From NCBI GenBank assembly GCA_022844345.1, contig JALHLU010000001.1, positions 1-64,000 on the forward strand: a stretch of 64,000 nucleotides of DNA, read 5' to 3'. Of this stretch, positions 1 to 64,000 are shown piece by piece; position 1 is the stretch's first letter; each line of letters starts with the position of its first letter. The notes under the pieces were generated by a model. The model saw nothing but the letters and a program-made list of their open reading frames with translations. It did not search any database and was not told the origin of the DNA. A program made the translations under genes and the position numbers. This DNA is from Hyphomonadaceae bacterium (GTDB taxonomy: Bacteria; Pseudomonadota; Alphaproteobacteria; Caulobacterales; Hyphomonadaceae).

Positions 1-114
1 CACGTTCCCACGCGTTACTCACCCGTCTGCCACTCCCCTTGCGGGGCGTTCGACTTGCATGTGTTAAGCCTGCCGCCAGCGTTCGTTCTGAGCCAGAATC
101 AAACTCTCAGGTTG
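1..114 (-). rRNA. rrs: 16S ribosomal RNA, 5' end only
   Basis: The complement of this stretch contains the universal bacterial 16S 5' signature: AGAGTTTGATTCTGGCTCAG lies at 107-88, followed by the GAACGCTGGCGGCAGGC block and the V1 region. Aligning that primer site to E. coli position 8 puts base 1 near 114. Only the first ~114 nt are inside the window; the rest of the rRNA operon lies to the left. The type of V1 loop and GATTCTGG fit Alphaproteobacteria. Confidence 0.97.
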
Positions 115-442
115 AGGTTCGATCCCGACGAAACCTCATCCGTAATGGACAAGGTCGCTGCAAAGCATTTGCGTATATTTGACGGGAAACCCGTTCACAT
201 AAAACCCAACTCACGTTGGGCAGTACTTGAACTGGCTTTCCTTAGATAAACGCAAACCGTCGATGTCGAATATGGGTTTCGCCCAGGCCGAAGCCCGATC
301 GAGAACCCGGCAAGCAACACCGCCGCCCGCGTTTCTCTTCCACTCACAATGTCAAACATCCCGCGAACAATGGCCTTTCGACCGGCTGTCCGCCGCATCC
401 GTACCGGCCCTTGTTGGCCGCCCCGTTTGCGTGAGGCGCGGG
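115..442 (-). other. rRNA operon leader
   Basis: This non-coding stretch lies between the rrn promoter and the 16S 5' end. On the transcribed (minus) strand it holds two clear hairpins: CCCAAC-GTGA-GTTGGG at 220-205, a 6-bp stem closed by a GNRA-type loop and followed by TTTT, and ACGGG-TTT-CCCGT at 194-182. Such leader stems usually take part in rRNA processing or antitermination; that role is inferred. I see no convincing protein gene here. Confidence 0.6.
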
Positions 443-492
443 GTATAAGCCCGAGCCCGTTTTCCCGTCAACCGACTTTTTTGAACTTTTTT
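443..492 (-). promoter_or_regulatory. rrn promoter with UP-like A-tracts
   Basis: On the minus strand there is a near-consensus sigma-70 promoter: -35 TTGACG (471-466), a 17-bp spacer and -10 TTATAC (448-443). Directly upstream are two A6 tracts (482-477 and 492-487) exactly 10 bp apart, as expected for an UP element or a phased bend. Transcription would start near 435 and run through the leader into the 16S gene. Confidence 0.8.
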
Positions 493-809
493 CAGCAATC
501 CACAGGACGCCGAAGAGGCTCACAAAAAGGACGACAGAGGCTTCTTCGGGCCCATTGCGGGGCCCGCGTCAGACCAGCTGTGGTCGGCGGGAGGGCGGTA
601 TATACGCTTGTGATCCTGGGCGTGCAAGCGGGATTTTGATCTTTTCGCGCGAATTTTCAGTTCACCGCGGAACCTCTTGGAAGGCGACACAAACGTGCCA
701 AAAGGCCCGGTTTCAAAGGCTGTTTGGGCAATTTGTGATCTATACGGGGCGGGCCTGGCGAATTCGGAAGCGGAAGCTGCGCCGCCCGGACGAGGCGAGT
801 CGACCCTTG

Positions 810-1346
810 ATGTGCCCTCCCCTTCTGCATCTGCGGCTTGCGTTGGTCGCCAGGAATGTCTGGAATCGATTCCGGCCATGCCGGACGCCGCTGGGGACCT
901 CGACCACGATCAGACTTGCAGCTGTGCTTGTCGCCGCCTCGGCGATGTTTACGCCGGGCGCACAGGCCCTGGTGATGCTCGAAGCCGCCCAGGCCTACGT
1001 AAAGATGGCCTTGTCGGAGATTCCCGTGGGCGTTCCGGGATACGACATCAACCATCGTCCGGCCGGCTGGAACGAGATGATTCTCGACGACGAACAGGAA
1101 GTCATCGAAAAAATCAGGCTGACACCTTGCGGGGGCTATCTGCTTGCCCTCGCATGCGATCAGGACTGCAGGTCGGCCGGTTTTGAGGTGTTCGACCATC
1201 TGGGCCAGTCGGTCGGCGGGGCGCATGGGTCAACGCGCCTTGGCTTTGCGTTCAATGGCGGCGGGCTGATGCACATACGGATATGGATGCAGGCCTGCAC
1301 GCAACCACAATGCTACCTGGCCTACAGCCTGATTCAGCTGGATTAG
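810..1346 (+). CDS. Small exported protein of unknown function
   Basis: About 178 residues from the ATG used here; the reading frame is open further upstream and the true start is uncertain. An internal start just before a hydrophobic stretch (IRLAAVLVAASAMFTPGAQA, roughly residues 35-54) would turn that stretch into a signal peptide. The mature part has four to five cysteines (TPCGG, ACDQDCRS, ACTQPQCY), suggesting disulfides in the periplasm, and a Gly-rich beta-like C-terminal half. It resembles secreted C-terminal pre-peptidase-like domains in shape, but I do not recognise a family. Just downstream and convergent is a CBS-domain gene. Confidence 0.6.
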   Translation: MCPPLLHLRLALVARNVWNRFRPCRTPLGTSTTIRLAAVLVAASAMFTPGAQALVMLEAAQAYVKMALSEIPVGVPGYDINHRPAGWNEMILDDEQEVIEKIRLTPCGGYLLALACDQDCRSAGFEVFDHLGQSVGGAHGSTRLGFAFNGGGLMHIRIWMQACTQPQCYLAYSLIQLD

Positions 1347-1361
1347 CAGCGCTTCCTGCGC

Positions 1362-1790
1362 CTAGGGCGCGATGTAGGAGCGGATTGCGTTGACCTCGGC
1401 GTCGGCCTCGGCGATGCGCCATTTGACCAGATCGCCGATCGAGACAACGCCCATCAGCCGGCCGCCATCGACGACGGGAAGGTGGCGGATTCGCCGGTCG
1501 GTCATCTTGTCCATTGCCGATTCAATCGTATCGCGGGGGCGGGACGTGACGACCTGCCGGGTCATAACCTCGCCGACCGTGCAGTTGAGCGCCGCAGCGC
1601 CGATGCGGGCGAGATTCCGGATAATGTCGCGTTCGGATAGAACGCCAATAAGGCCGCCGGCCTCGTTGAGCACGACCATCGCGCCGACTCGCCTGGAATC
1701 AAGGAGTTCGGCCGCCTCCTTCAGAGTTGCCGACTCGGCCACGGCAAACACCTGGCCGCCTTTTTCCTTCAGTATCTGCTCAAGAGTCAT
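1362..1790 (-). CDS. CBS-domain pair protein
   Basis: 142 residues made almost entirely of two CBS motifs, roughly residues 8-62 and 74-130. The first carries GVLSERDIIR and the second GVVSIGDLVKW, the typical end of CBS units. Stand-alone CBS pairs bind adenine nucleotides (AMP, ATP or SAM) and act as cytoplasmic energy sensors or regulatory subunits. The ATG is preceded by a good GGGAGG ribosome site. It ends 15 bp from the convergent small exported protein, and it is not obviously in an operon. Confidence 0.85.
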   Translation of the reverse strand: MTLEQILKEKGGQVFAVAESATLKEAAELLDSRRVGAMVVLNEAGGLIGVLSERDIIRNLARIGAAALNCTVGEVMTRQVVTSRPRDTIESAMDKMTDRRIRHLPVVDGGRLMGVVSIGDLVKWRIAEADAEVNAIRSYIAP

Positions 1791-1907
1791 GCTGGCCTCC
1801 CTGACGGTCGCTGTCGTTCACAGCCCGAAGGGTGCGGCAGGCTGCCGCAGGTTGCAACCCAATACTGGCTACTAGACGAAGAAATTCATGGGGCGAGAGG
1901 GCCAGCC

Positions 1908-3137
1908 TCACGCCCGGTCCAGCGCAAAGAGGCGAGCGTCCTCCCAAGGTACGCCGCGCAGGTGAGCATCGAGCATCTCTGCCGCCATGGCGCTGAAAGT
2001 TATACCGTTTCCGCCGTATCCGAAGGCTGCGAGGCAGCGTGGCCGGCCCGGTACCGGCCCGATGAGGGGCAGGGAATCATCCGTCTGACCAAACACGCCG
2101 GACCAGGCAAAGGCCGGCTCGACGTTGGCCAGGGCTGGGCAGCGATGTCCGACTTTGGCGACGAGAGCAGCGATCTTTGCAGGGGTCAGCCCGTCATGGG
2201 CGCCGGGATCGGCGAACGCCTCGTCCTCCCCGCCAATAATGACCCGGCCGTCGGCCGTGGAGCGCATGTAGAGGTAGGGCTCGGCAGCTTCCCACACGAG
2301 CGACTCGCCCGGCCAGGCGGCGTTTGGCAGGGGATCAGTCGCCAACGCCCAGCTAGAGACCAGTTCATGGCGAGCGGCCGGCACGAAATCCGGCATCTCG
2401 TAGCCATTGGCGAGGACAAGCGTCTGTCCAAGGACGATATCGCCCTCGCGCGTTTCAACCGTCACGCCCGCCAAGGTTGTCTCGTAGGTTTCCGCCGTCG
2501 CGGGCGAGAGCACCACCGCCCCTCGCCTCTTCGCGGCCTCCAGAAGGCCAAGGGCGAGCTTCACGGGGTCTGCCTCAGCTGCGCCGTCAGACAGCAGCGC
2601 GCCCTCGCCCTGGAAGCCGATCGCCGCCAGATCGCCTTCAGAGAGGAATGAGCAGTCGATCCCTGCATGGGCGCGCACGCGCAGTTCCTCGCGCAGGTCG
2701 GCCGCATCCAGCTTGTTGCCGGCCAGATAGAGCGAGGATCGCGGGCGATGGTCACATGCGATTGCGAGTTCATTAACCACGCGGTCAATGACGGCCACTT
2801 GCTGACGGCACCGCATTGCGATCTGGGCTGCGGCCTGCAAGCCAAAACGGCCTTCCAGTTCGAGCAGGCTGGCATCCAGCTCCCACAGCAGCATGGCGGT
2901 CGAGGCGGCTGTCGAGCCCGTCGCCGGCGCGCGCCGGTCGATCAGCACCACGCGGCGACCGCTGCGCGTAAACCTTTCGGCCAAGAAGGCGCCTGTTACG
3001 CCCGCACCGACGACGACGATGTCGGTTTCCAGTTCAGCGACCGGGCGATCATACTGGCTGACCGGTTGCTCCGATGGCGGCCGCCAGACAGTCGCCCCGC
3101 TGCGCAGGCGCATGCTGCCGTCATCAAGCCTGTCCAT
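1908..3137 (-). CDS. FAD-dependent oxidoreductase (DAO family)
   Basis: 409 residues. A dinucleotide-binding GAGVTG motif lies near residue 43 (DIVVVGAGVTGAFLAERF), followed by a second FAD-binding stretch and a C-terminal GYGGNGITFSAMAA segment typical of D-amino-acid/glycine-oxidase-like DAO flavoproteins. These oxidise the C-N bond of an amine substrate with FAD; the substrate is not predictable here. The ATG at the upstream end has a weak ribosome site (CCGGG); an in-frame ATG eight codons later is an alternative. No operon partner is evident. Confidence 0.8.
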   Translation of the reverse strand: MDRLDDGSMRLRSGATVWRPPSEQPVSQYDRPVAELETDIVVVGAGVTGAFLAERFTRSGRRVVLIDRRAPATGSTAASTAMLLWELDASLLELEGRFGLQAAAQIAMRCRQQVAVIDRVVNELAIACDHRPRSSLYLAGNKLDAADLREELRVRAHAGIDCSFLSEGDLAAIGFQGEGALLSDGAAEADPVKLALGLLEAAKRRGAVVLSPATAETYETTLAGVTVETREGDIVLGQTLVLANGYEMPDFVPAARHELVSSWALATDPLPNAAWPGESLVWEAAEPYLYMRSTADGRVIIGGEDEAFADPGAHDGLTPAKIAALVAKVGHRCPALANVEPAFAWSGVFGQTDDSLPLIGPVPGRPRCLAAFGYGGNGITFSAMAAEMLDAHLRGVPWEDARLFALDRA

Positions 3138-3332
3138 CCCGGAAAATCCGCCGCTGGTGTCGCCGGATAACGCCGCAGCGCACTGATAGTTGCCGATACT
3201 CGCCCGCTGCGTGTGTCAAAGCGGAACGCCAAGGCGGCAGCCGCATTCTTCCGCGCCTGAATTGACGCGTCCGACCATCCTTTCTCGTCCCGCGCGAGCG
3301 CAGCGCCCCAATATTCAACGTACGCATGCTGC

Positions 3333-3348
3333 TGGCATGTCGGTTGCA
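3333..3348 (+). promoter_or_regulatory. Possible sigma-54 (-24/-12) promoter for hfaABD
   Basis: TGGCATG-N4-TTGCA has exactly the spacing of the RpoN consensus TGGCACG-N4-TTGC, with one mismatch. It lies 40 bp before the hfaA ATG, so a transcript would begin near 3360. No enhancer-binding-protein gene is nearby and I see no clear CtrA site (TTAA-N7-TTAA) in the 250-bp upstream region. This is a motif match only. Confidence 0.45.
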
Positions 3349-3387
3349 AACTCGTGGTCCAACTCAACCCACGGGATACATCCTGAG

Positions 3388-3870
3388 ATGTCCTTCAAGA
3401 GAAAAGGCCCCGGCGTCTTCGTTTCAGCCGCGCTAGGAGCGCTGGCCGGCGTTGTGCTCGTCGGTGGCGCGGTCGCCCTCCTCGCGCTTCCCGCCTACGC
3501 CCAGCCGCCCAGCCCGGCGGCCCAGGTCTCCGGCGAGTTCGAGCGCCCCTTTGGCTACGGCTATGGCGAAGAACAGGCCGGCTATGACGCCAACACACGC
3601 GACGCCAATGGCAACCGCGTGATCCTCGACGGCCGCATCATGACAGGGATGGACCAGTCCTCGCTCTCGACCTCTTCGGCGTCGGCCGGTTCGTGGTCGC
3701 AATCCACCGCAGGCGCAGGCTTTGGCCGCGGCATCTCGACCGGCTCAGCCGTCGGCAACCAGCTCAACGTGATCACGCAAGGCAGCTGGAACACGGTGAT
3801 CGTCGACTCGACCCAGATCAACAACGGCAACCAGACGACCGTGCTCAACGGAAAGATCGACCTTCAATGA
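3388..3870 (+). CDS. hfaA: Holdfast-anchoring protein HfaA
   Basis: 160 residues with a long N-terminal signal peptide ending near residue 38 (LLALPAYA). The C-terminal half has Asn/Gln/Ser-rich segments (VGNQLNVITQGSWNTVIV, TQINNGNQTTVLNG) that resemble curlin-type repeats. In Caulobacter, HfaA sits on the outer membrane at the stalk tip and helps anchor the adhesive holdfast. The ATG was chosen because it directly precedes the signal peptide. Its stop overlaps the hfaB start (ATGA), indicating translational coupling. Identification rests on sequence character together with the adjoining hfaB and hfaD. Confidence 0.85.
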   Translation: MSFKRKGPGVFVSAALGALAGVVLVGGAVALLALPAYAQPPSPAAQVSGEFERPFGYGYGEEQAGYDANTRDANGNRVILDGRIMTGMDQSSLSTSSASAGSWSQSTAGAGFGRGISTGSAVGNQLNVITQGSWNTVIVDSTQINNGNQTTVLNGKIDLQ

Positions 3871-4889
3871 TGATGCGCCTCAAACTTCTGGCCGTTGCCG
3901 CGAGCGCACTTGCCGTCACAGGCTGTGTCACGCCCTGGGCCAGTGAAGCCGGGCTCTATGCGACCCCGATCGGCGATGCGCCGGTCACCGCGAACCCGAC
4001 GCCCTATTCGAACGCCCTGGTCTGCATGGCCAACTACGCCACGGCGACCGGCAAGAACCGCCCGCGCATCGCAGTTGGCCGTGTGCTCGACTACACCGGC
4101 AAGGAAGACCTCGAAGGCGGCCGCAAGGTGACGCAGGGCGCCTCTCTGATGGCGATGTCGGCCTTCGCCAAGGCTGGCGCCATGCTGGTCGAGCGCTTCG
4201 ACACGTCGGTGTCCGAACTCGAGCTCAAGTATTCAAACAACCGCCTCATCGGCGCTGATCCCAGCGCTGACACGGGCCCGGCCGCTCCGGAGTTCCGCCA
4301 GATCATGGCGGGCGAGATCCCGGGCTCCGACTATTACTTCGTCGGCGGCATCACCGAACTCAATTCCAACATCCGCTCTGTCGGCGTCGACGTATTCGTC
4401 GGCGACCTGGACCCGACCGACATGAAGGGCCGCGCCGGCTTCAAGGCTTTCGTCATCAACGTCGGCGTAGACCTGCGCCTCGTCTCGACCAAGACGCTCG
4501 AAGTCGTGGATGTGATTTCCTACCAGAAACAGATCATCGGCCGCGAAGTCTCTGCCGGCATCTTCGACTTCGCCAACGGCAACATCTTCGACGTCGGCGC
4601 CGGCGAGCGTGCGATGGAACCGATCCAGCTTGCGATCCGCTCCACCATCGAGCGCGCCGTGCTGGAAATGACCGCCAATCTCTATGGCGTGCCGAACGCC
4701 GACCCCTGCGGCGCGCTTGCCGAGGAAGCCAGCGACATGTCGCTGCCGCAGTCGGTGACCGGCACGACGATCCGCCTGCCCGATGGTTCGGCGCTGACGT
4801 CCGACGGCGATGTGCGCGCTGATCCGAACCGCTGGAGCGACAAACGGGACGATGGCGTCAAGGCAGCCCTGCGCGGACGCCGCAGCTAG
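3867..4889 (+). CDS. hfaB: Holdfast-anchoring lipoprotein HfaB (CsgG family)
   Basis: 340 residues. It starts with a lipoprotein signal whose lipobox ends at Cys20 (LAVTGC), followed by a CsgG-like domain: RIAVGRVLDYTGKED, then a central region naming surface-exposed beta segments, and a C-terminal helix. CsgG proteins form nonameric outer-membrane export channels for curli subunits. HfaB is the holdfast counterpart, needed to secrete or stabilise HfaA and HfaD. The start overlaps the hfaA stop by 4 nt, and hfaD follows after 25 bp, so the three form one operon. Confidence 0.92.
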   Translation: MMMRLKLLAVAASALAVTGCVTPWASEAGLYATPIGDAPVTANPTPYSNALVCMANYATATGKNRPRIAVGRVLDYTGKEDLEGGRKVTQGASLMAMSAFAKAGAMLVERFDTSVSELELKYSNNRLIGADPSADTGPAAPEFRQIMAGEIPGSDYYFVGGITELNSNIRSVGVDVFVGDLDPTDMKGRAGFKAFVINVGVDLRLVSTKTLEVVDVISYQKQIIGREVSAGIFDFANGNIFDVGAGERAMEPIQLAIRSTIERAVLEMTANLYGVPNADPCGALAEEASDMSLPQSVTGTTIRLPDGSALTSDGDVRADPNRWSDKRDDGVKAALRGRRS

Positions 4890-4914
4890 GCCGCACGAAC
4901 AGAGGGACGACGCC

Positions 4915-6132
4915 ATGAACCTGCTCACCCGCCTTGCCGCCGCCGCTGGCCTTGCCTGTGTGCTCGCCGCCCCGGCACTCGCCCAGAACAACTCCACTGC
5001 GCTCAACGGCCAACTCAACTGGGGCGATGTCGTCGCTGACATCACGGTTGTGACCCGCAGCGGCGCGCAGAGCGCAACTGCCGCCGCCACCGCGGCCGGT
5101 AACTCTGTCTCCGGCGCCAACATGGCGGGAGCGCTGGATGCTGAATCCGATCAGACCAATTCGGGCGCAACCTTCGCCCACGCCACCCTACGGGGCGGCA
5201 ATGTGCGCGACGGCCTCGTGATGGCGACCGCGCAAGGCAATGCCGCCCAGGCGCAGACCGTTGGCGGCGATCTCAACATCGGGGCTTCCCAGACCGCGAA
5301 TGGTGGAGACGTGCTGGCCTCGGCGCGTGCGAGCATCGCCAATGGCCAGACGCTTTCGGCTGTCGCCAGCGCCGCGTCCAACAACGCCGCGCTTGCTGCT
5401 GATCATGGCGACATGAACATCGCGATGACTCAGGACGCCTCCAACTCGGCCTACGCGGCTACGGACGTTGACGCCTGCTGCGTTGGCCGCACGGTCGCGG
5501 GCGCGTCGTCGGCGATCAACGCTTATGGCTCGTCGTCGACGACCTCGACCGTGTATGCGGACTACACGCAGACCTCGACTGGCGCGCAGTCGCAGGCCGC
5601 GACCGACGTCTATCAGTATCAGGGCTATGACGTGACGGCGGCATCGACCGCCGCCGCCAACTCGGCCACCATCAACAACGAGTGGGGCTATGCCCAGCTA
5701 CGCGGCCGCCAAACATCCACCACCAGCGTTTCGGCCGATACACGCGTGACGCTCGGTTCGTGGGATGGCACGGCTGCCGTTTCAGCTTACGGCGTCGGCA
5801 ACGCAACGCTGGCGACCAATGTCGGATCCGACATGGTTCTTGATGTCACGCAGCTGAACACCGGCGGCGTCGACGCCAACGCGCAGTTCAACACCGGCAG
5901 CGGCGATGGCGGCGATGTGGTTGTCGCCTCCACCGCGATCGGCAACGCCGTCACCGGCTATGTCTGCTCGCAATGTGGGGACGCGTCCCTGACGAGCACA
6001 GTCAACCAGGTCAATGGCGGCGCCATCACCTCCACCGGGTCGATCAGCGTCAACGGCGCCGGCGCCATCTATGGCTCGGCCTCGGCCATCGGCAACTCGG
6101 CGACCTTCATCACATCGCAGCGCAATAACTGA
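4915..6132 (+). CDS. hfaD: Holdfast-anchoring protein HfaD
   Basis: 405 residues with a Sec signal peptide cleaved near residue 23 (LAAPALA). The rest is low-complexity Ala/Ser/Thr/Asn/Gln/Gly with repeating units of the kind 'ASTAxGNxxT...' and 'TQxNxGG', as in HfaD, a surface protein of the stalk tip. The ATG was chosen over upstream in-frame codons because AGAGGGA lies 8-10 nt before it and it starts the signal peptide. Two Cys pairs (DACCVG, VCSQCGDA) are notable for a repeat protein. No hfaC follows; a terminator hairpin and a convergent gene do. Confidence 0.88.
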   Translation: MNLLTRLAAAAGLACVLAAPALAQNNSTALNGQLNWGDVVADITVVTRSGAQSATAAATAAGNSVSGANMAGALDAESDQTNSGATFAHATLRGGNVRDGLVMATAQGNAAQAQTVGGDLNIGASQTANGGDVLASARASIANGQTLSAVASAASNNAALAADHGDMNIAMTQDASNSAYAATDVDACCVGRTVAGASSAINAYGSSSTTSTVYADYTQTSTGAQSQAATDVYQYQGYDVTAASTAAANSATINNEWGYAQLRGRQTSTTSVSADTRVTLGSWDGTAAVSAYGVGNATLATNVGSDMVLDVTQLNTGGVDANAQFNTGSGDGGDVVVASTAIGNAVTGYVCSQCGDASLTSTVNQVNGGAITSTGSISVNGAGAIYGSASAIGNSATFITSQRNN

Positions 6133-6193
6133 GGCGCACCAGTCAAGTTTCCCAGGGTCCACCACCTAACCCCCGGTCGCCCTGGCCCGTTCA

Positions 6194-6240
6194 GTAGAGT
6201 TAGGCCCATGACGGGGGGCAGCGTAGAGTAAGTGTAGAGT
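6194..6240. repeat. GTAGAGT direct repeats (copy 1)
   Basis: Three copies of GTAGAGT at 6194-6200, 6223-6229 and 6234-6240. The last two lie in the block GCGTAGAGTA-AGTGTAGAGT, which recurs with a 3-nt insertion at 57251-57273. In both places the block lies between convergent genes, directly before a GC-rich hairpin followed by T's. Function unknown. Confidence 0.7.
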
Positions 6241-6244
6241 AGCG

Positions 6245-6280
6245 AGCGGCGGCTTTCTCGGACGGAGAGCTGCCGCTTTT
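6245..6280 (+). terminator. Rho-independent terminator after hfaD
   Basis: Inverted repeat AGCGGCGGCTTTCTC (6245-6259) / GAGAGCTGCCGCT (6265-6277) with a 5-nt loop, followed by TTTTGCTTTTG. It would end the hfaABD transcript and, read from the other side, may also stop the convergent oxidoreductase gene. Confidence 0.75.
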
Positions 6281-6301
6281 GCTTTTGGGCGGACGAAAGC
6301 C

Positions 6302-7525
6302 TCAGTTCTCCAGCAAGAACCGCATGCCCGCATTTGCTTCGAGACGCGCTATCAGCTTGGCGCCGAGGGCGGCGCCCGGCGTCCACACGCCGCCGCCGGC
6401 TTCATCGCGGCCGACATCGCGCGCGAGGCACAGCGCGCTCTCTGCGATCATCTTGGATGTGGAGCCGTAGCCGGGATCCTTGTCGCCTTTCACGCCTGCG
6501 CGCATCACGCGGCCATCGGCAGTCTCGCCCTGGAAGCCAACATCATAGAAGCCTGTTTCGCGCTGCTCCTTCGTTGGTCCCTGCCCGGGTTTGGGCAGCA
6601 CGAAGGTGCGCAACACCGCTCGCGCGGGAGCAAAGTTGAGCAGGCCATTCAGCATGTCACCGCCGCGTTTGGCAGCCTTTGCGCGCTTCTGTCCGGCGGC
6701 GCCATCGCCCGTCAGCGTCATCTCGTCATAGACGAAGTCCGCGCCCCATTTCTGCTTCAGCAGATAGTTGGAGCGATGCACGTTCTTTGTGTTGATTGTC
6801 GCCATGATGAAGGGGGCCGCCCACTGGCCGCTGGCGTCGAGCACGACGGCCTCGCCTGATGGCTGGGCGGGGCCGGTGAAGCCGGGCGTGAGTGCGAACG
6901 GATTGGCGAGCGTCTTCAGCATGGAGGGATCGCGCTTGGAGGCTTCCAGCGTCGCCATGAGGCTGGCGACCGTGCCGCCGGAGAAGCCGCCCTTCATCTT
7001 GCGTACGCGGCCCCGTACACGCTGCAGAGGGACGCCGAGGCGACTGATTGCTTGATCCTGCAGGAAGGTCACGCCGAGGTCGAACGGGATGGAGTCGAAG
7101 CCGCAGGAGAAGACGATGCGCGCGCCAGTGGTCTTTGCCTGCGCATCGTACTTCGCGATCATCGCGGCCATCCAGGCAGGCTCGCCGCAGAGATCGACAT
7201 AGTCCGTGCCGGCCTTCACACACGCCGCCACCATGGGCTCGCCGTAAAGCTGATAGGGGCCAACCGTGGTGATGACGACTTTCGTTCGCTGCGCCATTGC
7301 ATCGAGTGAGGCGGGGTTCGACGCATCGGCGATGACGAGCGGGACCTCTGCAGGGGCGCCGATCTCGCTGCGCACGGCCTCCAGCTTGGACTTGCTGCGC
7401 CCCGCCATCGCCCATTTCACATCACCGCCAGCGCCGTACTTCGCCAGCATGTGCTCGGCCACGAGGCGGCCGGTGAAGCCGGTGGCCCCGTAGACGATGA
7501 CGTCGAACTCGCGATCTGCAGGCAA
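6302..7525 (-). CDS. Saccharopine dehydrogenase-like reductase
   Basis: 407 residues with an N-terminal Rossmann motif FDVIVYGATGFTGRLVAEHM, as in the saccharopine dehydrogenase-like family that includes mycobacterial trans-acting enoyl reductases and eukaryotic SCCPDH. Such proteins bind NAD(P)H and act on lipid or amino-acid intermediates; the substrate here is unknown. Translation appears to start at TTG: no ATG precedes the Rossmann fold, and AGGAG sits about 7 nt before the TTG. A 38-codon open frame with its own ribosome site ends one base before this TTG, suggesting coupling. Confidence 0.8.
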   Translation of the reverse strand: MPADREFDVIVYGATGFTGRLVAEHMLAKYGAGGDVKWAMAGRSKSKLEAVRSEIGAPAEVPLVIADASNPASLDAMAQRTKVVITTVGPYQLYGEPMVAACVKAGTDYVDLCGEPAWMAAMIAKYDAQAKTTGARIVFSCGFDSIPFDLGVTFLQDQAISRLGVPLQRVRGRVRKMKGGFSGGTVASLMATLEASKRDPSMLKTLANPFALTPGFTGPAQPSGEAVVLDASGQWAAPFIMATINTKNVHRSNYLLKQKWGADFVYDEMTLTGDGAAGQKRAKAAKRGGDMLNGLLNFAPARAVLRTFVLPKPGQGPTKEQRETGFYDVGFQGETADGRVMRAGVKGDKDPGYGSTSKMIAESALCLARDVGRDEAGGGVWTPGAALGAKLIARLEANAGMRFLLEN

Positions 7526-7526
7526 C

Positions 7527-7643
7527 CTACGCTCCTGTTACGGCGGGACGAGGAGCGGCAATGACCCTCGCGGAAGCCGCGCAGCGCGCGACCGCACCAA
7601 CCGCCAGCACCGCCACCATCTCAGCCGTCATCCAACTGCGCAT
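7527..7643 (-). CDS. Possible 38-aa leader or small membrane protein
   Basis: An ATG preceded by AGGAAGAG opens a 38-codon frame: MRSWMTAEMVAVLAVGAVAR, followed by an Ala/Pro-rich tail. Its TAG stop lies one base before the TTG start of the reductase gene, the layout of a coupled leader. The middle is moderately hydrophobic. I have no homology evidence; it could be noncoding. Confidence 0.35.
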   Translation of the reverse strand: MRSWMTAEMVAVLAVGAVARCAASARVIAAPRPAVTGA

Positions 7644-7792
7644 ACTCTCTTCCTACCGGTTTGTATCGGCGTAGTAGGACAGTGTCGGGCCGCAGGGCGC
7701 CTGCGGTCAATTGCCTTCGCGTCGCCCCGCGAGAAATTGCCCCCGCGGCGCCCCGCTTCCCAACGCGCCTCGTCCATGCTCATTCTCCGCCC

Positions 7793-8767
7793 ATGGACGC
7801 TCTACTCAAGCCGACCGTCATCGCGATCCCGTTTTTCCTGGTCACCTTCATTCTTGAATGGTGGGCGGTAAAGGCTGGGCGCGCCAAGGGCCGTTACGAG
7901 ACGAAGGACGCGGTGACATCGCTTTCGATGGGCGTGGGCAGCGTTGTGGTGGATACGCTGCTCGCCTCGATCGGGCTCTGGTTCCTGATGCTGTTCTGGC
8001 CGTACCGCCTGTTCGACGTGCCGGTGACGTGGTGGACATTCCTGATTGTCTTTGTCGCCTACGATCTCATTTACTACTGGAAGCACCGCTTCGCGCATGT
8101 GATCCGCTTCTGGTGGGCCGAGCATCACACGCACCATTCGTCCGAGCACTACAATCTCACCACCGCGCTGCGGCAGCCGTGGTTCGGGCCGATGACGGGG
8201 CAGATCATCATGTCGGCGCCGCTGGTGCTGCTGGGTTTCCATCCGGCTTTCATCGCCGTGTCGGCGGGCGTCAACCTTGTCTACCAGTACTGGATCCACA
8301 CCGAGGCGATTGGCCGGATGCATCCTTGGTTCGAGGCGGTGATGAACACGCCGAGCCATCACCGCGTGCACCACGCCACCAACCCACGCTATCTCGACGC
8401 CAACTTTGCGGGCGTGTTCATCATCTGGGACAGGATGTTCGGCTCGTTCGTGCCGGAGCTCGACAGCGACAAGCCGGTCTATGGCACGGTGAAGCCGATC
8501 AACACATTCAACCCGATCCGCGTGGCTTACGGAGAGATCGGCGCGCTGCTGCGTGATTGCTGGAATGACGGCCTGCGCCCGTGGCGCTGGGTCGGGCGTT
8601 TCATCAACAAGCCGGGCTGGTCGCCCGACGGCAACCATTCACGATCAGCGGAGCTGAAGGCGGCCTATCTCGCAGCGCATCCAGAACAGACAGGCACGCC
8701 GGGGCTTCCGGCGAAGTATGCGGCGCAAACGAAAACTCCGCCTCAACAAGCCGTCGCGGCGGAGTGA
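7793..8767 (+). CDS. Sterol desaturase / fatty acid hydroxylase family protein
   Basis: 324 residues, integral membrane. After two N-terminal membrane helices come the histidine clusters of the di-iron hydroxylase superfamily: KHRFAH (about residue 98), HHTHHSSEHYN (about 113) and HHRVHH (about 189). These ligate two irons and support O2-dependent hydroxylation or desaturation of lipids such as fatty acids, hopanoids, sterols or carotenoids; the substrate is not readable. The chosen ATG begins the first helix, though no clear ribosome site precedes it. Divergent from the reductase gene, which may also act on lipids. Confidence 0.85.
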   Translation: MDALLKPTVIAIPFFLVTFILEWWAVKAGRAKGRYETKDAVTSLSMGVGSVVVDTLLASIGLWFLMLFWPYRLFDVPVTWWTFLIVFVAYDLIYYWKHRFAHVIRFWWAEHHTHHSSEHYNLTTALRQPWFGPMTGQIIMSAPLVLLGFHPAFIAVSAGVNLVYQYWIHTEAIGRMHPWFEAVMNTPSHHRVHHATNPRYLDANFAGVFIIWDRMFGSFVPELDSDKPVYGTVKPINTFNPIRVAYGEIGALLRDCWNDGLRPWRWVGRFINKPGWSPDGNHSRSAELKAAYLAAHPEQTGTPGLPAKYAAQTKTPPQQAVAAE

Positions 8768-8789
8768 GATTCAGGCTTTTGCCGGCTTA

Positions 8790-9059
8790 CTACTTAGCGC
8801 AAGCCGCGTCGGCGGCCGCGATTGCCGTGAGCGTCGCTTCCAGGTCATTCGCCTCAGCGCCCTTCGCCATCTGCGTGAAGGCATCGGGCGTCATTTTTTC
8901 CTGCAACGTCGTTGTCACACAAGTGCAATAGGCGGCCGCGCCTCCGCCGCCGAGACAGAGATCGTAGGCCGCCCTTGCCTCGCCGGTGAAAGGCACGCCA
9001 TCGCCACACGCCGCCAGCAGAGCCAGCGGCGTGAGCGCGATTGCGATGCGCCGCGTCAT
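8790..9059 (-). CDS. Small cysteine-rich lipoprotein
   Basis: 89 residues. The N-terminus MTRRIAIALTPLALLAACGD is a lipoprotein signal with lipobox LAAC (Cys18). The mature part has more cysteines (DLCLGGG, YCTCVTT, DAACAK), probably disulfide-bonded in the periplasm, and a predicted helical core. Its ATG overlaps the stop of the DUF885 gene before it (ATGA), so the two are translationally coupled and this is the last gene of the DUF885 operon. Function unknown. Confidence 0.75.
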   Translation of the reverse strand: MTRRIAIALTPLALLAACGDGVPFTGEARAAYDLCLGGGGAAAYCTCVTTTLQEKMTPDAFTQMAKGAEANDLEATLTAIAAADAACAK

Positions 9060-10885
9060 TGCGCCGCCACCCTGTCGATCCAACGCTTCACGCGCGCTTC
9101 CAGCACGGGCAGAGGCAGGGCGCCGCCGCCAAGCACGGTGTCGTGGAAGCCAGCCATGGTGAACTTGTCGCCAAGCTCCTTCTGGGCCATCGCGCGCAGT
9201 TCCTGGATCTTGATCATGCCGATCTTGTAGGCGGTTGCCTGGCCCGGCCACACAATGTAGCGGCGGATTTCGGATTCGATCGCCTTGGCCGGCACGGAGG
9301 AATTTTCCGTGAAGTAGGCCACGGCCTTTTCCTCGCTCCATCCCTTCGCGTGGATGCCGGTGTCGACCACGAGACGGATCGCACGCCAGATCTCGGCCGA
9401 GAGGCGGCCATAGTCCGAGTAGGGATCAGCGTACTGGCCCATCTCCTTGGCGAGCGTCTCGGTGTAGAGACCCCAGCCTTCCTGGTAGGCCGTCGAGCCG
9501 TACTGCGTGCGGAATTTCGGGATGCCGGTTAGCTCCTGCGCGATGGCAATCTGCATGTGATGCCCCGGATTGCCCTCGTGGTATGTGATGGTCTCCAGCT
9601 CGTAGGTCGGCATGGCGTTCATGTCGCTGAGGTGCGCGTAGAAGACGCCGGGGCGCGAGCCGTCGAGGGTTGGCGGGAAATAGTGCTGGGCGCCGCCGGC
9701 CTCCTCGCGGAACGCTTCCACGCGCTTCACGACCAGCGGAGCCTTGGGCATCAGGCCAAAATACTGCGGCAGCTTGCCCTGGATGTCCGCGAGATAACCC
9801 TCAGCCATCTTGATGTACTGGGCGCGGCCTTCGTCCGTGTTTGGCAGGTGGAACTGCGGATCGGTGCGCATGAACACGAAGAACTCGGCCAGCGTGCCCT
9901 TGAAGGCCACCGTCTCCTTGATCTTCTCCATCTCGGCGTGGATGCGCGCGACTTCCTTGAGGCCAAGGTCGTGGATCTCGGTTGCCGTCATCGGCGTCGT
10001 TGTCATCAGCTCGAGGGACGTGTTGTAGAACGCCTCGCCATCCTTCATCAGCTGGCTCGCGCCCTGCGCCTGCTCCGCCGTGTTGGCGCGATCAGCTTCA
10101 AGCCACGCGATGACACGGTCGTAGGCGGGCTTCACCGCTTCAACCAGCGCCTTGCGGGCGCCATCCTCAAGCGTCCTGGCCTCTTCCGCCGTGATCTTGC
10201 CGCCGTCGAGCAGAGTCTTGATCTCCGAACGCGCGTCCGCCCAGATCGGCGAATCCGCGCCCGCGCCGAACGGCGCGCCGCGGATCACATTTCGGGATTC
10301 CTCCAGCGCCTGGTCATAGGCGAAGCGCGGCGCATGATTGCCTTCCGCCGCCGCCAGCTTTGCGCCTTCGAGGATCTGGTCGAGGCCCCGGCCCACCTCT
10401 TTGAGGCGTGCGACATAGGCCTCCATGTCCGCCTTGTCCGAGACAGCGTGGAAGCTGATCATGAAGTTCGGCAGGAAGACGTGCGGGCCGTCCTTGACGA
10501 AGACGTAGGGCGCGCGGCGGAACTGGGCGCTCTTCTCGGCGAACTCCAGCTGCTGGACCCACAGGTCAAAAGATGTGCGGGATTCCTCGTCCAGCTTCGC
10601 TGGATCGAACTTCTCCTTCATTTCCGCGACGCTGGCGCGGCGCCAGGCAAGCTGCCGGTCGAGTTCGGCGTCGCCAAACTGGTCGAGTTCAGCATTACGT
10701 TCCTTGCGGCCCTGGAAGGTGAGCTGCAGCGGGCTGTTGAGGAGGTCTTCCTCATACTCCGCATCGAGCCAGACGGTGAGATCGGCGCTTGCCTTGGCGA
10801 TCTCCTCGGCGGTCGCCGCGGGCGGTGTCGTGGGGCCGCAAGCGGCCACCAGGGCCATCAGGCCCGCTGCGAACATCAGTCTCAT
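9056..10885 (-). CDS. DUF885 lipoprotein, peptidase-like (copy 3)
   Basis: 609 residues. Lipoprotein signal MRLMFAAGLMALVAAC, then a long helical domain of the DUF885 family, distantly related to zinc gluzincin peptidases. The motif YHEGNPGHHMQ near residue 432 supplies the putative metal-binding and catalytic residues (HExxPGHH). It should be a membrane-anchored periplasmic peptidase of unknown specificity. The ATG has a strong GAGGAGA ribosome site located in the 10-bp gap after the previous paralogue. Clearly paralogous to the next two genes upstream along the entire length, including the C-terminal IGMIKIQELR...LGDKF segment. Confidence 0.88.
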   Translation of the reverse strand: MRLMFAAGLMALVAACGPTTPPAATAEEIAKASADLTVWLDAEYEEDLLNSPLQLTFQGRKERNAELDQFGDAELDRQLAWRRASVAEMKEKFDPAKLDEESRTSFDLWVQQLEFAEKSAQFRRAPYVFVKDGPHVFLPNFMISFHAVSDKADMEAYVARLKEVGRGLDQILEGAKLAAAEGNHAPRFAYDQALEESRNVIRGAPFGAGADSPIWADARSEIKTLLDGGKITAEEARTLEDGARKALVEAVKPAYDRVIAWLEADRANTAEQAQGASQLMKDGEAFYNTSLELMTTTPMTATEIHDLGLKEVARIHAEMEKIKETVAFKGTLAEFFVFMRTDPQFHLPNTDEGRAQYIKMAEGYLADIQGKLPQYFGLMPKAPLVVKRVEAFREEAGGAQHYFPPTLDGSRPGVFYAHLSDMNAMPTYELETITYHEGNPGHHMQIAIAQELTGIPKFRTQYGSTAYQEGWGLYTETLAKEMGQYADPYSDYGRLSAEIWRAIRLVVDTGIHAKGWSEEKAVAYFTENSSVPAKAIESEIRRYIVWPGQATAYKIGMIKIQELRAMAQKELGDKFTMAGFHDTVLGGGALPLPVLEARVKRWIDRVAAQ

Positions 10886-10895
10886 CAATCTCTCC

Positions 10896-12722
10896 TCAGG
10901 ATTTCGTCTGCGTGGCGATCCATGCCCGCACGCGTTGTTCAAGTACAGGAAGCGGCATGGAGCCGCCGCCAATCACCGTGTCGTGGAACGATTTCCAGTC
11001 GAACTTGTCGCCAAGCCCGGCCCTCGCTTCGTCCCGCAGCTTCTGGATTGCGATCATGCCGATCTTGTAGGTGGTTGCCTGCGCTGGATTCATGAGGAAG
11101 CGCCGCACCTCGCTCTTGATCGAGCTTTCCGGGCGCGCCGAGTTCGCCATCGCCCAGGCCGCAGCCTCTTCTTCGGTCCAGCCCTTCGCATGCAGGCCGG
11201 TGTCGAGCACAAGCCGCACCGCCCGCCACAACTCCGAGTTCAGCCTGCCGAAATCATTGTAGGGCTCGGTGAAGCCGCCCATCGTCTTGCCCAGGTCCTC
11301 CGAATAGAGGCCCCAGCCTTCCGAGAATGCTGAATAGCCATACTGGGTCCGGAAGACGGGAATGTCCGTCAGCTCGTTCTGGATGGCGATCTGCATGTGG
11401 TGGCCCGGAACGCCCTCGTGATAGGCTAGGCTTTCCAGCGCCCACAGCGACACCGCACTCATGTCGATCAGGTGGGCATAGAATATGCCCGGCTGCTTGC
11501 CGTCGGGCGTCGGTCCGTAATAGTGCGCCGCGCCGCCGGGCTGTTCGCGGAACGCCTCGACGCGCTTCACAACAAGAGGCGCTTTCGGCAGGCGGCCGAA
11601 ATACTCCGGCAAGCGCTTGTACATCACGTCGAGATAGCCCTGCGCCGTCGCGAGATACGTGGCGCGGCCTTCCTCCGTGTTGGGCAGGTAGAACTGCTTG
11701 TCCGTGCGCATGAAGCCAAAGAACGCGTTCAAGTCACCCGAAAAGCCCGTCGCGATCCGGATCTTGTCCATCTCCGCATGGATGCGCTTCACCTCGGCGA
11801 GGCCAAGATCGTGGATTTCGTCTGCCGTCATCTTCGTGGTGGTCTGCAGTTCGAGCACTGCGTTGTACCACTCGGTTCCCTTGGGAAGCGTCAGTGCGCC
11901 CACCTTGCCCGAAGCAGCGTTGGGCATGTCAGCCTGCAGCCAAGCGATCAGCCGCTCGTACGCTGGCTTCACGTGCGTCAGCAGTGCGTCCTGCGCCGCC
12001 GCCAGTTGCTGTTCGGCGTGCTTCGGCTCGGCCTTGCCTGACGCCCGCAGCGCGTCGATCTTCGCCTTGATGTCCGCGAACAGCGGCGAGTCCTCGCCGG
12101 GTCCGAACGGCGCGCCGGTAATGACCCTCCGCGCCTCATCCGCCGTGCGCTCGTATCCGAACTTTGGCGTACGGACGCCATCCGCCGCCGCCAGCTTCGC
12201 CCGTTCCGTGTTCTGGTCGATCGCAGGCCCAAGCGCTTTCAGACGCGCGACATAGGCGTCCACATCCTGCGGCTCATCTACCTTGTGATAGGTGATAAGG
12301 AAGTTGGGGAGCCCCGTGTGCGGACCGCTGAACCCATAGACAAAGTCATGCCGCAGCCAGCTGGCCTTGATCTCGGCGCGCGCCAGCTCCGATTCCCACA
12401 TCGCCCAGGAGATCTTGCCGTCATCGTTCAGCTTCGCCGGGTCGGCGGCGGCCTTCATGCCGGCCACGCTCTCGCGCCGCCAGGCCAGTTGCTTCTGGAA
12501 GTCCGCTTCGGAGAAATCGCCGAGCTGGTCATACAGCTCCTTGCGGCCCATCTGCGTCAGCATGGTGGGGTTCATCGCCAGCTCTTCCTCGAACTCGGCG
12601 TTCAGGTATTCCGTGAGCTTCTTGCTCTCGGCCGCAATCTCTTCTGCTGTTGGCGCCGCCGGCGCAGCGGGGCTGCACGCAGCAGCAAGGGCCATGAAGG
12701 CCGCAGCAAACAGAAGTCTCAT
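10896..12722 (-). CDS. DUF885 lipoprotein, peptidase-like (copy 2)
   Basis: 608 residues with lipobox MALAAAC and the family motif YHEGVPGHHMQ near residue 433. The domain order and the C-terminal TYKIGMIAIQKLRDEA segment match its two neighbours, so the three arose by tandem duplication. GGGAG precedes the ATG. It is separated from the upstream copy by 108 bp that hold a hairpin repeat element, which may partly uncouple expression, while the downstream copy follows after only 10 bp. Confidence 0.88.
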   Translation of the reverse strand: MRLLFAAAFMALAAACSPAAPAAPTAEEIAAESKKLTEYLNAEFEEELAMNPTMLTQMGRKELYDQLGDFSEADFQKQLAWRRESVAGMKAAADPAKLNDDGKISWAMWESELARAEIKASWLRHDFVYGFSGPHTGLPNFLITYHKVDEPQDVDAYVARLKALGPAIDQNTERAKLAAADGVRTPKFGYERTADEARRVITGAPFGPGEDSPLFADIKAKIDALRASGKAEPKHAEQQLAAAQDALLTHVKPAYERLIAWLQADMPNAASGKVGALTLPKGTEWYNAVLELQTTTKMTADEIHDLGLAEVKRIHAEMDKIRIATGFSGDLNAFFGFMRTDKQFYLPNTEEGRATYLATAQGYLDVMYKRLPEYFGRLPKAPLVVKRVEAFREQPGGAAHYYGPTPDGKQPGIFYAHLIDMSAVSLWALESLAYHEGVPGHHMQIAIQNELTDIPVFRTQYGYSAFSEGWGLYSEDLGKTMGGFTEPYNDFGRLNSELWRAVRLVLDTGLHAKGWTEEEAAAWAMANSARPESSIKSEVRRFLMNPAQATTYKIGMIAIQKLRDEARAGLGDKFDWKSFHDTVIGGGSMPLPVLEQRVRAWIATQTKS

Positions 12723-12741
12723 TGTTCGTCTCCCGACATCT

Positions 12742-12826
12742 GGGACCGCCGGGCTCCTGCCCGGCACTCTTGAAACAGCGAGGATGAGCCTTTCGGCTCG
12801 CTTGCCGGGCAGGAGCCCGGCATTCC
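12742..12826. repeat. Hairpin repeat element, copy A
   Basis: Perfect 19-bp terminal inverted repeats (12748-12766 and 12803-12821; GCCGGGCTCCTGCCCGGCA and its complement) enclose a shorter GAGCC-TTT-CGGCTC-type hairpin. The arms match those of the elements at 49651-49757 and 51940-52041. It fills the gap between two DUF885 paralogues. Such GC palindromes resemble REP or miniature mobile elements. Confidence 0.8.
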
Positions 12827-12830
12827 CGCA

Positions 12831-14669
12831 TCACGCCTTTTTCTGCGCCTCGATCCAGCGATCGATCTTCTTCTCAAGCACCGGCATCGGCAAGGCGCCG
12901 CCGCCGAGGATCTGGTCGTGAAAAGCAGGATAACTGAACTTGTCGCCCAGCTCCGTCCGCGCCTTATCGCGCATCTGCTGCAGGCGGATCATGCCGATCT
13001 TGTAGGCCGTCGCCTGCCCCGCTGTCGTGATGTAGCGGCGCACTTCGGACGCGATCGCGCCTTCCGCGATGGACGAGTTGTCGGTGAAGTACTTCACCGC
13101 CTGCTCTTCGGTCCAACCCTTCGCGTGAATGCCCGTGTCGACCACGAGGCGGATCGCGCGCCAGATTTCGCCCGAGAGCTGGCCGTAATGGCTGTAGGGA
13201 TCCTTCAGGAATCCCATCTCCTTCGACAGCGCTTCCGAGTAGAGGCCCCAGCCTTCCGAGTAGGCCGTGTAGCCGTACTGCGTGCGGAATTTCGGCAGCT
13301 TGTTCGGGCCGGTCTCGGCCTCCAGTTCCTGCTGGATCGAGATCTGCATGTGATGGCCCGGCAGGCCTTCATGATAGGCGATGTCTTCCAGCATGTAGGT
13401 CGGCATCGCATTCATGTCGGAGAGGTGGGCGTAGTAGATGCCCGGCCGCGTGCCATCGGGCGTGCCCGACTGGTAATGCTGCGCGCCCCCCGGTTCTTCG
13501 CGATAGGGCTCGACGCGTTTCACGATGAGATCGGCTTTCGGCAGGCGGCCGAAGTATTGGGGCAGCGCCAGCTTCATCTCCTCGATGTGCTTGGTGGCGC
13601 GATCGATATACTCCTGTGCGCCTGCATCGTCGTTGGACAAGTAGAACTGCTTGTCTGTGCGCATGAAGGCGAAGAATTCCTGCAGCGTGCCCTGGAAGCC
13701 CGCCTCCGTCTTCACCTTCTCCATCTCGCCATGTATGCGCTTGACCTCGTCGAGACCGAGCTGGTGGATCTCATCCGCGGTCATTTCGGTCGTGGTCATC
13801 AGGTTCAGCATGGCGTTGTAGTAAGCCTCGCCATTCGGCAGCGATCCGACGCCCTGGGGCGTCGCCGATGCGTTGACCTTGTCTTCGGCGGCCCATGCGG
13901 CGAGCCGCTCGTAGGCCGGCTTCATCTTGTCGACCATGGCTGCGCGCAGCTGTTCGGTCAGGGCCGCAGCTTCTTCCGCCGTGATCTTGGCCGCCGTCTG
14001 CAATGCGGCGATCTTGGCCTTGCCGTCGGCGAACAGGGCGGCCTCCCCGGCTCCGGCGAAGGGCGCGCCTGTGGTCACGCGCGCGACTTCCGACACTGTC
14101 TGATCATAGCCGAAGCCCGGCATGCGGATGCCATCGCCCGCCGCCAGCTTTGCGCGCTCGATCAGCACGTCGAGCGTCGGCCCGATCGCCGCGACGCGCG
14201 AGATGTAGGCCTCCATGTCGGACTTCTCGTCGACGCGGTGCTGGTTGATGATGAAGTTGACGAGGCCGGTGTGTGCGCCGTTGCGGCCGAAGATGTAGCG
14301 GTGGCGGCGGAACTCGGCCGACTTCTCGGCGCGCGCCAGCTCAAGCTCCCAGATTTCGTAGGAGAGGCGGGCGTCCTCGCTCAGCGCCTCGGGATCGAAT
14401 TTCTCTTTCATGTCCGCGACGCTCTCGCGGCGCCAGGCCAGGCTCTTGTCCATCGCCGCTTCCGAGCGGTCGTCCAGCTCGCCATAGCGGTCCTTGCGGC
14501 CCTGGGAGGTCATCTCCTGCGGAGACTCCTGCACCTCTTCCTCATACTCGGCGTCCAGATAGGCCACGAGATCCGCGCTGTTCTTCGCGATCTCCTCTGC
14601 CGTGGGCGCAGTCGGACCACATGCCGCCAGCACCGCCAGCATAATGCCAGCGCCAAAGATTGCCCTCAT
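12831..14669 (-). CDS. DUF885 lipoprotein, peptidase-like (copy 1)
   Basis: 612 residues, first gene of the tandem set. Lipoprotein signal MRAIFGAGIMLAVLAAC, then the DUF885 domain with YHEGLPGHHMQ near residue 430 and the same conserved C-terminal block as the other two copies. The N-terminal region TAEEIAKNSADLVAYLDAEY is also shared. GGGAGAG precedes the chosen ATG. A sigma-70-like promoter lies just upstream at 14711-14739. Expected to act in the periplasm on peptides; specificity unknown. Confidence 0.88.
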   Translation of the reverse strand: MRAIFGAGIMLAVLAACGPTAPTAEEIAKNSADLVAYLDAEYEEEVQESPQEMTSQGRKDRYGELDDRSEAAMDKSLAWRRESVADMKEKFDPEALSEDARLSYEIWELELARAEKSAEFRRHRYIFGRNGAHTGLVNFIINQHRVDEKSDMEAYISRVAAIGPTLDVLIERAKLAAGDGIRMPGFGYDQTVSEVARVTTGAPFAGAGEAALFADGKAKIAALQTAAKITAEEAAALTEQLRAAMVDKMKPAYERLAAWAAEDKVNASATPQGVGSLPNGEAYYNAMLNLMTTTEMTADEIHQLGLDEVKRIHGEMEKVKTEAGFQGTLQEFFAFMRTDKQFYLSNDDAGAQEYIDRATKHIEEMKLALPQYFGRLPKADLIVKRVEPYREEPGGAQHYQSGTPDGTRPGIYYAHLSDMNAMPTYMLEDIAYHEGLPGHHMQISIQQELEAETGPNKLPKFRTQYGYTAYSEGWGLYSEALSKEMGFLKDPYSHYGQLSGEIWRAIRLVVDTGIHAKGWTEEQAVKYFTDNSSIAEGAIASEVRRYITTAGQATAYKIGMIRLQQMRDKARTELGDKFSYPAFHDQILGGGALPMPVLEKKIDRWIEAQKKA

Positions 14670-14710
14670 CCCGCTCTCCCGACTGCAATTTCCGCCCTGA
14701 CCCGGGGGCG

Positions 14711-14739
14711 ATATAGCGTGATCATTCTGCACATGTCAC
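14711..14739 (-). promoter_or_regulatory. Likely promoter of the DUF885 operon
   Basis: On the minus strand GTGACA (14739-14734), 17-bp spacer and CTATAT (14716-14711), about 40 bp before the ATG at 14669. The spacing is ideal and the -35 and -10 each have one or two mismatches. The region is shared with the divergent SDR gene. Confidence 0.5.
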
Positions 14740-14837
14740 GGCGCACGCAATCAAATGAATGCGGGGCCCGTCCAGCGCCGTTCCCTTGACCTCCCCCGCC
14801 CGCCGCCCGAATACGGATGGAAACAAGAGGAAACCCC

Positions 14838-15626
14838 ATGGCCCGCTTCACCGGCAAATCCATCATCGTCACCGGCGCCGCTTCCGGCATTGGCCGCGCT
14901 TCGGCGAAACTGTTCGCGGCCGAGGGCGCGTCCGTGATCGCCGCCGACAAGGCGGCAGGCGTAAACGACACTGCCGCTGACATCGTAAAGGCTGGCGGCA
15001 AGGCCATCGCCCTCGAGATGGACGCGGGCAGCCAGGCCGACGTGCAGAAGCTGATCGACCTCGCTCTGAAGACCAATGGCAAGCTCGACGTTATCTATGC
15101 CAACGCCGGCATATCGGGCGGCACGCCGAACATCTTCGAGCAGACCGAAGACCAGTGGCAGAACATCCTGCGCGTGAACCTCATCGGGCCGATGCTGGCG
15201 ATCCAGCTTGGCGCACCGCACATGATCAAGCAGGGCAAGGGCGCCATCGTCTGCACCGCCAGCGTTGCGGGCATCCGCAACGGCGCGGGCTCGCCGGCCT
15301 ACTCTGCCTCCAAGGCCGGGGTGATCTCGCTCGTCTCTCTGGCCGCCAACCAGCTTGCCGGCACGGGTGTGCGCGTCAACGGCGTCGCGCCGGGGCTCAT
15401 CGAGACCGGGATGACGCAGCCGATCTTCGACCGCGCGCGCGAGAAAGGCACCGACGACAAGATCGGCCAGCTCAACGCCCTGCGCCGCGCGGGCCAGCCG
15501 GAGGAGATCGCGAAGGTGGCGCTGTTCCTCGCCTCCGACGATGCATCCTATGTCAATGGCCAGGTGCTTCCGGTGGACGGCGGACTGTCGTCGTCCCTGC
15601 CGATCGTGCCGCCCAAACGCGGCTAG
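14838..15626 (+). CDS. Short-chain dehydrogenase/reductase (classical SDR)
   Basis: 262 residues. The NAD(P)-binding motif TGAASGIG is near residue 12, NAG near residue 88, and the catalytic Ser...YSASK set near residues 140-157; the protein ends with a typical VLPVDGG segment. The acidic residue after the second beta strand (IAADKAAG) hints at NAD(H) preference. The internal ATG was chosen because GAGGAAA lies 6-8 nt upstream; another in-frame ATG is 21 nt earlier. Substrate unknown. It is divergent from the DUF885 operon. Confidence 0.85.
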   Translation: MARFTGKSIIVTGAASGIGRASAKLFAAEGASVIAADKAAGVNDTAADIVKAGGKAIALEMDAGSQADVQKLIDLALKTNGKLDVIYANAGISGGTPNIFEQTEDQWQNILRVNLIGPMLAIQLGAPHMIKQGKGAIVCTASVAGIRNGAGSPAYSASKAGVISLVSLAANQLAGTGVRVNGVAPGLIETGMTQPIFDRAREKGTDDKIGQLNALRRAGQPEEIAKVALFLASDDASYVNGQVLPVDGGLSSSLPIVPPKRG

Positions 15627-15718
15627 GCTTCCAGGCACACGGGAACCGGCACCGTTAACACGCGCCAACCCGATGTTAACGACTTGCGTGCCACTGAGAG
15701 CGCGACGGTCCAGCTAGC

Positions 15719-16150
15719 ATGCAAAGTGTCATGGCGTCTTCGCTTCACTCGGCCCTGCTTGTGGGAGACATCCCGGTCACGGGCGGCCCCACACGCGCTC
15801 GCGTGCGCAGCTTCATCGCGCGCGTCGAACAGCAGGACTATGTTGGCGCGATCATGTATTTCTATCATGCCGACGCGACCATGCAGGAAAACATGGGTGA
15901 GGTCCGCCGGGGCCGCGATGCGCTGGTGGCGCACGAAATGGAGGTCCTTCTGCGACATGGCAACATGCCGGCGCGAAAGGTCGAACGGTTCGCGATCAGC
16001 GGCAATTTCGTCTTCATCAACTGGCAGTTCGAGGTGACGTTGCCGACGGGCGAAAAGGTCCTGTTCGACGAGGTCGCAATGCAGGAATGGGATGGCGACC
16101 GCATCCGGCACGAGCGCTTTTACTACGACCCAGGCCAGTTCAAGCGCTAA
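15719..16150 (+). CDS. SnoaL-like (NTF2-fold) protein
   Basis: 143 residues with the layout of NTF2/SnoaL-like proteins: an N-terminal helix (RVRSFIARVEQQDYVGAIMYF), an 'H-A-D-A-T' strand, a helix containing RRGRDALVAHE, and a C-terminal beta sheet ending RIRHERFYYDPGQF. Members are small enzymes or ligand-binding proteins; here no function can be assigned. An ATG four codons downstream is an equally good start. The 92-bp gap before it holds two GTTAAC palindromes 21 bp apart. Confidence 0.65.
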   Translation: MQSVMASSLHSALLVGDIPVTGGPTRARVRSFIARVEQQDYVGAIMYFYHADATMQENMGEVRRGRDALVAHEMEVLLRHGNMPARKVERFAISGNFVFINWQFEVTLPTGEKVLFDEVAMQEWDGDRIRHERFYYDPGQFKR

Positions 16151-16207
16151 TTGCGCGTGGCGCTGGGGGAAAGGCGTCGAACGCTTGTGACACCACTGCC
16201 CGCTTCC

Positions 16208-16663
16208 TCACTTCAACGCGACCAGCGCGGCGCCGCCGCCGAGCAGCGCGAGGCCGGCCGCGCGCTTGAGATCGACAGGATAGACCGGCGCACCGAACAG
16301 ACCGAACTGGTCGATCAGTGTCGACATCACCAGCTGCGCCACCACCACACACATCACGAAATTGCCGACGCCGAAATTGGGCGTCACGAAAGTCGCGCTC
16401 AGCGCATAGAAGCCCATCGCCAGCCCGCCGACCCAGGCCAGTAGCGGCACCCCAGAAAACAGGTTAGCAGCCGGCAGCGGCGGACGGAATGCGGCCACGA
16501 CCAGACCAACCGTCAGGAAAGCCATTCCCACGGCAATCAGCGAGGCATGGAGAGGGGATTGCAGGGAGCGCCCCAGCGTACCCTGCAGCGCCGCCATCAC
16601 CGGGATGAGCGCGCCGGCCACAGCCGCCCACGCCGCATAGAACGCCACCGAATTGACTGCCAT
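16208..16663 (-). CDS. DMT-family transporter (DUF606/YdcZ-like)
   Basis: 151 residues forming five predicted transmembrane helices, with N-terminal PVMAALQGTLGRSL and FGVGNFVMCVVVAQLVMSTLIDQFGLF, which are characteristic of the short DUF606/YdcZ branch of the drug/metabolite transporter superfamily. These half-size proteins probably act as dimers in the inner membrane; the cargo is unknown. It stands alone on the minus strand after a convergent SnoaL-like gene. Confidence 0.8.
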   Translation of the reverse strand: MAVNSVAFYAAWAAVAGALIPVMAALQGTLGRSLQSPLHASLIAVGMAFLTVGLVVAAFRPPLPAANLFSGVPLLAWVGGLAMGFYALSATFVTPNFGVGNFVMCVVVAQLVMSTLIDQFGLFGAPVYPVDLKRAAGLALLGGGAALVALK

Positions 16664-16759
16664 GTTCGCCTCCGCACGCCGGGCGTCAGGTGACGCACTT
16701 CGCGCTGCTATGGCAACCGCATGATCCGTGCAGCTGGACTAATCCGTGGCCGGGCGAAG

Positions 16760-17692
16760 TTAGTAGCCCTGCCCCACGCCGCCATCGAGCACGAGATTGC
16801 CCGTGGCCACAGGGAGCGGGACTTTCACTTCCTTGACGATCTTGGACACGGTCTGGCGCGTTTCAGGTTCGCAGATCATCTTCTGGGACGGCATGTTCAC
16901 GAGCTTGATGCCCGGACCGAACTTGCGGAGCAGTGACCGCTCGTTGCAGTCGCGTTCCGGCGTCTGGGGGCGACATTGCAGGTCGCCGGTGCGCGTGTGG
17001 AAAAGCGCCTCGCCTTTGGCGCAGGAGAACGTCTCGCCGCGCTCGAAGCTGGCGGCGCCGTTCACCATCTCGCCAAGCGTCACCTGCATGCGCGTGCCCG
17101 ACATGCAGCGGTAGAGTTCGCCAGCGTAGCCGGCGACCACCATCATCTCGCCGTCAACGCGCGAGGCCGGATGCGGCGTGTTGCGATCATCGATGCACAG
17201 CGCCTGGACGGGACGTGTCTGGAATTCTTCGACGATCTTGTCGACGCAAATTTCTTCGTAGCTGAGCACATCCTCCTCGACGAGGCGGGTCTCATACCCG
17301 CCCTCTACCGAAAGACCCGAGATGGAGCTCTGCGACACACCCGGATTGGAATAGTACCCGCCGCCGCCACCGAAGAAGGCGCCGGCGCCACTTGATGCGC
17401 CAGCTCCGGCGCCAGCCACAGCGATGCCGGAGGCGAGTGTGGACGCCTGAGCCGAGGCGACCGCCATGGATGTTGCGCCGACATGGACATTTGCGGTGGC
17501 GACGCTGACGCCGGGGACCTGGACGACAATATTGCGTGGCGCCTGGCAGCATCCGCTCGACGGCGGGGGCGGTGGCGGCGAGGGCGGCGGCGCGCATGTG
17601 TTGCAGGATTGGCCGATCGCCGAAAGGGCGGCAGTCGCCGCCAGCGTGGCAATGCCAGCACCGACCAGCATGTGTCGCCATGAAACGCGCAT
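16760..17692 (-). CDS. Exported Pro/Gly/Cys-rich protein of unknown function
   Basis: 310 residues. An N-terminal signal/anchor (RHMLVGAGIATLAATAALSAIG) is followed by CNTCAPPPSPPPPPPSSGCC, a proline run framed by Cys pairs, then Ala/Gly-rich low complexity (about residues 60-125, including GAFFGGGGGYY), and a more ordered C-terminal half with eight or more cysteines (e.g. EEICVDKI, ALCIDD, LYRCMSG, FSCAKG, LQCRP, RDCNE, MICEP). The ATG is preceded by GGGAGAG. The composition suggests a cell-surface or envelope protein with an extended neck and a disulfide-stabilised domain. No family recognised. Confidence 0.7.
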   Translation of the reverse strand: MRVSWRHMLVGAGIATLAATAALSAIGQSCNTCAPPPSPPPPPPSSGCCQAPRNIVVQVPGVSVATANVHVGATSMAVASAQASTLASGIAVAGAGAGASSGAGAFFGGGGGYYSNPGVSQSSISGLSVEGGYETRLVEEDVLSYEEICVDKIVEEFQTRPVQALCIDDRNTPHPASRVDGEMMVVAGYAGELYRCMSGTRMQVTLGEMVNGAASFERGETFSCAKGEALFHTRTGDLQCRPQTPERDCNERSLLRKFGPGIKLVNMPSQKMICEPETRQTVSKIVKEVKVPLPVATGNLVLDGGVGQGY

Positions 17693-17902
17693 CTCAGCTC
17701 TCCCAGAGGCCTCGCCTGGCAGGATGCAAATTGGGCGCCCAGTTCGCGTGCGGGGCTGGAACGGCACGGGCCGTTCTCCCGTCCAGCGGGAAAACGGCCG
17801 GTTTCAGACCGCGATTCCCGTAACGTGCGCATGGCCCGGCGATTGCGACCGGTTCCCTGGCGTTTGGGATTTTGGGCAATCGAGACCGTGACGGAACTAT
17901 CC

Positions 17903-18439
17903 ATGGAAGATGTGAACGCGCATCCGAACACCCAGGCCCTGCTGGACGCGTGGCGCCGGCTATCCCAGGGGGCGACGGCTGCAGCCAGCGGTCCGACCAC
18001 CGACGATTATCCCGATCTTGTGGGCCGCCTGTTCGTCCTTAACCATGTCGGCGATCGCGACTATTGCTTCCGCCGCGTGGGTTACACGATCGAGCGGCTG
18101 TTCGGACGCCAACTCGTCGAGCACAACTTCCTGACGCTGTGGAGCGAGGCTGACCGCCGCCTTGTTGGCGCTGCCCTGCTGGCTGCCGCTTCCGACCGCG
18201 GACCCGCCCTCATCCGCGCGCGCGGCGAAACACTGACCGGCCGCCGTGTCGATCTTGAATTCGCGCTGGCCCCACTGCTGGACGGCCTCAACGTCCCGCG
18301 CCGCTTCCTCGGCCTATGCCAGTCGATGACAGGTGAAGACCTGCTGAACGGCCGCCCACTGCGCCGGCTACAGGCCATCGCGCTCTACCCGCCTGCCCCG
18401 AGCCTCGATCCCGCCATCCGGCTCGTCAGCTCAAGATGA
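17903..18439 (+). CDS. PAS-domain protein (PAS_5-like)
   Basis: About 178 residues. The sequence HPNTQALLDAWRRLSQG, LFVLNHVGDRDYCFRRVG, followed by GRQLVEHNFLTLW resembles the PAS_5 family of short single-PAS proteins common in Caulobacterales and Rhizobiales. These are cytoplasmic sensors or adaptors of unknown ligand. Start choice is uncertain: a GTG at 17887 and upstream in-frame codons are possible. The next gene is a PilZ protein, so a role in c-di-GMP-linked surface behaviour is possible but is inference. Confidence 0.65.
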   Translation: MEDVNAHPNTQALLDAWRRLSQGATAAASGPTTDDYPDLVGRLFVLNHVGDRDYCFRRVGYTIERLFGRQLVEHNFLTLWSEADRRLVGAALLAAASDRGPALIRARGETLTGRRVDLEFALAPLLDGLNVPRRFLGLCQSMTGEDLLNGRPLRRLQAIALYPPAPSLDPAIRLVSSR

Positions 18440-18665
18440 AATCCAGACCTCCCGCGCCGCATTGCCTGTCGCGCCAGCATCCCGAGCTGGCCAGAAGCAA
18501 TGGGCCGGGCATTGGCTCGGGCACCAGCCCGCTGAGCGGCCGGTCTGCTCCGCCCGCGTCTTCACAGACGCCTCTGCGATCTCCTCCCCGCAAGCATTTG
18601 TGAACCATTCTCCATTAACCCTGACGCGTCCGGGGAGAGCCATCTCCCGCGTCTGGGGGTTGCAG

Positions 18666-19271
18666 ATGCAATTGGCGCAGGCCGCTGAACGACCGTCCAT
18701 CCGTCGTATGGAAGCGGCTGATCGCCGCCGTCATCGCCGCGTGCAATGGGCCGTGCGCGTGCGCGGCCTCACCGGCGAGGGCGAGGAATTTACCTGCACC
18801 ACCGTTGATGTCTGCGCTGGCGGGCTGCGCATCAATCTCGCGCGACCGCTGACCCGGGGCGAGCATCTGGTTCTCTACATCGATGGCATCGGCCGCGTCG
18901 AAGGCGTGATCGCCCGCGTGCTCAACGAGATTGGCTACGCCGTCCAGTTCAACGTTCCGCAACGCAAGCGGGACAAGATCGCCGACCAGCTGACCTGGCT
19001 GATCAACAAGGATCGCCTGGGCCTCAGCGACGAACGCGAAGGTGAGCGCCGCCCTGGCGGGGGACAGGTGATCGCAACGTACGGCAAGGGCATGACGATC
19101 GCGTGTGCCGTTGCGGACGTCTCGATTTTCGGCGTGGCGCTGAAGACCGCCGGCCCCCGCCCCATGATTGGCGACCGCGTCCAGATCGGCGAACGCGCCG
19201 GAACCTGCGTCCGCTACATCGAAGGCGGCTTCGCGGTGGATTTCCGTACGCTGCACGGCACGGATATCTAG
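18666..19271 (+). CDS. PilZ-domain protein, two tandem PilZ-like domains
   Basis: 201 residues. The first PilZ domain has the c-di-GMP-binding RxxxR-type motif (ADRRRHRRVQW, near residue 20) and a following VDVCAGGLRINL segment in place of D/NxSxxG. The second, from about residue 125, has VADVSIFGVALK but lacks the arginine motif, so probably only the first binds ligand. It should be a cytoplasmic c-di-GMP receptor. The ATG at 18666 was chosen because the PilZ arginines begin soon afterwards; the frame is open further upstream. Confidence 0.8.
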   Translation: MQLAQAAERPSIRRMEAADRRRHRRVQWAVRVRGLTGEGEEFTCTTVDVCAGGLRINLARPLTRGEHLVLYIDGIGRVEGVIARVLNEIGYAVQFNVPQRKRDKIADQLTWLINKDRLGLSDEREGERRPGGGQVIATYGKGMTIACAVADVSIFGVALKTAGPRPMIGDRVQIGERAGTCVRYIEGGFAVDFRTLHGTDI

Positions 19272-19575
19272 GCGAGAACCCGTTTTGACGCGGCACATGG
19301 GGCGCACCCCGAGCGTCTGGAATTCGCCTCTCAGCTCCCGTTGCCGGAGTCCCATCAGTTCAGCATGGGCGCGCCAGTCTGTGTCGGTTTCCAAAGTTAT
19401 CGTACGGAGGCGTACAGACTTCTGGATTAGGAGGGCGTTTGCTTTCGGAACGCGGTAGACATTCAGGCTCGCGCGGGGAAAAGCACAAATCGCGACGATC
19501 AACTATCGGGCGGATCATGTTCCATTCAGTGGAATGCAACTGCGCTACACCGAGCTCGTGCGTCAGCGATGAAAG
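19272..19575. other. 304-bp intergenic region before the phytochrome operon
   Basis: No protein or RNA gene recognised. It holds a TTCCA-TTCAG-TGGAA inverted repeat (about 19516-19530) some 60 bp before the heme oxygenase gene and CGTACG...CGTAC near 19400. Either could be an operator. No clear sigma-70 or EcfG promoter was found. Confidence 0.5.
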
Positions 19576-19593
19576 GTGACCGCGGACGCCCAG

Positions 19594-20220
19594 ATGCCCA
19601 ATGCACCAAGCCCAGACAAAAGTCTCAATGGACTCCTCGATCAGCACGGACGCTCAGCACAAGCGCGACTCTCAGCGCGAGCGACTCTGCGGGCCGCTAC
19701 AAATGACGCCCACGAGCGCATGCATGCCCATCCAGGTTACAGGGCGCTAGCCTCGGGCGCGATCCACGCGGAGCACTATCGCCGGCTTCTGGCGCGCTCA
19801 TACGGCTTTTACTTGCCGATCGAGGTCCAACTGTTGCGCGGTCGCGACCGAAGCCGCCGTCTGGAGGCGGACCTCATGGCACTCGGCATGGCCCGGGCGG
19901 GCATTGAAGCGCTGCCCCTCTGCATTGCGCTCTTACCGCTCGACAGCCATCCCAAAGCGCTAGGCGCTGCATACGTTGTCGAAGGCGCAGCGCTGGGCGG
20001 GCTCGCGTTGGCCCGCGCCCTGATGCGCAACTCAGCGGGTGTGGCGCCGCCGGCCGCCTTCCTTCTCGGAGATGGTGAGAACGGAGGACGACGCTGGCAG
20101 GATTTCATCGCTGAACTCGAAGAAGATCTGTCGGATATGGTCGAACTCGAAGCAGCAGTGCAGAGCGCGCGTGATACGTTCGAGACCTTTGAGACGTGGA
20201 TGGCTGCGTGGGATCGTTAG
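19594..20220 (+). CDS. bphO: Heme oxygenase (biliverdin-producing)
   Basis: About 208 residues. The N-terminal segment ATLRAATNDAHERMHAHP carries the proximal heme-ligand histidine of bacterial heme oxygenases, and GAAYVVEGAALGGLALARAL matches the distal helix. The enzyme opens heme to biliverdin, CO and Fe2+. The next gene, one base downstream, is a bacteriophytochrome that needs biliverdin, so the pair is a BphO-BphP operon. A GTG 18 nt upstream is an alternative start; neither has a good ribosome site. Confidence 0.88.
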   Translation: MPNAPSPDKSLNGLLDQHGRSAQARLSARATLRAATNDAHERMHAHPGYRALASGAIHAEHYRRLLARSYGFYLPIEVQLLRGRDRSRRLEADLMALGMARAGIEALPLCIALLPLDSHPKALGAAYVVEGAALGGLALARALMRNSAGVAPPAAFLLGDGENGGRRWQDFIAELEEDLSDMVELEAAVQSARDTFETFETWMAAWDR

Positions 20221-20221
20221 C

Positions 20222-22834
20222 ATGACCAGCCCCAAAGCTTCCGATGTGAATCTTAGCAACTGCGATCGCGAACCTATACACATTCCAGGCGCGATCCTGC
20301 CGCATGGCGCGATGCTGGTGGTGGATCCGGCGACATGGACGATTGAGCAAACCGCAGGCGATTGTGAGACCTTGCTGGGGCACTCATCGGACAGCCTGAT
20401 CGGGACCTGCCTACATGAAATCCTGAGCGCTCCGCAGATCGCAAGGTTGAACCAGCTCGTTCTGCATTCGAGCCTCGCAAGGCCACGCCACCTGCTCGAC
20501 CCTGCCCTGCGCTCGCACCCTTCGCGGCCGATCGATGCGAGTATCCATCTGAGCGACGGTGCGCTGATCATCGAATTCGAAGACGCCGACCTTGCGAACC
20601 ACAACGCATCCGATCCGCTCTTGTGCATACACGAGATGATCGACGGCCTCGGCGATGCAGCAACGCTGCACGCGTATTGCCAGATGGCCGCCGAACGAGT
20701 TCGGGCAGTCGCGGGCTACGACCGCGTCATGGTTTATCGCTTCATGGACGATGACTCGGGCTGGGTGTTCGCTGAAGCGCGACGCGAGGACCTGAGCCCG
20801 TTTCTCGACTTGCATTACCCCGCATCTGACATCCCAAAACAGGCCCGCGCGCTGTATGTTAGAAGTCCACTGCGCCTCATCACGCAGATAGACTACGCGC
20901 CGGCGCCGTTGCATCCGACATTGAATCCGCGCAGCGGCAAACCGCTTGACATGAGCCATGCCACCTTGCGCGATGTGTCACCCATCCACCGCGAGTATTT
21001 GCGCAACATGGGCGTAAATGCCTCAATGTCGATCTCGATCGTACGCGAGGGCAAACTCTGGGGGCTTATCGCGTGTCACCACCAAACGCCGAGACGGCTT
21101 CCTCGCCACCTGAGAGCGATCTGCGAACTTTTTGGATCTATATTTTCCCTGCAGTTGGAAGCGCGCCTGCGGGCTGAGCAGTTTGAGGCGAGCCTCAGCA
21201 GTCGCAAGCTGCTGAGTTCCCTCATGCAGGCTCTGGCGTCGGAAGACGATTACGCGAAGGGTCTCGCAACCCATGCGTCGACACTCCTGCACTATATCTG
21301 TGCCGGGGGACTCACGCTGCCCGCTGAGCAGTCGCGCGGCGGTATTTCTGTTAGCATCAAGAGCGGCATCCACTCAGTGGGCAAGACGCCAGACGATGCG
21401 CAGATCGGCGCGCTGACCGACTGGCTTTGCACACATATGCAGGACTTCGACGGCATCTTCGTCACAGACCGTCTGGGCGAAATCTGGCCAGAAGCCAAAG
21501 CGTTCGCGGAACTCGGTTCGGGGTTGCTCGCTATTTCGGTGTCGCGCGAGCCGCGCGATTTCCTCCTGTGGTTTCGGCCGGAAGCGGTCAAGACCGTTAC
21601 TTGGGGCGGCGATCCCAGCAAGCCTGTCACGGCGGGGCCGAATGGCGATCGACTTACACCGCGAAAATCGTTCGAGGCATGGACTGAAACCGTCCGGGGC
21701 CGTGCAACGCCCTGGAACGATTCCGACAGCGCCGCCGCATTCGATCTGCGCGTCGCGTTGCTCGAGGTGGTTTTGCGGCGCATCGACGCCGCCGCGCGGG
21801 AAAGACAGCGCGCTCTAGAGCATGAAAAGTTGCTCATGGCCGAACTTGATCACCGGGTGAAAAACACGCTTGCCAATATCCAGGCGCTTGTGAGCCAGAC
21901 GAGTCGCAGTTCGGAGTCGCTGGCCGACTTTGCCCAAAGCCTTGAGCGGCGAATTGGCGCGATGTCACGCGCCCATAGCCTACTGACTGAAAGTCGTTGG
22001 CAATCAGTTTCGATTGAAGGCCTGTTGCACGAGGAACTCGACGCCCACGACCTTTCACCAGGTAGGACGCTCCTATCGGGGCCACCTGCAATGTTGACCC
22101 CGAAAGCTGCACTGGCGCTTTCACTCGCCGTACATGAACTCTGCACGAACGCAGCCAAGTATGGCTCATTGTCAGTGGCGGAAGGCAAGGTTTCGGTGGA
22201 ATGGAAAACTCTGCAGACCGGAGCAATTGCCCTCACATGGACAGAGCGCAACGGTCCAGCAGTCGTCACGCCACTCAGACGCGGGTTCGGCTCGACGCTG
22301 ATCGAGCGCGCCCTGTCCTACGAAACAGGTGGACAGTCCAAAATGAAGTTCGCGCCGGAGGGGGTCACGTGCGAAATTTTTCTTCCGCCATCTGTAGTTC
22401 GCCATGCCGACAAGCCTAGCGGGTCCGAGCGATCTGCGAGCGCCCTGGAGACAGTGGTAACAACGTTGCCAGTGATCGCGAAGCGCATCCTCGTGGTTGA
22501 AGATTCCGTTATGGTTGTATTGCTGATCGAGACCGTCCTTGCCGATCTCGGTTGGACAATCGTTGGGCCGGCGTCGCGCTTGAAGGAGACGCTGGAGCTT
22601 ATCGAAACGGAATCGTTCGACGGCGTCTTGCTCGACCTGAATCTTGATGGCGAAATGACTTGGGACGTCGCCGCCCAGCTTCAGAACAAGGGCGTCCCGT
22701 TTATCTTTTCGACGGGCTACGACGCTTCATCATTTTTCCCGGATCGCTTTGCGCATCAGCAGATCTTGAACAAGCCGTTCGGTCCAGAGCAGCTCGAACG
22801 AGAGCTGAATCGACTTTTTGCATCCGCACCATAG
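20222..22834 (+). CDS. bphP: Bacteriophytochrome HWE histidine kinase with C-terminal receiver
   Basis: 870 residues. N-terminal PAS with Cys14 (NCDREPIHIPGAILPHG), the expected biliverdin attachment site; GAF domain with PASDIP at residues 200-205 and SPIHREYLRNMGVNASMSIS; PHY domain to about residue 520; HWE/HisKA_2 kinase with the phospho-acceptor His544 in ELDHRVKNTL, HELCTNAAKYGSL and the W-x-E of TWTERNGP; then a CheY-like receiver from about residue 750 with Asp805 (VLLDLNLDGE). It senses red/far-red light. The fused receiver could tune its own kinase or relay phosphate. HWE kinases often feed the PhyR-EcfG stress pathway. Confidence 0.93.
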   Translation: MTSPKASDVNLSNCDREPIHIPGAILPHGAMLVVDPATWTIEQTAGDCETLLGHSSDSLIGTCLHEILSAPQIARLNQLVLHSSLARPRHLLDPALRSHPSRPIDASIHLSDGALIIEFEDADLANHNASDPLLCIHEMIDGLGDAATLHAYCQMAAERVRAVAGYDRVMVYRFMDDDSGWVFAEARREDLSPFLDLHYPASDIPKQARALYVRSPLRLITQIDYAPAPLHPTLNPRSGKPLDMSHATLRDVSPIHREYLRNMGVNASMSISIVREGKLWGLIACHHQTPRRLPRHLRAICELFGSIFSLQLEARLRAEQFEASLSSRKLLSSLMQALASEDDYAKGLATHASTLLHYICAGGLTLPAEQSRGGISVSIKSGIHSVGKTPDDAQIGALTDWLCTHMQDFDGIFVTDRLGEIWPEAKAFAELGSGLLAISVSREPRDFLLWFRPEAVKTVTWGGDPSKPVTAGPNGDRLTPRKSFEAWTETVRGRATPWNDSDSAAAFDLRVALLEVVLRRIDAAARERQRALEHEKLLMAELDHRVKNTLANIQALVSQTSRSSESLADFAQSLERRIGAMSRAHSLLTESRWQSVSIEGLLHEELDAHDLSPGRTLLSGPPAMLTPKAALALSLAVHELCTNAAKYGSLSVAEGKVSVEWKTLQTGAIALTWTERNGPAVVTPLRRGFGSTLIERALSYETGGQSKMKFAPEGVTCEIFLPPSVVRHADKPSGSERSASALETVVTTLPVIAKRILVVEDSVMVVLLIETVLADLGWTIVGPASRLKETLELIETESFDGVLLDLNLDGEMTWDVAAQLQNKGVPFIFSTGYDASSFFPDRFAHQQILNKPFGPEQLERELNRLFASAP

Positions 22835-22997
22835 CGTCGCAGGTGGATCAGAGAGGGGGGCCAACAGACCGCGCAGGCGGCGGCGGAACCGCTTCTCCCA
22901 TCAATCGAGTGACCGTTTAGGGCCGGCCCCTCAAACCGGACATTCGCTGCTCCTGAAAATGCATGCCCGCGCCGCAAGCGCACGCTCCCCCCGCCGC

Positions 22998-23933
22998 CTA
23001 TTCCACGTAGCCGCTGTCCTCGAGCATGCTCGCATAGCGGTGCACCATGTTCCTGACGTTCATGAGGTGCGAGAGGTCGCCTGTCTTCATGGCATAGGTC
23101 GCGAAGCGGACGGGGCTGGCCCAGTAATACATCTCCGCCTGGTCGGCCATGCGCGCCCAGGTCTCGCCGCCCGCCTTCTCATAGCGCGCGATCAGGTCTT
23201 CCAGCGCCTCGCGGCCGGCGGCTGCGAAATAGAGCGTGAAGTCGAGTGCGGCGTCATTCACTTCCACCTGCGACCAGTCGTCGACGCCAACAAGGCGATA
23301 GTCCGCATCCACGAACAGATGGGGGTGATAGATGTCGCCATTCACCAGGACGACGCGATCGGGCCAGAACGCATCGCCGTCGATCCACTTCTGCCACAGG
23401 CCCCAGAGCTTCTCAGGCACCTTCGCCAGTGTGTTGCAGTCGTCCATGCGGATCTTCATGCGCGCGCGCAGGTCGCCGGCCCCTATCGCGGGTATGCCTG
23501 CATCGGCCGCAGCGTCGGCATCAAGCGCGTGTAGCTTCACCATCGCAGCTGCGAGACTCTCGGCAAATGTGCCTGGCACGATGCGTTGCGGCAGGCGCCA
23601 GATCAGCTCGCCCATCAGCGGATCGATCTCCGCCGCCGGCACGCCGGGCAGGACGCGATAGGCAACCAGTTTGTCGGTGTGGACCTGCCAGTCGGGAATG
23701 ACGACCGGAACCTTGCCGCGCACAAAATCGAGCGCGATCTTTTCCTGCCGTCCCAGCACCTGCACATCCCCGCGCCGGGGCGCACGCAACATCCAGTACG
23801 CGCCCGACGTGTCGCGCGCCGTGGCGGTAAAGTACTCGGCATCCGAGCCTCCCGGCCGCAGCATCGACTCGTCCCCGTCGAGTGCGATGCCGTGATCGGC
23901 AGCGAGCTGGCGGAAGTCAGGTGATGACGTCAT
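22998..23933 (-). CDS. Aminoglycoside/macrolide phosphotransferase-like kinase
   Basis: 311 residues of the APH/MPH kinase-like fold. The hinge and C-lobe pattern VNGDIYHPHLFVD...VGVDDWSQVEVND (about residues 195-228) fits macrolide phosphotransferases, but the usual HGD motif is NGD here, while the following Asp and the DDW metal-binding Asp remain. It may phosphorylate a small metabolite rather than an antibiotic; resistance cannot be claimed. Two genes on the same strand are upstream (crotonase, 127 bp away). Confidence 0.7.
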   Translation of the reverse strand: MTSSPDFRQLAADHGIALDGDESMLRPGGSDAEYFTATARDTSGAYWMLRAPRRGDVQVLGRQEKIALDFVRGKVPVVIPDWQVHTDKLVAYRVLPGVPAAEIDPLMGELIWRLPQRIVPGTFAESLAAAMVKLHALDADAAADAGIPAIGAGDLRARMKIRMDDCNTLAKVPEKLWGLWQKWIDGDAFWPDRVVLVNGDIYHPHLFVDADYRLVGVDDWSQVEVNDAALDFTLYFAAAGREALEDLIARYEKAGGETWARMADQAEMYYWASPVRFATYAMKTGDLSHLMNVRNMVHRYASMLEDSGYVE

Positions 23934-24060
23934 TGCGAGACTCCACTCATCTCGCCCCCCGATAGGCGAAGGAGCAGGAGGCCGGAAATGAGGCGTGGAT
24001 TCTTAACCAGCCCCATTCCCGCGCTCCGCTCCAGATGCCCTGCTCCCGGCGCGTGCGCGC

Positions 24061-24849
24061 CTACTGCTCGTTCTTCCACACCGGCTTGCGCTTCTCGGCG
24101 AAGGCTTTTGGGCCTTCCTTGTGGTCGGCCGAGGCCATCAGCTTCGCGATGCCGGGAACCTTGTGATCGAACGCCGCCTTGAGGTCGGCGGTCTTGAGGC
24201 CGGTCAGCACGGTTTCTTTCGTCGCCTTGATCGCCATCGGCGAGCATTCCAGGATCATGCCGGCCCAGCGCTTGGCTTCTTCCAGCGCCTTGCCCTGCGG
24301 CACCACCTCGGTGACAAAGCCGATCTCTTTTCCTTCCGCAGCCAGAACCGTCCGTCCCGTGAGCATCATGCCCATGGCCTTCTTGAGCGGCACTTCGCGC
24401 GGCAGGCGGTGCATGCCCGAGGCAAGCGCCGCGAAGCCGACGCGGGGCTCAGGGAGTGCGAACTTGGCGTTCTCGGCCGCAATGATGATGTCACAGGCCA
24501 GCGCGATCTCGAAGCCGCCGCCCATGGCGAAGCCGTTCACGGCCGCGATCACCGGCTTGTAGAGGTCATAACGCGAGGTCAGCCCGCCGAATCCCGAGGC
24601 CGGCATGGGCACAGGCGATTTCTGGCCGGAGGCGGCAAATTTCAGGTCGTTGCCCGCCGAGAAGGCCTTTTCCCCGGCCCCGGTCACGATGGCGACCCAC
24701 AGGTCCGGATTGGCGGCGAATTCGTCGAACGCCTTGCCCATTTCCGCATTTCCCATGGGATGCAGGCAGTTCAGCTGATCGGGACGGTTGATCGTCACGA
24801 TGAAAAGCGGGCCTTCAATCTCGGTCTTGATGAACTCGTAGTCGCTCAT
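24061..24849 (-). CDS. Enoyl-CoA hydratase/isomerase family protein
   Basis: 262 residues. It has the crotonase-fold oxyanion-hole segments: AGNDLKFAASG (about residues 67-77) and NGFAMGGGFEIALACD (about 109-124), with a Glu in EPRVGFAALASGMHRLPR at the usual position of the catalytic acid. It would hydrate or isomerise enoyl-CoA thioesters in fatty-acid or aromatic degradation. GGGAG precedes the ATG. The C-terminal HKEGPKAFAEKRKPVW is typical of the family. Confidence 0.88.
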   Translation of the reverse strand: MSDYEFIKTEIEGPLFIVTINRPDQLNCLHPMGNAEMGKAFDEFAANPDLWVAIVTGAGEKAFSAGNDLKFAASGQKSPVPMPASGFGGLTSRYDLYKPVIAAVNGFAMGGGFEIALACDIIIAAENAKFALPEPRVGFAALASGMHRLPREVPLKKAMGMMLTGRTVLAAEGKEIGFVTEVVPQGKALEEAKRWAGMILECSPMAIKATKETVLTGLKTADLKAAFDHKVPGIAKLMASADHKEGPKAFAEKRKPVWKNEQ

Positions 24850-24977
24850 GACGTCTCCCTTGGGGGCCCTGGGCCCTCGCTTGCCTGCCTGCTTGCCCGT
24901 TTACCTTTGGACAAGGCGCCGTCCTTACAACTAGCTGCAAAGAGGGGTTAGCGGAACACGCTCCCGGAAACTGGGCA

Positions 24978-25574
24978 ATGACCGACACGCTTGAACTTAA
25001 GCAAGCCGTGCCAGACACGGAGTCGGACCAGGTGGAGGCAGCGCCCCCGCCCTTCGAAGGCGTTAAGTGGCGAATCAAGATCGGGGACAAGGAATATGGC
25101 CCCTATCCGCGCACGCGCCTGATAGACTTCCTGAAGGAAGGTCGCGTTACCGCTGGCACCTTCATCGCCTGCGGAACGGATAAGGACTATCACCGGGCCG
25201 ACCACCACCCCAACCTGCGCTGGGACTTCAAGGGCCCCAAGAAACGCAAGTTCGGCGATCCGCGCCTCGACGCAGGCGAAACGGAAGTTCCGGTCTGCAA
25301 TTATTTCATTGCCGCGCGCCTGCTGGCCGGCAACGAACGTTTCGAGCGCGTGCTGCGCGAAGCCGGCAAGATGACCCGCGCGTCGGGCGACATGTGGGTG
25401 CTGCGCTCCAAGCAGACCATCCAGCAGATCCGCAGCGCCCTCACCTTCGCCACCCGCCCCCACGAGCACTTCATCATCGTGAACGCCTCGAAGGACCGCC
25501 TCGCCTGGTACAATATCGGCGTTGAGAACGACATCGCCGTGCGCGGCGTCTGGGACTCGGACGAAGTTCAGTAG
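24978..25574 (+). CDS. GYF_2-like domain protein of unknown function
   Basis: 198 residues. Residues ~28-65 (WRIKIGDKEYGPYPRTRLIDFLKEGRV...TFIA) match the bacterial GYF_2/DUF4339 pattern, which usually mediates protein interactions. The C-terminal half (CNYFIAARLLAGNERFERVL ... WVLRSKQTIQQIRSAL) is a separate alpha/beta domain I do not recognise. No signal peptide. It is followed after 44 bp by the VIT-type transporter on the same strand. Confidence 0.65.
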   Translation: MTDTLELKQAVPDTESDQVEAAPPPFEGVKWRIKIGDKEYGPYPRTRLIDFLKEGRVTAGTFIACGTDKDYHRADHHPNLRWDFKGPKKRKFGDPRLDAGETEVPVCNYFIAARLLAGNERFERVLREAGKMTRASGDMWVLRSKQTIQQIRSALTFATRPHEHFIIVNASKDRLAWYNIGVENDIAVRGVWDSDEVQ

Positions 25575-25618
25575 GCGACTGATCCATCGCAATACGCTAG
25601 CCTGACCGACATGCGCCC

Positions 25619-26347
25619 ATGGCGCAGCCTTTGGAGGCGTGTCACCTGCCCCGCTCGAAACCCCACCTCGAACGCCACGCCACCGAACGCATCGGGTGGC
25701 TGCGCGCCGCGGTGTTGGGCGCCAATGACGGGATCATCTCCACCGCAAGTCTGATCGTAGGCGTCGCCGCTGCCAGCGCGGATCGCAATGCCGTCATGGT
25801 GTCGGGCGCAGCCGCCCTGATCGCCGGCGCTCTCTCGATGGCGGCGGGCGAATACGTTTCGGTCTCCTCGCAGGCCGACGCCGAGAAGGCCGATCTTGCG
25901 CGAGAGACGTGGGAACTCGCCGAAATGCCCGAGTTCGAGCGCGAGGAGCTGAAGCAGATCTATGTCTCCCGCGGCCTCACGCCGGAGCTGGCTGCGCAGG
26001 TGGCCGACCAGCTGACAGCCAAGGACGCGCTCAAGGCGCACGCCCGCGACGAGCTGGGCATATCCGAATTCACCGAGGCCAAGCCGATCCAGGCGGCCGT
26101 CACCTCGGCCCTCACTTTCTCGGTCGGCGCGGCGCTGCCGCTGGCGACGGCCCTGCTCGCCCCGTATGCCCAGCTGACCTGGTATGTCGGCGGCGCGTCC
26201 CTGATCTTCCTCGCCCTGTTGGGTTACCTGGGCGCCTGGGCGGGCCATGCAGCCCCTGCAAAGCCTATAATCCGCGTCGTTTTCTGGGGGGCAATCGCCA
26301 TGGGCATAACCGCCGGGATCGGCCAGCTGTTCGGCGCGGTTGTTTGA
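25619..26347 (+). CDS. VIT1/CCC1-family iron/manganese transporter
   Basis: 242 residues with about five membrane helices. The N-terminal RAAVLGANDGIISTASLIVGVAAA and GALSMAAGEYVSVSSQADAEK are hallmark VIT/CCC1 segments; the intervening cytoplasmic helix pair (EREELKQIYVSRGLTPELAAQVADQL) corresponds to the metal-binding hinge. Members move Fe2+ or Mn2+ across the membrane by proton exchange. It starts 44 bp after the GYF-like gene, possibly in one operon. Confidence 0.88.
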   Translation: MAQPLEACHLPRSKPHLERHATERIGWLRAAVLGANDGIISTASLIVGVAAASADRNAVMVSGAAALIAGALSMAAGEYVSVSSQADAEKADLARETWELAEMPEFEREELKQIYVSRGLTPELAAQVADQLTAKDALKAHARDELGISEFTEAKPIQAAVTSALTFSVGAALPLATALLAPYAQLTWYVGGASLIFLALLGYLGAWAGHAAPAKPIIRVVFWGAIAMGITAGIGQLFGAVV

Positions 26348-26482
26348 CGCTGGCGGGCCCTGGCGTGCAGCTGTGGCTGGTGTTTTCCACAGTTTCCTGT
26401 ATGGGGGCCTCGCCAGACCCGGCCTCCCCCTGCGCACTGATCCCCGCAACCGGGACGGCCCGCCGACACGAAACGATCCCAG

Positions 26483-28834
26483 ATGCCCTTCCCTGCCGTA
26501 CATCCCGCGCTGGACCGCGCCCTTGCCGCGCGTGGCTATGCCGAACCCACCTCCGTCCAGCTCGCGGTCATCGAGGCTGACCAGAACCCCGACCAACCAC
26601 ACGCAGACATGCTTGTGTCGGCCCAGACCGGATCGGGCAAGACGGTGGCCTTCGGCCTCGCCATGGCGTCCACCCTTCTCGGGGGGGCTGAACGTTTCGA
26701 GCGGGCAGCCAAGCCGCTGGCCCTGGTGATCGCGCCGACGCGCGAACTGGCCATCCAGATCGTCCGCGAATTCGAATGGCTCTATGCCGAAACCGGCGCC
26801 CGCATCGTGCAGTGCGTCGGCGGCATGAGTGTGCGCGACGAACAGCGCCAGCTCGAGCGCGGCGCCCACATCATCGTCGGCACGCCGGGCCGCCTGTGCG
26901 ATCACCTCGACAAGGATTATCTCGACCTGTCCGAACTGAAGATCGCCGTGCTCGACGAAGCCGACGAGATGCTCGACCTTGGCTTCCGCGAGGAGCTGGA
27001 GACGCTGCTGAAGGCGACGCCTGAGGCGCGTCGCACCATGCTGTTCTCCGCCACCATCGCGCGCGGCATCGCCATGCTGGCCAAGAACTACCAGCGTGAC
27101 GCGATCCGCATCGATACGACCAGCGCCACCGAACCCCACGGCGACATCGAATACCGCGCCATGCGCGTCTCGCCCGGCGACACCGAACGCGCCGTGGTCA
27201 ACGTGCTGCGCTATTTCGAAGCTGGCCGTGCGCTTGTGTTCTGCCACACGCGCGAAGCCGTGCGGCATCTCTACGCCAGCCTGCGCGAACGCGGCTTCCA
27301 TGCCGTGGGCATGTCGGGTGAAATGGGCCAGCGCGAGCGCAATGATGCGCTGCAGGCCCTGCGCGATGGCCATGCCAAGGTCTGCGTCGCCACCGATGTC
27401 GCCGCCCGTGGCCTCGACCTTCCCGACCTCGGCCTCGTTATCCACGCTGACATTCCAAGCAACAAGGCGACACTGCTTCACCGTTCGGGCCGCACGGGCC
27501 GCGCCGGCAAGAAGGGCGTCTCCGTCCTGCTGGTGACGCACGCCAAGCGCCGCCGCACGGAGCAAGTGTTCCAGTCTGCCAATATCGAAGCGATCTGGAG
27601 CGCCCCGCCAAGCGCCGACGACATCCGCGCCCAGGATCGCCAGCGCCTGCTCGAACACCCCGCGCTCACCGCCGCCGTGTCCAGCGACGACCAGCAACTC
27701 GCGAAGCAACTCGCCGAGCGCGCATCGCCAGAACAGCTCGCCGGGGCCCTCATCGGCCTCCTGCGGGCCGACCTTCCCGAGCCTGAGGATGTGGGCGACG
27801 ACACCCGCATGCGCGACACCCAGGCGCGCGAGCCGCGCGAACGCGCCATGCCGCGCACGCGCGAGGAAAAAGGCTTCGCGTCCGATGGCGATGGCGTGTG
27901 GTTCCGTCTTGATGTGGGCCGCGAGCGCAAGGCCGATCCGAAATGGATCCTGCCGCTGGTCTGCCGCGTCGGGAACATCACCCGCAACGAGATTGGCCCC
28001 ATCCGCATCTTCGCAGACGAGACCAAGTTCGAGATCGTCGGCCACGCCGCAGAAGCCTTCGCGAAAACCGTGAGAGAGAACCCCGACGCTCAGGTCCAGA
28101 TCGAACCCTCCTCGCCTCCGGGCCCGCAGGACAGCATCCACCCCGCGCGCGCGCGGCGTGATGATGGCGTCCGCGCCGACCGCGCCCCGCGAGAGAAACG
28201 CGACTTCGGCGACCGTGCTCCGCGCGAGAAGCGCGACTACAGCGACCGCAAGCCCTTCGCCCGCGACGACGCCCGCGTACCTCAGCGCGATATGACTGCC
28301 GCCGATCCCGCACTCGCCGCCCACGCGCCGTCAGAGCCCGCACGGACAACGCCGCCCCACATCCATCCCAGCGGCCTCAACCGCAAACAGCGCCGCGACG
28401 CTGCCCGCGCCAATGGCGAGCTGACGCCCGTCGTGCCGGATTCTGTGCAGGCCGAGCCGGTTCGCGAGGCTGCGCCGAAACGCACCTGGACGCCGGATGC
28501 CGACGCCCGCCCCGCGCGCGCGCCGAGATCCGCTCACAATCGCGATGGCGGTGATCGCAAACCCGACGGCTTCAAGCCTCGCGGTCCGAAGCCTGAAGGC
28601 TTTGCCCCACGCGGCCCGCGCAAGGATGGAGACAAGCCTTTCCGCAAGTTCGGCGACAAACCGCTCCGCGCCGCTGGCGACAAGCCCGCAGGCAAGTCGT
28701 TCAAGCCGCGCGGCGACAAGCCGTTCCGGGCCGAGAACCCCAACAAGCCTTTCCGCGCAGCAGGCGACAAGCCGTTCCGCGCGGGCGGTAAGCCCGGTGG
28801 CAAGCCATTTCGCGGCAAGCGCGACGCGCGCTAG
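26483..28834 (+). CDS. DEAD-box RNA helicase with basic low-complexity tail
   Basis: 783 residues. Helicase core: AQTGSGKT (motif I, near 48), PTRELA (Ia), VGTPGR (Ib), DEAD (II), FSATIARG (III), then [20 protein letters not shown] (V) and HRSGRTGR (VI). A DbpA-like RNA-binding domain with [15 protein letters not shown] follows at roughly 460-530. The last ~230 residues are Arg/Lys/Pro-rich, with repeats such as GDKPFR(A) and DRAPREKRD, a probable RNA-binding tail. It likely unwinds rRNA or mRNA. Its TAG stop shares CTAG with the stop of the convergent flavin oxidoreductase gene. Confidence 0.92.
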
Positions 28835-29805
28835 CCGATCGACTGAGCCGCAATCTCGAAACTGCGCAGCCGCTTCTGGTGATCCCAGATCGAGCCGGTG
28901 ACCATCAGCTCGTCCGCGCCGGTCTGCGCCACGAACTCCGCAATCCCGCGCTTGACCTTCTCGGGTCCGCCGACGACTGAACACGAAAGCGCCTGCGCGA
29001 TCCCGTGCGCCACCATCGGATCAAGCTGGAGGTCCGCCTTCGGCGGCGGCATCTTGCCGGGCCGGCCGAGCCGCAGATTGGCGAACGCCTGCTGGATTGA
29101 CGTGAACAACAGCTTCGCCTCGTCATCCGTCTCGGCGGCGATCACGTTGAGGCCGAGCATGACATATGGCTCCTGCAGCCGCGGCGAAGGCTTGAACCGC
29201 TCGCGATAGATCTGGATCGCACCCATCATGTCGCCCGGCGCAAAGTGCGACGCGAACGCGTAAGGTAGACCCAGATGCGCCGCCAGCTGCGCGCCGAACA
29301 GCGACGAGCCGAGAATCCAGACATCCACATCGGCGCCGCTCCCGGGCACGGCCTGGACAGTCTGTCCCGGCACAACCGGATCGAACCAGCCGAGCAGTTC
29401 CTGCACATCCTGCGGAAACGAATCCGCCCCGCCCATATAGCGGCGCAGCGCCCGCATGGTCGCCTGATCCGTCCCCGGCGCGCGGCCGAGCCCAAGATCG
29501 ATCCGACCGGGATGAAGTTCGGCCAGCGTGCCGAACGCCTCGGCCACCATCAGCGGCGCATGGTTGGGCAGCATGATCCCACCTGCGCCGACCCTGATCG
29601 TCGATGTCCCCGCCGCCACATGCGCGATCACCACGGCGGTGGCCGCGCTCGCAATTCCCGGCATGTTGTGATGCTCGGCCAGCCAGAAGCGGCCATAGCG
29701 CAGACGCTCCGCATGCCGCGCCAGATCGAGGCTGTTCTGCAACGCCTCCCTTGTCGTGGAGCCCTCAACAACCGGTGCAAGATCAAGGACGGAGAGTTTT
29801 GTCAT
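28831..29805 (-). CDS. LLM-class flavin-dependent oxidoreductase
   Basis: 324 residues of the bacterial luciferase-like fold: [19 protein letters not shown] near residue 37, [40 protein letters not shown] across residues 70-110. This belongs to the group using FMNH2 and O2 for monooxygenation of small molecules; substrate unknown. The ATG just before [11 protein letters not shown] was chosen over upstream in-frame codons. Divergent from the 29858 gene, with 52 bp between. Confidence 0.88.
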
Positions 29806-29857
29806 GGCGCACATATAGGCGCTGCCCGCAGATACGCTAGGATGGGACAGCTCAAGC

Positions 29858-30640
29858 ATGGATGCAGAATCGGTGACCGGACAGACCACGCCGTCACAGA
29901 CCTACCTGTCGCCGGAATATGTCGACCTCCAGGTCCGCTTTGCCGAACGCGTCGCTGAGGTGTCCGGCCTGCCGCTGGCCGACACCCTGCTCCGCTACAC
30001 CAATTTCTTCCGCCGCATGGGCTTCGGCGTCCCCAGCCAGGACGCCCCGCCCGACGCCTGGGTCGCGTTGGTTGCGGGCTTGGACGCGCGCCCACACGAG
30101 GAACGCGTCAGGCTGTTGCACGAAGCCCTGTTCGTCTGCGGCGATGGTGCGGCCGTCACGCTGCCGGGGCGCATACAGTTCGGTTGCTTCGCCTGCGAGC
30201 CGCCCAACGCGGAAGGCTTGATCCGCATCCATTTCGGAAACCGGGTCGCCAACGCGGATGTCGGGCCGCTGCATTCTTCCCGCATCGCAGAACGCCGCAA
30301 GGAGCTCACCACCATGTTCGGCTGGCTGGCGCGGGAATATCGCGGCGCACGCCGCGTCGAGGGCGGCTCATGGCTTTACAATCTCGAAGCCTACCGCCGC
30401 CTGTTCCCGCCGGAATTCGCCGCCTCACGCGCTTCTCGCGGCGGCCCGCCCTATCTGCACGGCCTGTCCACCTGGGGACAGTTCGTCGATTTCCGCGCCC
30501 GCATCCGCCCGGAGGTGCGCAATGCATTCCTCGCGGCGCTGCCATCGCTGGACATGACGGCGCCGCACCGCGTGTTTCCGTATCAGGTGCTGTTCACCAC
30601 CGCACCGTTTGCGGCGTTCCGGGCCGAGTATGCGGTCTAG
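29858..30640 (+). CDS. Hypothetical cytoplasmic protein
   Basis: 260 residues, no signal peptide or membrane helix. It has distinctive stretches [34 protein letters not shown] and [19 protein letters not shown] do not recognise a family, but the well-ordered composition and normal codon usage support a real gene. It is divergent from the LLM oxidoreductase, and its stop codon overlaps the stop of the gamma-carbonic anhydrase gene through CTAG. Confidence 0.75.
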
Positions 30641-31161
30641 CCGATCTTTTTCAGCCCTCGCGCATAGCGCTTCCAGTTCTCGACATAGTGGTGCGCTGAT
30701 CCGGTGATCATCTGGATCTGTTGCCCCGTCAGCTCGCGCACCACCTTGCCCGGCGCGCCCATCACCATCGAGCCGTCGGGTATCTCCTTGCCCTCAGTGA
30801 TCAGCGAGTTCGCGCCAATCAGGCAGTTCTTCCCGATCTTCGCGCCGTTGAGGATGATCGAGCCGATGCCGATCAGCGTGTTCTCGCCAATCGTGCAGCC
30901 ATGCAGCATCACCATGTGGCCAATCGTGCAGTTCGCCCCAATCGTCAGCGGCACGCCGACATCGGTATGCAGCACCGATCCATCCTGGATGTTGGTGTTC
31001 TCGCCGATGGTGATCGGATCATTGTCGCCGCGCAGCGTGGCATTGAACCACACGCTGGCGTTCCGCTTGAGGATCACATTGCCCATCACGCTGGCGCTGT
31101 CAGCGATCCAGTGCTCGCCCTCCGCCTGCGGCCGCACACCGTCCAGCTCATAGATCGCCAT
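30637..31161 (-). CDS. Gamma-carbonic anhydrase family protein
   Basis: 174 residues forming a left-handed beta helix of hexapeptide repeats ([LIV]Gxxxx turns from residue ~20 to 135). The zinc-ligand histidines are present: HTDVG near residue 68 and GHMVMLHGC near residues 84-90. Homologues include PaaY and YrdA, which hydrate CO2 or cleave thioesters as trimers. The ATG used has GGGAG upstream; a TTG precedes it. A C-terminal helix ([13 protein letters not shown]) closes the trimer in this family. Confidence 0.88.
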
Positions 31162-31173
31162 CAACGTCTCCCG

Positions 31174-31587
31174 TCAGTTCTGTCCGGCCGGCGTCAGGCT
31201 CACAAGGCGGCCTGTCTCCGGATCGGGCCGCTTGCCGGTCGTTTCGGCATGGGCTGCCCCTTCGTACGTCGCATAGCCCTCGGCCTCAACTCTGATCCCG
31301 GCCTGGAAGTAGAACATGTCGATGGGGAGCGGCATGATCCACTCTGTCCGCGTTATGGCCTCGATCTGCACACGTCCATCCGGCCCGCTCATCGCCTGCC
31401 TCGGGCGCGCACCCTCGAACCGGGCATCCGGAATCAGCGTCACCTGCGCTCCACTCACGCTGCGCCCCGTGCGCGCATCAACAATCCGCACATCCAGACC
31501 CTGCGCCAGCGTGCGCTCGACCGGGATCACACACCCTGCCTGAACCATCGCCGCGACTCCCGCCGCCATCGTCTTCCATGTCGTCAT
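31174..31587 (-). CDS. Lipoprotein with carboxypeptidase-regulatory-like fold
   Basis: 137 residues. Lipoprotein signal MTTWKTMAAGVAAMVQAGC (Cys19). The mature part, LDVRIVDARTGRSVSGAQVTLIPDARF, then GPDGRVQIEAI, has the pattern of a transthyretin-like/carboxypeptidase regulatory beta-sandwich. It ends 12 bp before the gamma-carbonic anhydrase gene on the same strand and probably shares its transcript. Function unknown. Confidence 0.7.
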   Translation of the reverse strand: MTTWKTMAAGVAAMVQAGCVIPVERTLAQGLDVRIVDARTGRSVSGAQVTLIPDARFEGARPRQAMSGPDGRVQIEAITRTEWIMPLPIDMFYFQAGIRVEAEGYATYEGAAHAETTGKRPDPETGRLVSLTPAGQN

Positions 31588-31716
31588 GAGGTTGCGTGCC
31601 CCAACCAAAATCACACCTCACAGACTCTCGCGAGGCGCCAGCGACTCCCAAACAGGCGCCGCCGTCACAGAAATGCAGCATCGCGTGTCAGGTGGCGACT
31701 TAATGGCGCCTGTGGC

Positions 31717-31741
31717 GGAACTGCCTCTTTATGGTTCCGTT
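31717..31741 (+). promoter_or_regulatory. EcfG-type general-stress promoter
   Basis: GGAAC (31717-31721), exactly 16 bp, CGTT (31738-31741): a perfect match to the GGAAC-N16/17-CGTT consensus of EcfG/SigT sigma factors. Transcription would start near 31750. The first gene downstream is phoH, but a strong terminator intervenes at 31944-31975. Confidence 0.75.
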
Positions 31742-31749
31742 AATGCAGG

Positions 31750-31975
31750 ACTAGTTTAGTTGTAGGGAAGCTGATTCGAGTGGCGCGCCCCTTGCTGCGT
31801 GTCCTTCGAGAAACGGGGAACGGGATTGAGTCGACCGCATACGGTTGCATCATCCGCCTACCAAGCTGGACGCCTGCTGAGGCGACCGCCTCCACCACGC
31901 ATCATGTGTCCACGGCCAATCGCCGTCATATCTCGGTTACACCGCCGCGGCGCCTCTCTGGCTCGCGGCTTTTTT
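31750..31975 (+). ncRNA. Candidate stress-induced small RNA (~225 nt)
   Basis: This interval is bounded by the EcfG-type promoter at 31717 and an intrinsic terminator ending in T6 at 31970-31975. It has no ribosome site with a convincing open frame. A C-rich CCTCC (31889-31893) could pair with Shine-Dalgarno sequences, and GCATCAT occurs twice (31848, 31899). In Caulobacter a SigT-driven sRNA (GsrN) has this general plan; I cannot show homology. It might instead be the attenuated leader of phoH. Confidence 0.55.
31944..31975 (+). terminator. Intrinsic terminator upstream of phoH
   Basis: Stem GCCGCG (31944-31949) / CGCGGC (31964-31969), extended by GCC/GGC around a TCTCT loop and followed by six T's. 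It would stop transcripts starting at the EcfG-type promoter before phoH. Confidence 0.8.
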
Positions 31976-32018
31976 GTTTCTACGCCTGCCCTTTCGACCG
32001 CAACGAAGGAGTACCTCC

Positions 32019-32858
32019 ATGGGTAAACGTGCTGCTGTCCGCCGCGTCCGCGCCGAATTCCAGGGTCGCCGTGATCGGGAGGCTGGAGGCGTTCAGCTCA
32101 GCGTCATAGAGGGAGGCTGGGATCCCGTTGCAGACGACGAGCGCTATCCGAGAAAGAAGAAACGCAGCGGCCATATCGCGAACGAGCATCACCAGCCACA
32201 GGCCCAGCCACGCGAACCGCAGCGCGAACAGGCCTACGTCAAGAATGTCATGCCTAAGTCCGAAGGCCAGGCGCGCCTGATCGAGGCGATCGACAATTCC
32301 AACCTCGTCCTCGCGCTCGGCCCCGCCGGCACGGGCAAGACCTATCTCGCCATCGCCAAGGCGGTTGAAGCCCTGCGCGCCGGCAAGGTCGGCCGCATCG
32401 TACTGTGCCGCCCGGCCGTCGATGCTGGTGAAAACATCGGCTTTCTGCCCGGCGACATGGAAGAGAAGCTCGCGCCCTACCTGCGTCCGCTTTACGATGC
32501 GCTGCAGGATCGCATGTCAGCCAAGCAGGTGAAGGCGATGATCGCCGAGGGGCAGATCGAGATCGCCTCGGTCGGCTTCATGCGCGGCCGCACGCTCAAC
32601 AACGCCTTCATCGTGGTGGACGAAGCGCAGAACTGCACTTACGTGCAGCTCAAGATGATCCTGACGCGTCTCGGCTGGAACTCGAAAATGATCGTTACCG
32701 GCGATCCGGCCCAGTCCGATCTCCTGCCCGAACTCTCAGGCCTCGCACCTGTGGCCGACAAGATCGAAGGCATGAAGGGCGATATCGGCGTCGTCCGCCT
32801 CGCCCAGGGCGACGTGGTCCGCCACCCCCTCGTCGCCAAGATGCTGGACGTTTTGTAG
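32019..32858 (+). CDS. PhoH-family ATPase
   Basis: 279 residues. A basic, disordered N-terminal extension of ~80 residues precedes the PhoH P-loop domain: ALGPAGTGKTYLA (Walker A near residue 104), RPAVDAGENIGFLPGD, FIVVDEAQNC (Walker B near 200) and MIVTGDPAQSDL. PhoH ATPases are linked to RNA metabolism and ribosome quality control. The ATG is preceded by an excellent GAAGGAG 7 nt upstream. The gene comes 44 bp after an intrinsic terminator, so its expression may depend on readthrough or a close promoter. Confidence 0.9.
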   Translation: MGKRAAVRRVRAEFQGRRDREAGGVQLSVIEGGWDPVADDERYPRKKKRSGHIANEHHQPQAQPREPQREQAYVKNVMPKSEGQARLIEAIDNSNLVLALGPAGTGKTYLAIAKAVEALRAGKVGRIVLCRPAVDAGENIGFLPGDMEEKLAPYLRPLYDALQDRMSAKQVKAMIAEGQIEIASVGFMRGRTLNNAFIVVDEAQNCTYVQLKMILTRLGWNSKMIVTGDPAQSDLLPELSGLAPVADKIEGMKGDIGVVRLAQGDVVRHPLVAKMLDVL

Positions 32859-33034
32859 TTCAACTTCGCCACACGTCTTGCCTCCCTCAGCCGCCACGCG
32901 ACTGGGGGAGGCGGAGCGCGCTCCTCTTGCGTGGGCGACCGGCGGGGTCTCTCGACAGCCCAAGTCCTTGACCACTCACGCTCACAACCCTAGGTTGTTT
33001 TACCCTTGGGTTGCAAGCGGCGTGGGAGACGGGA

Positions 33035-34285
33035 ATGGCAGACAGCGGGGCCGCGCCCTTCCGCATACTTGATCTGACCGCCGCATACCCCGCCGCGCGC
33101 GAAGACCCCTACCCACGCCTGGCGGACCTTCGCGCCCGATGTCCGCTGCATCGCGACGAAGCAGGCGGCGCCTGGCTGGTCGCGCGCATGGCCGACGCCC
33201 GCGCCATCTTCGCTGACAACTCGCACGTCAAGAATCCCGACCGCGCCGAGCCTGCCGCCCACGCTATCCGCCGCCGCCGCAACACGGTTCCCGATGGCCT
33301 CGCCTTCCCTGACGATCAGCGCGCCTCCATGCTCGAACTCGACGGCGAGGAACATGTCCGCGTGCGCAATCCGCTGGTGCAAGCGCTTTATGCCCGCATT
33401 GCCCGCTTCGAGCCCGAGTGTCTTCACATCGTCGATGCGGCGCTGGACCGTCTCGAAGACCGCGCCGGATTCGACCTCATGAAGGAACTGGCCGAGCCCG
33501 TACCGGTCAGCTGCATCGGCCACATCCTTGGCGTGCCACTCGAGACACTGGCGACCTTCCGCGCCTGGCTCGATGGCATCGTGCAGACCTTCAACCCCAA
33601 CCGCACGCCGGAAGATGTCGCCGCGCTGGTCGCGGCCTCCAATGGCCTCGCCCACTACATCCGCACCCGCTTTGCTGATGCGAAGTTCAACCCGCCGGAC
33701 GACCTGTTCGGTGACATGGCGCGTATCCAGGCCGATGGCGCCCCCCTCACCGATACGGAGATCACCTACAACATCCGCGGCCTGCTGATCGCCGGCAACG
33801 TCACCACCACGGACCTGATCGGCAACGCCGTGCGCCTGCTCCTCACGCACCCCGCCGAACTCGCGAAACTTCACGCAGAGCCCGCGCTCTGGCCGAACGC
33901 GGTGGAGGAGGCGCTGCGCTATGAGGCGCCTGTGGATTTTACATGGCGTATCGCCACGCACGACGAAAACCTCTCGGGCTGGCCGGTCAGCGCGGGCGCG
34001 GCGCTCAATGTCTTCATCCGCTCCGCCAATCGTGACGAGGCGGCGTTCCCAAACGCGGACGCCTTTGACGTCGCCCGCCCCCGCGCCGCGCGGCATCTAT
34101 CCTTCGGCGGCGGCGCGCACATCTGCCCCGGCGCGCCGCTGGCGCGCATGGAAACGAAGCACCTGTTATCGCGCCTGTTCACGCGCTTCCCCAACCTGCG
34201 CCTCGCAGAACCTGATACGCCGCCGCACTGGCGCCACCTGCCCGGGTTCCGTGGACTGGAAAGTCTGCCCGTGCGCGTCGACTGA
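33035..34285 (+). CDS. Cytochrome P450
   Basis: 416 residues, soluble bacterial P450. Heme-binding loop FGGGAHICPGAPLAR with Cys364; I-helix AGNVTTTD near residue 255 (oxygen-activating A-G-x-x-T); EALR as the K-helix ExxR; and WRIATHDENLSGWPV before the meander. It would hydroxylate a hydrophobic substrate with electrons from a ferredoxin; none is encoded next to it. The ATG at 33035 has GGGAGACGG just upstream. Confidence 0.93.
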   Translation: MADSGAAPFRILDLTAAYPAAREDPYPRLADLRARCPLHRDEAGGAWLVARMADARAIFADNSHVKNPDRAEPAAHAIRRRRNTVPDGLAFPDDQRASMLELDGEEHVRVRNPLVQALYARIARFEPECLHIVDAALDRLEDRAGFDLMKELAEPVPVSCIGHILGVPLETLATFRAWLDGIVQTFNPNRTPEDVAALVAASNGLAHYIRTRFADAKFNPPDDLFGDMARIQADGAPLTDTEITYNIRGLLIAGNVTTTDLIGNAVRLLLTHPAELAKLHAEPALWPNAVEEALRYEAPVDFTWRIATHDENLSGWPVSAGAALNVFIRSANRDEAAFPNADAFDVARPRAARHLSFGGGAHICPGAPLARMETKHLLSRLFTRFPNLRLAEPDTPPHWRHLPGFRGLESLPVRVD

Positions 34286-34350
34286 CCATCAGGCGTGGTC
34301 CATTTCGCGACACAGAATCTGGTTCCGCTGTTTTATCCGACACACGTTTT

Positions 34351-34375
34351 GGAACGGTCCCCCGGTCTCCTCGTT
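34351..34375 (+). promoter_or_regulatory. EcfG-type general-stress promoter
   Basis: GGAAC (34351-34355), 16 bp, CGTT (34372-34375): exact consensus, 41 bp before the ATG of the glycine-zipper lipoprotein gene. The same consensus and the same 16-bp spacer occur at 31717. Confidence 0.78.
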
Positions 34376-34416
34376 GTCTCCTCACAGGTCACACTCCGAC
34401 CAGGAGACGTCACGCC

Positions 34417-34773
34417 ATGAGCACCCTCAAGATTGCCTTCTGCGCCGCCATATCGAGCCTTTCGCTCGCCGCATGCAACACCATGGACAGCTGGGATCCC
34501 TCCCAGAGAAACGCCGCAATCGGCGGCGCGCTCGGCGCAGCAGCCGGGGCAGCTGTCTCCGACGACGATCTTTCCGGCGCACTCATCGGCGGCGCACTCG
34601 GTGCGGCCGTCGGCTATTACACCGGCTGCCAGGAACAGGGCGGTTGCTTCGTTGGCGGCAAACAGGTCGCCGACCGAGACGAGATGATCTACGATCGCAA
34701 TGCGGGCCGGTACTATTATGTCGATCGCAGCACCGGCCGGACCTACTGGGACAATGGCGAATTCCGGGGTTAG
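34417..34773 (+). CDS. Glycine-zipper lipoprotein
   Basis: 118 residues. Lipoprotein signal ending in LSLAAC (Cys20); glycine zipper AAIGGALGAAAGAAVSDDDL and ALIGGALGAAVGYYTG (about residues 33-70), a pair of Gly-xxx-Gly helices as in the 17-kDa antigen/YMGG family; then a Tyr-rich tail (RDEMIYDRNAGRYYYVDR). It should be an envelope-stress or outer-membrane-integrity protein. It lies behind an exact EcfG-type promoter and before a strong terminator, so it is probably a single-gene stress unit. Confidence 0.85.
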   Translation: MSTLKIAFCAAISSLSLAACNTMDSWDPSQRNAAIGGALGAAAGAAVSDDDLSGALIGGALGAAVGYYTGCQEQGGCFVGGKQVADRDEMIYDRNAGRYYYVDRSTGRTYWDNGEFRG

Positions 34774-34826
34774 CGTTGGGTCGCTGAAATCTAACTGACG
34801 GCCTGCGCGCACAGGCCGGCTGCGAG

Positions 34827-34854
34827 GCGCCGCCCTACTCGGGCGGCGTCTTTT
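34827..34854 (+). terminator. Intrinsic terminator
   Basis: Perfect 7-bp stem GCCGCCC (34829-34835) / GGGCGGC (34841-34847) with a 5-nt loop and TTTT at 34851-34854. A second hairpin GGCCTG-CGCGCA-CAGGCC lies just before it. Ends the glycine-zipper lipoprotein transcript. Confidence 0.8.
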
Positions 34855-34913
34855 GCGTTGAGCTTCGCGGGAAAGCGTCGCATTCTTTCGCACTGACCAT
34901 CAGGGGACGACGC

Positions 34914-35825
34914 ATGCGGATAGTGATGTGTATTGCGGCTCTGGCGCTCGCAGCTTGCCAGAGCGCGCCCGCCATTCCCGCGCCGCCCGAGGGCGCCACA
35001 CCCTCGCCGGCCGACGTCATCGCCGCGTCGAAACCTTCCGAGTGGCGCGTGCTCGATCCTGCGAACACGCTTTACATGGACTTCCCCGGAAAGGGCCGCG
35101 TCATCATCGAGATGGCGCCGAAGTTCTCGCCGAAGCACGTCGCCAATGTGAAAGCGCTCTCCCGCGAAGGCTTCTTCGCCAACGGCGCAGTCACCCGCGT
35201 GCAGGACAATTTTGTCTCGCAGTGGGCGCAAGCGGCAGATCCGGCCCGCCCGCCCAAGGTGGGCGTCGAACGCCTTGACGCCGAATTCACGCTTCCCCGC
35301 GCCGCTATCGCCAACTTCGACATCCTGCCTGACCCCGACACCTACGCTCCCGAAGTCGGCTTCGTGAGCGGGATGTACGCCGCGCGCGACCAGGATCGCG
35401 TCTGGCTTGCGCACTGCTATGGCATGGTCGGCGTTGGCCGCGAGAATGACGAGAACTCCGGCGGCGGCACGGAACTCTACGTCATCATCGGCCACTCTCC
35501 GCGAAACCTTGATCGCCAGCTGACCATGCTGGGCCGCGTGGTGCAGGGGATGGAGATCATGTCCTCCTTCCCGCGCGGCACGGGCGACATCGGCTTCTAT
35601 GCGACGCCGGCCGAATACCAGCGCTACGCCGACATCAAGGTCGCGGCAGACCTTCCGCCCGAACAGCGCACGCCGCTGGAGATCATGAAGACCGACAGCG
35701 AAAGCTTCGCCACGCTGGTCAATTCGCGGCGCTGGCGGAAGGATGATTTCTACACCAAGCCCGTCGGCCGTATCGGCCTGTGCAACATCACTGTCCCGGT
35801 GCGGCCGGCTGCTCAGGCCGGTTGA
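34914..35825 (+). CDS. Cyclophilin-type peptidyl-prolyl isomerase, lipoprotein
   Basis: 303 residues. Short lipoprotein signal [15 protein letters not shown]. Cyclophilin-like fold: [28 protein letters not shown] (about 62-90), [42 protein letters not shown] and [18 protein letters not shown]. It would catalyse proline isomerisation in protein folding in the periplasm. The mature chain is longer than the ~165-residue cyclophilin core, with extra N- and C-terminal segments. Its 3' end overlaps the convergent membrane-protein gene by 38 bp. Confidence 0.87.
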
Positions 35826-36360
35826 ACTCCGGCATCTTGAACTCAGGCTGCTCGAACGTCGGTATCTCCGGCATGGGCGTCAGTGTCTGTCTGCCGGGCG
35901 GGTCGATCTGATCGCGGAACAGCCAGCCGACGCCGAGGATAACACCCAGGATGAACAACGCGATCAGGATCAGCACGATGTTACGGAGTGCGTTGCGGAT
36001 GACGCGCTCCACTCGCGCAATGCCGTCGGTGGTTACCTCAAATGTGGTGATGAGCGCCCAGAGGCTGTAGCCCGCCAGCAGAGTTCCCACAGGGATCGCA
36101 AGCGCCAGCAACGCTGCCTCCGCCCACAGCACAGCGCGCGCCCACGGCTTGCGCATCAGGAGGCCCAGCCCGCCAGCGAACATCGGAGCAAAATACACCA
36201 GGCTAAAGACGCCGAGCAGGCCGCCGAACAGCGCGAACTCGTCATTGTACTCGGGATCGCGCGCCATGGCGAAGCCGCCAGCCAAAGCCGCGAACAGGGC
36301 CAGCCCGGCGCCGCCCAGAACCAGATGGATCCAAGCCAGGATGGCAAGGCGCTTACGCAT
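35788..36360 (-). CDS. Membrane protein of unknown function
   Basis: 190 residues with four to five predicted helices: LAILAWIHLVLGGAGLALFAAL, FGGLLGVFSLVYFAPMFAGGLGLL, LWAEAALLALAIPVGTLLAGYSLWAL and NIVLILIALFILGVILGVGWLF. The C-terminal tail is Pro/Glu/Phe-rich ([16 protein letters not shown]) and presumably cytoplasmic. GGGGAGA precedes the ATG. No family recognised; convergent with the cyclophilin gene. Confidence 0.7.
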   Translation of the reverse strand: MRKRLAILAWIHLVLGGAGLALFAALAGGFAMARDPEYNDEFALFGGLLGVFSLVYFAPMFAGGLGLLMRKPWARAVLWAEAALLALAIPVGTLLAGYSLWALITTFEVTTDGIARVERVIRNALRNIVLILIALFILGVILGVGWLFRDQIDPPGRQTLTPMPEIPTFEQPEFKMPEFNRPEQPAAPGQ

Positions 36361-36502
36361 GCAATTCTCCCCGGCCACCGGCGTAGTTTCCAGCCTGACC
36401 GCGCGCAAGCAACCTGCCCGAAATTTCCCGCGTGCAGCGCGCTGGCGGGCAAGCTATGAGAGCGGCAAACCGGGACGGGCCAGAACCACGACGGAGCTGT
36501 CG

Positions 36503-37018
36503 ATGACTGTAGCGATTTCCACACTGATCAAGGCCGCCAGCGCCCAGACGCTGGGCGCGCTCGGCGGCATCCTGAAGAAGGGCGCGGATCACGCGGCCGC
36601 GGCCAAAATCCCCGAGGACGTCTTTCTCAACTATCGCCTGTTCCCCGATATGTTTCCGCTGACCCGCCAGGTGCAGATCGCCTGCGACAGCCTCGCCCGC
36701 GGCGCCGCCCGCCTCGCCGGCACGGAATTGCCTGCCTTCCCGGACGTCGAGACCACATTCGCCCAGCTGGCCGAGCGCGCCGCGAAGTCCAACGCCTATG
36801 TCCAGGCGGCGTCCTCCGAAGCGATGGATGCGCGCGCACAAACCATCGTGAACATACCCATTGGCGGCGGCCAGGAGCTCCCGATGACGTGCGCCGCCTA
36901 CCTGCAGGGCTGGGTCTTTCCAAACCTCTATTTCCATACGTCAACCGCCTACAACATCCTCCGCCACAACGGCGTCCACCTCGGTAAAAAGGACTACCTG
37001 CGGCCGCCGGGCCAGTAG
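36503..37018 (+). CDS. DUF1993-family protein
   Basis: 171 residues. FLNYRLFPDMFPLTRQVQIACDSLARGAARLAG and the C-terminal FPNLYFHTSTAYNILRHNGVHLGKKDYL match DUF1993, a helical family with the DinB-like four-helix pattern. The function of the family is unknown; the conserved His residues could bind metal. The ATG chosen starts the conserved domain. It precedes the PhoD-like gene by 72 bp on the same strand. Confidence 0.82.
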   Translation: MTVAISTLIKAASAQTLGALGGILKKGADHAAAAKIPEDVFLNYRLFPDMFPLTRQVQIACDSLARGAARLAGTELPAFPDVETTFAQLAERAAKSNAYVQAASSEAMDARAQTIVNIPIGGGQELPMTCAAYLQGWVFPNLYFHTSTAYNILRHNGVHLGKKDYLRPPGQ

Positions 37019-37090
37019 GAGCCGCGTCCGACTCCAAACCGTCATCAAGCGGGATTACGAGGGTTTCGTTTACTCGCAAGGTGACCGTTC

Positions 37091-38713
37091 ATGGCCCTTC
37101 TCCTCTCCCGCCGCAGTCTCCTGGCCAGCGCCGCCGGACTCGCGACGCTCGTCCTGCCCGGCCGGGCCTTCGCCCAGCGCCTCACCGGCTTCACCCACGG
37201 CGTCGCGTCCGGTGATCCGCAACCGACCCGCGTCGTACTATGGACGCGCTATGTCTCCCCCGGACTCGCCCGCCTGCGTGTCGAAGTCGCCGACGATGAA
37301 GCATTCACCCGCCCGGTTACCTCCGGCGAAGTCGAAGCCTCGCCCGCTGCCGACTTCACAGTACGCGCCGTCGTCGACAACCTGCCACCCGGCCGGTGGC
37401 TGCACTATCGCTTCGTCGCCCCCGACGGACAGGTCTCCGACACCGGCCGCACGCGCACCCTGCCCGATGGCGACACAGCTTCCTTCCGCATCGCCGTCTT
37501 CTCCTGCTCCAACGGCACATCGGGCTGGTTCAACGCCTACGCTCACGCCGCAGCGCGCGACGACATCGACCTCGCCATCCACACCGGCGACTACATCTAC
37601 GAATCGCCCGTTACGCGGCCCGACGCCCAGCCCGGCATGGCGACCCTTCGCGGCCTCGCGCCGCCCGGGGAGATTGTGCAGCTTGCGGAATATCGCCAGC
37701 GCTATGCCAGCTATCGCAACGATCCGGACCTTGCTGAACTTCATCGCCGCCTGCCGATGATCGCCGTGCAGGACGACCATGAGTCCGCCAACAATTCCTG
37801 GCGCGATGGCGCAAGCGCCCACGATCCCGCGACCGAAGGCGAATGGTCGGTGCGAAAGGCTGCCGGCATGCGCGCCTGGCGCGAATGGATGCCCGCGCAC
37901 AGCGACTGGTATGGCGCCCACCGCATCGGCAACCTCGCTACGCTCTTCCGCCTCGAGACCCGCCTGCTCGGCCGCTCGCGCCAGCTCGACAACGAGCTCG
38001 ATGCAATCTTCGCAGCGGGCGGCGATATCGGAGCCGCGCTGACGGCGCTGCGCACCGGCGCTTTGGCCGCCCCTTCGCGCGCGATGATGAATGTGGAGCA
38101 GGAAGCCTGGCTTGCCGCCGGTCTCAAGGCATCCGTCGACGCAGGCGTGCGCTGGCAGGTGCTGGTCCAGCAGGTGATCATGGCCGCCATGCGCGCGCCT
38201 GCCCCCTCAGCCGCCTGGATCAAGGGCGGCCTCCCGCCCGAAATGCAGGCTGATGTCGATCGGCGCACGCGCCTCAACGCCGCCGGCATGCCCTATTCGA
38301 TGGACAAATGGGACGGATACCCGGCAGCCCGCACGCGCCTCTACGACGCCGCGCGCCGCGCCGGCGCCAACCTCGTCACCTTCACCGGAGACAGCCATAA
38401 CGCCTGGGCCTTCGACCTTGCCGATGACGCCGGCCCGATCGGCGTCGAATTCGCCGGCCAGAGCGTATCATCCCACGGCTTCGAGCGCCGCTTCAACGGC
38501 GACGCCGCCCGTATCGCCGCAGACTTCATGGCCGCCAACCCTACTCTCAAATGGATGGACGCCAGCCAGCGCGGCTACTTCACGCTCGACATAAACCGCG
38601 ATCGCATCGACGCGGAGTATGTGTTCGTCCCGGCAATGCCGGCCCGCAGCGCGACCGCCACCGGGACGCGCACGCTCACCGCTGAACACGGGGCGCGCAG
38701 GTTGAGCGTTTAA
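37091..38713 (+). CDS. phoD: PhoD-like alkaline phosphatase/phosphodiesterase
   Basis: 540 residues. The N-terminus LLLSRRSLLASAAGLATLVLPGRAFA is a twin-arginine signal (SRRSLL), as usual for cofactor-loaded PhoD enzymes. An N-terminal beta domain (FTHGVASGDPQPTRVVLWTRY) is followed by the metallophosphatase core: AVFSCSNG, IHTGDYIYE, QDDHE and FTGDSHNAWAFDL. It hydrolyses phosphomono- and diesters in the periplasm with Ca/Fe. I see no Pho box in the short upstream gap. Confidence 0.9.
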   Translation: MALLLSRRSLLASAAGLATLVLPGRAFAQRLTGFTHGVASGDPQPTRVVLWTRYVSPGLARLRVEVADDEAFTRPVTSGEVEASPAADFTVRAVVDNLPPGRWLHYRFVAPDGQVSDTGRTRTLPDGDTASFRIAVFSCSNGTSGWFNAYAHAAARDDIDLAIHTGDYIYESPVTRPDAQPGMATLRGLAPPGEIVQLAEYRQRYASYRNDPDLAELHRRLPMIAVQDDHESANNSWRDGASAHDPATEGEWSVRKAAGMRAWREWMPAHSDWYGAHRIGNLATLFRLETRLLGRSRQLDNELDAIFAAGGDIGAALTALRTGALAAPSRAMMNVEQEAWLAAGLKASVDAGVRWQVLVQQVIMAAMRAPAPSAAWIKGGLPPEMQADVDRRTRLNAAGMPYSMDKWDGYPAARTRLYDAARRAGANLVTFTGDSHNAWAFDLADDAGPIGVEFAGQSVSSHGFERRFNGDAARIAADFMAANPTLKWMDASQRGYFTLDINRDRIDAEYVFVPAMPARSATATGTRTLTAEHGARRLSV

Positions 38714-38800
38714 CTCAACCAAAGGAATAGGCGGACAGGTGGGGTCTGGTTCAACAGGCGCGCAGCCGGGATTGCTTCCCCACTCAAAGGCAGGGAGGCC

Positions 38801-40345
38801 CTAAAACCGCCCCTTGGTCTTGAACCCGCCGCCGCCGAAGCTGCCGCGCGTCTTGAAGCCGCCACCGCCCGAACTTCGACCACCGCCCGAACCGCCGCCG
38901 GAGCTTCCTCCGCCCCAGCCGCCGCCGCCCCATCGGCCGCCGCGCGTCGCCGCCTTGATCACCTCGCCGAGGATCACACCCGCAACCACATCGCCGACGC
39001 CGACATTGCGTCCGCGCCTTGGGCCACCGAAATAATCATCGTCCTGGCGCGGCGCCTGTTTCACCGTCGCGCGGATCGCACGCCACAGCCCGGCCGCATC
39101 GGGCGATGGACCCTTGCCATACGCCTCCAGCGCCGCCTCGAACGCGCCGCGCAGGATCATCACATAGGGGCTGTCCAGCCCCGCTTCCTTGAACTGGCGG
39201 CGCACCTGCTCCAGCGCATCGGCGCCAGCCCGGCGGCGCGCGGGAAGAGCTTCCACGCTGCGCCAGTTCACCTCCATCTGCAGCTCTTCCGTGCGCAGCT
39301 TGACCAGCGCATCGACAACGCGGTCATCATCCGTCGTCGTCGTTTCGGCCGCCAGGACTTTCAGGTCAGGGAAGCTCGCCTTCACCAACCCTTCCTCGAT
39401 CACCCTGCGCGCCTGCTCCTGCGGCCCGCTGTCGCCGCTTGCGGCCTTCTCCTGCTCTTCCCGCAGCTTCGCGTGCTTCGACTCTGCTTCGGCCAGCAGG
39501 TAGTCGAGCCCCTTCAGCTTTTCCTTCGTCTGCGTCAGCGCGGCCGACAGCTTGCCGGCGCCGCGCACTTCCAGCGTCTGCGCCTCGAATCGCTCGATCG
39601 CCGCCTGCGCCTCCGCCTCCTCAAGCCGCATGGTCGCAAGATGCTCGGCGATGCGGTCGGGCAGTTCGGTCAGCCGCGCATAGTTGAGATATGCTTCGTC
39701 ATACCGGCACAGCTTCGCCACCCAGCCATCCAGCATGCGCGAGAGGCCGCCCTTCTTGTACTCAGGCCGCCGGAATTTGCGCTCCCACAGATACGAGAAC
39801 AGCGGATCGGCCTGGTAGGGCTTGCCCTTCTCCACGCGGTCAGCCTTGGCCAGCTCCAGCTTCTGCTCGGCCCGAACCGCCACCGCGCGGGAATGCTCGA
39901 ACGCCTCCTTCAGCGCGACATAGGCCGGGTCCGCCTGCACGGCTGCCTCTGCTTCCGTCACCAGCCCCTCATACGCCTTCAGCGCCGCGTCGACCCCAGC
40001 TTCGCCTGCGCGACGGTTGGCCTCGGCCTCTTTCAGCGCCGCCTCCGCGACCTCCACTTCGCCGTCGACCCGCGCCAGGAACACTTCGTGCTCGTCCAGC
40101 AGGCGCGTCGCCCTGCGTTCGGCTTCGCTCAACGTCTCGTCGGCGCCGGTCTTGATCACGTCCAGCCGCATCGCCGCCAGTTCGCGATAACCCTCGGCCC
40201 GAAGACGCGCGAGATCGGTCCGCCGCCGCGAATGGCTGTCGGCGCCGCGCACGGCTTCATCGAACTCCGCCCGCGCCCCCGCCGCCAGCGTGTCGAGCCG
40301 GTGCAGCGCATCGCGGCCGGTGATGAGATCGTCATACGCGGCCAT
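38801..40345 (-). CDS. Coiled-coil protein with Gly-rich tail, unknown function
   Basis: 514 residues, last gene of a leftward operon. Mostly long coiled coils rich in Ala/Glu/Arg (about residues 1-180 and 220-320), a central KFRRPEYKKGGLSRMLDGWV segment, then a helical domain and a C-terminal Gly/Ser tail with repeats GGGGFKT-R/K-G (last ~50 residues). A short hydrophobic segment (VGVGDVVAGVILGEVIKAA) precedes the tail. Its ATG overlaps the stop of the upstream gene (TGATG), showing translational coupling. No family recognised; the tail resembles that of TPM-domain and other membrane-tethered proteins only in composition. Confidence 0.78.
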   Translation of the reverse strand: MAAYDDLITGRDALHRLDTLAAGARAEFDEAVRGADSHSRRRTDLARLRAEGYRELAAMRLDVIKTGADETLSEAERRATRLLDEHEVFLARVDGEVEVAEAALKEAEANRRAGEAGVDAALKAYEGLVTEAEAAVQADPAYVALKEAFEHSRAVAVRAEQKLELAKADRVEKGKPYQADPLFSYLWERKFRRPEYKKGGLSRMLDGWVAKLCRYDEAYLNYARLTELPDRIAEHLATMRLEEAEAQAAIERFEAQTLEVRGAGKLSAALTQTKEKLKGLDYLLAEAESKHAKLREEQEKAASGDSGPQEQARRVIEEGLVKASFPDLKVLAAETTTTDDDRVVDALVKLRTEELQMEVNWRSVEALPARRRAGADALEQVRRQFKEAGLDSPYVMILRGAFEAALEAYGKGPSPDAAGLWRAIRATVKQAPRQDDDYFGGPRRGRNVGVGDVVAGVILGEVIKAATRGGRWGGGGWGGGSSGGGSGGGRSSGGGGFKTRGSFGGGGFKTKGRF

Positions 40346-41301
40346 CAGTCGTCCCAATCCGTGATGGCGCCGCCGGGAACCGGCGCGTCGAACTGAGGCT
40401 CCAGCGCGCCGCGCGCCTTGAAGCCAAGAATGTCATTCGTAATCATGCCGGAGCCCATCTTCTCGGCGCGTACGCGATCGAACGTCTCCGGCGACACGCG
40501 CTGCGCCCAGATGTTGACGCGCTCGGTGGTGTCCTTTTCGATACTCTCGATCGGCACGGTCAGCACGCGGCCACCCGGCGCCACCGCCTCAACGACGAGA
40601 TAATAGTTCAGCGCGTTCGGGATATCCTCGGACTCCCGGATGAAGCCGGTATCCTGGCCCGGCCGCGAGACAATCCTGATCTCGTATTCCTGCGCCAGCT
40701 GCTCGGTCATGCCCTTGAGCACGCCAAGCTGAGTCTTCGCCGCTCCGCGATCGCCATTGGCGACCGCCCGCTGGCCCTCGGCCGCAATGCTGGCGAGCTG
40801 CGCATCGACAACGGGATCAGTCGCAATGCCCTGGCCTTCTTCCAGCACGCGCGCAATTTCGCTGGGCATGCCCTGCCATTCCGCGTTCATCGGCCCGAAC
40901 ACGAACAGCTGGAAGCCCGCAATGATCGCCGCCAGCGCGCCCAGCCCCGCCAGCGTCTGCGGCAACCATTTTTTCCGGCTGACATACAGCTTCGCCAGCC
41001 TGACCGAAAACGTATCCGCCGGCGGTTTGTAGACAAACCGCTGCTCGGCCAGCGCCTTGACGCCGTCTTTCAGGATACGGTCCGGAACCTCAATGCCCTG
41101 CGCGCCATAGATTTCCTTCAGCCGCGCAACCAGCTGTTCCTCGCGCGCTTCCTCGTTCAGCTCCATGTCAACGATGCGCGTGCGATGGCGCAGTGTGTCC
41201 ACCACGTCCATAGCCAGCATGATGTCATCGAGCTTGCGGGGCTCGTCCGCTACAGCCGGAGCTGTCGCCGGAGCGCGCGCCGGAACAGTCGTCTCGCTCA
41301 T
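40345..41301 (-). CDS. DUF6384-like single-pass membrane protein
   Basis: 318 residues. N-terminal cytoplasmic region with LDDIMLAMDVVDTLRHRTRIVDMEL and a short 'LKEIYGAQGIEVPDRIL' helical domain; one membrane helix (TLAGLGALAAIIAGFQLFVFG, about residues 115-135); then a C-terminal domain to residue 318 that contains YEIRIVSRPGQDTGF. The LDDIMLAMDVVDTLRH segment fits what I recall of DUF6384, of unknown function. Overlaps the coiled-coil gene downstream by one base and follows the gene upstream by 13 bp: a tight three-gene operon. Confidence 0.75.
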   Translation of the reverse strand: MSETTVPARAPATAPAVADEPRKLDDIMLAMDVVDTLRHRTRIVDMELNEEAREEQLVARLKEIYGAQGIEVPDRILKDGVKALAEQRFVYKPPADTFSVRLAKLYVSRKKWLPQTLAGLGALAAIIAGFQLFVFGPMNAEWQGMPSEIARVLEEGQGIATDPVVDAQLASIAAEGQRAVANGDRGAAKTQLGVLKGMTEQLAQEYEIRIVSRPGQDTGFIRESEDIPNALNYYLVVEAVAPGGRVLTVPIESIEKDTTERVNIWAQRVSPETFDRVRAEKMGSGMITNDILGFKARGALEPQFDAPVPGGAITDWDD

Positions 41302-41314
41302 GCCAAAACGTCAA

Positions 41315-42499
41315 TCATGACGTCGTGACATGGAGCGCCGCAGCCGCGCCCTGTTCGACCAGATGCGCGAGGCGCTTCTTGCCGTCCTCGACCGCATCGC
41401 GGATCTCGGCCGAGTTCTGCGTCGCCAGTTTGCGCATCTCGGCGATGATGCCGATCGAATGCTCCTGATAGCTCACGACGGAATCGACAAGCTTCTTCAC
41501 AGCAGCCGCCGAAATCGTCGGGCCATAGCCCGCCTTCAGCGCCGCTTCCTGGACCTTGCCGCCGATCTCGGCCAGCACTTCCAGAGACTGATCCACGCCC
41601 TTCTTCATAGACTCGAGCGTCTGGGTCGATTCATGCAGGCCGTGCATGCCCGTGAACGTCGCCGACAGCGCCGTCAGCACAACCTCGTTGGTGCCGAAGA
41701 ACGACACCGACTGCGCATAGATGCGCTCCTTGGCGTTGGTCGTCTGCACCAGCCGCGCCATGATCACTTCAGACGTGTTGTAGCCAATCGTCAGGTTGTC
41801 CGAGAGGTCCTTGGAAATCTGATAGCGCTTTTCCTCGGCTTGCAGGCGGCGCAATTCCTCGTCACGCTCCAGCTCCAGCTTCGAACGCTCGGCCGGCTCC
41901 GTGCCGCTGTAGGCCGCAACAGCCGCCGACGCCGCCGTCATCTTCGCCTTGGCTTCTTCCAGCTTGCCTTCGGCCGTCTTCAGCACTTCCAGCGCCAGAA
42001 CTTCCGACTGCTTCATCGCTCCACGGAAATCCATGTAGGCTTCGAGGATCAGGAACTCCTTCTCGATCTGGATCTTCGTGTCTTTCTGTACGTCGATATA
42101 GACGTCCTTGATCTTGTCGAAGCGCTGCGCGATGTCGCCGCGCGTCATCTTCATCCAGACATTGCCCAGCCGCTCCATCGTGGAGATCTTGCCGTCGGCA
42201 TACTGTTCGACGAGGCCCTTGGCGTCGTCGCGGATCGAGTTGAACGCCTGGGTGATCTCCTCATAGCGCTCGCCCACCTTGATGCCCGAGATATGCTCGC
42301 GCACCACCTCGTTGAACGTCGACGCCTGATCCAGCGTGCGCGCGATCGTCGTCACCTTGTCAGGCGACAGTTCCGTGATCTGGTTCAGCAGGGCGACAAC
42401 CGGCGCCGGATCGCCCGCTTTCTCGGGAAACAGGCCTAGCTTGCGAAGGCTTCCAACGGCCTTGTCCAGGTATTGAAGCGCTGTGGGGCTGCCCGCCAT
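41315..42499 (-). CDS. Long helical cytoplasmic protein, possibly TelA-like
   Basis: 394 residues, nearly all helix and coiled coil. Distinctive segments are MKMTRGDIAQRFDKIKDVYIDVQKDTK (split here only for reference), ISKDLSDNLTIGYNTSEVIM, SVSFFGTNEVVLTAL and GKVQEAALKAGYGPTI. The C-terminal half loosely resembles TelA/KlaA toxic-anion-resistance proteins, which pair with membrane partners, but this is a weak impression. No signal peptide. It is the first gene of the operon with the DUF6384-like protein and the Gly-tailed coiled-coil protein. Confidence 0.72.
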   Translation of the reverse strand: MAGSPTALQYLDKAVGSLRKLGLFPEKAGDPAPVVALLNQITELSPDKVTTIARTLDQASTFNEVVREHISGIKVGERYEEITQAFNSIRDDAKGLVEQYADGKISTMERLGNVWMKMTRGDIAQRFDKIKDVYIDVQKDTKIQIEKEFLILEAYMDFRGAMKQSEVLALEVLKTAEGKLEEAKAKMTAASAAVAAYSGTEPAERSKLELERDEELRRLQAEEKRYQISKDLSDNLTIGYNTSEVIMARLVQTTNAKERIYAQSVSFFGTNEVVLTALSATFTGMHGLHESTQTLESMKKGVDQSLEVLAEIGGKVQEAALKAGYGPTISAAAVKKLVDSVVSYQEHSIGIIAEMRKLATQNSAEIRDAVEDGKKRLAHLVEQGAAAALHVTTS

Positions 42500-42659
42500 C
42501 TTCTTGTCTCCCTGTGCGTGCGCCGAGGGGAGTTCGGCGCGAATTGAACAATACGTGCCCCCTTCTACCAGCTTCGCAAGATACTGGCGGCAGAATTTTT
42601 TCGAGAATCGATATCAGCCGGCTATCCAGCGCGGAAACAGGTCGAGCCATACGGCTCCG

Positions 42660-43508
42660 TCAGCGACCCAGCCTTCCGTGCATGCCGTCCATCATCCGCG
42701 CCTTCACTTCATCGTAGCGCGCGCCGAAATCCTCTGCCGCGAGAACGATGTCGCCTGGTCCGCCTGTCTGGTAGCGGATGAACTTGGTCAACAGCCAGTT
42801 GAGCAAGCCAAGAAGAGGCGTGTATCGCCCATTGTACTTCGCCGGATCCTTGAGCGCGATCGCCAGGGCCGTCCGCACACCGGGGCCGGAGAAGGACGTC
42901 GAGCTCGACAGCAGCTCGACCTCCTTGATCTCGCTGACGTCCTCCCAACGGATGAGCCCCGGCGAGACATCGCCCGGCTCATAGAGAAACCCCTTCGTGG
43001 TCAGCACGAAGAAGGCACGGTTGCGCACTGCGCGCAGGAAGAAGGCGACCAGCAGGAAGTGCGCGATGCCGTAGAACAACCAGAATACCAGATGCTCGGC
43101 CAGCGAAACGCGCTGCATGTCGATATCCAGCTGCACGACTCCAAACACCATGGCGTTGAGACCCAGCACGAAGGGAATCACCGCCAGCAGCGGCACGAAC
43201 CGCAGGGCGCCCGACGACGCCCCGATTTCAAGGATCACCCGCCCCATCTCGCTTCGCGGACGCAGCCTGAAGATCTCACGCGCCAGGAATTCGAAGAGCA
43301 GCGCGAGAAAGACAATCCAGAACAGCAAGACGACAGCCAGCGCCACGGGATCGGACACGGGCGCCGCAGCCGGCTCGTCCGTTATTTCCACGATACGGTC
43401 GCCCGGGTTGCTGACGAAGTTCCACACAAAGGCCGCGATCATGATCGCCGCAACCGGATAGAATATTAGTTGCAGGATGCGAACAATCGTCTTCTGCCGC
43501 GAATTCAT
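42660..43508 (-). CDS. Membrane protein with C-terminal PH-like domain
   Basis: 282 residues. Four predicted helices in the first ~165 residues (e.g. LIFYPVAAIMIAAFVW, ALAVVLLFWIVFLALLFEFLA, VPLLAVIPFVLGLNAMVFGVV, HLVFWLFYGIAHFLLVAFFL), then a soluble tail FVLTTKGFLYEPGDVSPGLIRWEDVSEIKEVEL that reads like a bacterial PH-like domain. Same strand and 160 bp upstream of the coiled-coil operon, so it may belong with it. Function unknown. Confidence 0.7.
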   Translation of the reverse strand: MNSRQKTIVRILQLIFYPVAAIMIAAFVWNFVSNPGDRIVEITDEPAAAPVSDPVALAVVLLFWIVFLALLFEFLAREIFRLRPRSEMGRVILEIGASSGALRFVPLLAVIPFVLGLNAMVFGVVQLDIDMQRVSLAEHLVFWLFYGIAHFLLVAFFLRAVRNRAFFVLTTKGFLYEPGDVSPGLIRWEDVSEIKEVELLSSSTSFSGPGVRTALAIALKDPAKYNGRYTPLLGLLNWLLTKFIRYQTGGPGDIVLAAEDFGARYDEVKARMMDGMHGRLGR

Positions 43509-43686
43509 GTTGCCTGATCATCCACGCGCGCCACACAGCGCATCGAATCCCGACCCGTACCGATTTCGACCGCAATCGCGCTTTGCTTTCAAGGGGCCGC
43601 TGGGTACGCTTTCGGGGGCTGCAACACTTTGGATGTACTTGCGCGCGAGCAAACGCTGCGCCACCAGGGGCGACAGGGGAATTATC

Positions 43687-44595
43687 ATGATGCTTCGACC
43701 TTTCGCCGCCCTGATGTTCTTTGGCGTGGCCGCCTGCGCTTCGCCCTCAACGACCCCCGTCACCCCCTTCTCCACCCCACAAGAGATGCATGCCGCCGTC
43801 GCCGCCTTCGCCCAGCCCACGCATGATGGCCGCCTTGCCGCGCTCAAGGCCCAGCTCGACGCTGCAGGGCTTCCCTACGAGGTCGAAAGTTTCGACGGCG
43901 AGCGCCCGCCGCCGGCTGCGGGTCACAATGTTGTCGTCCGTCTTGGCCCAGAAGAGGGACGGGAAATCCTTATCACCGCCCACTACGACGCCGTCGTCCT
44001 ACGCAACGGAAAACTTGCCGACGGCGCAGTCGACAACGCAGCCTCCGTCGTCACCATGATCGAGGCGGCGCGCCGCCTCAACGGCCGCACGAAGCATCCC
44101 ATCCGGCTCATTCTCTTCGACCAGGAGGAACTCGGACTGGTCGGCGCCGAGGCGTGGATCGCCGCGCATGGCGTCGACAACGTCGCCGCCGTCATCAATG
44201 CCGACGTCAACGGCAATGGCGACACGCTGATGTACGGCCTCAACAACGGCGCCCAGTCAGCCTTCATGATCGATGCGGTCCGGGCCGTGTGCGCCGAGCG
44301 CGCCATCTCCTGCCTCGACTTCCCCGAATATCCGCCCAGCGACGACCGCGCCTTCTCCGCCGCCGGCGCGCCCGTCATCTCGCTCGGCCATCAGCCCCGC
44401 GGCGAAGCTGAAAAGATGCGCGCCTTCCTGCTCAACCCGCCCACCTCCGCGCCCGACCCGTCGACAATTCCTGCCGTCCTCACCCTGATCCACACCCCCA
44501 ACGACACCATCGCCCGCGTCGAGGCCTCCACCCTCGCCCTCGCCGCCGACACATTCACGGCGCTGGTGCTGAAGCTGGATGCGGAGCTCCCGTAG
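43687..44595 (+). CDS. M28-family aminopeptidase, lipoprotein
   Basis: 302 residues. Lipoprotein signal ending FGVAAC (Cys16). The M28 zinc-peptidase ligands appear in order: HYDAV (His-x-Asp), GAVDNAAS (bridging Asp), DQEELGLVGAEAW (Glu-Glu catalytic base and ligand), INADVNGNGD (Asp) and a C-terminal IHTPNDT (His). It should remove N-terminal residues from peptides in the periplasm. AGGGGA precedes the ATG pair. Divergent from the PH-like membrane protein gene. Confidence 0.9.
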   Translation: MMLRPFAALMFFGVAACASPSTTPVTPFSTPQEMHAAVAAFAQPTHDGRLAALKAQLDAAGLPYEVESFDGERPPPAAGHNVVVRLGPEEGREILITAHYDAVVLRNGKLADGAVDNAASVVTMIEAARRLNGRTKHPIRLILFDQEELGLVGAEAWIAAHGVDNVAAVINADVNGNGDTLMYGLNNGAQSAFMIDAVRAVCAERAISCLDFPEYPPSDDRAFSAAGAPVISLGHQPRGEAEKMRAFLLNPPTSAPDPSTIPAVLTLIHTPNDTIARVEASTLALAADTFTALVLKLDAELP

Positions 44596-44650
44596 GCTGC
44601 ATTGAAAGACGCGAAGTGCAGCTACCCACGTCGCGATGCGATGGATGGAC

Positions 44651-45115
44651 TCACTCCTTGCCGCAGGTCCCAGTCCGCACGGTAAGGTTCGTGTCCTCTC
44701 CGCCCGGATACTCAAATCCCGAATGCCAGAAGTGGACGACCTTCGTCTGCGGATTGCGGTAGAGCGTCAGGAAGGCCCAATCTTCCTGCGCCGTGAAATA
44801 CGAACTATCACCGAGATAGAGGCTGTGGAGCACGGCCTTGTCTGTATGGAACTCATACCTGTTGGCGTCCGGCCCCGCATAGGGAAGCTCTGAAACGACA
44901 AACCCCGACCCGCGCTCAATCCGCATCCGAAATTTCACCACGGGTTTAGGGTCGATGAACGCCTCGGGAGGTCCGGAGTCCTCTAGGTGCAGCTTCGAAA
45001 TGCCCGCCCGCTGCTCTACGGCGCACAGATAATCACCCGGCTCAGGGGGCTCCGCCCACACCGCCGGCGCCAAGCCGCACAACAACGACAGCACAGCAAT
45101 ACGAGCGAACTTCAT
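44651..45115 (-). CDS. Secreted protein of unknown function
   Basis: 154 residues with a Sec signal MKFARIAVLSLLCGLAPAVWAE. The mature part has a Cys near each end (DYLCAVEQ and TGTCGKE) that may form a disulfide, and a beta-rich middle (FRMRIERGSGFVVSELPYAG, HFWHSGFEYPGGE). The ATG directly before the signal peptide was chosen. No family recognised; convergent with the M28 peptidase gene. Confidence 0.7.
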   Translation of the reverse strand: MKFARIAVLSLLCGLAPAVWAEPPEPGDYLCAVEQRAGISKLHLEDSGPPEAFIDPKPVVKFRMRIERGSGFVVSELPYAGPDANRYEFHTDKAVLHSLYLGDSSYFTAQEDWAFLTLYRNPQTKVVHFWHSGFEYPGGEDTNLTVRTGTCGKE

Positions 45116-45268
45116 CGGCCCCCCGGGTTTCCGCAATCATGGGAGACACAGCATAGTGGGGAGTGATGGCGGAAGTCACGCTGTCGGCTGTCAAAGGAAG
45201 CAATCCCTGCGCTTGCCTCCCGCCCCGCGCGGCGCGAAAAGACCCCGACACAGAAGGATCGCTCCCAC

Positions 45269-46045
45269 ATGACCCGCACCGCCATCGTCACAGGCTCGAC
45301 CTCCGGCATCGGCGAAGGCATCGCGCGCGCGCTGGCGGCTGCGGGCAACAACGTGGTCCTCAACGGCTTTGGCGACGCGACCGCAATCGAAAAGCTGCGC
45401 GCATCCATCGCCTCAGAGCACAAGGTCGAATGCCTCTACTCCGGCGCCGACATGACGAAGCCTGATCAGATCGAGGCGATGTTCGCCATGGTGAAGGAAA
45501 AGCTCGGCCCCATCGACATCCTGGTGAACAACGCGGGCGTGCAGCACGTCTCGCCGGTGGAGGATTTCCCGGTTGCGAAATGGGATCTCATCATAGCGCT
45601 CAACCTGTCATCCGCCTTCCACACCACACGCCTCGCCTTCCCCGACATGAAGGCGCGCAAGTGGGGCCGCATCATCAACATCGCCTCGGCCCACGCCCTC
45701 GTCGCCTCGCCGTTCAAGAGCGCCTATGTCGCCGCCAAGCACGGCATTCTGGGCTTCACGAAATCGACCGCGCTTGAAGGCGCCACCTTCGGTATTCGCG
45801 TCAATGCCATCTGCCCCGGCTATGTGCGCACGCCGCTGGTCGAGAACCAGATCGCTGACACGGCCAAGGCGCGCGGCATCTCGGAAGAAGCCGTCATCCG
45901 CGACGTGCTGCTCGCCGCCCAGCCAACCAAGGAATTCGTGAAGGTGTCAGACGTCGCCGCCATGGCCGTCTTCCTGACGACCGAAGCCGCCAACCAGATC
46001 AACGGCGCCGCGCTGTCGATCGACGGCGGCTGGGTCGCCCAGTAG
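45269..46045 (+). CDS. bdhA: 3-hydroxybutyrate dehydrogenase
   Basis: 258 residues, SDR fold: TGSTSGIGEGIA (NAD binding), NNAGVQHVSPVEDFP, and the catalytic Ser/Tyr/Lys in IASAHALVASPFKSAYVAAKHG. The motif set NNAGVQHV, VASPFKSAYVAAKHG and CPGYVRTPLVENQI is characteristic of D-3-hydroxybutyrate dehydrogenases, which oxidise 3-hydroxybutyrate from PHB to acetoacetate with NAD+. It therefore belongs functionally with phaC and the phasin 8-10 kb away. Ends directly against the convergent acyltransferase gene (no gap). Confidence 0.92.
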   Translation: MTRTAIVTGSTSGIGEGIARALAAAGNNVVLNGFGDATAIEKLRASIASEHKVECLYSGADMTKPDQIEAMFAMVKEKLGPIDILVNNAGVQHVSPVEDFPVAKWDLIIALNLSSAFHTTRLAFPDMKARKWGRIINIASAHALVASPFKSAYVAAKHGILGFTKSTALEGATFGIRVNAICPGYVRTPLVENQIADTAKARGISEEAVIRDVLLAAQPTKEFVKVSDVAAMAVFLTTEAANQINGAALSIDGGWVAQ

Positions 46046-47161
46046 TCAAACAGCGGAACGGACCTTCGATTCCGCCCGGCGTTTTTCACCACGCCGGCGC
46101 AGCAAGGCAACGAACCATCGGCGGGCCGGCCGGTCATAGTATCGCTCGGCCACGAAGGCCAGACCGATCGCCGGCACAAGGATCAACACGCCAACCAGCG
46201 GGCTGATATCCTGGAGGGTTGAGGTCCTCCAGTAGAGACGTTCGGCGATCAACACCATCGGCCAGTGCAGGATATAGAGGGCATAGGAGATCCGGGCGCT
46301 GCCGAGGAACAGCGAGTAAAGCCGTCGCGGCGGGCTTGCCCACTGCAAGACATAGATCAGAAGTGGGGCAAGCAGCACGACCAGCACGAAGTCGTACAGA
46401 CCACGCTGGTCGGGTGGGCTGGAAATGAATACGCCAACTGGACACGCAGCCAGCAGCAGCGGCGCCCACAGGCGCTTCGGGCGGGTTGCCTTGCGCGGCG
46501 AGCCCGCAAGCCTGAATATCAGCACACCGGCAAAGAAGCCGAACCCGGCGCGGGCAAGGCCGCCCCAGGCGTTCTCCCATAGCGGCCCCGGATTTCCGCC
46601 TGGGAAGGTGAAATTGGCGAGGGCCAGAAGGACGGCCATCACCACCACCACGCCCGCCAATACGCGTGTGCTCCTCAGCCAGGGATAGGCGAGGGCATAA
46701 ACAAGGTTCACCGCCAGTTCGAAGAATAGCGTCCATGCAGGGTTGTTGAAGGAATAGACGTCGATCGCACCCATTCCCGGCGGCGACGGCGCCATCAACA
46801 ACTGTGGGATAAGCTGGAACCAGGCGAGATGCTGTTCCTGCTCGCCCTGATCGAGCTTGGCGACCAGGACGACCGCGAAGCATAGAAGCGTGCCGAGGAG
46901 ATAGAGGGGGTAGAGCCGCACGATACGATGCAGCATGAAGTGTGACGGCCGCATGCCTCTCTCGAAGTGGGGCTCGTAGGCGTACGCAAGCACGAAGCCG
47001 CTAAGCAGGAAGAACACATCCACCACAAGCGCGCCGCTGGGCGCCGGAGGCAGGCCCCAGAACAGATGCGAATGGCCTATCACGATCAGGATCGCGCCGA
47101 GGCCGCGCAGGCCGTCCAGCATCACAAATGTATCGTCGTCTGTCGCAGCGATTTTGGACAT
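46046..47161 (-). CDS. Acyltransferase 3 family membrane protein
   Basis: 371 residues with about ten transmembrane helices. N-terminal MLDGLRGLGAILIVIGHSHLF contains the family R-G and active-site His; VVDVFFLLSGFVLAYAYEPH and RIVRLYPLYLLG follow as usual. Such proteins O-acetylate or otherwise acylate surface polysaccharides, lipids or peptidoglycan using periplasm-facing chemistry. In a holdfast-forming organism a polysaccharide substrate is plausible but is only inferred. Confidence 0.9.
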   Translation of the reverse strand: MSKIAATDDDTFVMLDGLRGLGAILIVIGHSHLFWGLPPAPSGALVVDVFFLLSGFVLAYAYEPHFERGMRPSHFMLHRIVRLYPLYLLGTLLCFAVVLVAKLDQGEQEQHLAWFQLIPQLLMAPSPPGMGAIDVYSFNNPAWTLFFELAVNLVYALAYPWLRSTRVLAGVVVVMAVLLALANFTFPGGNPGPLWENAWGGLARAGFGFFAGVLIFRLAGSPRKATRPKRLWAPLLLAACPVGVFISSPPDQRGLYDFVLVVLLAPLLIYVLQWASPPRRLYSLFLGSARISYALYILHWPMVLIAERLYWRTSTLQDISPLVGVLILVPAIGLAFVAERYYDRPARRWFVALLRRRGEKRRAESKVRSAV

Positions 47162-47326
47162 GATGAACCGCTCCGGCCTCCCTTGCCGCGAGCAAACGGG
47201 ATGCCAGCGCGAACCTGGGTCAGAACGGGACTGCGGGCGCTTGCGCGCCGTTCCGCTCCCGGAAAGAAGAGCCCTCCCGACGGCACACTTTCGCGCGATG
47301 GAAGAATCGACCGGGCGCGCTCCGGC

Positions 47327-48172
47327 TCAGGCGACAGTACCGAACGGAACCACCCTGTTGGCGCTGTCATGACCGATATCCGCGCGGCCGAGATAGGGAA
47401 TGCCAGACCGTTCGCACCAGAAGCGCGCAACTTCTTCCTCGTCCAGAACGAAGTCGGGGTCGTTCTTCGGCACGGCCGAGCACCGCCCGAGTCTTATTCC
47501 GGCGCACTGCTTCAGGGCGGGGTTTGAAGTGACATGGAAGAAATACCGGTCGATCCGGTACATGTACTCGCCGACATCCTCCAGCATCAGGACATGCCCG
47601 GCAAAGTCCGGTTCCAGTGGCGTTCCCAGCAATTGCGACAGGATGGTCAGGTTGAACGCCATCGCCTTCTGCCCCGGCCTCAGGCTGGGCTCCAGCGCGG
47701 AACGATCGCCATCGACCAGCCAGGAGAGGCCCCGCAGCATCGCCGGCTCGCCATCCTCGCGGACCAGGTCCACCGGCATCGGCCCATGCGCCACGCGCTC
47801 GAATCCCGCCTGGTAAAGGCCCGCCAGCAGGAAGCCAGCATCGGAATACCCCAGCCATGATTTCGCCTGCGCATGCTTGTCCAGGCGGGGGATCACATAC
47901 TCCGCCACCCGGCATGCGCCATATCCGCCCCGCGCCAGCCACACCGCGTCCAGCGCCGGATCGTTGGCGATCTCCACCAGCGCATCGATCCGCTCGTGAT
48001 CCTCGCCCGCGAAATGACCTGACTGCCGGAAGCACTGCGGATGGAACACCAGCTCAACCCGCCCGCCATAGGCACTCTGCGCCAACGCCTGCGCCCGCCG
48101 CGCCAGTTCGGGCGGCATACGGGTCCCCGGCGCCGTGAGGCCGATGCGAAACACCTTTTCACTTGACCCCAT
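47327..48172 (-). CDS. ldcA: LD-carboxypeptidase (peptidase family S66)
   Basis: 281 residues. RIGLTAPGTRM at the start, WLARGGYGACRV near residue 80, nucleophile Ser in GYSDAGFLLAGLY, MLEDVGEYMYRIDRYF with the Glu of the triad, and a C-terminal GHDSANRVVPFG that carries the His. LdcA cuts the D-Ala from murein tetrapeptides in the cytoplasm during cell-wall recycling. It is divergent, with 26 bp between start codons, from a Mur ligase gene. Confidence 0.9.
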   Translation of the reverse strand: MGSSEKVFRIGLTAPGTRMPPELARRAQALAQSAYGGRVELVFHPQCFRQSGHFAGEDHERIDALVEIANDPALDAVWLARGGYGACRVAEYVIPRLDKHAQAKSWLGYSDAGFLLAGLYQAGFERVAHGPMPVDLVREDGEPAMLRGLSWLVDGDRSALEPSLRPGQKAMAFNLTILSQLLGTPLEPDFAGHVLMLEDVGEYMYRIDRYFFHVTSNPALKQCAGIRLGRCSAVPKNDPDFVLDEEEVARFWCERSGIPYLGRADIGHDSANRVVPFGTVA

Positions 48173-48198
48173 TGGCCACCTGCTAAGACATCCGGCCT

Positions 48199-49644
48199 AT
48201 GAACGACGCCATGTCCGACTCAAAAACGACCCTTGCTCATCGGGGACCCTACTTCTTCTGCGGCATTGGAGGCAGCGGAATGTTGCCGCTCGCCCTGATC
48301 GTCAAGGCGCGTGGCTATGAAGTGCAGGGGTCCGACCGTTCGCTCGACGCCGGCCGCACGTCAGGCAAGTTCGATTTCCTCCGCGCCCGGGGCATCACGC
48401 TCCATCCCCAGGACGGCTCAGGCCTCACCAGCCGCAGCCAGCTGCTGGTCACCTCGGCCGCCGTGGAAGACACCGTGCCGGATGTCGCCGCCGCCCGTGC
48501 GCTGGGCTGCCCGGAAGTCAAACGCCCCCAGTTGCTGGCCGAACTGGTGAACTCGGCCAAGGTCTCCATCGCTGTCGGCGGCACGTCCGGCAAGTCCACC
48601 ACCACGGGGATGATCGCCTGGATTCTCTACGCCACTCGCCGCGACCCCACCGTGATGAACGGCGCCGTAATGAAGAACTTCGTCGCCGGCGACTTCCCCT
48701 TCGCCTCCGCCATCGTGGGCGAAGGCGACATCTTCGTGTCCGAGGTTGACGAAAGCGACGGCTCCATCGCGCTCTACCAGCCCACCATTGCCGTGCTCAA
48801 CAACATCGCGCTCGACCACAAATCGATGGACGAACTGCGCCGCCTGTTCACCGATTTCGTCTCGAAAGCGCAGGTCGCCATCCTCAATCTGGACAATGAC
48901 GAGACGCGCACCCTCGCCGCCCAGGTGAACCACCCGAACGCGCTTACCTACTCCCTCACCGACACCAACGCGGACTTCTCGATCTCCGACCTGATCACGC
49001 AGGCCGACGGCCAGTCCTGCATCGTCACCGAAAAATCCAACGGCGAGCGCCAGCGCATCTGCCTGCAGACGCCAGGCCGCCACAACCTCTCCAACGGCCT
49101 CGCCGCCATCGCCACGGCCCGCGCCTGCGGCCTCTCCCTGCGCGAGGCCACCACGGCGCTGATGAACTTCGTCGGCATCCGCCGCCGCCTCGAAGTCGTG
49201 GGTACGGCAAAGGACATCACCGTCATCGACGATTTCGGGCACAACCCCGACAAGATCGCCGCCACGCTGTCGACGCTTCACCAGTTCGCCGGCCGCCTGC
49301 TCATCATGTGGCAGCCCCATGGCTACGGCCCCATCCGCCAGATGAAAGACCAGCTGATCGAAATGTTCGCGCGCGAGCTCGGGCCGCAAGACGTGCTGCT
49401 GATGCCCGAGCCCGCCTATTTCGGCGGGACCGTCGATCGCTCCATGGGATCCAGCCTGATTGCAGAGGGCGTCACAGCGCGTGGCAAGAACTCGCAATCC
49501 TTCCCCGATCGCGCCACCTGCGGCGACCGCCTCGTGGAACTCGCCAACCCCGGCGACGTCATCGTCGTCATGGGCGCCCGCGACGACACCCTCTCCGAAT
49601 TCGCCGCCGACGTGCTGAAGCGCGTGGGGGAGAAGGACTTCTAA
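48199..49644 (+). CDS. Mur ligase family protein (MurC/Mpl-like)
   Basis: 481 residues. N-terminal YFFCGIGGSGMLPLALI (UDP-MurNAc-binding Rossmann domain), P-loop GGTSGKSTTTG near residue 128, EVDESDGSIALYQPTIAVLNNIALDH in the ATPase domain and IDDFGHNPDKI at the third-domain junction. Canonical MurC and Mpl have GTHGKTTTT and DDYAHHP; here H is S, T is S and Y-A-H is F-G-H, so this is a divergent member. With the neighbouring LD-carboxypeptidase it could be the Mpl-type step, ligating recycled tripeptide to UDP-MurNAc; this is inference. Confidence 0.8.
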   Translation: MNDAMSDSKTTLAHRGPYFFCGIGGSGMLPLALIVKARGYEVQGSDRSLDAGRTSGKFDFLRARGITLHPQDGSGLTSRSQLLVTSAAVEDTVPDVAAARALGCPEVKRPQLLAELVNSAKVSIAVGGTSGKSTTTGMIAWILYATRRDPTVMNGAVMKNFVAGDFPFASAIVGEGDIFVSEVDESDGSIALYQPTIAVLNNIALDHKSMDELRRLFTDFVSKAQVAILNLDNDETRTLAAQVNHPNALTYSLTDTNADFSISDLITQADGQSCIVTEKSNGERQRICLQTPGRHNLSNGLAAIATARACGLSLREATTALMNFVGIRRRLEVVGTAKDITVIDDFGHNPDKIAATLSTLHQFAGRLLIMWQPHGYGPIRQMKDQLIEMFARELGPQDVLLMPEPAYFGGTVDRSMGSSLIAEGVTARGKNSQSFPDRATCGDRLVELANPGDVIVVMGARDDTLSEFAADVLKRVGEKDF

Positions 49645-49650
49645 GCCGGC

Positions 49651-49757
49651 ACCGCCGGGCTCCTCCCCGGCAGCGCGTCGCATGGCGACGCGACCCCGCA
49701 AGCGTCGTGGACATTCGCTGCTTTGCAGCGATTGCCGGGCGGGAGCCCGGCGGTCCC
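49651..49757. repeat. Hairpin repeat element, copy B
   Basis: Terminal inverted repeats 49651-49672 and 49733-49754 match at 20 of 22 positions. Inside are two smaller hairpins, CGCGTCGC-ATG-GCGACGCG and CGCTGC-TTT-GCAGCG. The right half, from CGCTGCTTTGCAGCGA through the right arm, is almost identical to copy C at 51940-52041. Fills the gap between the Mur ligase gene and the acylase gene. Confidence 0.85.
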
Positions 49758-49818
49758 AACTCACTAGCGCCCGCCACACACCCCGGCTACGCTCCCTGCA
49801 AAACAGGGAAGAAACGCC

Positions 49819-51936
49819 ATGCTCCGTTCGCTAACCCTCGCCGTATCCGCTATCGCGCTCTCGGCCTGCGCCACGCCGCCCGCCACCACGACAGCATCCG
49901 GATACGACGCCCGCATCATCCGTGACGCGTTCGGCGTTCCGCACATCTATGGCAAGCGCAATGCAGACGTCGCCTTCGGCCTCGCCTATGCCCACGCCGA
50001 GGATGACTGGAAGAACATCGAGGAAGTCATCCGCTCGAGCCGCGGCACGCTGGCCGAGATCGTCGGCGAGAGCGGCGCGAAGTCCGACGATTTCATCCTG
50101 GCCTTGGGTAACACCGACATCGTCAACCGCGACTACGACGCGAAAGTCTCGCCCGCCGCCAAGGCCATCGCGGAAGGCTATGCTGCCGGCGTCAACACAT
50201 GGTGCGCCGAGCATCCGGAAACCGGCTGCGCCCGCTCCACGCCCTTCACTGGGCGCGACATCGTCGCCGGCTTCGTCAACCGCCCCACATCCTTCTATGG
50301 CCTCGATGGCGAGATCGACGCGCTGCTCTCCGGCCGCGCCAACATGGAAATGTCCACCAAGACCTCCACCCGCGCCTCCCTGACCGACACCTGGGACGAT
50401 ATTGAGCTTGGCTCCAACGCCCTCGCCGTGGCGCCCTCGCGCTCGGCGGATGGTCACACGCGCCTCGCCGTCAACTCGCACCAGCCCTATGAGGGCCGCG
50501 TCGCCTGGTATGAGGCGCGTCTCAAGTCCGAAGAAGGCATCGACATGGTCGGCGGCATGTTCCCCGGCACGCCGCTGCTGCTGCAGGGCGCGGGCCCCAA
50601 TCTCGGCTGGGCGCCCACGGTCAACAAGCCCGACCTCTACGACACGTTTAAGCTGACGGTGGACGACGACGTCTATCCCACGAAATACCAGATGGACGGC
50701 CAGTGGAAAGACCTCACGCGCAAGCAGATCAGCTACAAGGTGCTGAAGGACGCCGCGCTCACCACCGTCGAACGCACGGCGCGCTGGTCCGAACACGGCC
50801 CCGTCTACGTCACTGACAAGGGCGTCTTCGCTGTCTCCTTCGTCGGCCTCAACGAGTTCGAGCACATCGACCACTATCTCGCGATGAACACCGCCAAGAC
50901 TGTCGATGAGTGGCGCGCAGCGCAGGTGAAATACAACGCCGTTCCCTCGGTCAACTATGTGGTGGCGGATTCAAAAGGCGGCATCGGCTATTTCTGGAAC
51001 GCCAACATGCCCAAACGCGTCGAGGGCTGGGACCGCACGAAAATCCTGCCGGGCGATATCTCGGAGACACTCTGGAATGGCTGGGAGCCGGTCGAGCGCC
51101 TGCCCGCCGTGATCAAGCCGAAATCCGGCTATGTCGTGAACGCCAACCACTCGCCTCTGCTCGTGTCGGGGCCGGAGGACAATCCGAAAGCCGAGAATTA
51201 TCCCGCCAGCTTCGCGCTCGACACGCTCGTTACCAATCGCGGCCTGCGCGCACAGGAGCTGTTTGGCGCCGACACGTCGATCACGCGCGAGGAGTTCCTC
51301 GCCTACAAGATGGACGACTGGTATTCGGCCGACTCCAACGTCGCCTTCATGACCGAGGCGCTGGACGTGGAATGGTCCGGCAAGGTCGACGCCGAAACGC
51401 AGAAGCTGATCGATCATGTCCGCGCCTGGGATGGCCGGGCCGACCAGCACAACCGCCACGCCGCCCTCGCCATCTTCACCGGCCAGGCCGTGATGGGAAG
51501 CCAGATGCACGGCGCCTACGATGACGAACGCGGCCTCGCCGCCCTGAAGCAGACTGCGCAATTGCTCATCGCCGCCACCGGGCGCATCGATCCCGAATGG
51601 GGCGAGGTGAGCCGCCTCAAGCGCGGCGACAAGTCGTGGCCGCTCGATGGCGGGCCCGACACGCTGCGCGCCGTCTACGTTGCGGGCGATCTGGCGAAGG
51701 ACAAGTATCGCTCCGGCCGCGCGGGCGACACCTATGTCCTCATCGCCGACTGGGCGCCGGACGGCACGTACACGCTGGACACCATCCACCAGTACGGCGT
51801 CGCCACGCTGGACCCGGCCTCGCCACACTATGCTGACCAAGCGCCGCTGTTTGCCGAGGAAAAATACAAGCGCCCGCCGATGGAGCTGCACGAACTCCTG
51901 AAACAGGCAACGCGGGATTACATGGTGGGCAACTAG
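49819..51936 (+). CDS. Penicillin acylase-family Ntn-hydrolase, lipoprotein
   Basis: 705 residues. Lipoprotein signal ending LSACA (Cys16), then the acylase pattern: RDAFGVPHIYGKRNADVAFGLAYAHAEDD near the N-terminus, and DIELGSNALAVAPSRSADG with Ser199 as the future N-terminal nucleophile of the beta chain after self-cleavage. Later segments HQPYEGRVAWYEARL, FPGTPLLLQGAGPNLGWAPTVN and NANHSP fit the family. Members split amide bonds of acylated amines, including penicillins and N-acyl-homoserine lactones. The lipid anchor is unusual compared with soluble enzymes. Flanked on both sides by hairpin repeat elements. Confidence 0.9.
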   Translation: MLRSLTLAVSAIALSACATPPATTTASGYDARIIRDAFGVPHIYGKRNADVAFGLAYAHAEDDWKNIEEVIRSSRGTLAEIVGESGAKSDDFILALGNTDIVNRDYDAKVSPAAKAIAEGYAAGVNTWCAEHPETGCARSTPFTGRDIVAGFVNRPTSFYGLDGEIDALLSGRANMEMSTKTSTRASLTDTWDDIELGSNALAVAPSRSADGHTRLAVNSHQPYEGRVAWYEARLKSEEGIDMVGGMFPGTPLLLQGAGPNLGWAPTVNKPDLYDTFKLTVDDDVYPTKYQMDGQWKDLTRKQISYKVLKDAALTTVERTARWSEHGPVYVTDKGVFAVSFVGLNEFEHIDHYLAMNTAKTVDEWRAAQVKYNAVPSVNYVVADSKGGIGYFWNANMPKRVEGWDRTKILPGDISETLWNGWEPVERLPAVIKPKSGYVVNANHSPLLVSGPEDNPKAENYPASFALDTLVTNRGLRAQELFGADTSITREEFLAYKMDDWYSADSNVAFMTEALDVEWSGKVDAETQKLIDHVRAWDGRADQHNRHAALAIFTGQAVMGSQMHGAYDDERGLAALKQTAQLLIAATGRIDPEWGEVSRLKRGDKSWPLDGGPDTLRAVYVAGDLAKDKYRSGRAGDTYVLIADWAPDGTYTLDTIHQYGVATLDPASPHYADQAPLFAEEKYKRPPMELHELLKQATRDYMVGN

Positions 51937-51939
51937 GAC

Positions 51940-52041
51940 GGGACCGCCGGGCTCCCGCCCGGCAGACCGGCCGCAAGGCCGGTGAATGGCTGGGATAGTC
52001 GCTGCTTTGCAGCGATGGCCGGGCGGGAGCCCGGCGGTCCC
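51940..52041. repeat. Hairpin repeat element, copy C (perfect 24-bp arms)
   Basis: Perfect 24-bp terminal inverted repeats at 51940-51963 and 52018-52041. Two internal hairpins follow one another: ACCGGCC-GCAA-GGCCGGT and CGCTGC-TTT-GCAGCG, so the whole could form a branched, cruciform-like structure. It sits 3 bp after the acylase stop and 2 bp before the convergent phaR stop and could terminate both. Confidence 0.9.
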
Positions 52042-52043
52042 GG

Positions 52044-52625
52044 CTACTTCTTCGCCGCCCTCTTCTCGAGTTCCTCAAGACGCGCACGCAGAGCCTTGAG
52101 CTCTTCGGCATCATTCGCCGGAGCAGGCTCGGCCTTCTTCGGCGCCGTTCCCGGCATCGCCGGGATCGCGCCGCTCCAGAAGCTGGCAAGGCGCTTCTGG
52201 TATTCGCGCTGCATCTCCTGCATCGCTGCCGGATCGAAAACGTTCCACGGCTGGGGCATCGCGCCAGACATTGCGCCGGTCATCTGGCTGGCCAGCTGCT
52301 CCTGCTGCGTGCGGATGAATGCAACCGACTGCTCGAACAGCCCGGTCATCATCTCGCTGGCCTTGGATTGGTGCAGCCGGATCATGTCCATCATCAGGTC
52401 GGCCGACAGCATCGCGCCCGTCGTCTGGCCTTCCTGGTCCATGATGATCTGCAGCAGAACCTGCCGCGTTACGTCCTCGCCGGTCTCGGTGTCTTCCACG
52501 CGGATGTTGGCGCCCTTGCGCACCATCTCGGCCACTTCCGGCAAGCGCACATAGCTGGAGGAATTCTTGTTGTAGAGCTTGCGGCTCGGATAGCGGCGCA
52601 GCTCGACGGTTTCGGTTTCGCTCAT
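52044..52625 (-). CDS. phaR: Polyhydroxyalkanoate synthesis regulator PhaR
   Basis: 193 residues. The N-terminal RRYPSRKLYNKNSSSYVRLPEVAEMVRKG is the hallmark DNA-binding PHB/PhaR domain, followed by the PHB-accumulation regulatory domain (RQVLLQIIMDQEG...MLSADLMMDMIRLHQ). The C-terminal part is helical, ending in ALRARLEELEKRAAKK. PhaR represses phasin and synthase genes and is released by binding nascent PHB granules. It lies 28 bp downstream of an alpha/beta hydrolase gene on the same strand. Confidence 0.95.
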   Translation of the reverse strand: MSETETVELRRYPSRKLYNKNSSSYVRLPEVAEMVRKGANIRVEDTETGEDVTRQVLLQIIMDQEGQTTGAMLSADLMMDMIRLHQSKASEMMTGLFEQSVAFIRTQQEQLASQMTGAMSGAMPQPWNVFDPAAMQEMQREYQKRLASFWSGAIPAMPGTAPKKAEPAPANDAEELKALRARLEELEKRAAKK

Positions 52626-52653
52626 CTCAGTCTCTCAAGTCCGGTTTTCTGGC

Positions 52654-53511
52654 TTACTTCGCCAGCCACTGGTTGACGGCGTCGTAGAAGATCGCTGGCT
52701 GGTCGAACATTACGTAGTGCCGCGCCTCGTCGATGCGGAGCTTGTTGCCCTGCACCAGACCCGAATAGGCCGCATTGTATATCTGGTCGAGCGCGAGGCG
52801 GCTGGGATGGGCAGCCTTGTCCCAAGCATAGACCACGTCCACCGGCGCCTTGATCCGCTGCAGGTCGCCGCGAAGATCCGTCACCATCACCTCGGCCATC
52901 ACGTCCGCCGTCGTCGGACGGTCGGATGTCATGCCCCACTCCACGATACGCTCGATCTGGTGGGCGCTCGTCACCAGCTTCTCGCTCGTCCGGCGCAGAT
53001 CATCCAGCAGTTGCGGCTTGCTCTTGTCGATGTAGGTGCGGCGCGAATGCTGCGCGAGGCCGGCCATCGATGACGGGGTCGCGAACGGCGTGATCAGCAC
53101 GGAGAAATAGGCCGGCACATCCACCACCATCAGCCGCTCGACCGTGTCGGGGTGATCGCGCGCGAGGATCAGGCCAACGAGGCCGCCCATGGAATGAGCC
53201 ACCACCGGAACCGGCTTGCCGATCTGCTTGCGGATATATCCGGCCAGTGCATCCGACATCGGCTTCAGGAAATTCATCGGATCGCGGAACGCGCTCGGCC
53301 CGAGCCCGGCAAATCCGCGCATGTGCGGCAGGTGCAGCTTGTAGCCCGCACCAAGGCATTCGGGCGCCTCGTCCCAGGTGTCCGGGGAGGCAGCGAGCCC
53401 GTGCAGCATGACGAGGTCACGGCCACGGCCCATGGTGGATGCCGTGAACAGTTCGCCCTCCCAGGCAAGGGTGTCGCGCTTCAACCAGCGAGTCAGGGAG
53501 CCAAGCTGCAT
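52654..53511 (-). CDS. Alpha/beta hydrolase
   Basis: 285 residues. LVMLHGLAASPDTWDE (oxyanion region), nucleophile Ser in VAHSMGGLVGLILA near residue 108, a late Asp in DVVYAWDKAAHP and a His in DEARHYVMFDQP. The cap region is short. Cotranscription with phaR and divergence from phaC suggests a role in PHA or hydroxyacyl metabolism, such as depolymerase or thioesterase, but sequence alone does not prove this. Confidence 0.82.
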   Translation of the reverse strand: MQLGSLTRWLKRDTLAWEGELFTASTMGRGRDLVMLHGLAASPDTWDEAPECLGAGYKLHLPHMRGFAGLGPSAFRDPMNFLKPMSDALAGYIRKQIGKPVPVVAHSMGGLVGLILARDHPDTVERLMVVDVPAYFSVLITPFATPSSMAGLAQHSRRTYIDKSKPQLLDDLRRTSEKLVTSAHQIERIVEWGMTSDRPTTADVMAEVMVTDLRGDLQRIKAPVDVVYAWDKAAHPSRLALDQIYNAAYSGLVQGNKLRIDEARHYVMFDQPAIFYDAVNQWLAK

Positions 53512-53617
53512 GTGCGGCGACGTCTCCAGCGACCAGGAACAACCAACATAGTGAGCAGGTGCAGCAATCCCCAGCCCCCCCCTCTATCCGCTTCCGTACG
53601 ATTCCAGAAGCCCGCAA

Positions 53618-53632
53618 TTGCCGCAGGGCGGC
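53618..53632. promoter_or_regulatory. Candidate PhaR operator upstream of phaC
   Basis: TTGCCGCAGGGCGGC, containing GCCGC-AGG-GCGGC. The same TTGCCGCA..GCGGC occurs at 56486-56500 inside the phasin promoter. It lies in the divergent region between the hydrolase-phaR unit and phaC, 136 bp before the phaC ATG. Confidence 0.55.
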
Positions 53633-53767
53633 GAAACGGTTCCCGGCGCCTTCCGCTACGGCGGTATTAACTTTCGCCTGCCACCAGACCGGCCTCTCGC
53701 ATTAGAATCTTTTGACGCGATCCGGGCGGGTGTTACCTTTCTGAAAGATCAGGCTTCGGGCGCTTCC

Positions 53768-55561
53768 ATGACAGACGGCATGAGTTCAGCTGGCGCGTTC
53801 GAACTCAGCCAGAATTTCCAGCGCATCAATTTCCTTTTGCAACGGCTTTTCCTCGCCCTCTCGCGGCGTGAAATCCGCAACCCGGGCGTCGAAGGTCCGG
53901 GCCAGCCCTTCTTCCTGCGCGCCGCCGTCAGCCACGCGCAGGGCTGGATGAGCAACCCGATGAAGGCGATGAACTCCCAGATCCAGTTCTGGCAGAACAC
54001 CACCGCGCTTTATGCCGAACTCACGCAGGCCATGCTCTCGGGCGGCAGCCGTCTCACGCCCAAGGCCGCAGGCGACGACGAGCCGGTCGACGCCCGTTTT
54101 GCCGACGACGAATGGAGCAAGCATCCGTTCTTCTACTACCTGAAACGCCAGTACCAGATCATGTCGGAATATCTGGAAAGCATCGCAGACACGGCCTCCA
54201 CGGGCGAGGACGAGAAGCACAACGAACAGGTCCACTTCTTCACGCACCAGCTGGTCGACCTGTTCTCGCCGGCGAACTTCCTCGCCTCCAATCCGGTCGC
54301 CATCAAGAAGGCGGTTGAGACCAATGGCCGATCGCTGGTCGAGGGCCTCGAAAACCTGGTGAAGGACCTTGAGCGTTCAGGCGGCGACCTGCTCGTCACC
54401 CTGTCAGACCCGGAGGCCTTCAAGGTCGGCGAGACGCTGGCGACAGCGAAGGGCCATGTCGTTGACGAGACCGAGCTGTTCCAGCTGATCCGCTACGAAC
54501 CGGCGACGGAAAAAGTATATGCGCGGCCGCTCCTGCTGATCCCGCCCTGGATCAACAAATACTACATCCTCGACCTGCAGCCGAAATCATCGCTGGTGAA
54601 ATGGCTCACCGAGCAGGGCTTCGCCGTCTACATCGTCTCTTGGAAGAACCCGCGCGAGGAACTTCGCCATTTCGGCATGGACAGCTACGTCACGCATGGC
54701 GTCGTGCCTGCGATGAAGAAGGTGGATGCGCTGCACGGCAATGACGGCATCAATGTCGTCGGCTATTGCATCGGCGGCACAACCCTGTCGCTGACGCAGG
54801 CCTGGCTGCAGAAGACCAAGCAGGACAATCCCGCCAAGTCCTGCACATTCTTCACCGCCCTCACCGACTTCGAGGACCCCGGCCCGCTCAAGTCCTTCAT
54901 CGACGAAGGCTTCATCTCGGGCATTATGATCGAGGCGCAGCGCAAGGGTTATCTCGACCAGCGCATCATGGCGCGCACGTTCAGCTTCCTGCGCCCGAAC
55001 GATCTCGTCTACGGGCCCGCCGTGAAAGCCTACCTTCTCGGCGAGGCGCGTCCGAAATTCGACCTGCTGTTCTGGAACGATGATTCCACCCGCCTGCCCG
55101 AACGCATGGCGCGCGAATACCTCACGCACCTTTATCGCGACAACCTGTTCGCCAATGGCGGCTTCGAGATCGAAGGCGTCAAAGTCGGCCTCGATGATAT
55201 CAAGATCCCGCACTATGTGGTGGCCTGCGAGAAGGACCACATCGCGCCGTGGACGGCGTCATTCAAAGGCCTCACGCGTCTCAAGGGCGGCGGGCGTTTC
55301 GTGCTCGCGCAGTCGGGCCACATCGCCGGCATCGTGAACCATCCCGACAAGAAGAAGTACGGCTACTGGGTCAGCGACGCCGACCCCGGCACAGACCTCG
55401 ACGCCTGGCGCGCCGGCACCGAAGCCCGCGACGGCTCGTGGTGGCCGGACTGGGCGGCCTGGCTTGGCCGCCGCTCCGGCAAGAAGATCGACGCCGCCGA
55501 CTCGTTCCCCAAATCCGTCCCCCGCCTCGAACCGGCGCCGGGAAGGTATGTGCGCGAGTAG
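53768..55561 (+). CDS. phaC: Class I poly(3-hydroxyalkanoate) synthase
   Basis: 597 residues from the ATG used here, the usual class I length. N-terminal helical domain with WMSNPMKAMNSQIQFWQNT and HPFFYYLKRQYQ, then the alpha/beta core: LLIPPWINKYYILDL, FAVYIVSWKNP, active-site Cys334 in the lipase-like box GYCIGGTTLS, and SGHIAGIVNHP containing the catalytic His. It polymerises 3-hydroxyacyl-CoA on granules. An upstream in-frame ATG exists at 53618 but lies in the operator; the internal start is preferred. Confidence 0.95.
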   Translation: MTDGMSSAGAFELSQNFQRINFLLQRLFLALSRREIRNPGVEGPGQPFFLRAAVSHAQGWMSNPMKAMNSQIQFWQNTTALYAELTQAMLSGGSRLTPKAAGDDEPVDARFADDEWSKHPFFYYLKRQYQIMSEYLESIADTASTGEDEKHNEQVHFFTHQLVDLFSPANFLASNPVAIKKAVETNGRSLVEGLENLVKDLERSGGDLLVTLSDPEAFKVGETLATAKGHVVDETELFQLIRYEPATEKVYARPLLLIPPWINKYYILDLQPKSSLVKWLTEQGFAVYIVSWKNPREELRHFGMDSYVTHGVVPAMKKVDALHGNDGINVVGYCIGGTTLSLTQAWLQKTKQDNPAKSCTFFTALTDFEDPGPLKSFIDEGFISGIMIEAQRKGYLDQRIMARTFSFLRPNDLVYGPAVKAYLLGEARPKFDLLFWNDDSTRLPERMAREYLTHLYRDNLFANGGFEIEGVKVGLDDIKIPHYVVACEKDHIAPWTASFKGLTRLKGGGRFVLAQSGHIAGIVNHPDKKKYGYWVSDADPGTDLDAWRAGTEARDGSWWPDWAAWLGRRSGKKIDAADSFPKSVPRLEPAPGRYVRE

Positions 55562-55564
55562 CGC

Positions 55565-56428
55565 ATGAGCTTCGTAAAGGAGGTCGGCCAAGCACGTTGG
55601 CTCATGCGATCCGTCCTGGTGTTCGCGATCGCGTCCCTGCTGACAATTGTGCTCGGCGTCATCGTGATGGCGCAGGGCGGCGTGCCGCTCGGCATCTGGA
55701 TCCGCAATCCGGTCGCTTTGCTTGTCGCGCTCGGCGTCAGCGCATTTCTCGCACCGCGCGGCTGGCTCCTGGGCTGGGCTGCACCTGTTGCGCTGGTGGT
55801 TGTCGCACTCACCTTCCTCGGCCCCGAACAGGAAGGCGTCCATCGCTGGCTCGATCTCGGAGCGGTTCAGCTCAACGCCGCCGCCCTCGTCCTGCCGGCC
55901 GCCATTGCTGCGTTCCTGCACGAGCGCGCCATTCTCGCGTCGACGTGCTTTGCGCTGATCGCCTTCGCACTGGCATGGCAGCCCGACATCTCCCAACTGT
56001 CCGGCTTCGCAGCCGCCGGCGTCGTCCTCGGGTATGCCCGCTATGGTTGGCAGGGTGCGGCCTCGGCCCTGCTGATCACAACAGCCGCCATCGCGCTCTG
56101 CCTATCCCGTCCCGATCCGCTCGCGCCGGTCGCCCATGTCGAAGGCATCTTCGCGATGGCATGGACTCAGTCGCCGGCCATTGCGGCCGCGATGGGGGCA
56201 ACGCTTGCCACCGCCGCGCTCAGCCCGCTACTGCTCTGGCGCACAGGCCGCGTCGGTTGGGCCGGCCTCGCCCTGGCAAGCTATTTTTCGGCGACCTCCC
56301 TCGCGTTCCTGTTCGGCGCCTATCCAGTTCCGCTCGCAGGCTACGGCCTCAGCTTCGTCCTCGGCTGGACCTTCGGTTTCGCCGCACTCGTCTCGGCGCC
56401 GGGCGCTAATTCCCTAACGTCAGCCTAA
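55565..56428 (+). CDS. Membrane protein with degenerate SEDS (FtsW/RodA)-like motifs
   Basis: 287 residues, about eight to nine helices. GVHRWLDLGAVQLNAAALVLPAAIAA resembles the FtsW/RodA signature GAxRWixLG...QPSExxK, but with NAA where QPSE is expected, and AFALAWQPDISQLSGFAAAGVVL recalls the QPDxG loop. It is shorter than true SEDS glycosyltransferases (~370-400 residues) and lacks the key residues, so it may be a non-catalytic relative or chance similarity. Starts 3 bp after phaC and so is cotranscribed with it. Confidence 0.65.
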   Translation: MSFVKEVGQARWLMRSVLVFAIASLLTIVLGVIVMAQGGVPLGIWIRNPVALLVALGVSAFLAPRGWLLGWAAPVALVVVALTFLGPEQEGVHRWLDLGAVQLNAAALVLPAAIAAFLHERAILASTCFALIAFALAWQPDISQLSGFAAAGVVLGYARYGWQGAASALLITTAAIALCLSRPDPLAPVAHVEGIFAMAWTQSPAIAAAMGATLATAALSPLLLWRTGRVGWAGLALASYFSATSLAFLFGAYPVPLAGYGLSFVLGWTFGFAALVSAPGANSLTSA

Positions 56429-56435
56429 CGTCTGC

Positions 56436-56507
56436 TTCGCACCTGCGGAAAGTTTTTCGCACCTGCGGCAAAATTCATCTTGCCTTTGCCGCACTGCGGC
56501 ATTAGAT
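56436..56507 (+). promoter_or_regulatory. Phasin promoter with three candidate PhaR-type operator repeats
   Basis: -35 TTGCCT (56480-56485), a 16-bp spacer that is itself TTGCCGCACTGCGGCA (56486-56501, palindrome with 7-bp arms), and -10 TTAGAT (56502-56507). Upstream lie two direct repeats TTCGCACCTGCGG at 56436 and 56456, 20 bp apart. A repressor on the spacer palindrome would block RNA polymerase. PhaR is the obvious candidate. Confidence 0.65.
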
Positions 56508-56548
56508 GGGAGTCACAGAGTTAGGACCACCCTCTCAGGAGACTCCCC

Positions 56549-56977
56549 ATGAACCCGATGACCGACATGTTCGACTTCAACAAGAACATGGAACAATTCT
56601 CGAAGATGATGCCGGATTTCGCCAACGCGACCCCGCTCAAAGCCTTCACCGACATGCAGGCCAAGTACCGCGAAGTTGCGGTCGAAGTCCTCAACAAGAA
56701 CGTTGAGCTGACCACCGCCTGGATGCGCGACGCTGCGAAAGACGCAACGACGCTGATGACGGCCGAAACCCAGCCGACCGCCTACGCCAAGAAAGCCGGC
56801 GAACTGGCCCAGGCCACGATGCAGGACATCCCGGCTCGCCTGATGGCCTACGCTGAAGTTGCGAAAAAAGCCCAGACCCAGCTGCTCGACACCGCCGTCG
56901 CCCTGACGCCGAAAGTCGTCGAAGAAGCTGCTGAAGCCACGACCAAGGCTGCCAAAGCCGCCAAGAAAGCCGCCTAA
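56549..56977 (+). CDS. phaP: Phasin
   Basis: 142 residues, amphipathic helical phasin pattern: FDFNKNMEQFSKMMPDFANATPLKAFTDMQAKYREV, then Ala-rich helices ELAQATMQDIPARLMAYAEV and a Lys/Ala tail (TTKAAKAAKKAA). Phasins coat PHA granules and set their size. CAGGAG precedes the ATG by 8-10 nt. Controlled by the operator-laden promoter just upstream, and followed by a 10-bp-stem hairpin. Confidence 0.92.
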   Translation: MNPMTDMFDFNKNMEQFSKMMPDFANATPLKAFTDMQAKYREVAVEVLNKNVELTTAWMRDAAKDATTLMTAETQPTAYAKKAGELAQATMQDIPARLMAYAEVAKKAQTQLLDTAVALTPKVVEEAAEATTKAAKAAKKAA

Positions 56978-56996
56978 GCTTTCTTCGCGCGTGAGC

Positions 56997-57028
56997 GCCG
57001 GGTCCGGATTTCCTCCCCCGGACCCGGC
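56997..57028 (+). terminator. Hairpin after the phasin gene
   Basis: Perfect 10-bp arms GCCGGGTCCG (56997-57006) and CGGACCCGGC (57019-57028) with a 12-nt loop, 20 bp after the phasin stop. No T-tract follows, so it may stabilise the phasin mRNA rather than terminate. Confidence 0.6.
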
Positions 57029-57250
57029 AGCTCCCTCCCCCTCCCCGGGGACAATGCCTGACCCGACAAAGGGCGCGTTGAGTTCACATCGATCTCCGCG
57101 CCCGAGTCGTTCGTAGATTTCCCCGCTTGTAAGTACCGGCGAGTGCAGACCCGGGCCCGAGGTTCGTTGCAGCAGTTGCTGCTTTTCGCGCCTCCCGCAG
57201 GTTGCCGGCGTATGCGTAAATGGAGTTGGCCGATTCGAGTCTCGTCGGCC

Positions 57251-57310
57251 GCGTAGAGTACAAAGTGTAGAGTGATGGGAAGGCGCGCTTCATCGAAGCG
57301 CGTCTTTCTG
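57251..57310. repeat. GTAGAGT direct repeats (copy 2) plus hairpin
   Basis: GTAGAGT at 57253-57259 and 57267-57273 within GCGTAGAGTA-CAA-AGTGTAGAGT, matching 6221-6240 apart from the 3-nt insertion. A GCGCGCTTC-ATC-GAAGCGCGT hairpin (57283-57303) and CTTTCTGTTTT follow, as a different hairpin plus T's does in copy 1. Between convergent genes. Confidence 0.7.
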
Positions 57311-57323
57311 TTTTCTGGCGCAG

Positions 57324-58385
57324 CTATTCCGCCATCGCCTGCGCAGCAGACGACAGACGCGTCCGCGCGCCCTCTGCCGTGCGCACGCCAAACACCGCCG
57401 CAAGGCCCTGACGTTCCGCCATTGCAAGCCCATCCGTGAGCCCCAGCGCGAACAGAGCCGTCGCCCAGCCGTCCGCATCCATGCAACGCTCGTGAATCAC
57501 TGCAACGCCGCAGAGATCGCCCGCCGGCGCCTCGCCCGTCCGCCCATCCAGCAGGTGCGAAACACCCTCGCGCCGCCGCACGAAATCTCCCGACGTGGCC
57601 GCCGCAAGGTTCACCAGCGCAACATCCGTCGCCGGTGGCTCCCCCGGCGAAGGCGGCATATCCGAAAGCTCCAGCGCCACCCACCATGGCTGCACATCCG
57701 GCTTCACACCCCGCCCCACAAACTCGCCCCCGATCTCCATCAGGAAGCTCTGCACCCCAAGCGCGCTCAGCCGCGCCGCGCAGACGTCCACCGCATACCC
57801 CTTCGCGATCGAGGACAGATCGATCGCCACACCGCCCGGCTGGAACGCGCGATGGGTTTCAGGATCGAGCTTTACGTCCACCCTCGACTTGTCATCCCGG
57901 GCGAGCCGAAGGCGAGACCCGGGACCCATGGAGATATCGTCGGGCTGGATGGATGGGTCACGAATAGCGCTGCGCGCTTCCGGGATGACAACCGGAGACT
58001 GGCTGGGCCCAAACCCCAGCATATCCATCCGCCGTGCCAACGCCGGATCATACGCCCCGTCAGTCAGCTCCGCGATCTCGAGCGCGCGCGACAGCACGGC
58101 GAAGAACTCCGGCTGCAGCTCACGCCACCCCGCCTCCGCACGATTGAAACAGCAAAGATCGGATTGCATCTCCCATCCGCTCATCTGCCGGATCATCAGC
58201 GAGAACGTCTCTTCAAGCGCCGCCATCACATCGGCGTTCGCAACACTTTCCGCCGCCGCGAACGAAAGCGACCAGCCCGTCCCCATCGTCGCGCCCGACA
58301 GCCGCCGCACCGGCGCATCGATGCGCGAGGCGCGCACGTCCGCTGGCTTCATGCCCTTCGGAATGAGGAGGCGAGCGCCGGTCAT
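57324..58385 (-). CDS. apbE: FAD:protein FMN transferase (ApbE)
   Basis: 353 residues. Family segments: SGATMGTGWSLSF, ELTDGAYDPALARRMDMLGFGPS, VAIDLSSIAKGYAVDVCAARL, FLMEIGGEFVGRG and AATSGDFVRRR...HLLDGRTGEA. The enzyme attaches FMN to Thr of exported flavoproteins using Mg2+ and FAD. Between GFGPSQSP and SRVDVKL there is a 33-residue insert encoded by a 99-bp palindromic element (57891-57989). No Tat/Sec signal or lipobox is obvious, unlike many ApbE proteins. The ATG at 58385 was chosen; the frame is open 12 codons further. Confidence 0.88.
   Translation of the reverse strand: MTGARLLIPKGMKPADVRASRIDAPVRRLSGATMGTGWSLSFAAAESVANADVMAALEETFSLMIRQMSGWEMQSDLCCFNRAEAGWRELQPEFFAVLSRALEIAELTDGAYDPALARRMDMLGFGPSQSPVVIPEARSAIRDPSIQPDDISMGPGSRLRLARDDKSRVDVKLDPETHRAFQPGGVAIDLSSIAKGYAVDVCAARLSALGVQSFLMEIGGEFVGRGVKPDVQPWWVALELSDMPPSPGEPPATDVALVNLAAATSGDFVRRREGVSHLLDGRTGEAPAGDLCGVAVIHERCMDADGWATALFALGLTDGLAMAERQGLAAVFGVRTAEGARTRLSSAAQAMAE
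57891..57989. repeat. 99-bp palindromic element inserted in frame in apbE
   Basis: The element starts GTCATCCCGG (57891-57900) and ends CCGGGATGAC (57980-57989), perfect 10-bp inverted repeats. Inside are GACCCAT...ATGGGTC arms and AGCGC-TGC-GCGCT, so it could fold as a branched palindrome. It is 99 bp, exactly 33 codons, with no stop in the apbE frame, and encodes VIPEARSAIRDPSIQPDD and MGPGSRLRLARDD. Confidence 0.8.
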
Positions 58386-58480
58386 GGTCCCCTTGCTGTC
58401 AGTTCGCCCTGCCAGGTGCAAGCAAAGAGGCCCCGCAGCGAACCGCGAGGCCTCGTGGCGGCATCATCACTCTGGCCAGA

Positions 58481-59290
58481 TCAGCCCGGCAGGACTTCCA
58501 GCACAGCCACATAGGTCGACATCGAGTTGACCGGCTTGCCTTCCATCGACGACGTGCCGCGCGATTCCGCTTCCAGCCAGTACATGCCAGCATTCTCGAG
58601 CATCAGCTTCACCGTGCCATCCGCGCCCGTCTTCACAACGAGTTCGCCGGCTTCCTCGCGATAGCGGTCGCCGCCCGCGATGACCGTGACTTCAACGTTG
58701 GCGGCAGGCTTGCCATTGTCGGTCAGCTTGAAGGTGATTTCCTCGCCCGAGTAGAGATCGTTCGGGTGTGTAACGGGAACCAGCTCGAGGCCCTTGCCCG
58801 TGGGTTTGATCTCGCTTGGCGCGCCGTTGGTGACGAACGTCTCGACGCGGCGGCTGGACAGCGTCAGCTCAACGCCGGGCTTCTTGTCGATGCCCTGCAC
58901 GATATACTCGGCCATCGTGCCGCGCCAGCGCTTCGTTTCCGTGCCTTCCTTCCACGACGCGTTGAGACCGCTACTGGCCTGCGCGATGCGATACGTGCCC
59001 TTCTGGTCGAGCTTCAGGTCGAACGTGGTGCGATACTGGCCGACCGTGGCGTTCGCCGGCTTCACCGAGGAACCATCCGGCGCCGTGATGCTGATCGCGT
59101 CGATCTGCATCGGCCGGTGATCGGGGAAGAACAGGTTGTTCGACACCGCGCCGTCGATCGTGACCCACGCATTGTCGCCCGAGACCACCGTGGCCGAGGG
59201 CAGGATCCATGCGCGGTGTGCGTGCGCCGCGCCAACCATCAGCGTGGCGACGGTTGCCGCAACAATCAGTCTTTTCGCCAGGGTCTTCAT
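58481..59290 (-). CDS. DUF4198 periplasmic protein
   Basis: 269 residues with signal peptide MKTLAKRLIVAATVATLMVGAAHA|H. The mature N-terminus HRAWILPSATVVSGDNAWV and the later beta-sandwich YSGEEITFKLTDNGKPAANVEVTVIAGG...GMYWLEAE fit DUF4198, a family of exported proteins tied to metal uptake loci. Conserved His near the mature start may bind metal. Third gene of the four-gene PepSY-DUF2271-DUF4198-ApbE operon, separated by 25 bp from DUF2271. Confidence 0.85.
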   Translation of the reverse strand: MKTLAKRLIVAATVATLMVGAAHAHRAWILPSATVVSGDNAWVTIDGAVSNNLFFPDHRPMQIDAISITAPDGSSVKPANATVGQYRTTFDLKLDQKGTYRIAQASSGLNASWKEGTETKRWRGTMAEYIVQGIDKKPGVELTLSSRRVETFVTNGAPSEIKPTGKGLELVPVTHPNDLYSGEEITFKLTDNGKPAANVEVTVIAGGDRYREEAGELVVKTGADGTVKLMLENAGMYWLEAESRGTSSMEGKPVNSMSTYVAVLEVLPG

Positions 59291-59315
59291 GATGTCTCTC
59301 CCGGTTTGATCTGGA

Positions 59316-59828
59316 TTACTTGGTAAGCTTCAGCGTCACGGCGCCGAGTTCGGTCTTGCCGGCGGCCGAGCCCGTGGCCTCTGCGCCCGGCGCCCACTTG
59401 AACGGAATCTCGACCAGCTCCTTGCCGCCCACTTCGCGGCTCGCCTCGACGATGATCTTGTAATCGCCCGCCGGAAGGTTCGCGAACGGAGCGCCAGCCG
59501 TGTCGAATTTCATCGTGTTCCTGCCCGGCGGCTTTGTCGGGCTGGAGACGCCATCGACCGGCAGGTCGAGTTCACGGCCGGTGCGCCGCCACCACTGGCG
59601 GATATCCTTCAGCCACTTCTCGCCTTCCTGGTCCTTCAGCTTGATGTCGTACCAGACCGAAAGATTGGCCGCGACCTTGCCGCTCGCGTCCTCGATCCAG
59701 ATGGCGACATACGGGCGGTGATACTCTGCAACGTTGAGCTTGGGGATTTCCACGGTCAGCTCCAGCGTGCCGGCATGCGCCGCACCCGCCATCGCCACCG
59801 GAACCGCAAGCATCACGACATCACGCAT
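59316..59828 (-). CDS. DUF2271 periplasmic protein
   Basis: 170 residues. Signal peptide MRDVVMLAVPVAMAGAAHAG, then LELTVEIPKLNVAEYHRPYVAIWIEDASG, WYDIKLKDQEGEKWLKDIRQWWRR and GDYKIIVEASREVGG, all typical of DUF2271. Family members occur next to PepSY-TM, DUF4198 and ApbE genes and are thought to work in iron-linked periplasmic electron transfer. Follows the PepSY gene by 12 bp. Confidence 0.87.
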   Translation of the reverse strand: MRDVVMLAVPVAMAGAAHAGTLELTVEIPKLNVAEYHRPYVAIWIEDASGKVAANLSVWYDIKLKDQEGEKWLKDIRQWWRRTGRELDLPVDGVSSPTKPPGRNTMKFDTAGAPFANLPAGDYKIIVEASREVGGKELVEIPFKWAPGAEATGSAAGKTELGAVTLKLTK

Positions 59829-59840
59829 CAGCGCCCGTCC

Positions 59841-60545
59841 TCAGACATGAACCAGGAAAACGGCGATCAACGCCGGAACGACAAGACCCGCGCCGACGAT
59901 GAACCAGGTCGGCGCCCGGCGCGGCGCATGCATCCACAGCAGCACCAGGCCGGTGATGCAGAAGAGGATGGCCGCAACCGAAAAGATGTCGAGGAACCAG
60001 AACCACACCGGGCCCGTGTTCCTGCCTTTGTGAAGATCGTTCAGCCACGAGATCGGGCCGCGATCCGTGTTCTCAAAAATGACGTCGCCCGTCTCGCGGT
60101 CGACCGACAGCCACGCATCGCCGCCGGGCTTGGGCATGCCGACATAGACCTCGGCCTCCGACCATTCGCCCGTCCTGCGCGACACAGGCGCGCCAACTTC
60201 CTTCTCCAGCCAGTCCGCCACAGGTTTCGGCAGGATCGCCGTCTCGCCCTCGGGCGGCGCATCGCTCAGATGGACGAGCAGCTCTGCTGGCATCACCGCC
60301 GTCCTCTCGACGACGACCGGTTGCCCCTCGATCTGCCCGGCATGGTTGAGCGTGATGCCCGTAACGGCGAACAGCAGCATGCCAACCAGCGTCGCGGCCC
60401 CGGTGATCCAGTGCCAGACGCGCGCCTGCGTCATCCAGAACAGCCGGCGCACCTTGGCCCGGTGGACCTTTTGCGCGGCCTTCTCAGCCTTCAGCCGCTC
60501 GGCGCCTTCCGGCGCCGCCGCTTCCAATTTCTCCCCTTCGGCCAT
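59841..60545 (-). CDS. PepSY-associated TM-helix protein
   Basis: 234 residues. A basic N-terminal region precedes the first membrane helix (WHWITGAATLVGMLLFAVTGITLNHAG) with a conserved His, a periplasmic PepSY-like domain follows (GGDAWLSVDRETGDVIFENTDRG, LNDLHKGRNTG), and two C-terminal helices (IFSVAAILFCITGLVLLW; WFIVGAGLVVPALIAVFLVHV) end the protein. Such proteins are presumed membrane heme-binding reductases for ferric siderophores. First gene of the operon; a Fur-like box is 100 bp upstream. Confidence 0.87.
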   Translation of the reverse strand: MAEGEKLEAAAPEGAERLKAEKAAQKVHRAKVRRLFWMTQARVWHWITGAATLVGMLLFAVTGITLNHAGQIEGQPVVVERTAVMPAELLVHLSDAPPEGETAILPKPVADWLEKEVGAPVSRRTGEWSEAEVYVGMPKPGGDAWLSVDRETGDVIFENTDRGPISWLNDLHKGRNTGPVWFWFLDIFSVAAILFCITGLVLLWMHAPRRAPTWFIVGAGLVVPALIAVFLVHV

Positions 60546-60643
60546 CCGTCATCCTGTTGCATGGCGGCCCCCCGGCTCGCCCCGCGATTCCCGGCCGAAA
60601 CCCCGGCCTGTTTGAAACGAGCGTTACGATAGCATCGCCCTAA

Positions 60644-60665
60644 TTGCAACCCATTCTCATTTGCA
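60644..60665. promoter_or_regulatory. Fur-like iron box
   Basis: On the minus strand TGCAAATGAGAATGGGTTGCAA: TGCAA/TTGCA ends and an intact left half (TGCAAATGAGAAT) of the Fur box seen before TonB receptors in Proteobacteria; the right half is degraded. It lies about 100 bp before the PepSY gene start, supporting iron control of the operon. Confidence 0.55.
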
Positions 60666-60809
60666 GGTAGCAGCGGGACGTCCGTTTTTGCTGCCAAATC
60701 TGGCGCCGCGACCGCTGGTCGCTGGCCAAACGTCATCTTGCTTGAGGCCCAGCCAAGGGCGTGCATGGTGACGTCTCAACTCTCCCCACTTCCCTTTCCG
60801 AGGACACCC

Positions 60810-62060
60810 ATGGCGCTTTCGAATCGGCTCACCCTCACGCTGGCGACCGCCGCCCTGCTCTCAGCCTGCACAACCGTTGCAGCCCCGCATGGCGTCTCGG
60901 CCGAAACGTGGGCGATCCACCAGCGCCTGATGACGCTCGACACCCACCTCGACACGCCCGCCTTCTTCGACACGGTGCGCGGCTACGACATCATGGAGCG
61001 CCACGATGTCGAGCGCGACGGTTCGCAAGTCGACTATCCGCGCATGGTCGAAGGCGGCCTCGATGGCGGCTTCTGGGTTATCTACATGGGGCAGGGTCCG
61101 CTGACGCCGGAAGGCTATCGCAATGTTCGCGACGCAGCCCTCCTGCGCGCGGTGGCGATCCACAAGATGGTCGCCGCCAACCCGGACGAATTCGAGATCG
61201 CCCTCAACGCCGCAGACGCCGCGCGCATCAACGCCACCGGCAAGAAGATCGTCTACCTGTCGATCGAGAACTCCTACGAGCTGGGCGAGGACCTCTCCCT
61301 CCTCGACACGTTCTACAAGCTGGGCGTGCGCATGGCGGGGCCGGTGCATAACGGCAGCAACCAGCTGGCCGACTCAACGAATCCCGGCCCCAACCCGCCC
61401 GTGAACTGGGGCGGCCTCAGCCCCATGGGCAAGGACTATGTCCGCCGCGCCAACGAACTCGGCATCATCCTCGACGGCAGCCACGCCTCCGACGCCGCGA
61501 TCGAGCAGATGATCGACCTGTCGGCGACGCCGATCATCCTGTCGCACCATGGCGCGGACCATCTCAACGAACACCCGCGCAATGCGCCCGACGCCTTGCT
61601 GAAAAAGCTCGCGATGCGCGGTGGCGTCATCCACATGAACGCACTCGGTTCGTTCATAAAGCCGCTGCCGCAGACCAAGGAACGCACCGACGCGATGACC
61701 GCACTGCGCACCAAATGGGGCAACCCCAACACGCTGGAGAGCGCGCGCTACGAGCAATATCTCGATGAACTGGGCGCGCTGAACAAGCAGTTCCCCGAGA
61801 ACCGCGCGACGTTCGAGGACTACATGCAGCAGGTGCTCTACACCATCAAACTGGTGGGCGTGGACCATGTCGGCTTCGGCGCCGACTGGGATGGCGGTGG
61901 CGGCCTCGACGGCTTCCGCGACATCACCGCCCTGCCCAAGATCACCGAACGCCTGCTCAAGGAAGGCTACACCGAAGCCGACCTCGCCAAGATGTGGGGC
62001 GGCAACGTCGTGCGCCTGCTGAAGGCGGCCGAGGACTACAAGGCGGGCCTGGGGAAGTAG
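60810..62060 (+). CDS. Membrane dipeptidase (peptidase M19), lipoprotein
   Basis: 416 residues. Lipoprotein signal ending LLSACT (Cys17). The M19 zinc ligands are present: LDTHLDTP (His-x-Asp) near residue 50, SIENSYELGED with the bridging Glu, and later HNGSNQLADS, ILDGSHASDAAIEQM, ILSHHGADHLNEHPRN and VGFGADWDGG. It hydrolyses dipeptides, possibly murein-derived. CGAGG precedes the ATG. Divergent from the iron operon. Confidence 0.92.
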   Translation: MALSNRLTLTLATAALLSACTTVAAPHGVSAETWAIHQRLMTLDTHLDTPAFFDTVRGYDIMERHDVERDGSQVDYPRMVEGGLDGGFWVIYMGQGPLTPEGYRNVRDAALLRAVAIHKMVAANPDEFEIALNAADAARINATGKKIVYLSIENSYELGEDLSLLDTFYKLGVRMAGPVHNGSNQLADSTNPGPNPPVNWGGLSPMGKDYVRRANELGIILDGSHASDAAIEQMIDLSATPIILSHHGADHLNEHPRNAPDALLKKLAMRGGVIHMNALGSFIKPLPQTKERTDAMTALRTKWGNPNTLESARYEQYLDELGALNKQFPENRATFEDYMQQVLYTIKLVGVDHVGFGADWDGGGGLDGFRDITALPKITERLLKEGYTEADLAKMWGGNVVRLLKAAEDYKAGLGK

Positions 62061-62079
62061 TCGCCGGGGCCCACGGGCC

Positions 62080-62955
62080 CTACCCCAATCCCGGTATCAG
62101 ATCCTTCAGCATGAACGCGGCCGTGAACAGCAGATAGCCGCCAAACACCCGTTTCAGTTTCACCGGGTCAAGCTTGTGCGCCGCCGCCGCCCCCAGCGGC
62201 GCGGTCCAGATGCTCATCGCCGTGATCGCTGCAAGCGCAATCACGTTCACAAAGCCGACCGAGCCCGCCGGCAAACCGCTCTGCCCGAAGCCGGCGATCA
62301 TGCTTCCGATCGCGCCGGGGACCGCGATAATCGTGCCGAAGCCCGCTGCGGTCGCCACGGCGCGGTGCATGTTGACGCCGCTCATCGTCATGATCAGCAC
62401 GGCCGGCGTGCCCCCGCCAATGCCAAGCAGTGAGGAGAATGCGCCAAGCCCCGACCCCAGGGCCGCCCGCGCGGGTCCTTTCGGCATGTTCTCTTCCGTC
62501 TTCACCTTGCGGCCGAGTATCTGGAAGACGAACTGCAGCCCGAGCGGAATGAGAAAAATCCCAAACGCGATTTTCAGCTGGCTGCCGTCCATGAAGCTCG
62601 TCAGCACGACGCCGGCGATCACGCCCGCCACCACCCAGGGCAGCCACCCCTTGAGAATGTTCCAGTCCACCGCCCCGCGCTTGGCGTGCGCCTGAACGGA
62701 CCGCAGCGACGTGAAGAAGATCGTGGCGAGCGAAGTTCCGATGGCCACGTGCATGATGTGCTCGTCCCCGCCATCGTGCGGCAACACGGTCAGCACCGCG
62801 GCCAGCGCCGGCACGACAACGAAGCCGCCGCCGATGCCGAACATGCCGGCAACGAAGCCGGCAAACAGGCCGGCCACCAGCATGGAGGCCACCAGCAACC
62901 CGTATTGCTGGATCGCCACGCCGAACCAGTCTGCCTGAAAGGCTATCTCGCCCAT
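62080..62955 (-). CDS. TauE/SafE family permease
   Basis: 291 residues and eight or so membrane helices. Each half carries the family signature: AGMFGIGGGFVVVPAL near residue 36 and SLLGIGGGTPAVLIMTMSG near residue 170, with HVAIGTSLATIFFTSLRSVQAH typical of the family. It probably exports sulfite, sulfoacetate or other organic anions. The ATG at 62955 was chosen because the first helix follows; the frame is open for 65 codons more. Downstream of and on the same strand as the TonB receptor. Confidence 0.9.
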   Translation of the reverse strand: MGEIAFQADWFGVAIQQYGLLVASMLVAGLFAGFVAGMFGIGGGFVVVPALAAVLTVLPHDGGDEHIMHVAIGTSLATIFFTSLRSVQAHAKRGAVDWNILKGWLPWVVAGVIAGVVLTSFMDGSQLKIAFGIFLIPLGLQFVFQILGRKVKTEENMPKGPARAALGSGLGAFSSLLGIGGGTPAVLIMTMSGVNMHRAVATAAGFGTIIAVPGAIGSMIAGFGQSGLPAGSVGFVNVIALAAITAMSIWTAPLGAAAAHKLDPVKLKRVFGGYLLFTAAFMLKDLIPGLG

Positions 62956-63109
62956 GTCGTTAAGCGCCACTCGGGGTACGTCCAGCTGCGTCGGATCAGG
63001 AGGTCTATGAGACCGGCATGCGCACCGGCGAGAGAGGGAGCAAGGCCGGCGGCTCCCCACAGCCGCCGAACCCTCCCCGGCGCCGCGTATTGCAGCGCCA
63101 GCGCCCAGA

Positions 63110-63149
63110 TGGCGCCCACACAGGGGAATGCGCGCCCCTGCGTGGGCCA
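63110..63149 (-). terminator. Hairpin after the TonB receptor gene
   Basis: Long arms TGGCGCCCACACAGGGG (63110-63126) and CCCCTGCGTGGGCCA (63135-63149) pair except for a 2-nt bulge and one mismatch. On the minus strand it lies 23 bp after the receptor stop. No T-tract; it could be a terminator or a transcript-stabilising hairpin. Confidence 0.55.
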
Positions 63150-63171
63150 CCTTTCCGGGTTTGGGCGCCGC

Positions 63172-64000
63172 CTAGAAGGTCTGCTTGGCGCGGACGTAGT
63201 AGAACCCGCCCTGCCAGTCGACGATCGAGTCGGAACGATAGATGCGTCCGTTGGTCGTTTCCTGGAGATAGGGGTTGCCTTCGGCCGGATAGGTGTCGAG
63301 CACGTTGCGTGCGCCGATGGCGATCGCCAGGTCGTCCGTCACGTCCCAGCCGAACTCGATGTCGAACAGCACTTCAGCGGGCATCTCCTGCTTGGCGAGG
63401 CCTTGCGGATAGGCTGTCGGTGGCCGGTTGTTCAACGGATCGTCTGCATCGGTGCGGCAAGTGAAGCCATCCGTGCCGGTGCCGGTGAGGCAGTTCGACA
63501 CAGTGTAGTCACCCGTGTAGTTCGCCCGCGCCATGAATGTGAAGTCGCCAAGCCTGTGCGTGGCCGAGAACACGCCTCTAAGTTCGGGCGCGGCGTTCTC
63601 GAAGTCAAACACGTCTTCCTCGAAGAACAGGTTGGCGATGTTCACCTGCTCGATCGAGAACTTGTTGTAGTTGAGGCTGGTGGTGAACATCGTCGAGCCG
63701 AACTCGCCCCAGTCAGCATCATAAGTGACGACCAGATCGACGCCTTCGGTCTTCGAGTCGAACGCGTTCTGGAAGAAGTTCACGCCGCCGATGGTGTCAG
63801 CGCCGGGAACGCCCGCAGCCAGCAACGCCGTCCGGATCGCCGGGGTCACGTTGATGGTGGCGGTGGCGTAGAACTGATCCTCGAGGTCGATCTGGTAGAA
63901 GTCCAGCGTCACATCGAGCGGACCGAAGCTGCCGGTGGCGCCCAGCGAGTAGTTGGTGGACTTTTCAGGCTGCAGTTCTTCCGCGCCGAGGAATTGCGAC
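63172..64000 (-). CDS. TonB-dependent receptor, C-terminal part (partial)
   Basis: The gene continues past the right edge; about 275 C-terminal residues are visible. Hallmarks are FLGAEELQPEKSTNYSLGATG (family 'LxPExS' box), VDLVVTYDADWGEFGSTMFTTSLNYN, LGDFTFMARANYTG, WDVTDDLAIAIGARNVLD and the terminal YYVRAKQTF ending in Phe, as in outer-membrane beta barrels. It should import a TonB-dependent ligand such as a siderophore or sugar. A disulfide-type pair of Cys lies in a surface loop (NCLTGTGTDGFTC). Confidence 0.95.
   Translation of the reverse strand, partial: SQFLGAEELQPEKSTNYSLGATGSFGPLDVTLDFYQIDLEDQFYATATINVTPAIRTALLAAGVPGADTIGGVNFFQNAFDSKTEGVDLVVTYDADWGEFGSTMFTTSLNYNKFSIEQVNIANLFFEEDVFDFENAAPELRGVFSATHRLGDFTFMARANYTGDYTVSNCLTGTGTDGFTCRTDADDPLNNRPPTAYPQGLAKQEMPAEVLFDIEFGWDVTDDLAIAIGARNVLDTYPAEGNPYLQETTNGRIYRSDSIVDWQGGFYYVRAKQTF

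Follow-up and report, generated by a model that had tools for sequence, protein, structure and literature searches.

An in-frame palindromic block in apbE of a Hyphomonadaceae bacterium, very probably one copy of a dispersed pair of TGTC-tagged hairpins

Described palindromic repeats and the block in apbE

Palindromic repeats that lie in frame within protein-coding genes are best known from Rickettsia, where they might be put down to the genome decay of an intracellular parasite. REPINs and GTAG REPs come with RAYT transposases. For alphaproteobacteria, the parts of Di Nocera et al. (2013; PMC3733652) on which we draw describe a CGTC-REP superfamily that includes RPE-4 and RPE-6 of R. conorii, with a terminal CGTC tag (or TGTC/CCTC), a stem of 8-9 bp starting with AT, a loop of 4-5 bp, and a CCA-type tail. 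Head-head (HH) dimers predominate and some lie inside ORFs; in Rickettsia, dimers or groups encode 20-30 residues, and the superfamily is described in the same parts as being without a dedicated transposase (PMC3733652). The CIR repeats of Caulobacter (Chen and Shapiro, 2003), following the portions of PMC2229807 and PMC10969869 used here, carry a conserved GANTC and are reported to be strictly intergenic. A further "palindromic repeat" in the part of PMC5009972 consulted is a CRISPR mention.

The window analyzed here (the whole stretch of 64 kb) comes from a Hyphomonadaceae genome of 4.19 Mb in 18 contigs, referred to as G000; other G numbers denote relatives, and the comparison covered 15 genomes of the genus. 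It contains apbE (57324..58388, minus strand), which encodes a 354-aa FAD:protein FMN transferase with a complete Pfam ApbE domain and no stop (PF02424, E=3.7e-55, profile positions 1-266 of 266, residues 35-333). Within this gene, an initial annotation had described a 99-bp palindromic block inserted in frame, and the observation is real: the block (57891..57989, minus strand) starts with GTCATCCCGG, finishes with CCGGGATGAC, and in the apbE frame encodes 33 residues without a stop (VIPEARSAIRDPSIQPDDISMGPGSRLRLARDD). This block is very probably one copy of a dispersed palindromic repeat, consisting of a head-head pair of TGTC-tagged hairpins and keeping the frame in a loop of ApbE.

The ends of the 99-bp block are as annotated, but they match each other perfectly over 12 bp (TTGTCATCCCGG at 57889-57900 and CCGGGATGACAA at 57980-57991), and the family is conserved for ~9 bp outward of the core on both sides, as measured by column information in the flanks of 77 of 87 copies (those with exact GTCATCCC/GGGATGAC ends, the other 10 being excluded). 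The flank consensus reads CCACNGCTT ahead of GTCATCCCGG, and AA(G/C)CNGTGG behind CCGGGATGAC. Since conservation continues this far, the full element is probably nearer ~117 bp (57882..57998, minus strand), an extent that we transfer to the apbE copy from the family flanks. When folded, both strands of the block beat most shuffles (z of -2.60 and -3.21; 2/200 and 1/200 shuffles as good). The family model matched the window only at 57890-57990, on both strands, in agreement with the earlier remark that it holds no second copy. An extra exact GTCATCCCGG at 15406-15415 is within chance, and allowing up to one mismatch gave 10 matches in the window vs. 7.0 expected, a number reached by 19 of 100 shuffles. 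An Rfam search of 57700-58200 at E<=5 returned no match, and a literature search on titles and abstract openings did not find the element named, although it may still have been published.

Copy number, anatomy and affinities of the repeat

The suspicion that the block belongs to a multi-copy element was borne out in its own genome, where BLASTN found eight places at E<1e-3 including the block itself, the longer ones at 75-80% identity, and a covariance model (built from seven copies, six from G000 plus the apbE copy of G004) gave seven matches at E<=1e-6, with at most 107 candidates scored per genome. At the same threshold, the model matched 67 times in G008, 47 in G004, 41 in G003, 20 in G005, 12 each in G007 and G009, five in G012, three in G006, two in G001, and once in G011, and found none in G002, G010, G013, and G014. 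Matches occur beyond the genus too (21 of 37 genomes and 10 of 18 genera); G046 and G049, which belong to the same order, have 53 and 35, for example. Among the matches listed, the best E outside the genus was 3.3e-13 vs. best values of 1e-24 to 1e-22 within it, so the order holds related dimers. In a class-wide sample of 190 genomes, searched with stricter filters and 20 candidates scored per genome, five genomes including G000 matched at E<=1e-8.

For closer comparison, 156 matches on both strands were reduced to one strand per copy, giving 87 copies from six genomes, drawn mostly from the stronger matches (7 of 7 model matches in G000, 39 of 67 in G008, 21 of 47 in G004, 7 of 20 in G005, 7 of 12 in G009, and 6 of 41 in G003); a truncated match in L136, a second weaker match in L164, and an end fragment in L186 were left out. 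The 77 copies with exact ends served for flank tests, and 64 of similar length for the covariation test. On eight contigs of G008 (C3, C6, C7, C15, C26, C27, C33, and C40) copies lie within ~600 bases of the contig ends; the repeats therefore probably cause breaks in the assembly, and copies may be undercounted. One stretch of G008 (C34:50901-93013) is unusually dense, with eight model matches in ~42 kb, one of them of a weaker sister type.

Each copy is a pair of outward-tagged hairpin arms (TGTC-ATCCCGG...CCGGGA-CC) flanking a variable centre, and in the alignment of 64 copies the ends and the two arms are conserved while the centre varies. In gene sense, the apbE copy has its first arm at 57953..57989 (from the copy alignment), the centre at 57930..57952, and a second arm of subtype B2 (TCTCGCCTTCGGCTCGCCC) at 57891..57929, all on the minus strand, the last two delimited by comparing left, centre, and right parts of the copies. 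In the tag, TGT is invariant and C nearly so among the 64 aligned copies, and all 77 copies with exact ends have T before GTC and A after GAC. The stem starts with AT and ATCCCGG pairs over 6-7 bp, its first A being paired in only part of the copies; the arm loops of ~14-22 nt have their own covarying inner stem, and the tail CCGGGA-CCCAT is followed by the inverted unit.

A cloverleaf of an outer TGTCA stem, two arm hairpins, and a central ACCCAT/ATGGGT stem, drawn after viewing the same alignment, had 95.7% of its cells paired over the 64 copies, and changes on both sides of a pair occurred in 35 cells vs. 8.0 (sd 2.5) in shuffles, a count that none of 500 shuffles reached. These cells fall in the first arm (20), the second arm (13), and the central stem (2), with none in the arm-to-arm outer stem, and two of the right-arm pairs adjoin gapped columns. 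Two of five measures of covariation were weaker: seven pairs had a both-side change vs. 4.1 in shuffles (9/500 reach this), and further pair types numbered 21 vs. 21.0 (314/500). Sliding the partners by 1-3 columns left 24-40% of cells paired and 4-8 cells with both-side changes. Pairing of arm with arm as an alternative fold showed no excess (2 cells vs. 3.8 expected).

The 82 exact TGTCATCCCGG sites of G008 form 37 facing pairs and leave eight unpaired by manual count, with none in the reversed control, so what is dispersed is the doublet rather than the lone hairpin. In G000 there are 19 such sites, with five facing pairs (one of only 43 bp), nine unpaired, and one in the control; a paired-ends pattern found four full palindromes in this genome and none in its reversed control. 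Deviation from the consensus has a median of six columns in G000 (six aligned copies) vs. two in G008 (30 copies), and the site pattern of G000 is in line with older, decayed copies. In one G000 copy (L009:1505-1642, i.e., G000:C4:290883-291020) a repeat, CCCTTCGACGCCGCTTGCGGCGTCGCTCAGGGTAAACC, is nested in the first-arm loop, and its G008 counterpart L132 is without it.

Compared with the HH dimers of the CGTC REPs as outlined in the parts of PMC3733652 used, the repeat shares outer ends that carry the TGTC form of the tag, a stem beginning with AT, an inner tail of CC(A) type, head-head dimers of unlike units, the alphaproteobacterial host, the lack of a flanking Y1 transposase at the loci seen, and a mostly intergenic location with some copies inside ORFs. 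It differs from that account in its much longer loops with a stem of their own, its outer stem of 6-7 bp instead of 8-9, and the ~9 bp conserved outward of the tag. Because the loop length fails the published description, the element is a CGTC-REP-like variant and not a proven member. With the Rickettsia palindromic elements it has in common a palindromic repeat in frame inside a conserved protein gene that is still open, although RPE-1 is longer. The parallel drawn in the initial annotation is even closer than a resemblance, in that RPE-4 and RPE-6 sit in the CGTC-REP superfamily according to the same parts of PMC3733652; where it falls short is that R. conorii has many intragenic copies, while here they are exceptional (2 of the 87 copies, in the same gene of two genomes). 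The interpretation as a whole is supported in outline, and the analogy is largely right.

Two other known types fit less well. CIR repeats, in the portions of the accounts used, resemble ours in being ~110 bp long, having two arms joined by a linker, and occurring in alphaproteobacteria, but our copies occur also inside apbE, and GANTC was found in 7 of 87 copies vs. 24.8 expected from simple base shuffles, and on that last ground this candidate was rejected. REPINs and GTAG REPs with RAYT likewise have a dimer of inverted hairpins as the dispersed unit (PMC3733652, parts used), but the tag here is TGTC and not GTAG.

Location of the copies and the ApbE loop

Copies normally lie outside recognized protein domains, and most are intergenic. 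Across the 87 copies in six genomes, 59 stop-free frames run through an element (over 47 copies), and a Pfam scan at E<=1e-4 covered 56 of these, both apbE frames among them, the three omitted being other frames over the apbE copies; this test is blind to genes that belong to no Pfam family and to those that a copy has disrupted. Only two copies lie within a Pfam domain, both in the same apbE loop, in G000 and G004. In six other frames with a domain (DJ-1/PfpI, dUTPase, FAA hydrolase, 2OG-Fe(II) oxygenase, GNAT, and glyoxalase) the domain starts after the element, and the copy is therefore probably upstream of the gene. Inspection of 17 long frames by eye together with the 56 frames by Pfam yielded no in-frame insertion other than that in apbE. 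By their length and sequence, 26 of the 87 copies are open in the apbE frame and would keep it.

For one intergenic copy of G008 the syntenic spacer in G004 is without the element, the two spacers being too diverged to read the junction. The syntenic stretch of G000 (C7 ~154520-154790, in L239) holds a different inverted repeat, TTCGACGGGCG...CGCCCGTCGAA, and G004 has almost nothing there. Several copies are directly followed by a second multi-copy sequence of ~120-470 bp (L003 and L006 in G000; L110, L130, L139, L144, and L149 in G008; L184-L187 and L189 in G003). In G000 and G008 this sequence resembles a structured RNA and ends in ...CGGACTACGGACTACGAACTACGGACTA...CCGCGTCCCCAGCCCTCCA, and G003 has another version; Rfam at the gathering score gave no match at ten loci with the RNA-like tail. 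A further repeat of ~112 bp in G008 (L230:902-1013), a weak model match of 62 bits, is present in many places in G004 and G003 and in some in G000.

In the genus, apbE was matched at E<=1e-20 in 11 of 15 genomes, and the loop is covered in 10 of them (G012 is partial). The element is present in the loop in G000 and G004, and absent from the other eight (G008, G003, G013, G011, G006, G001, G005, and G007). The segment from GFG to QPG measures 55 residues in G000 and 53 in G004 vs. 25-33 in the eight relatives without the insert, in keeping with the variable-loop position proposed earlier. The alternative named with that proposal, a single-copy sequence conserved in all related ApbE proteins, does not agree with a multi-copy repeat that is absent from eight of ten.

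A clean boundary between filled and empty alleles was also anticipated, and here the alignment disagrees: the loop differs in length and sequence in every relative, and no clean junction can be read. The block encodes 33 residues, yet the G000 segment exceeds those of the insert-free relatives by only 22-30. Some of the original loop therefore seems to have been lost, and the insertion would not be a clean add-on; judging from these alignments, it apparently occupies a length-tolerant stretch after the GFG motif. Solved relatives of ApbE include 5mgy, 6nxi, and 3pnd; 5mgy aligns at the insert region only with several gaps, and a position on the protein surface is suggested by the length variation.

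Combining these data, we suggest that the repeat is non-autonomous and abundant in several members of this Hyphomonadaceae genus, that its unit is an outward-facing pair of REP-like hairpins that bear TGTC tags and have long, structured loops, dispersed as a pair and not as a single hairpin, and that one copy entered apbE by transposition-like copying. In this orientation the 99-bp copy is free of stops and keeps the frame, yielding an enzyme some 20-30 residues longer than those of its relatives. ApbE with the insert is probably still made and active; the insert may be tolerated, not useful, and the element itself selfish. This kind of element is already known, and what is special here is the setting outside Rickettsia, the one apbE loop common to two species, and the turnover of the arms. 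A case in another alphaproteobacterial lineage, with insert-free relatives and dozens of related copies, makes it possible to ask whether such repeats add tolerated or useful peptides.

Insertion history and mobility

Eight neighboring gene pieces from nine genomes group G000 with G008 at 100, apart from G004 and the rest, with the root assumed among the others; the split is shallow, given that the two pairs hardly differ in fourfold identity (0.699 and 0.688). Against this background, the evidence is evenly poised on whether there was one old insertion before the split of G000, G008, and G004, with arms later rewritten by exchange with other copies and with loss of the copy in G008. Orientation, frame, and downstream register are the same in G000 and G004, which favors it, but G008, the sister of G000, has a 31-residue segment that begins with PAL, as in G013, and shows no remnant of the repeat by eye. 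We dropped the different arm subtypes of the two apbE copies as proof of two insertions, as arm mismatch is also seen in pairs judged orthologous. Among six other copy pairs judged orthologous by their flanks, two are likewise far apart in the family (G000 L005/G008 L145 at ranks 75/38 and G000 L003/G008 L139 at 74/56, of 86; apbE pair 25/55) and a third (L009/L132, 12/82) differs by the nested repeat mentioned above; the far-apart pairs make arm turnover within one old insertion possible, while the three close pairs (ranks 4/8, 1/3, and 1/4) speak against it.

The degree of decay bears on the same reading. At 73 conserved columns the apbE copy of G004 never departs from the consensus, which argues against an old insertion (P ~0.06 with just its 14 fourfold sites free to change, 4e-7 with neutrality throughout), but this argument from age is weakened because a control, the copy pair common to G008 and G004, stays nearly as close to the consensus (L117 with 0 and L152 with 2 deviations). 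The apbE copy of G000 has eight deviations. Two are first-arm substitutions absent from the 62 other aligned non-apbE copies, both synonymous and both weakening the arm stem; the remaining six, some of them outside third codon positions, fall in the second arm at sites that set the B2 subtype apart. The pair of first-arm substitutions gives, with n=2, no more than a hint that in the G000 copy the encoded protein has come to count for more than the hairpin.

Two independent insertions, in the G000 and G004 lineages, with the loop as a tolerated or preferred site, are plausible if short of probable. The second arm is of B2 type in the G000 copy and of B1 type in the G004 copy, the two copies are only 81% identical, and their nearest copies are elsewhere: 36 nt at 57890-57925 are identical to copy L120 of G008, and the G004 copy is nearest to L184 of G003 (93%) and L115 of G008 (92%). 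The sister G008 without an insert and upstream junctions that differ by two codons also point this way, and a parallel is found in the part of PMC3733652 used, where different REPs occupy about the same recB site in X. campestris and X. oryzae. Weighing against it are the mismatched arms of pairs judged orthologous by flanks and the need for a hot spot, since only 2 of 87 copies lie inside a domain. That two subfamilies of one palindromic repeat invaded the same ApbE loop separately, in neighboring lineages and with identical frame and orientation, is a tentative proposal that we hold to be rather doubtful; if true, the loop would be a natural docking site, and CGTC-type dimers would be recently mobile and site-selective without a known transposase.

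Recombination that carried the filled allele between the G000 and G004 lineages is improbable. The N-terminal part of ApbE alone supports G000+G008 weakly (63), and the DNA of this part in G000 has a little more identity with G004 (84.7%) than with G008 (83.1%), but the C-terminal part (91) and the neighboring genes without apbE (100) support G000+G008, and the inserts are 19% different with unlike arm subtypes. A palindrome arisen by chance in an ordinary, fast-evolving loop of ApbE would suit the varying length and sequence of the loop among relatives, but has next to no probability and was ruled out by the genome-wide copies in G000 (75-80% identity; seven model matches) and by facing end pairs that had no reversed-control matches (paired-ends pattern in G000, TGTCATCCCGG sites in G008).

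As to what moves the repeat, a search of 37 genomes for Y1_Tnp (PF01797) found none in G000 or G004, in line with the CGTC superfamily as described, and matches in eight genomes, including one each in G008, G007, and G011 and two in G005. The six Y1 loci inspected, of ten, hold one single end motif and no pair within ~1.5 kb, and with these two results a RAYT-driven REPIN was not supported; G008, the richest in copies, does hold one Y1_Tnp gene, which makes a Y1 role in the genus conceivable and counts against our best explanation. Target-site duplications in 77 copies showed no clear excess over permuted flanks for k=2-9 at offsets 0-3. Because conservation runs ~9 bp further out, offsets 0-16 were retested, and the strongest signal (k=2, 21 copies) was weak, being reached by 5 of 100 permutations. 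No such duplication was found in the 77 copies, which does not fit a MITE of a DDE insertion sequence and, like the unreadable junction in apbE, counts against our best explanation. The family offers a tractable set for asking what moves CGTC-type repeats, as the doublet persists even where paired substitutions alter its arms. Sister palindromic repeats with TGTCATTCC/GGAATGACA ends also occur next to apbE in the genus, directly before the gene in G008 (L219:11934-12052) and directly after it in G005 (L221:403-520).
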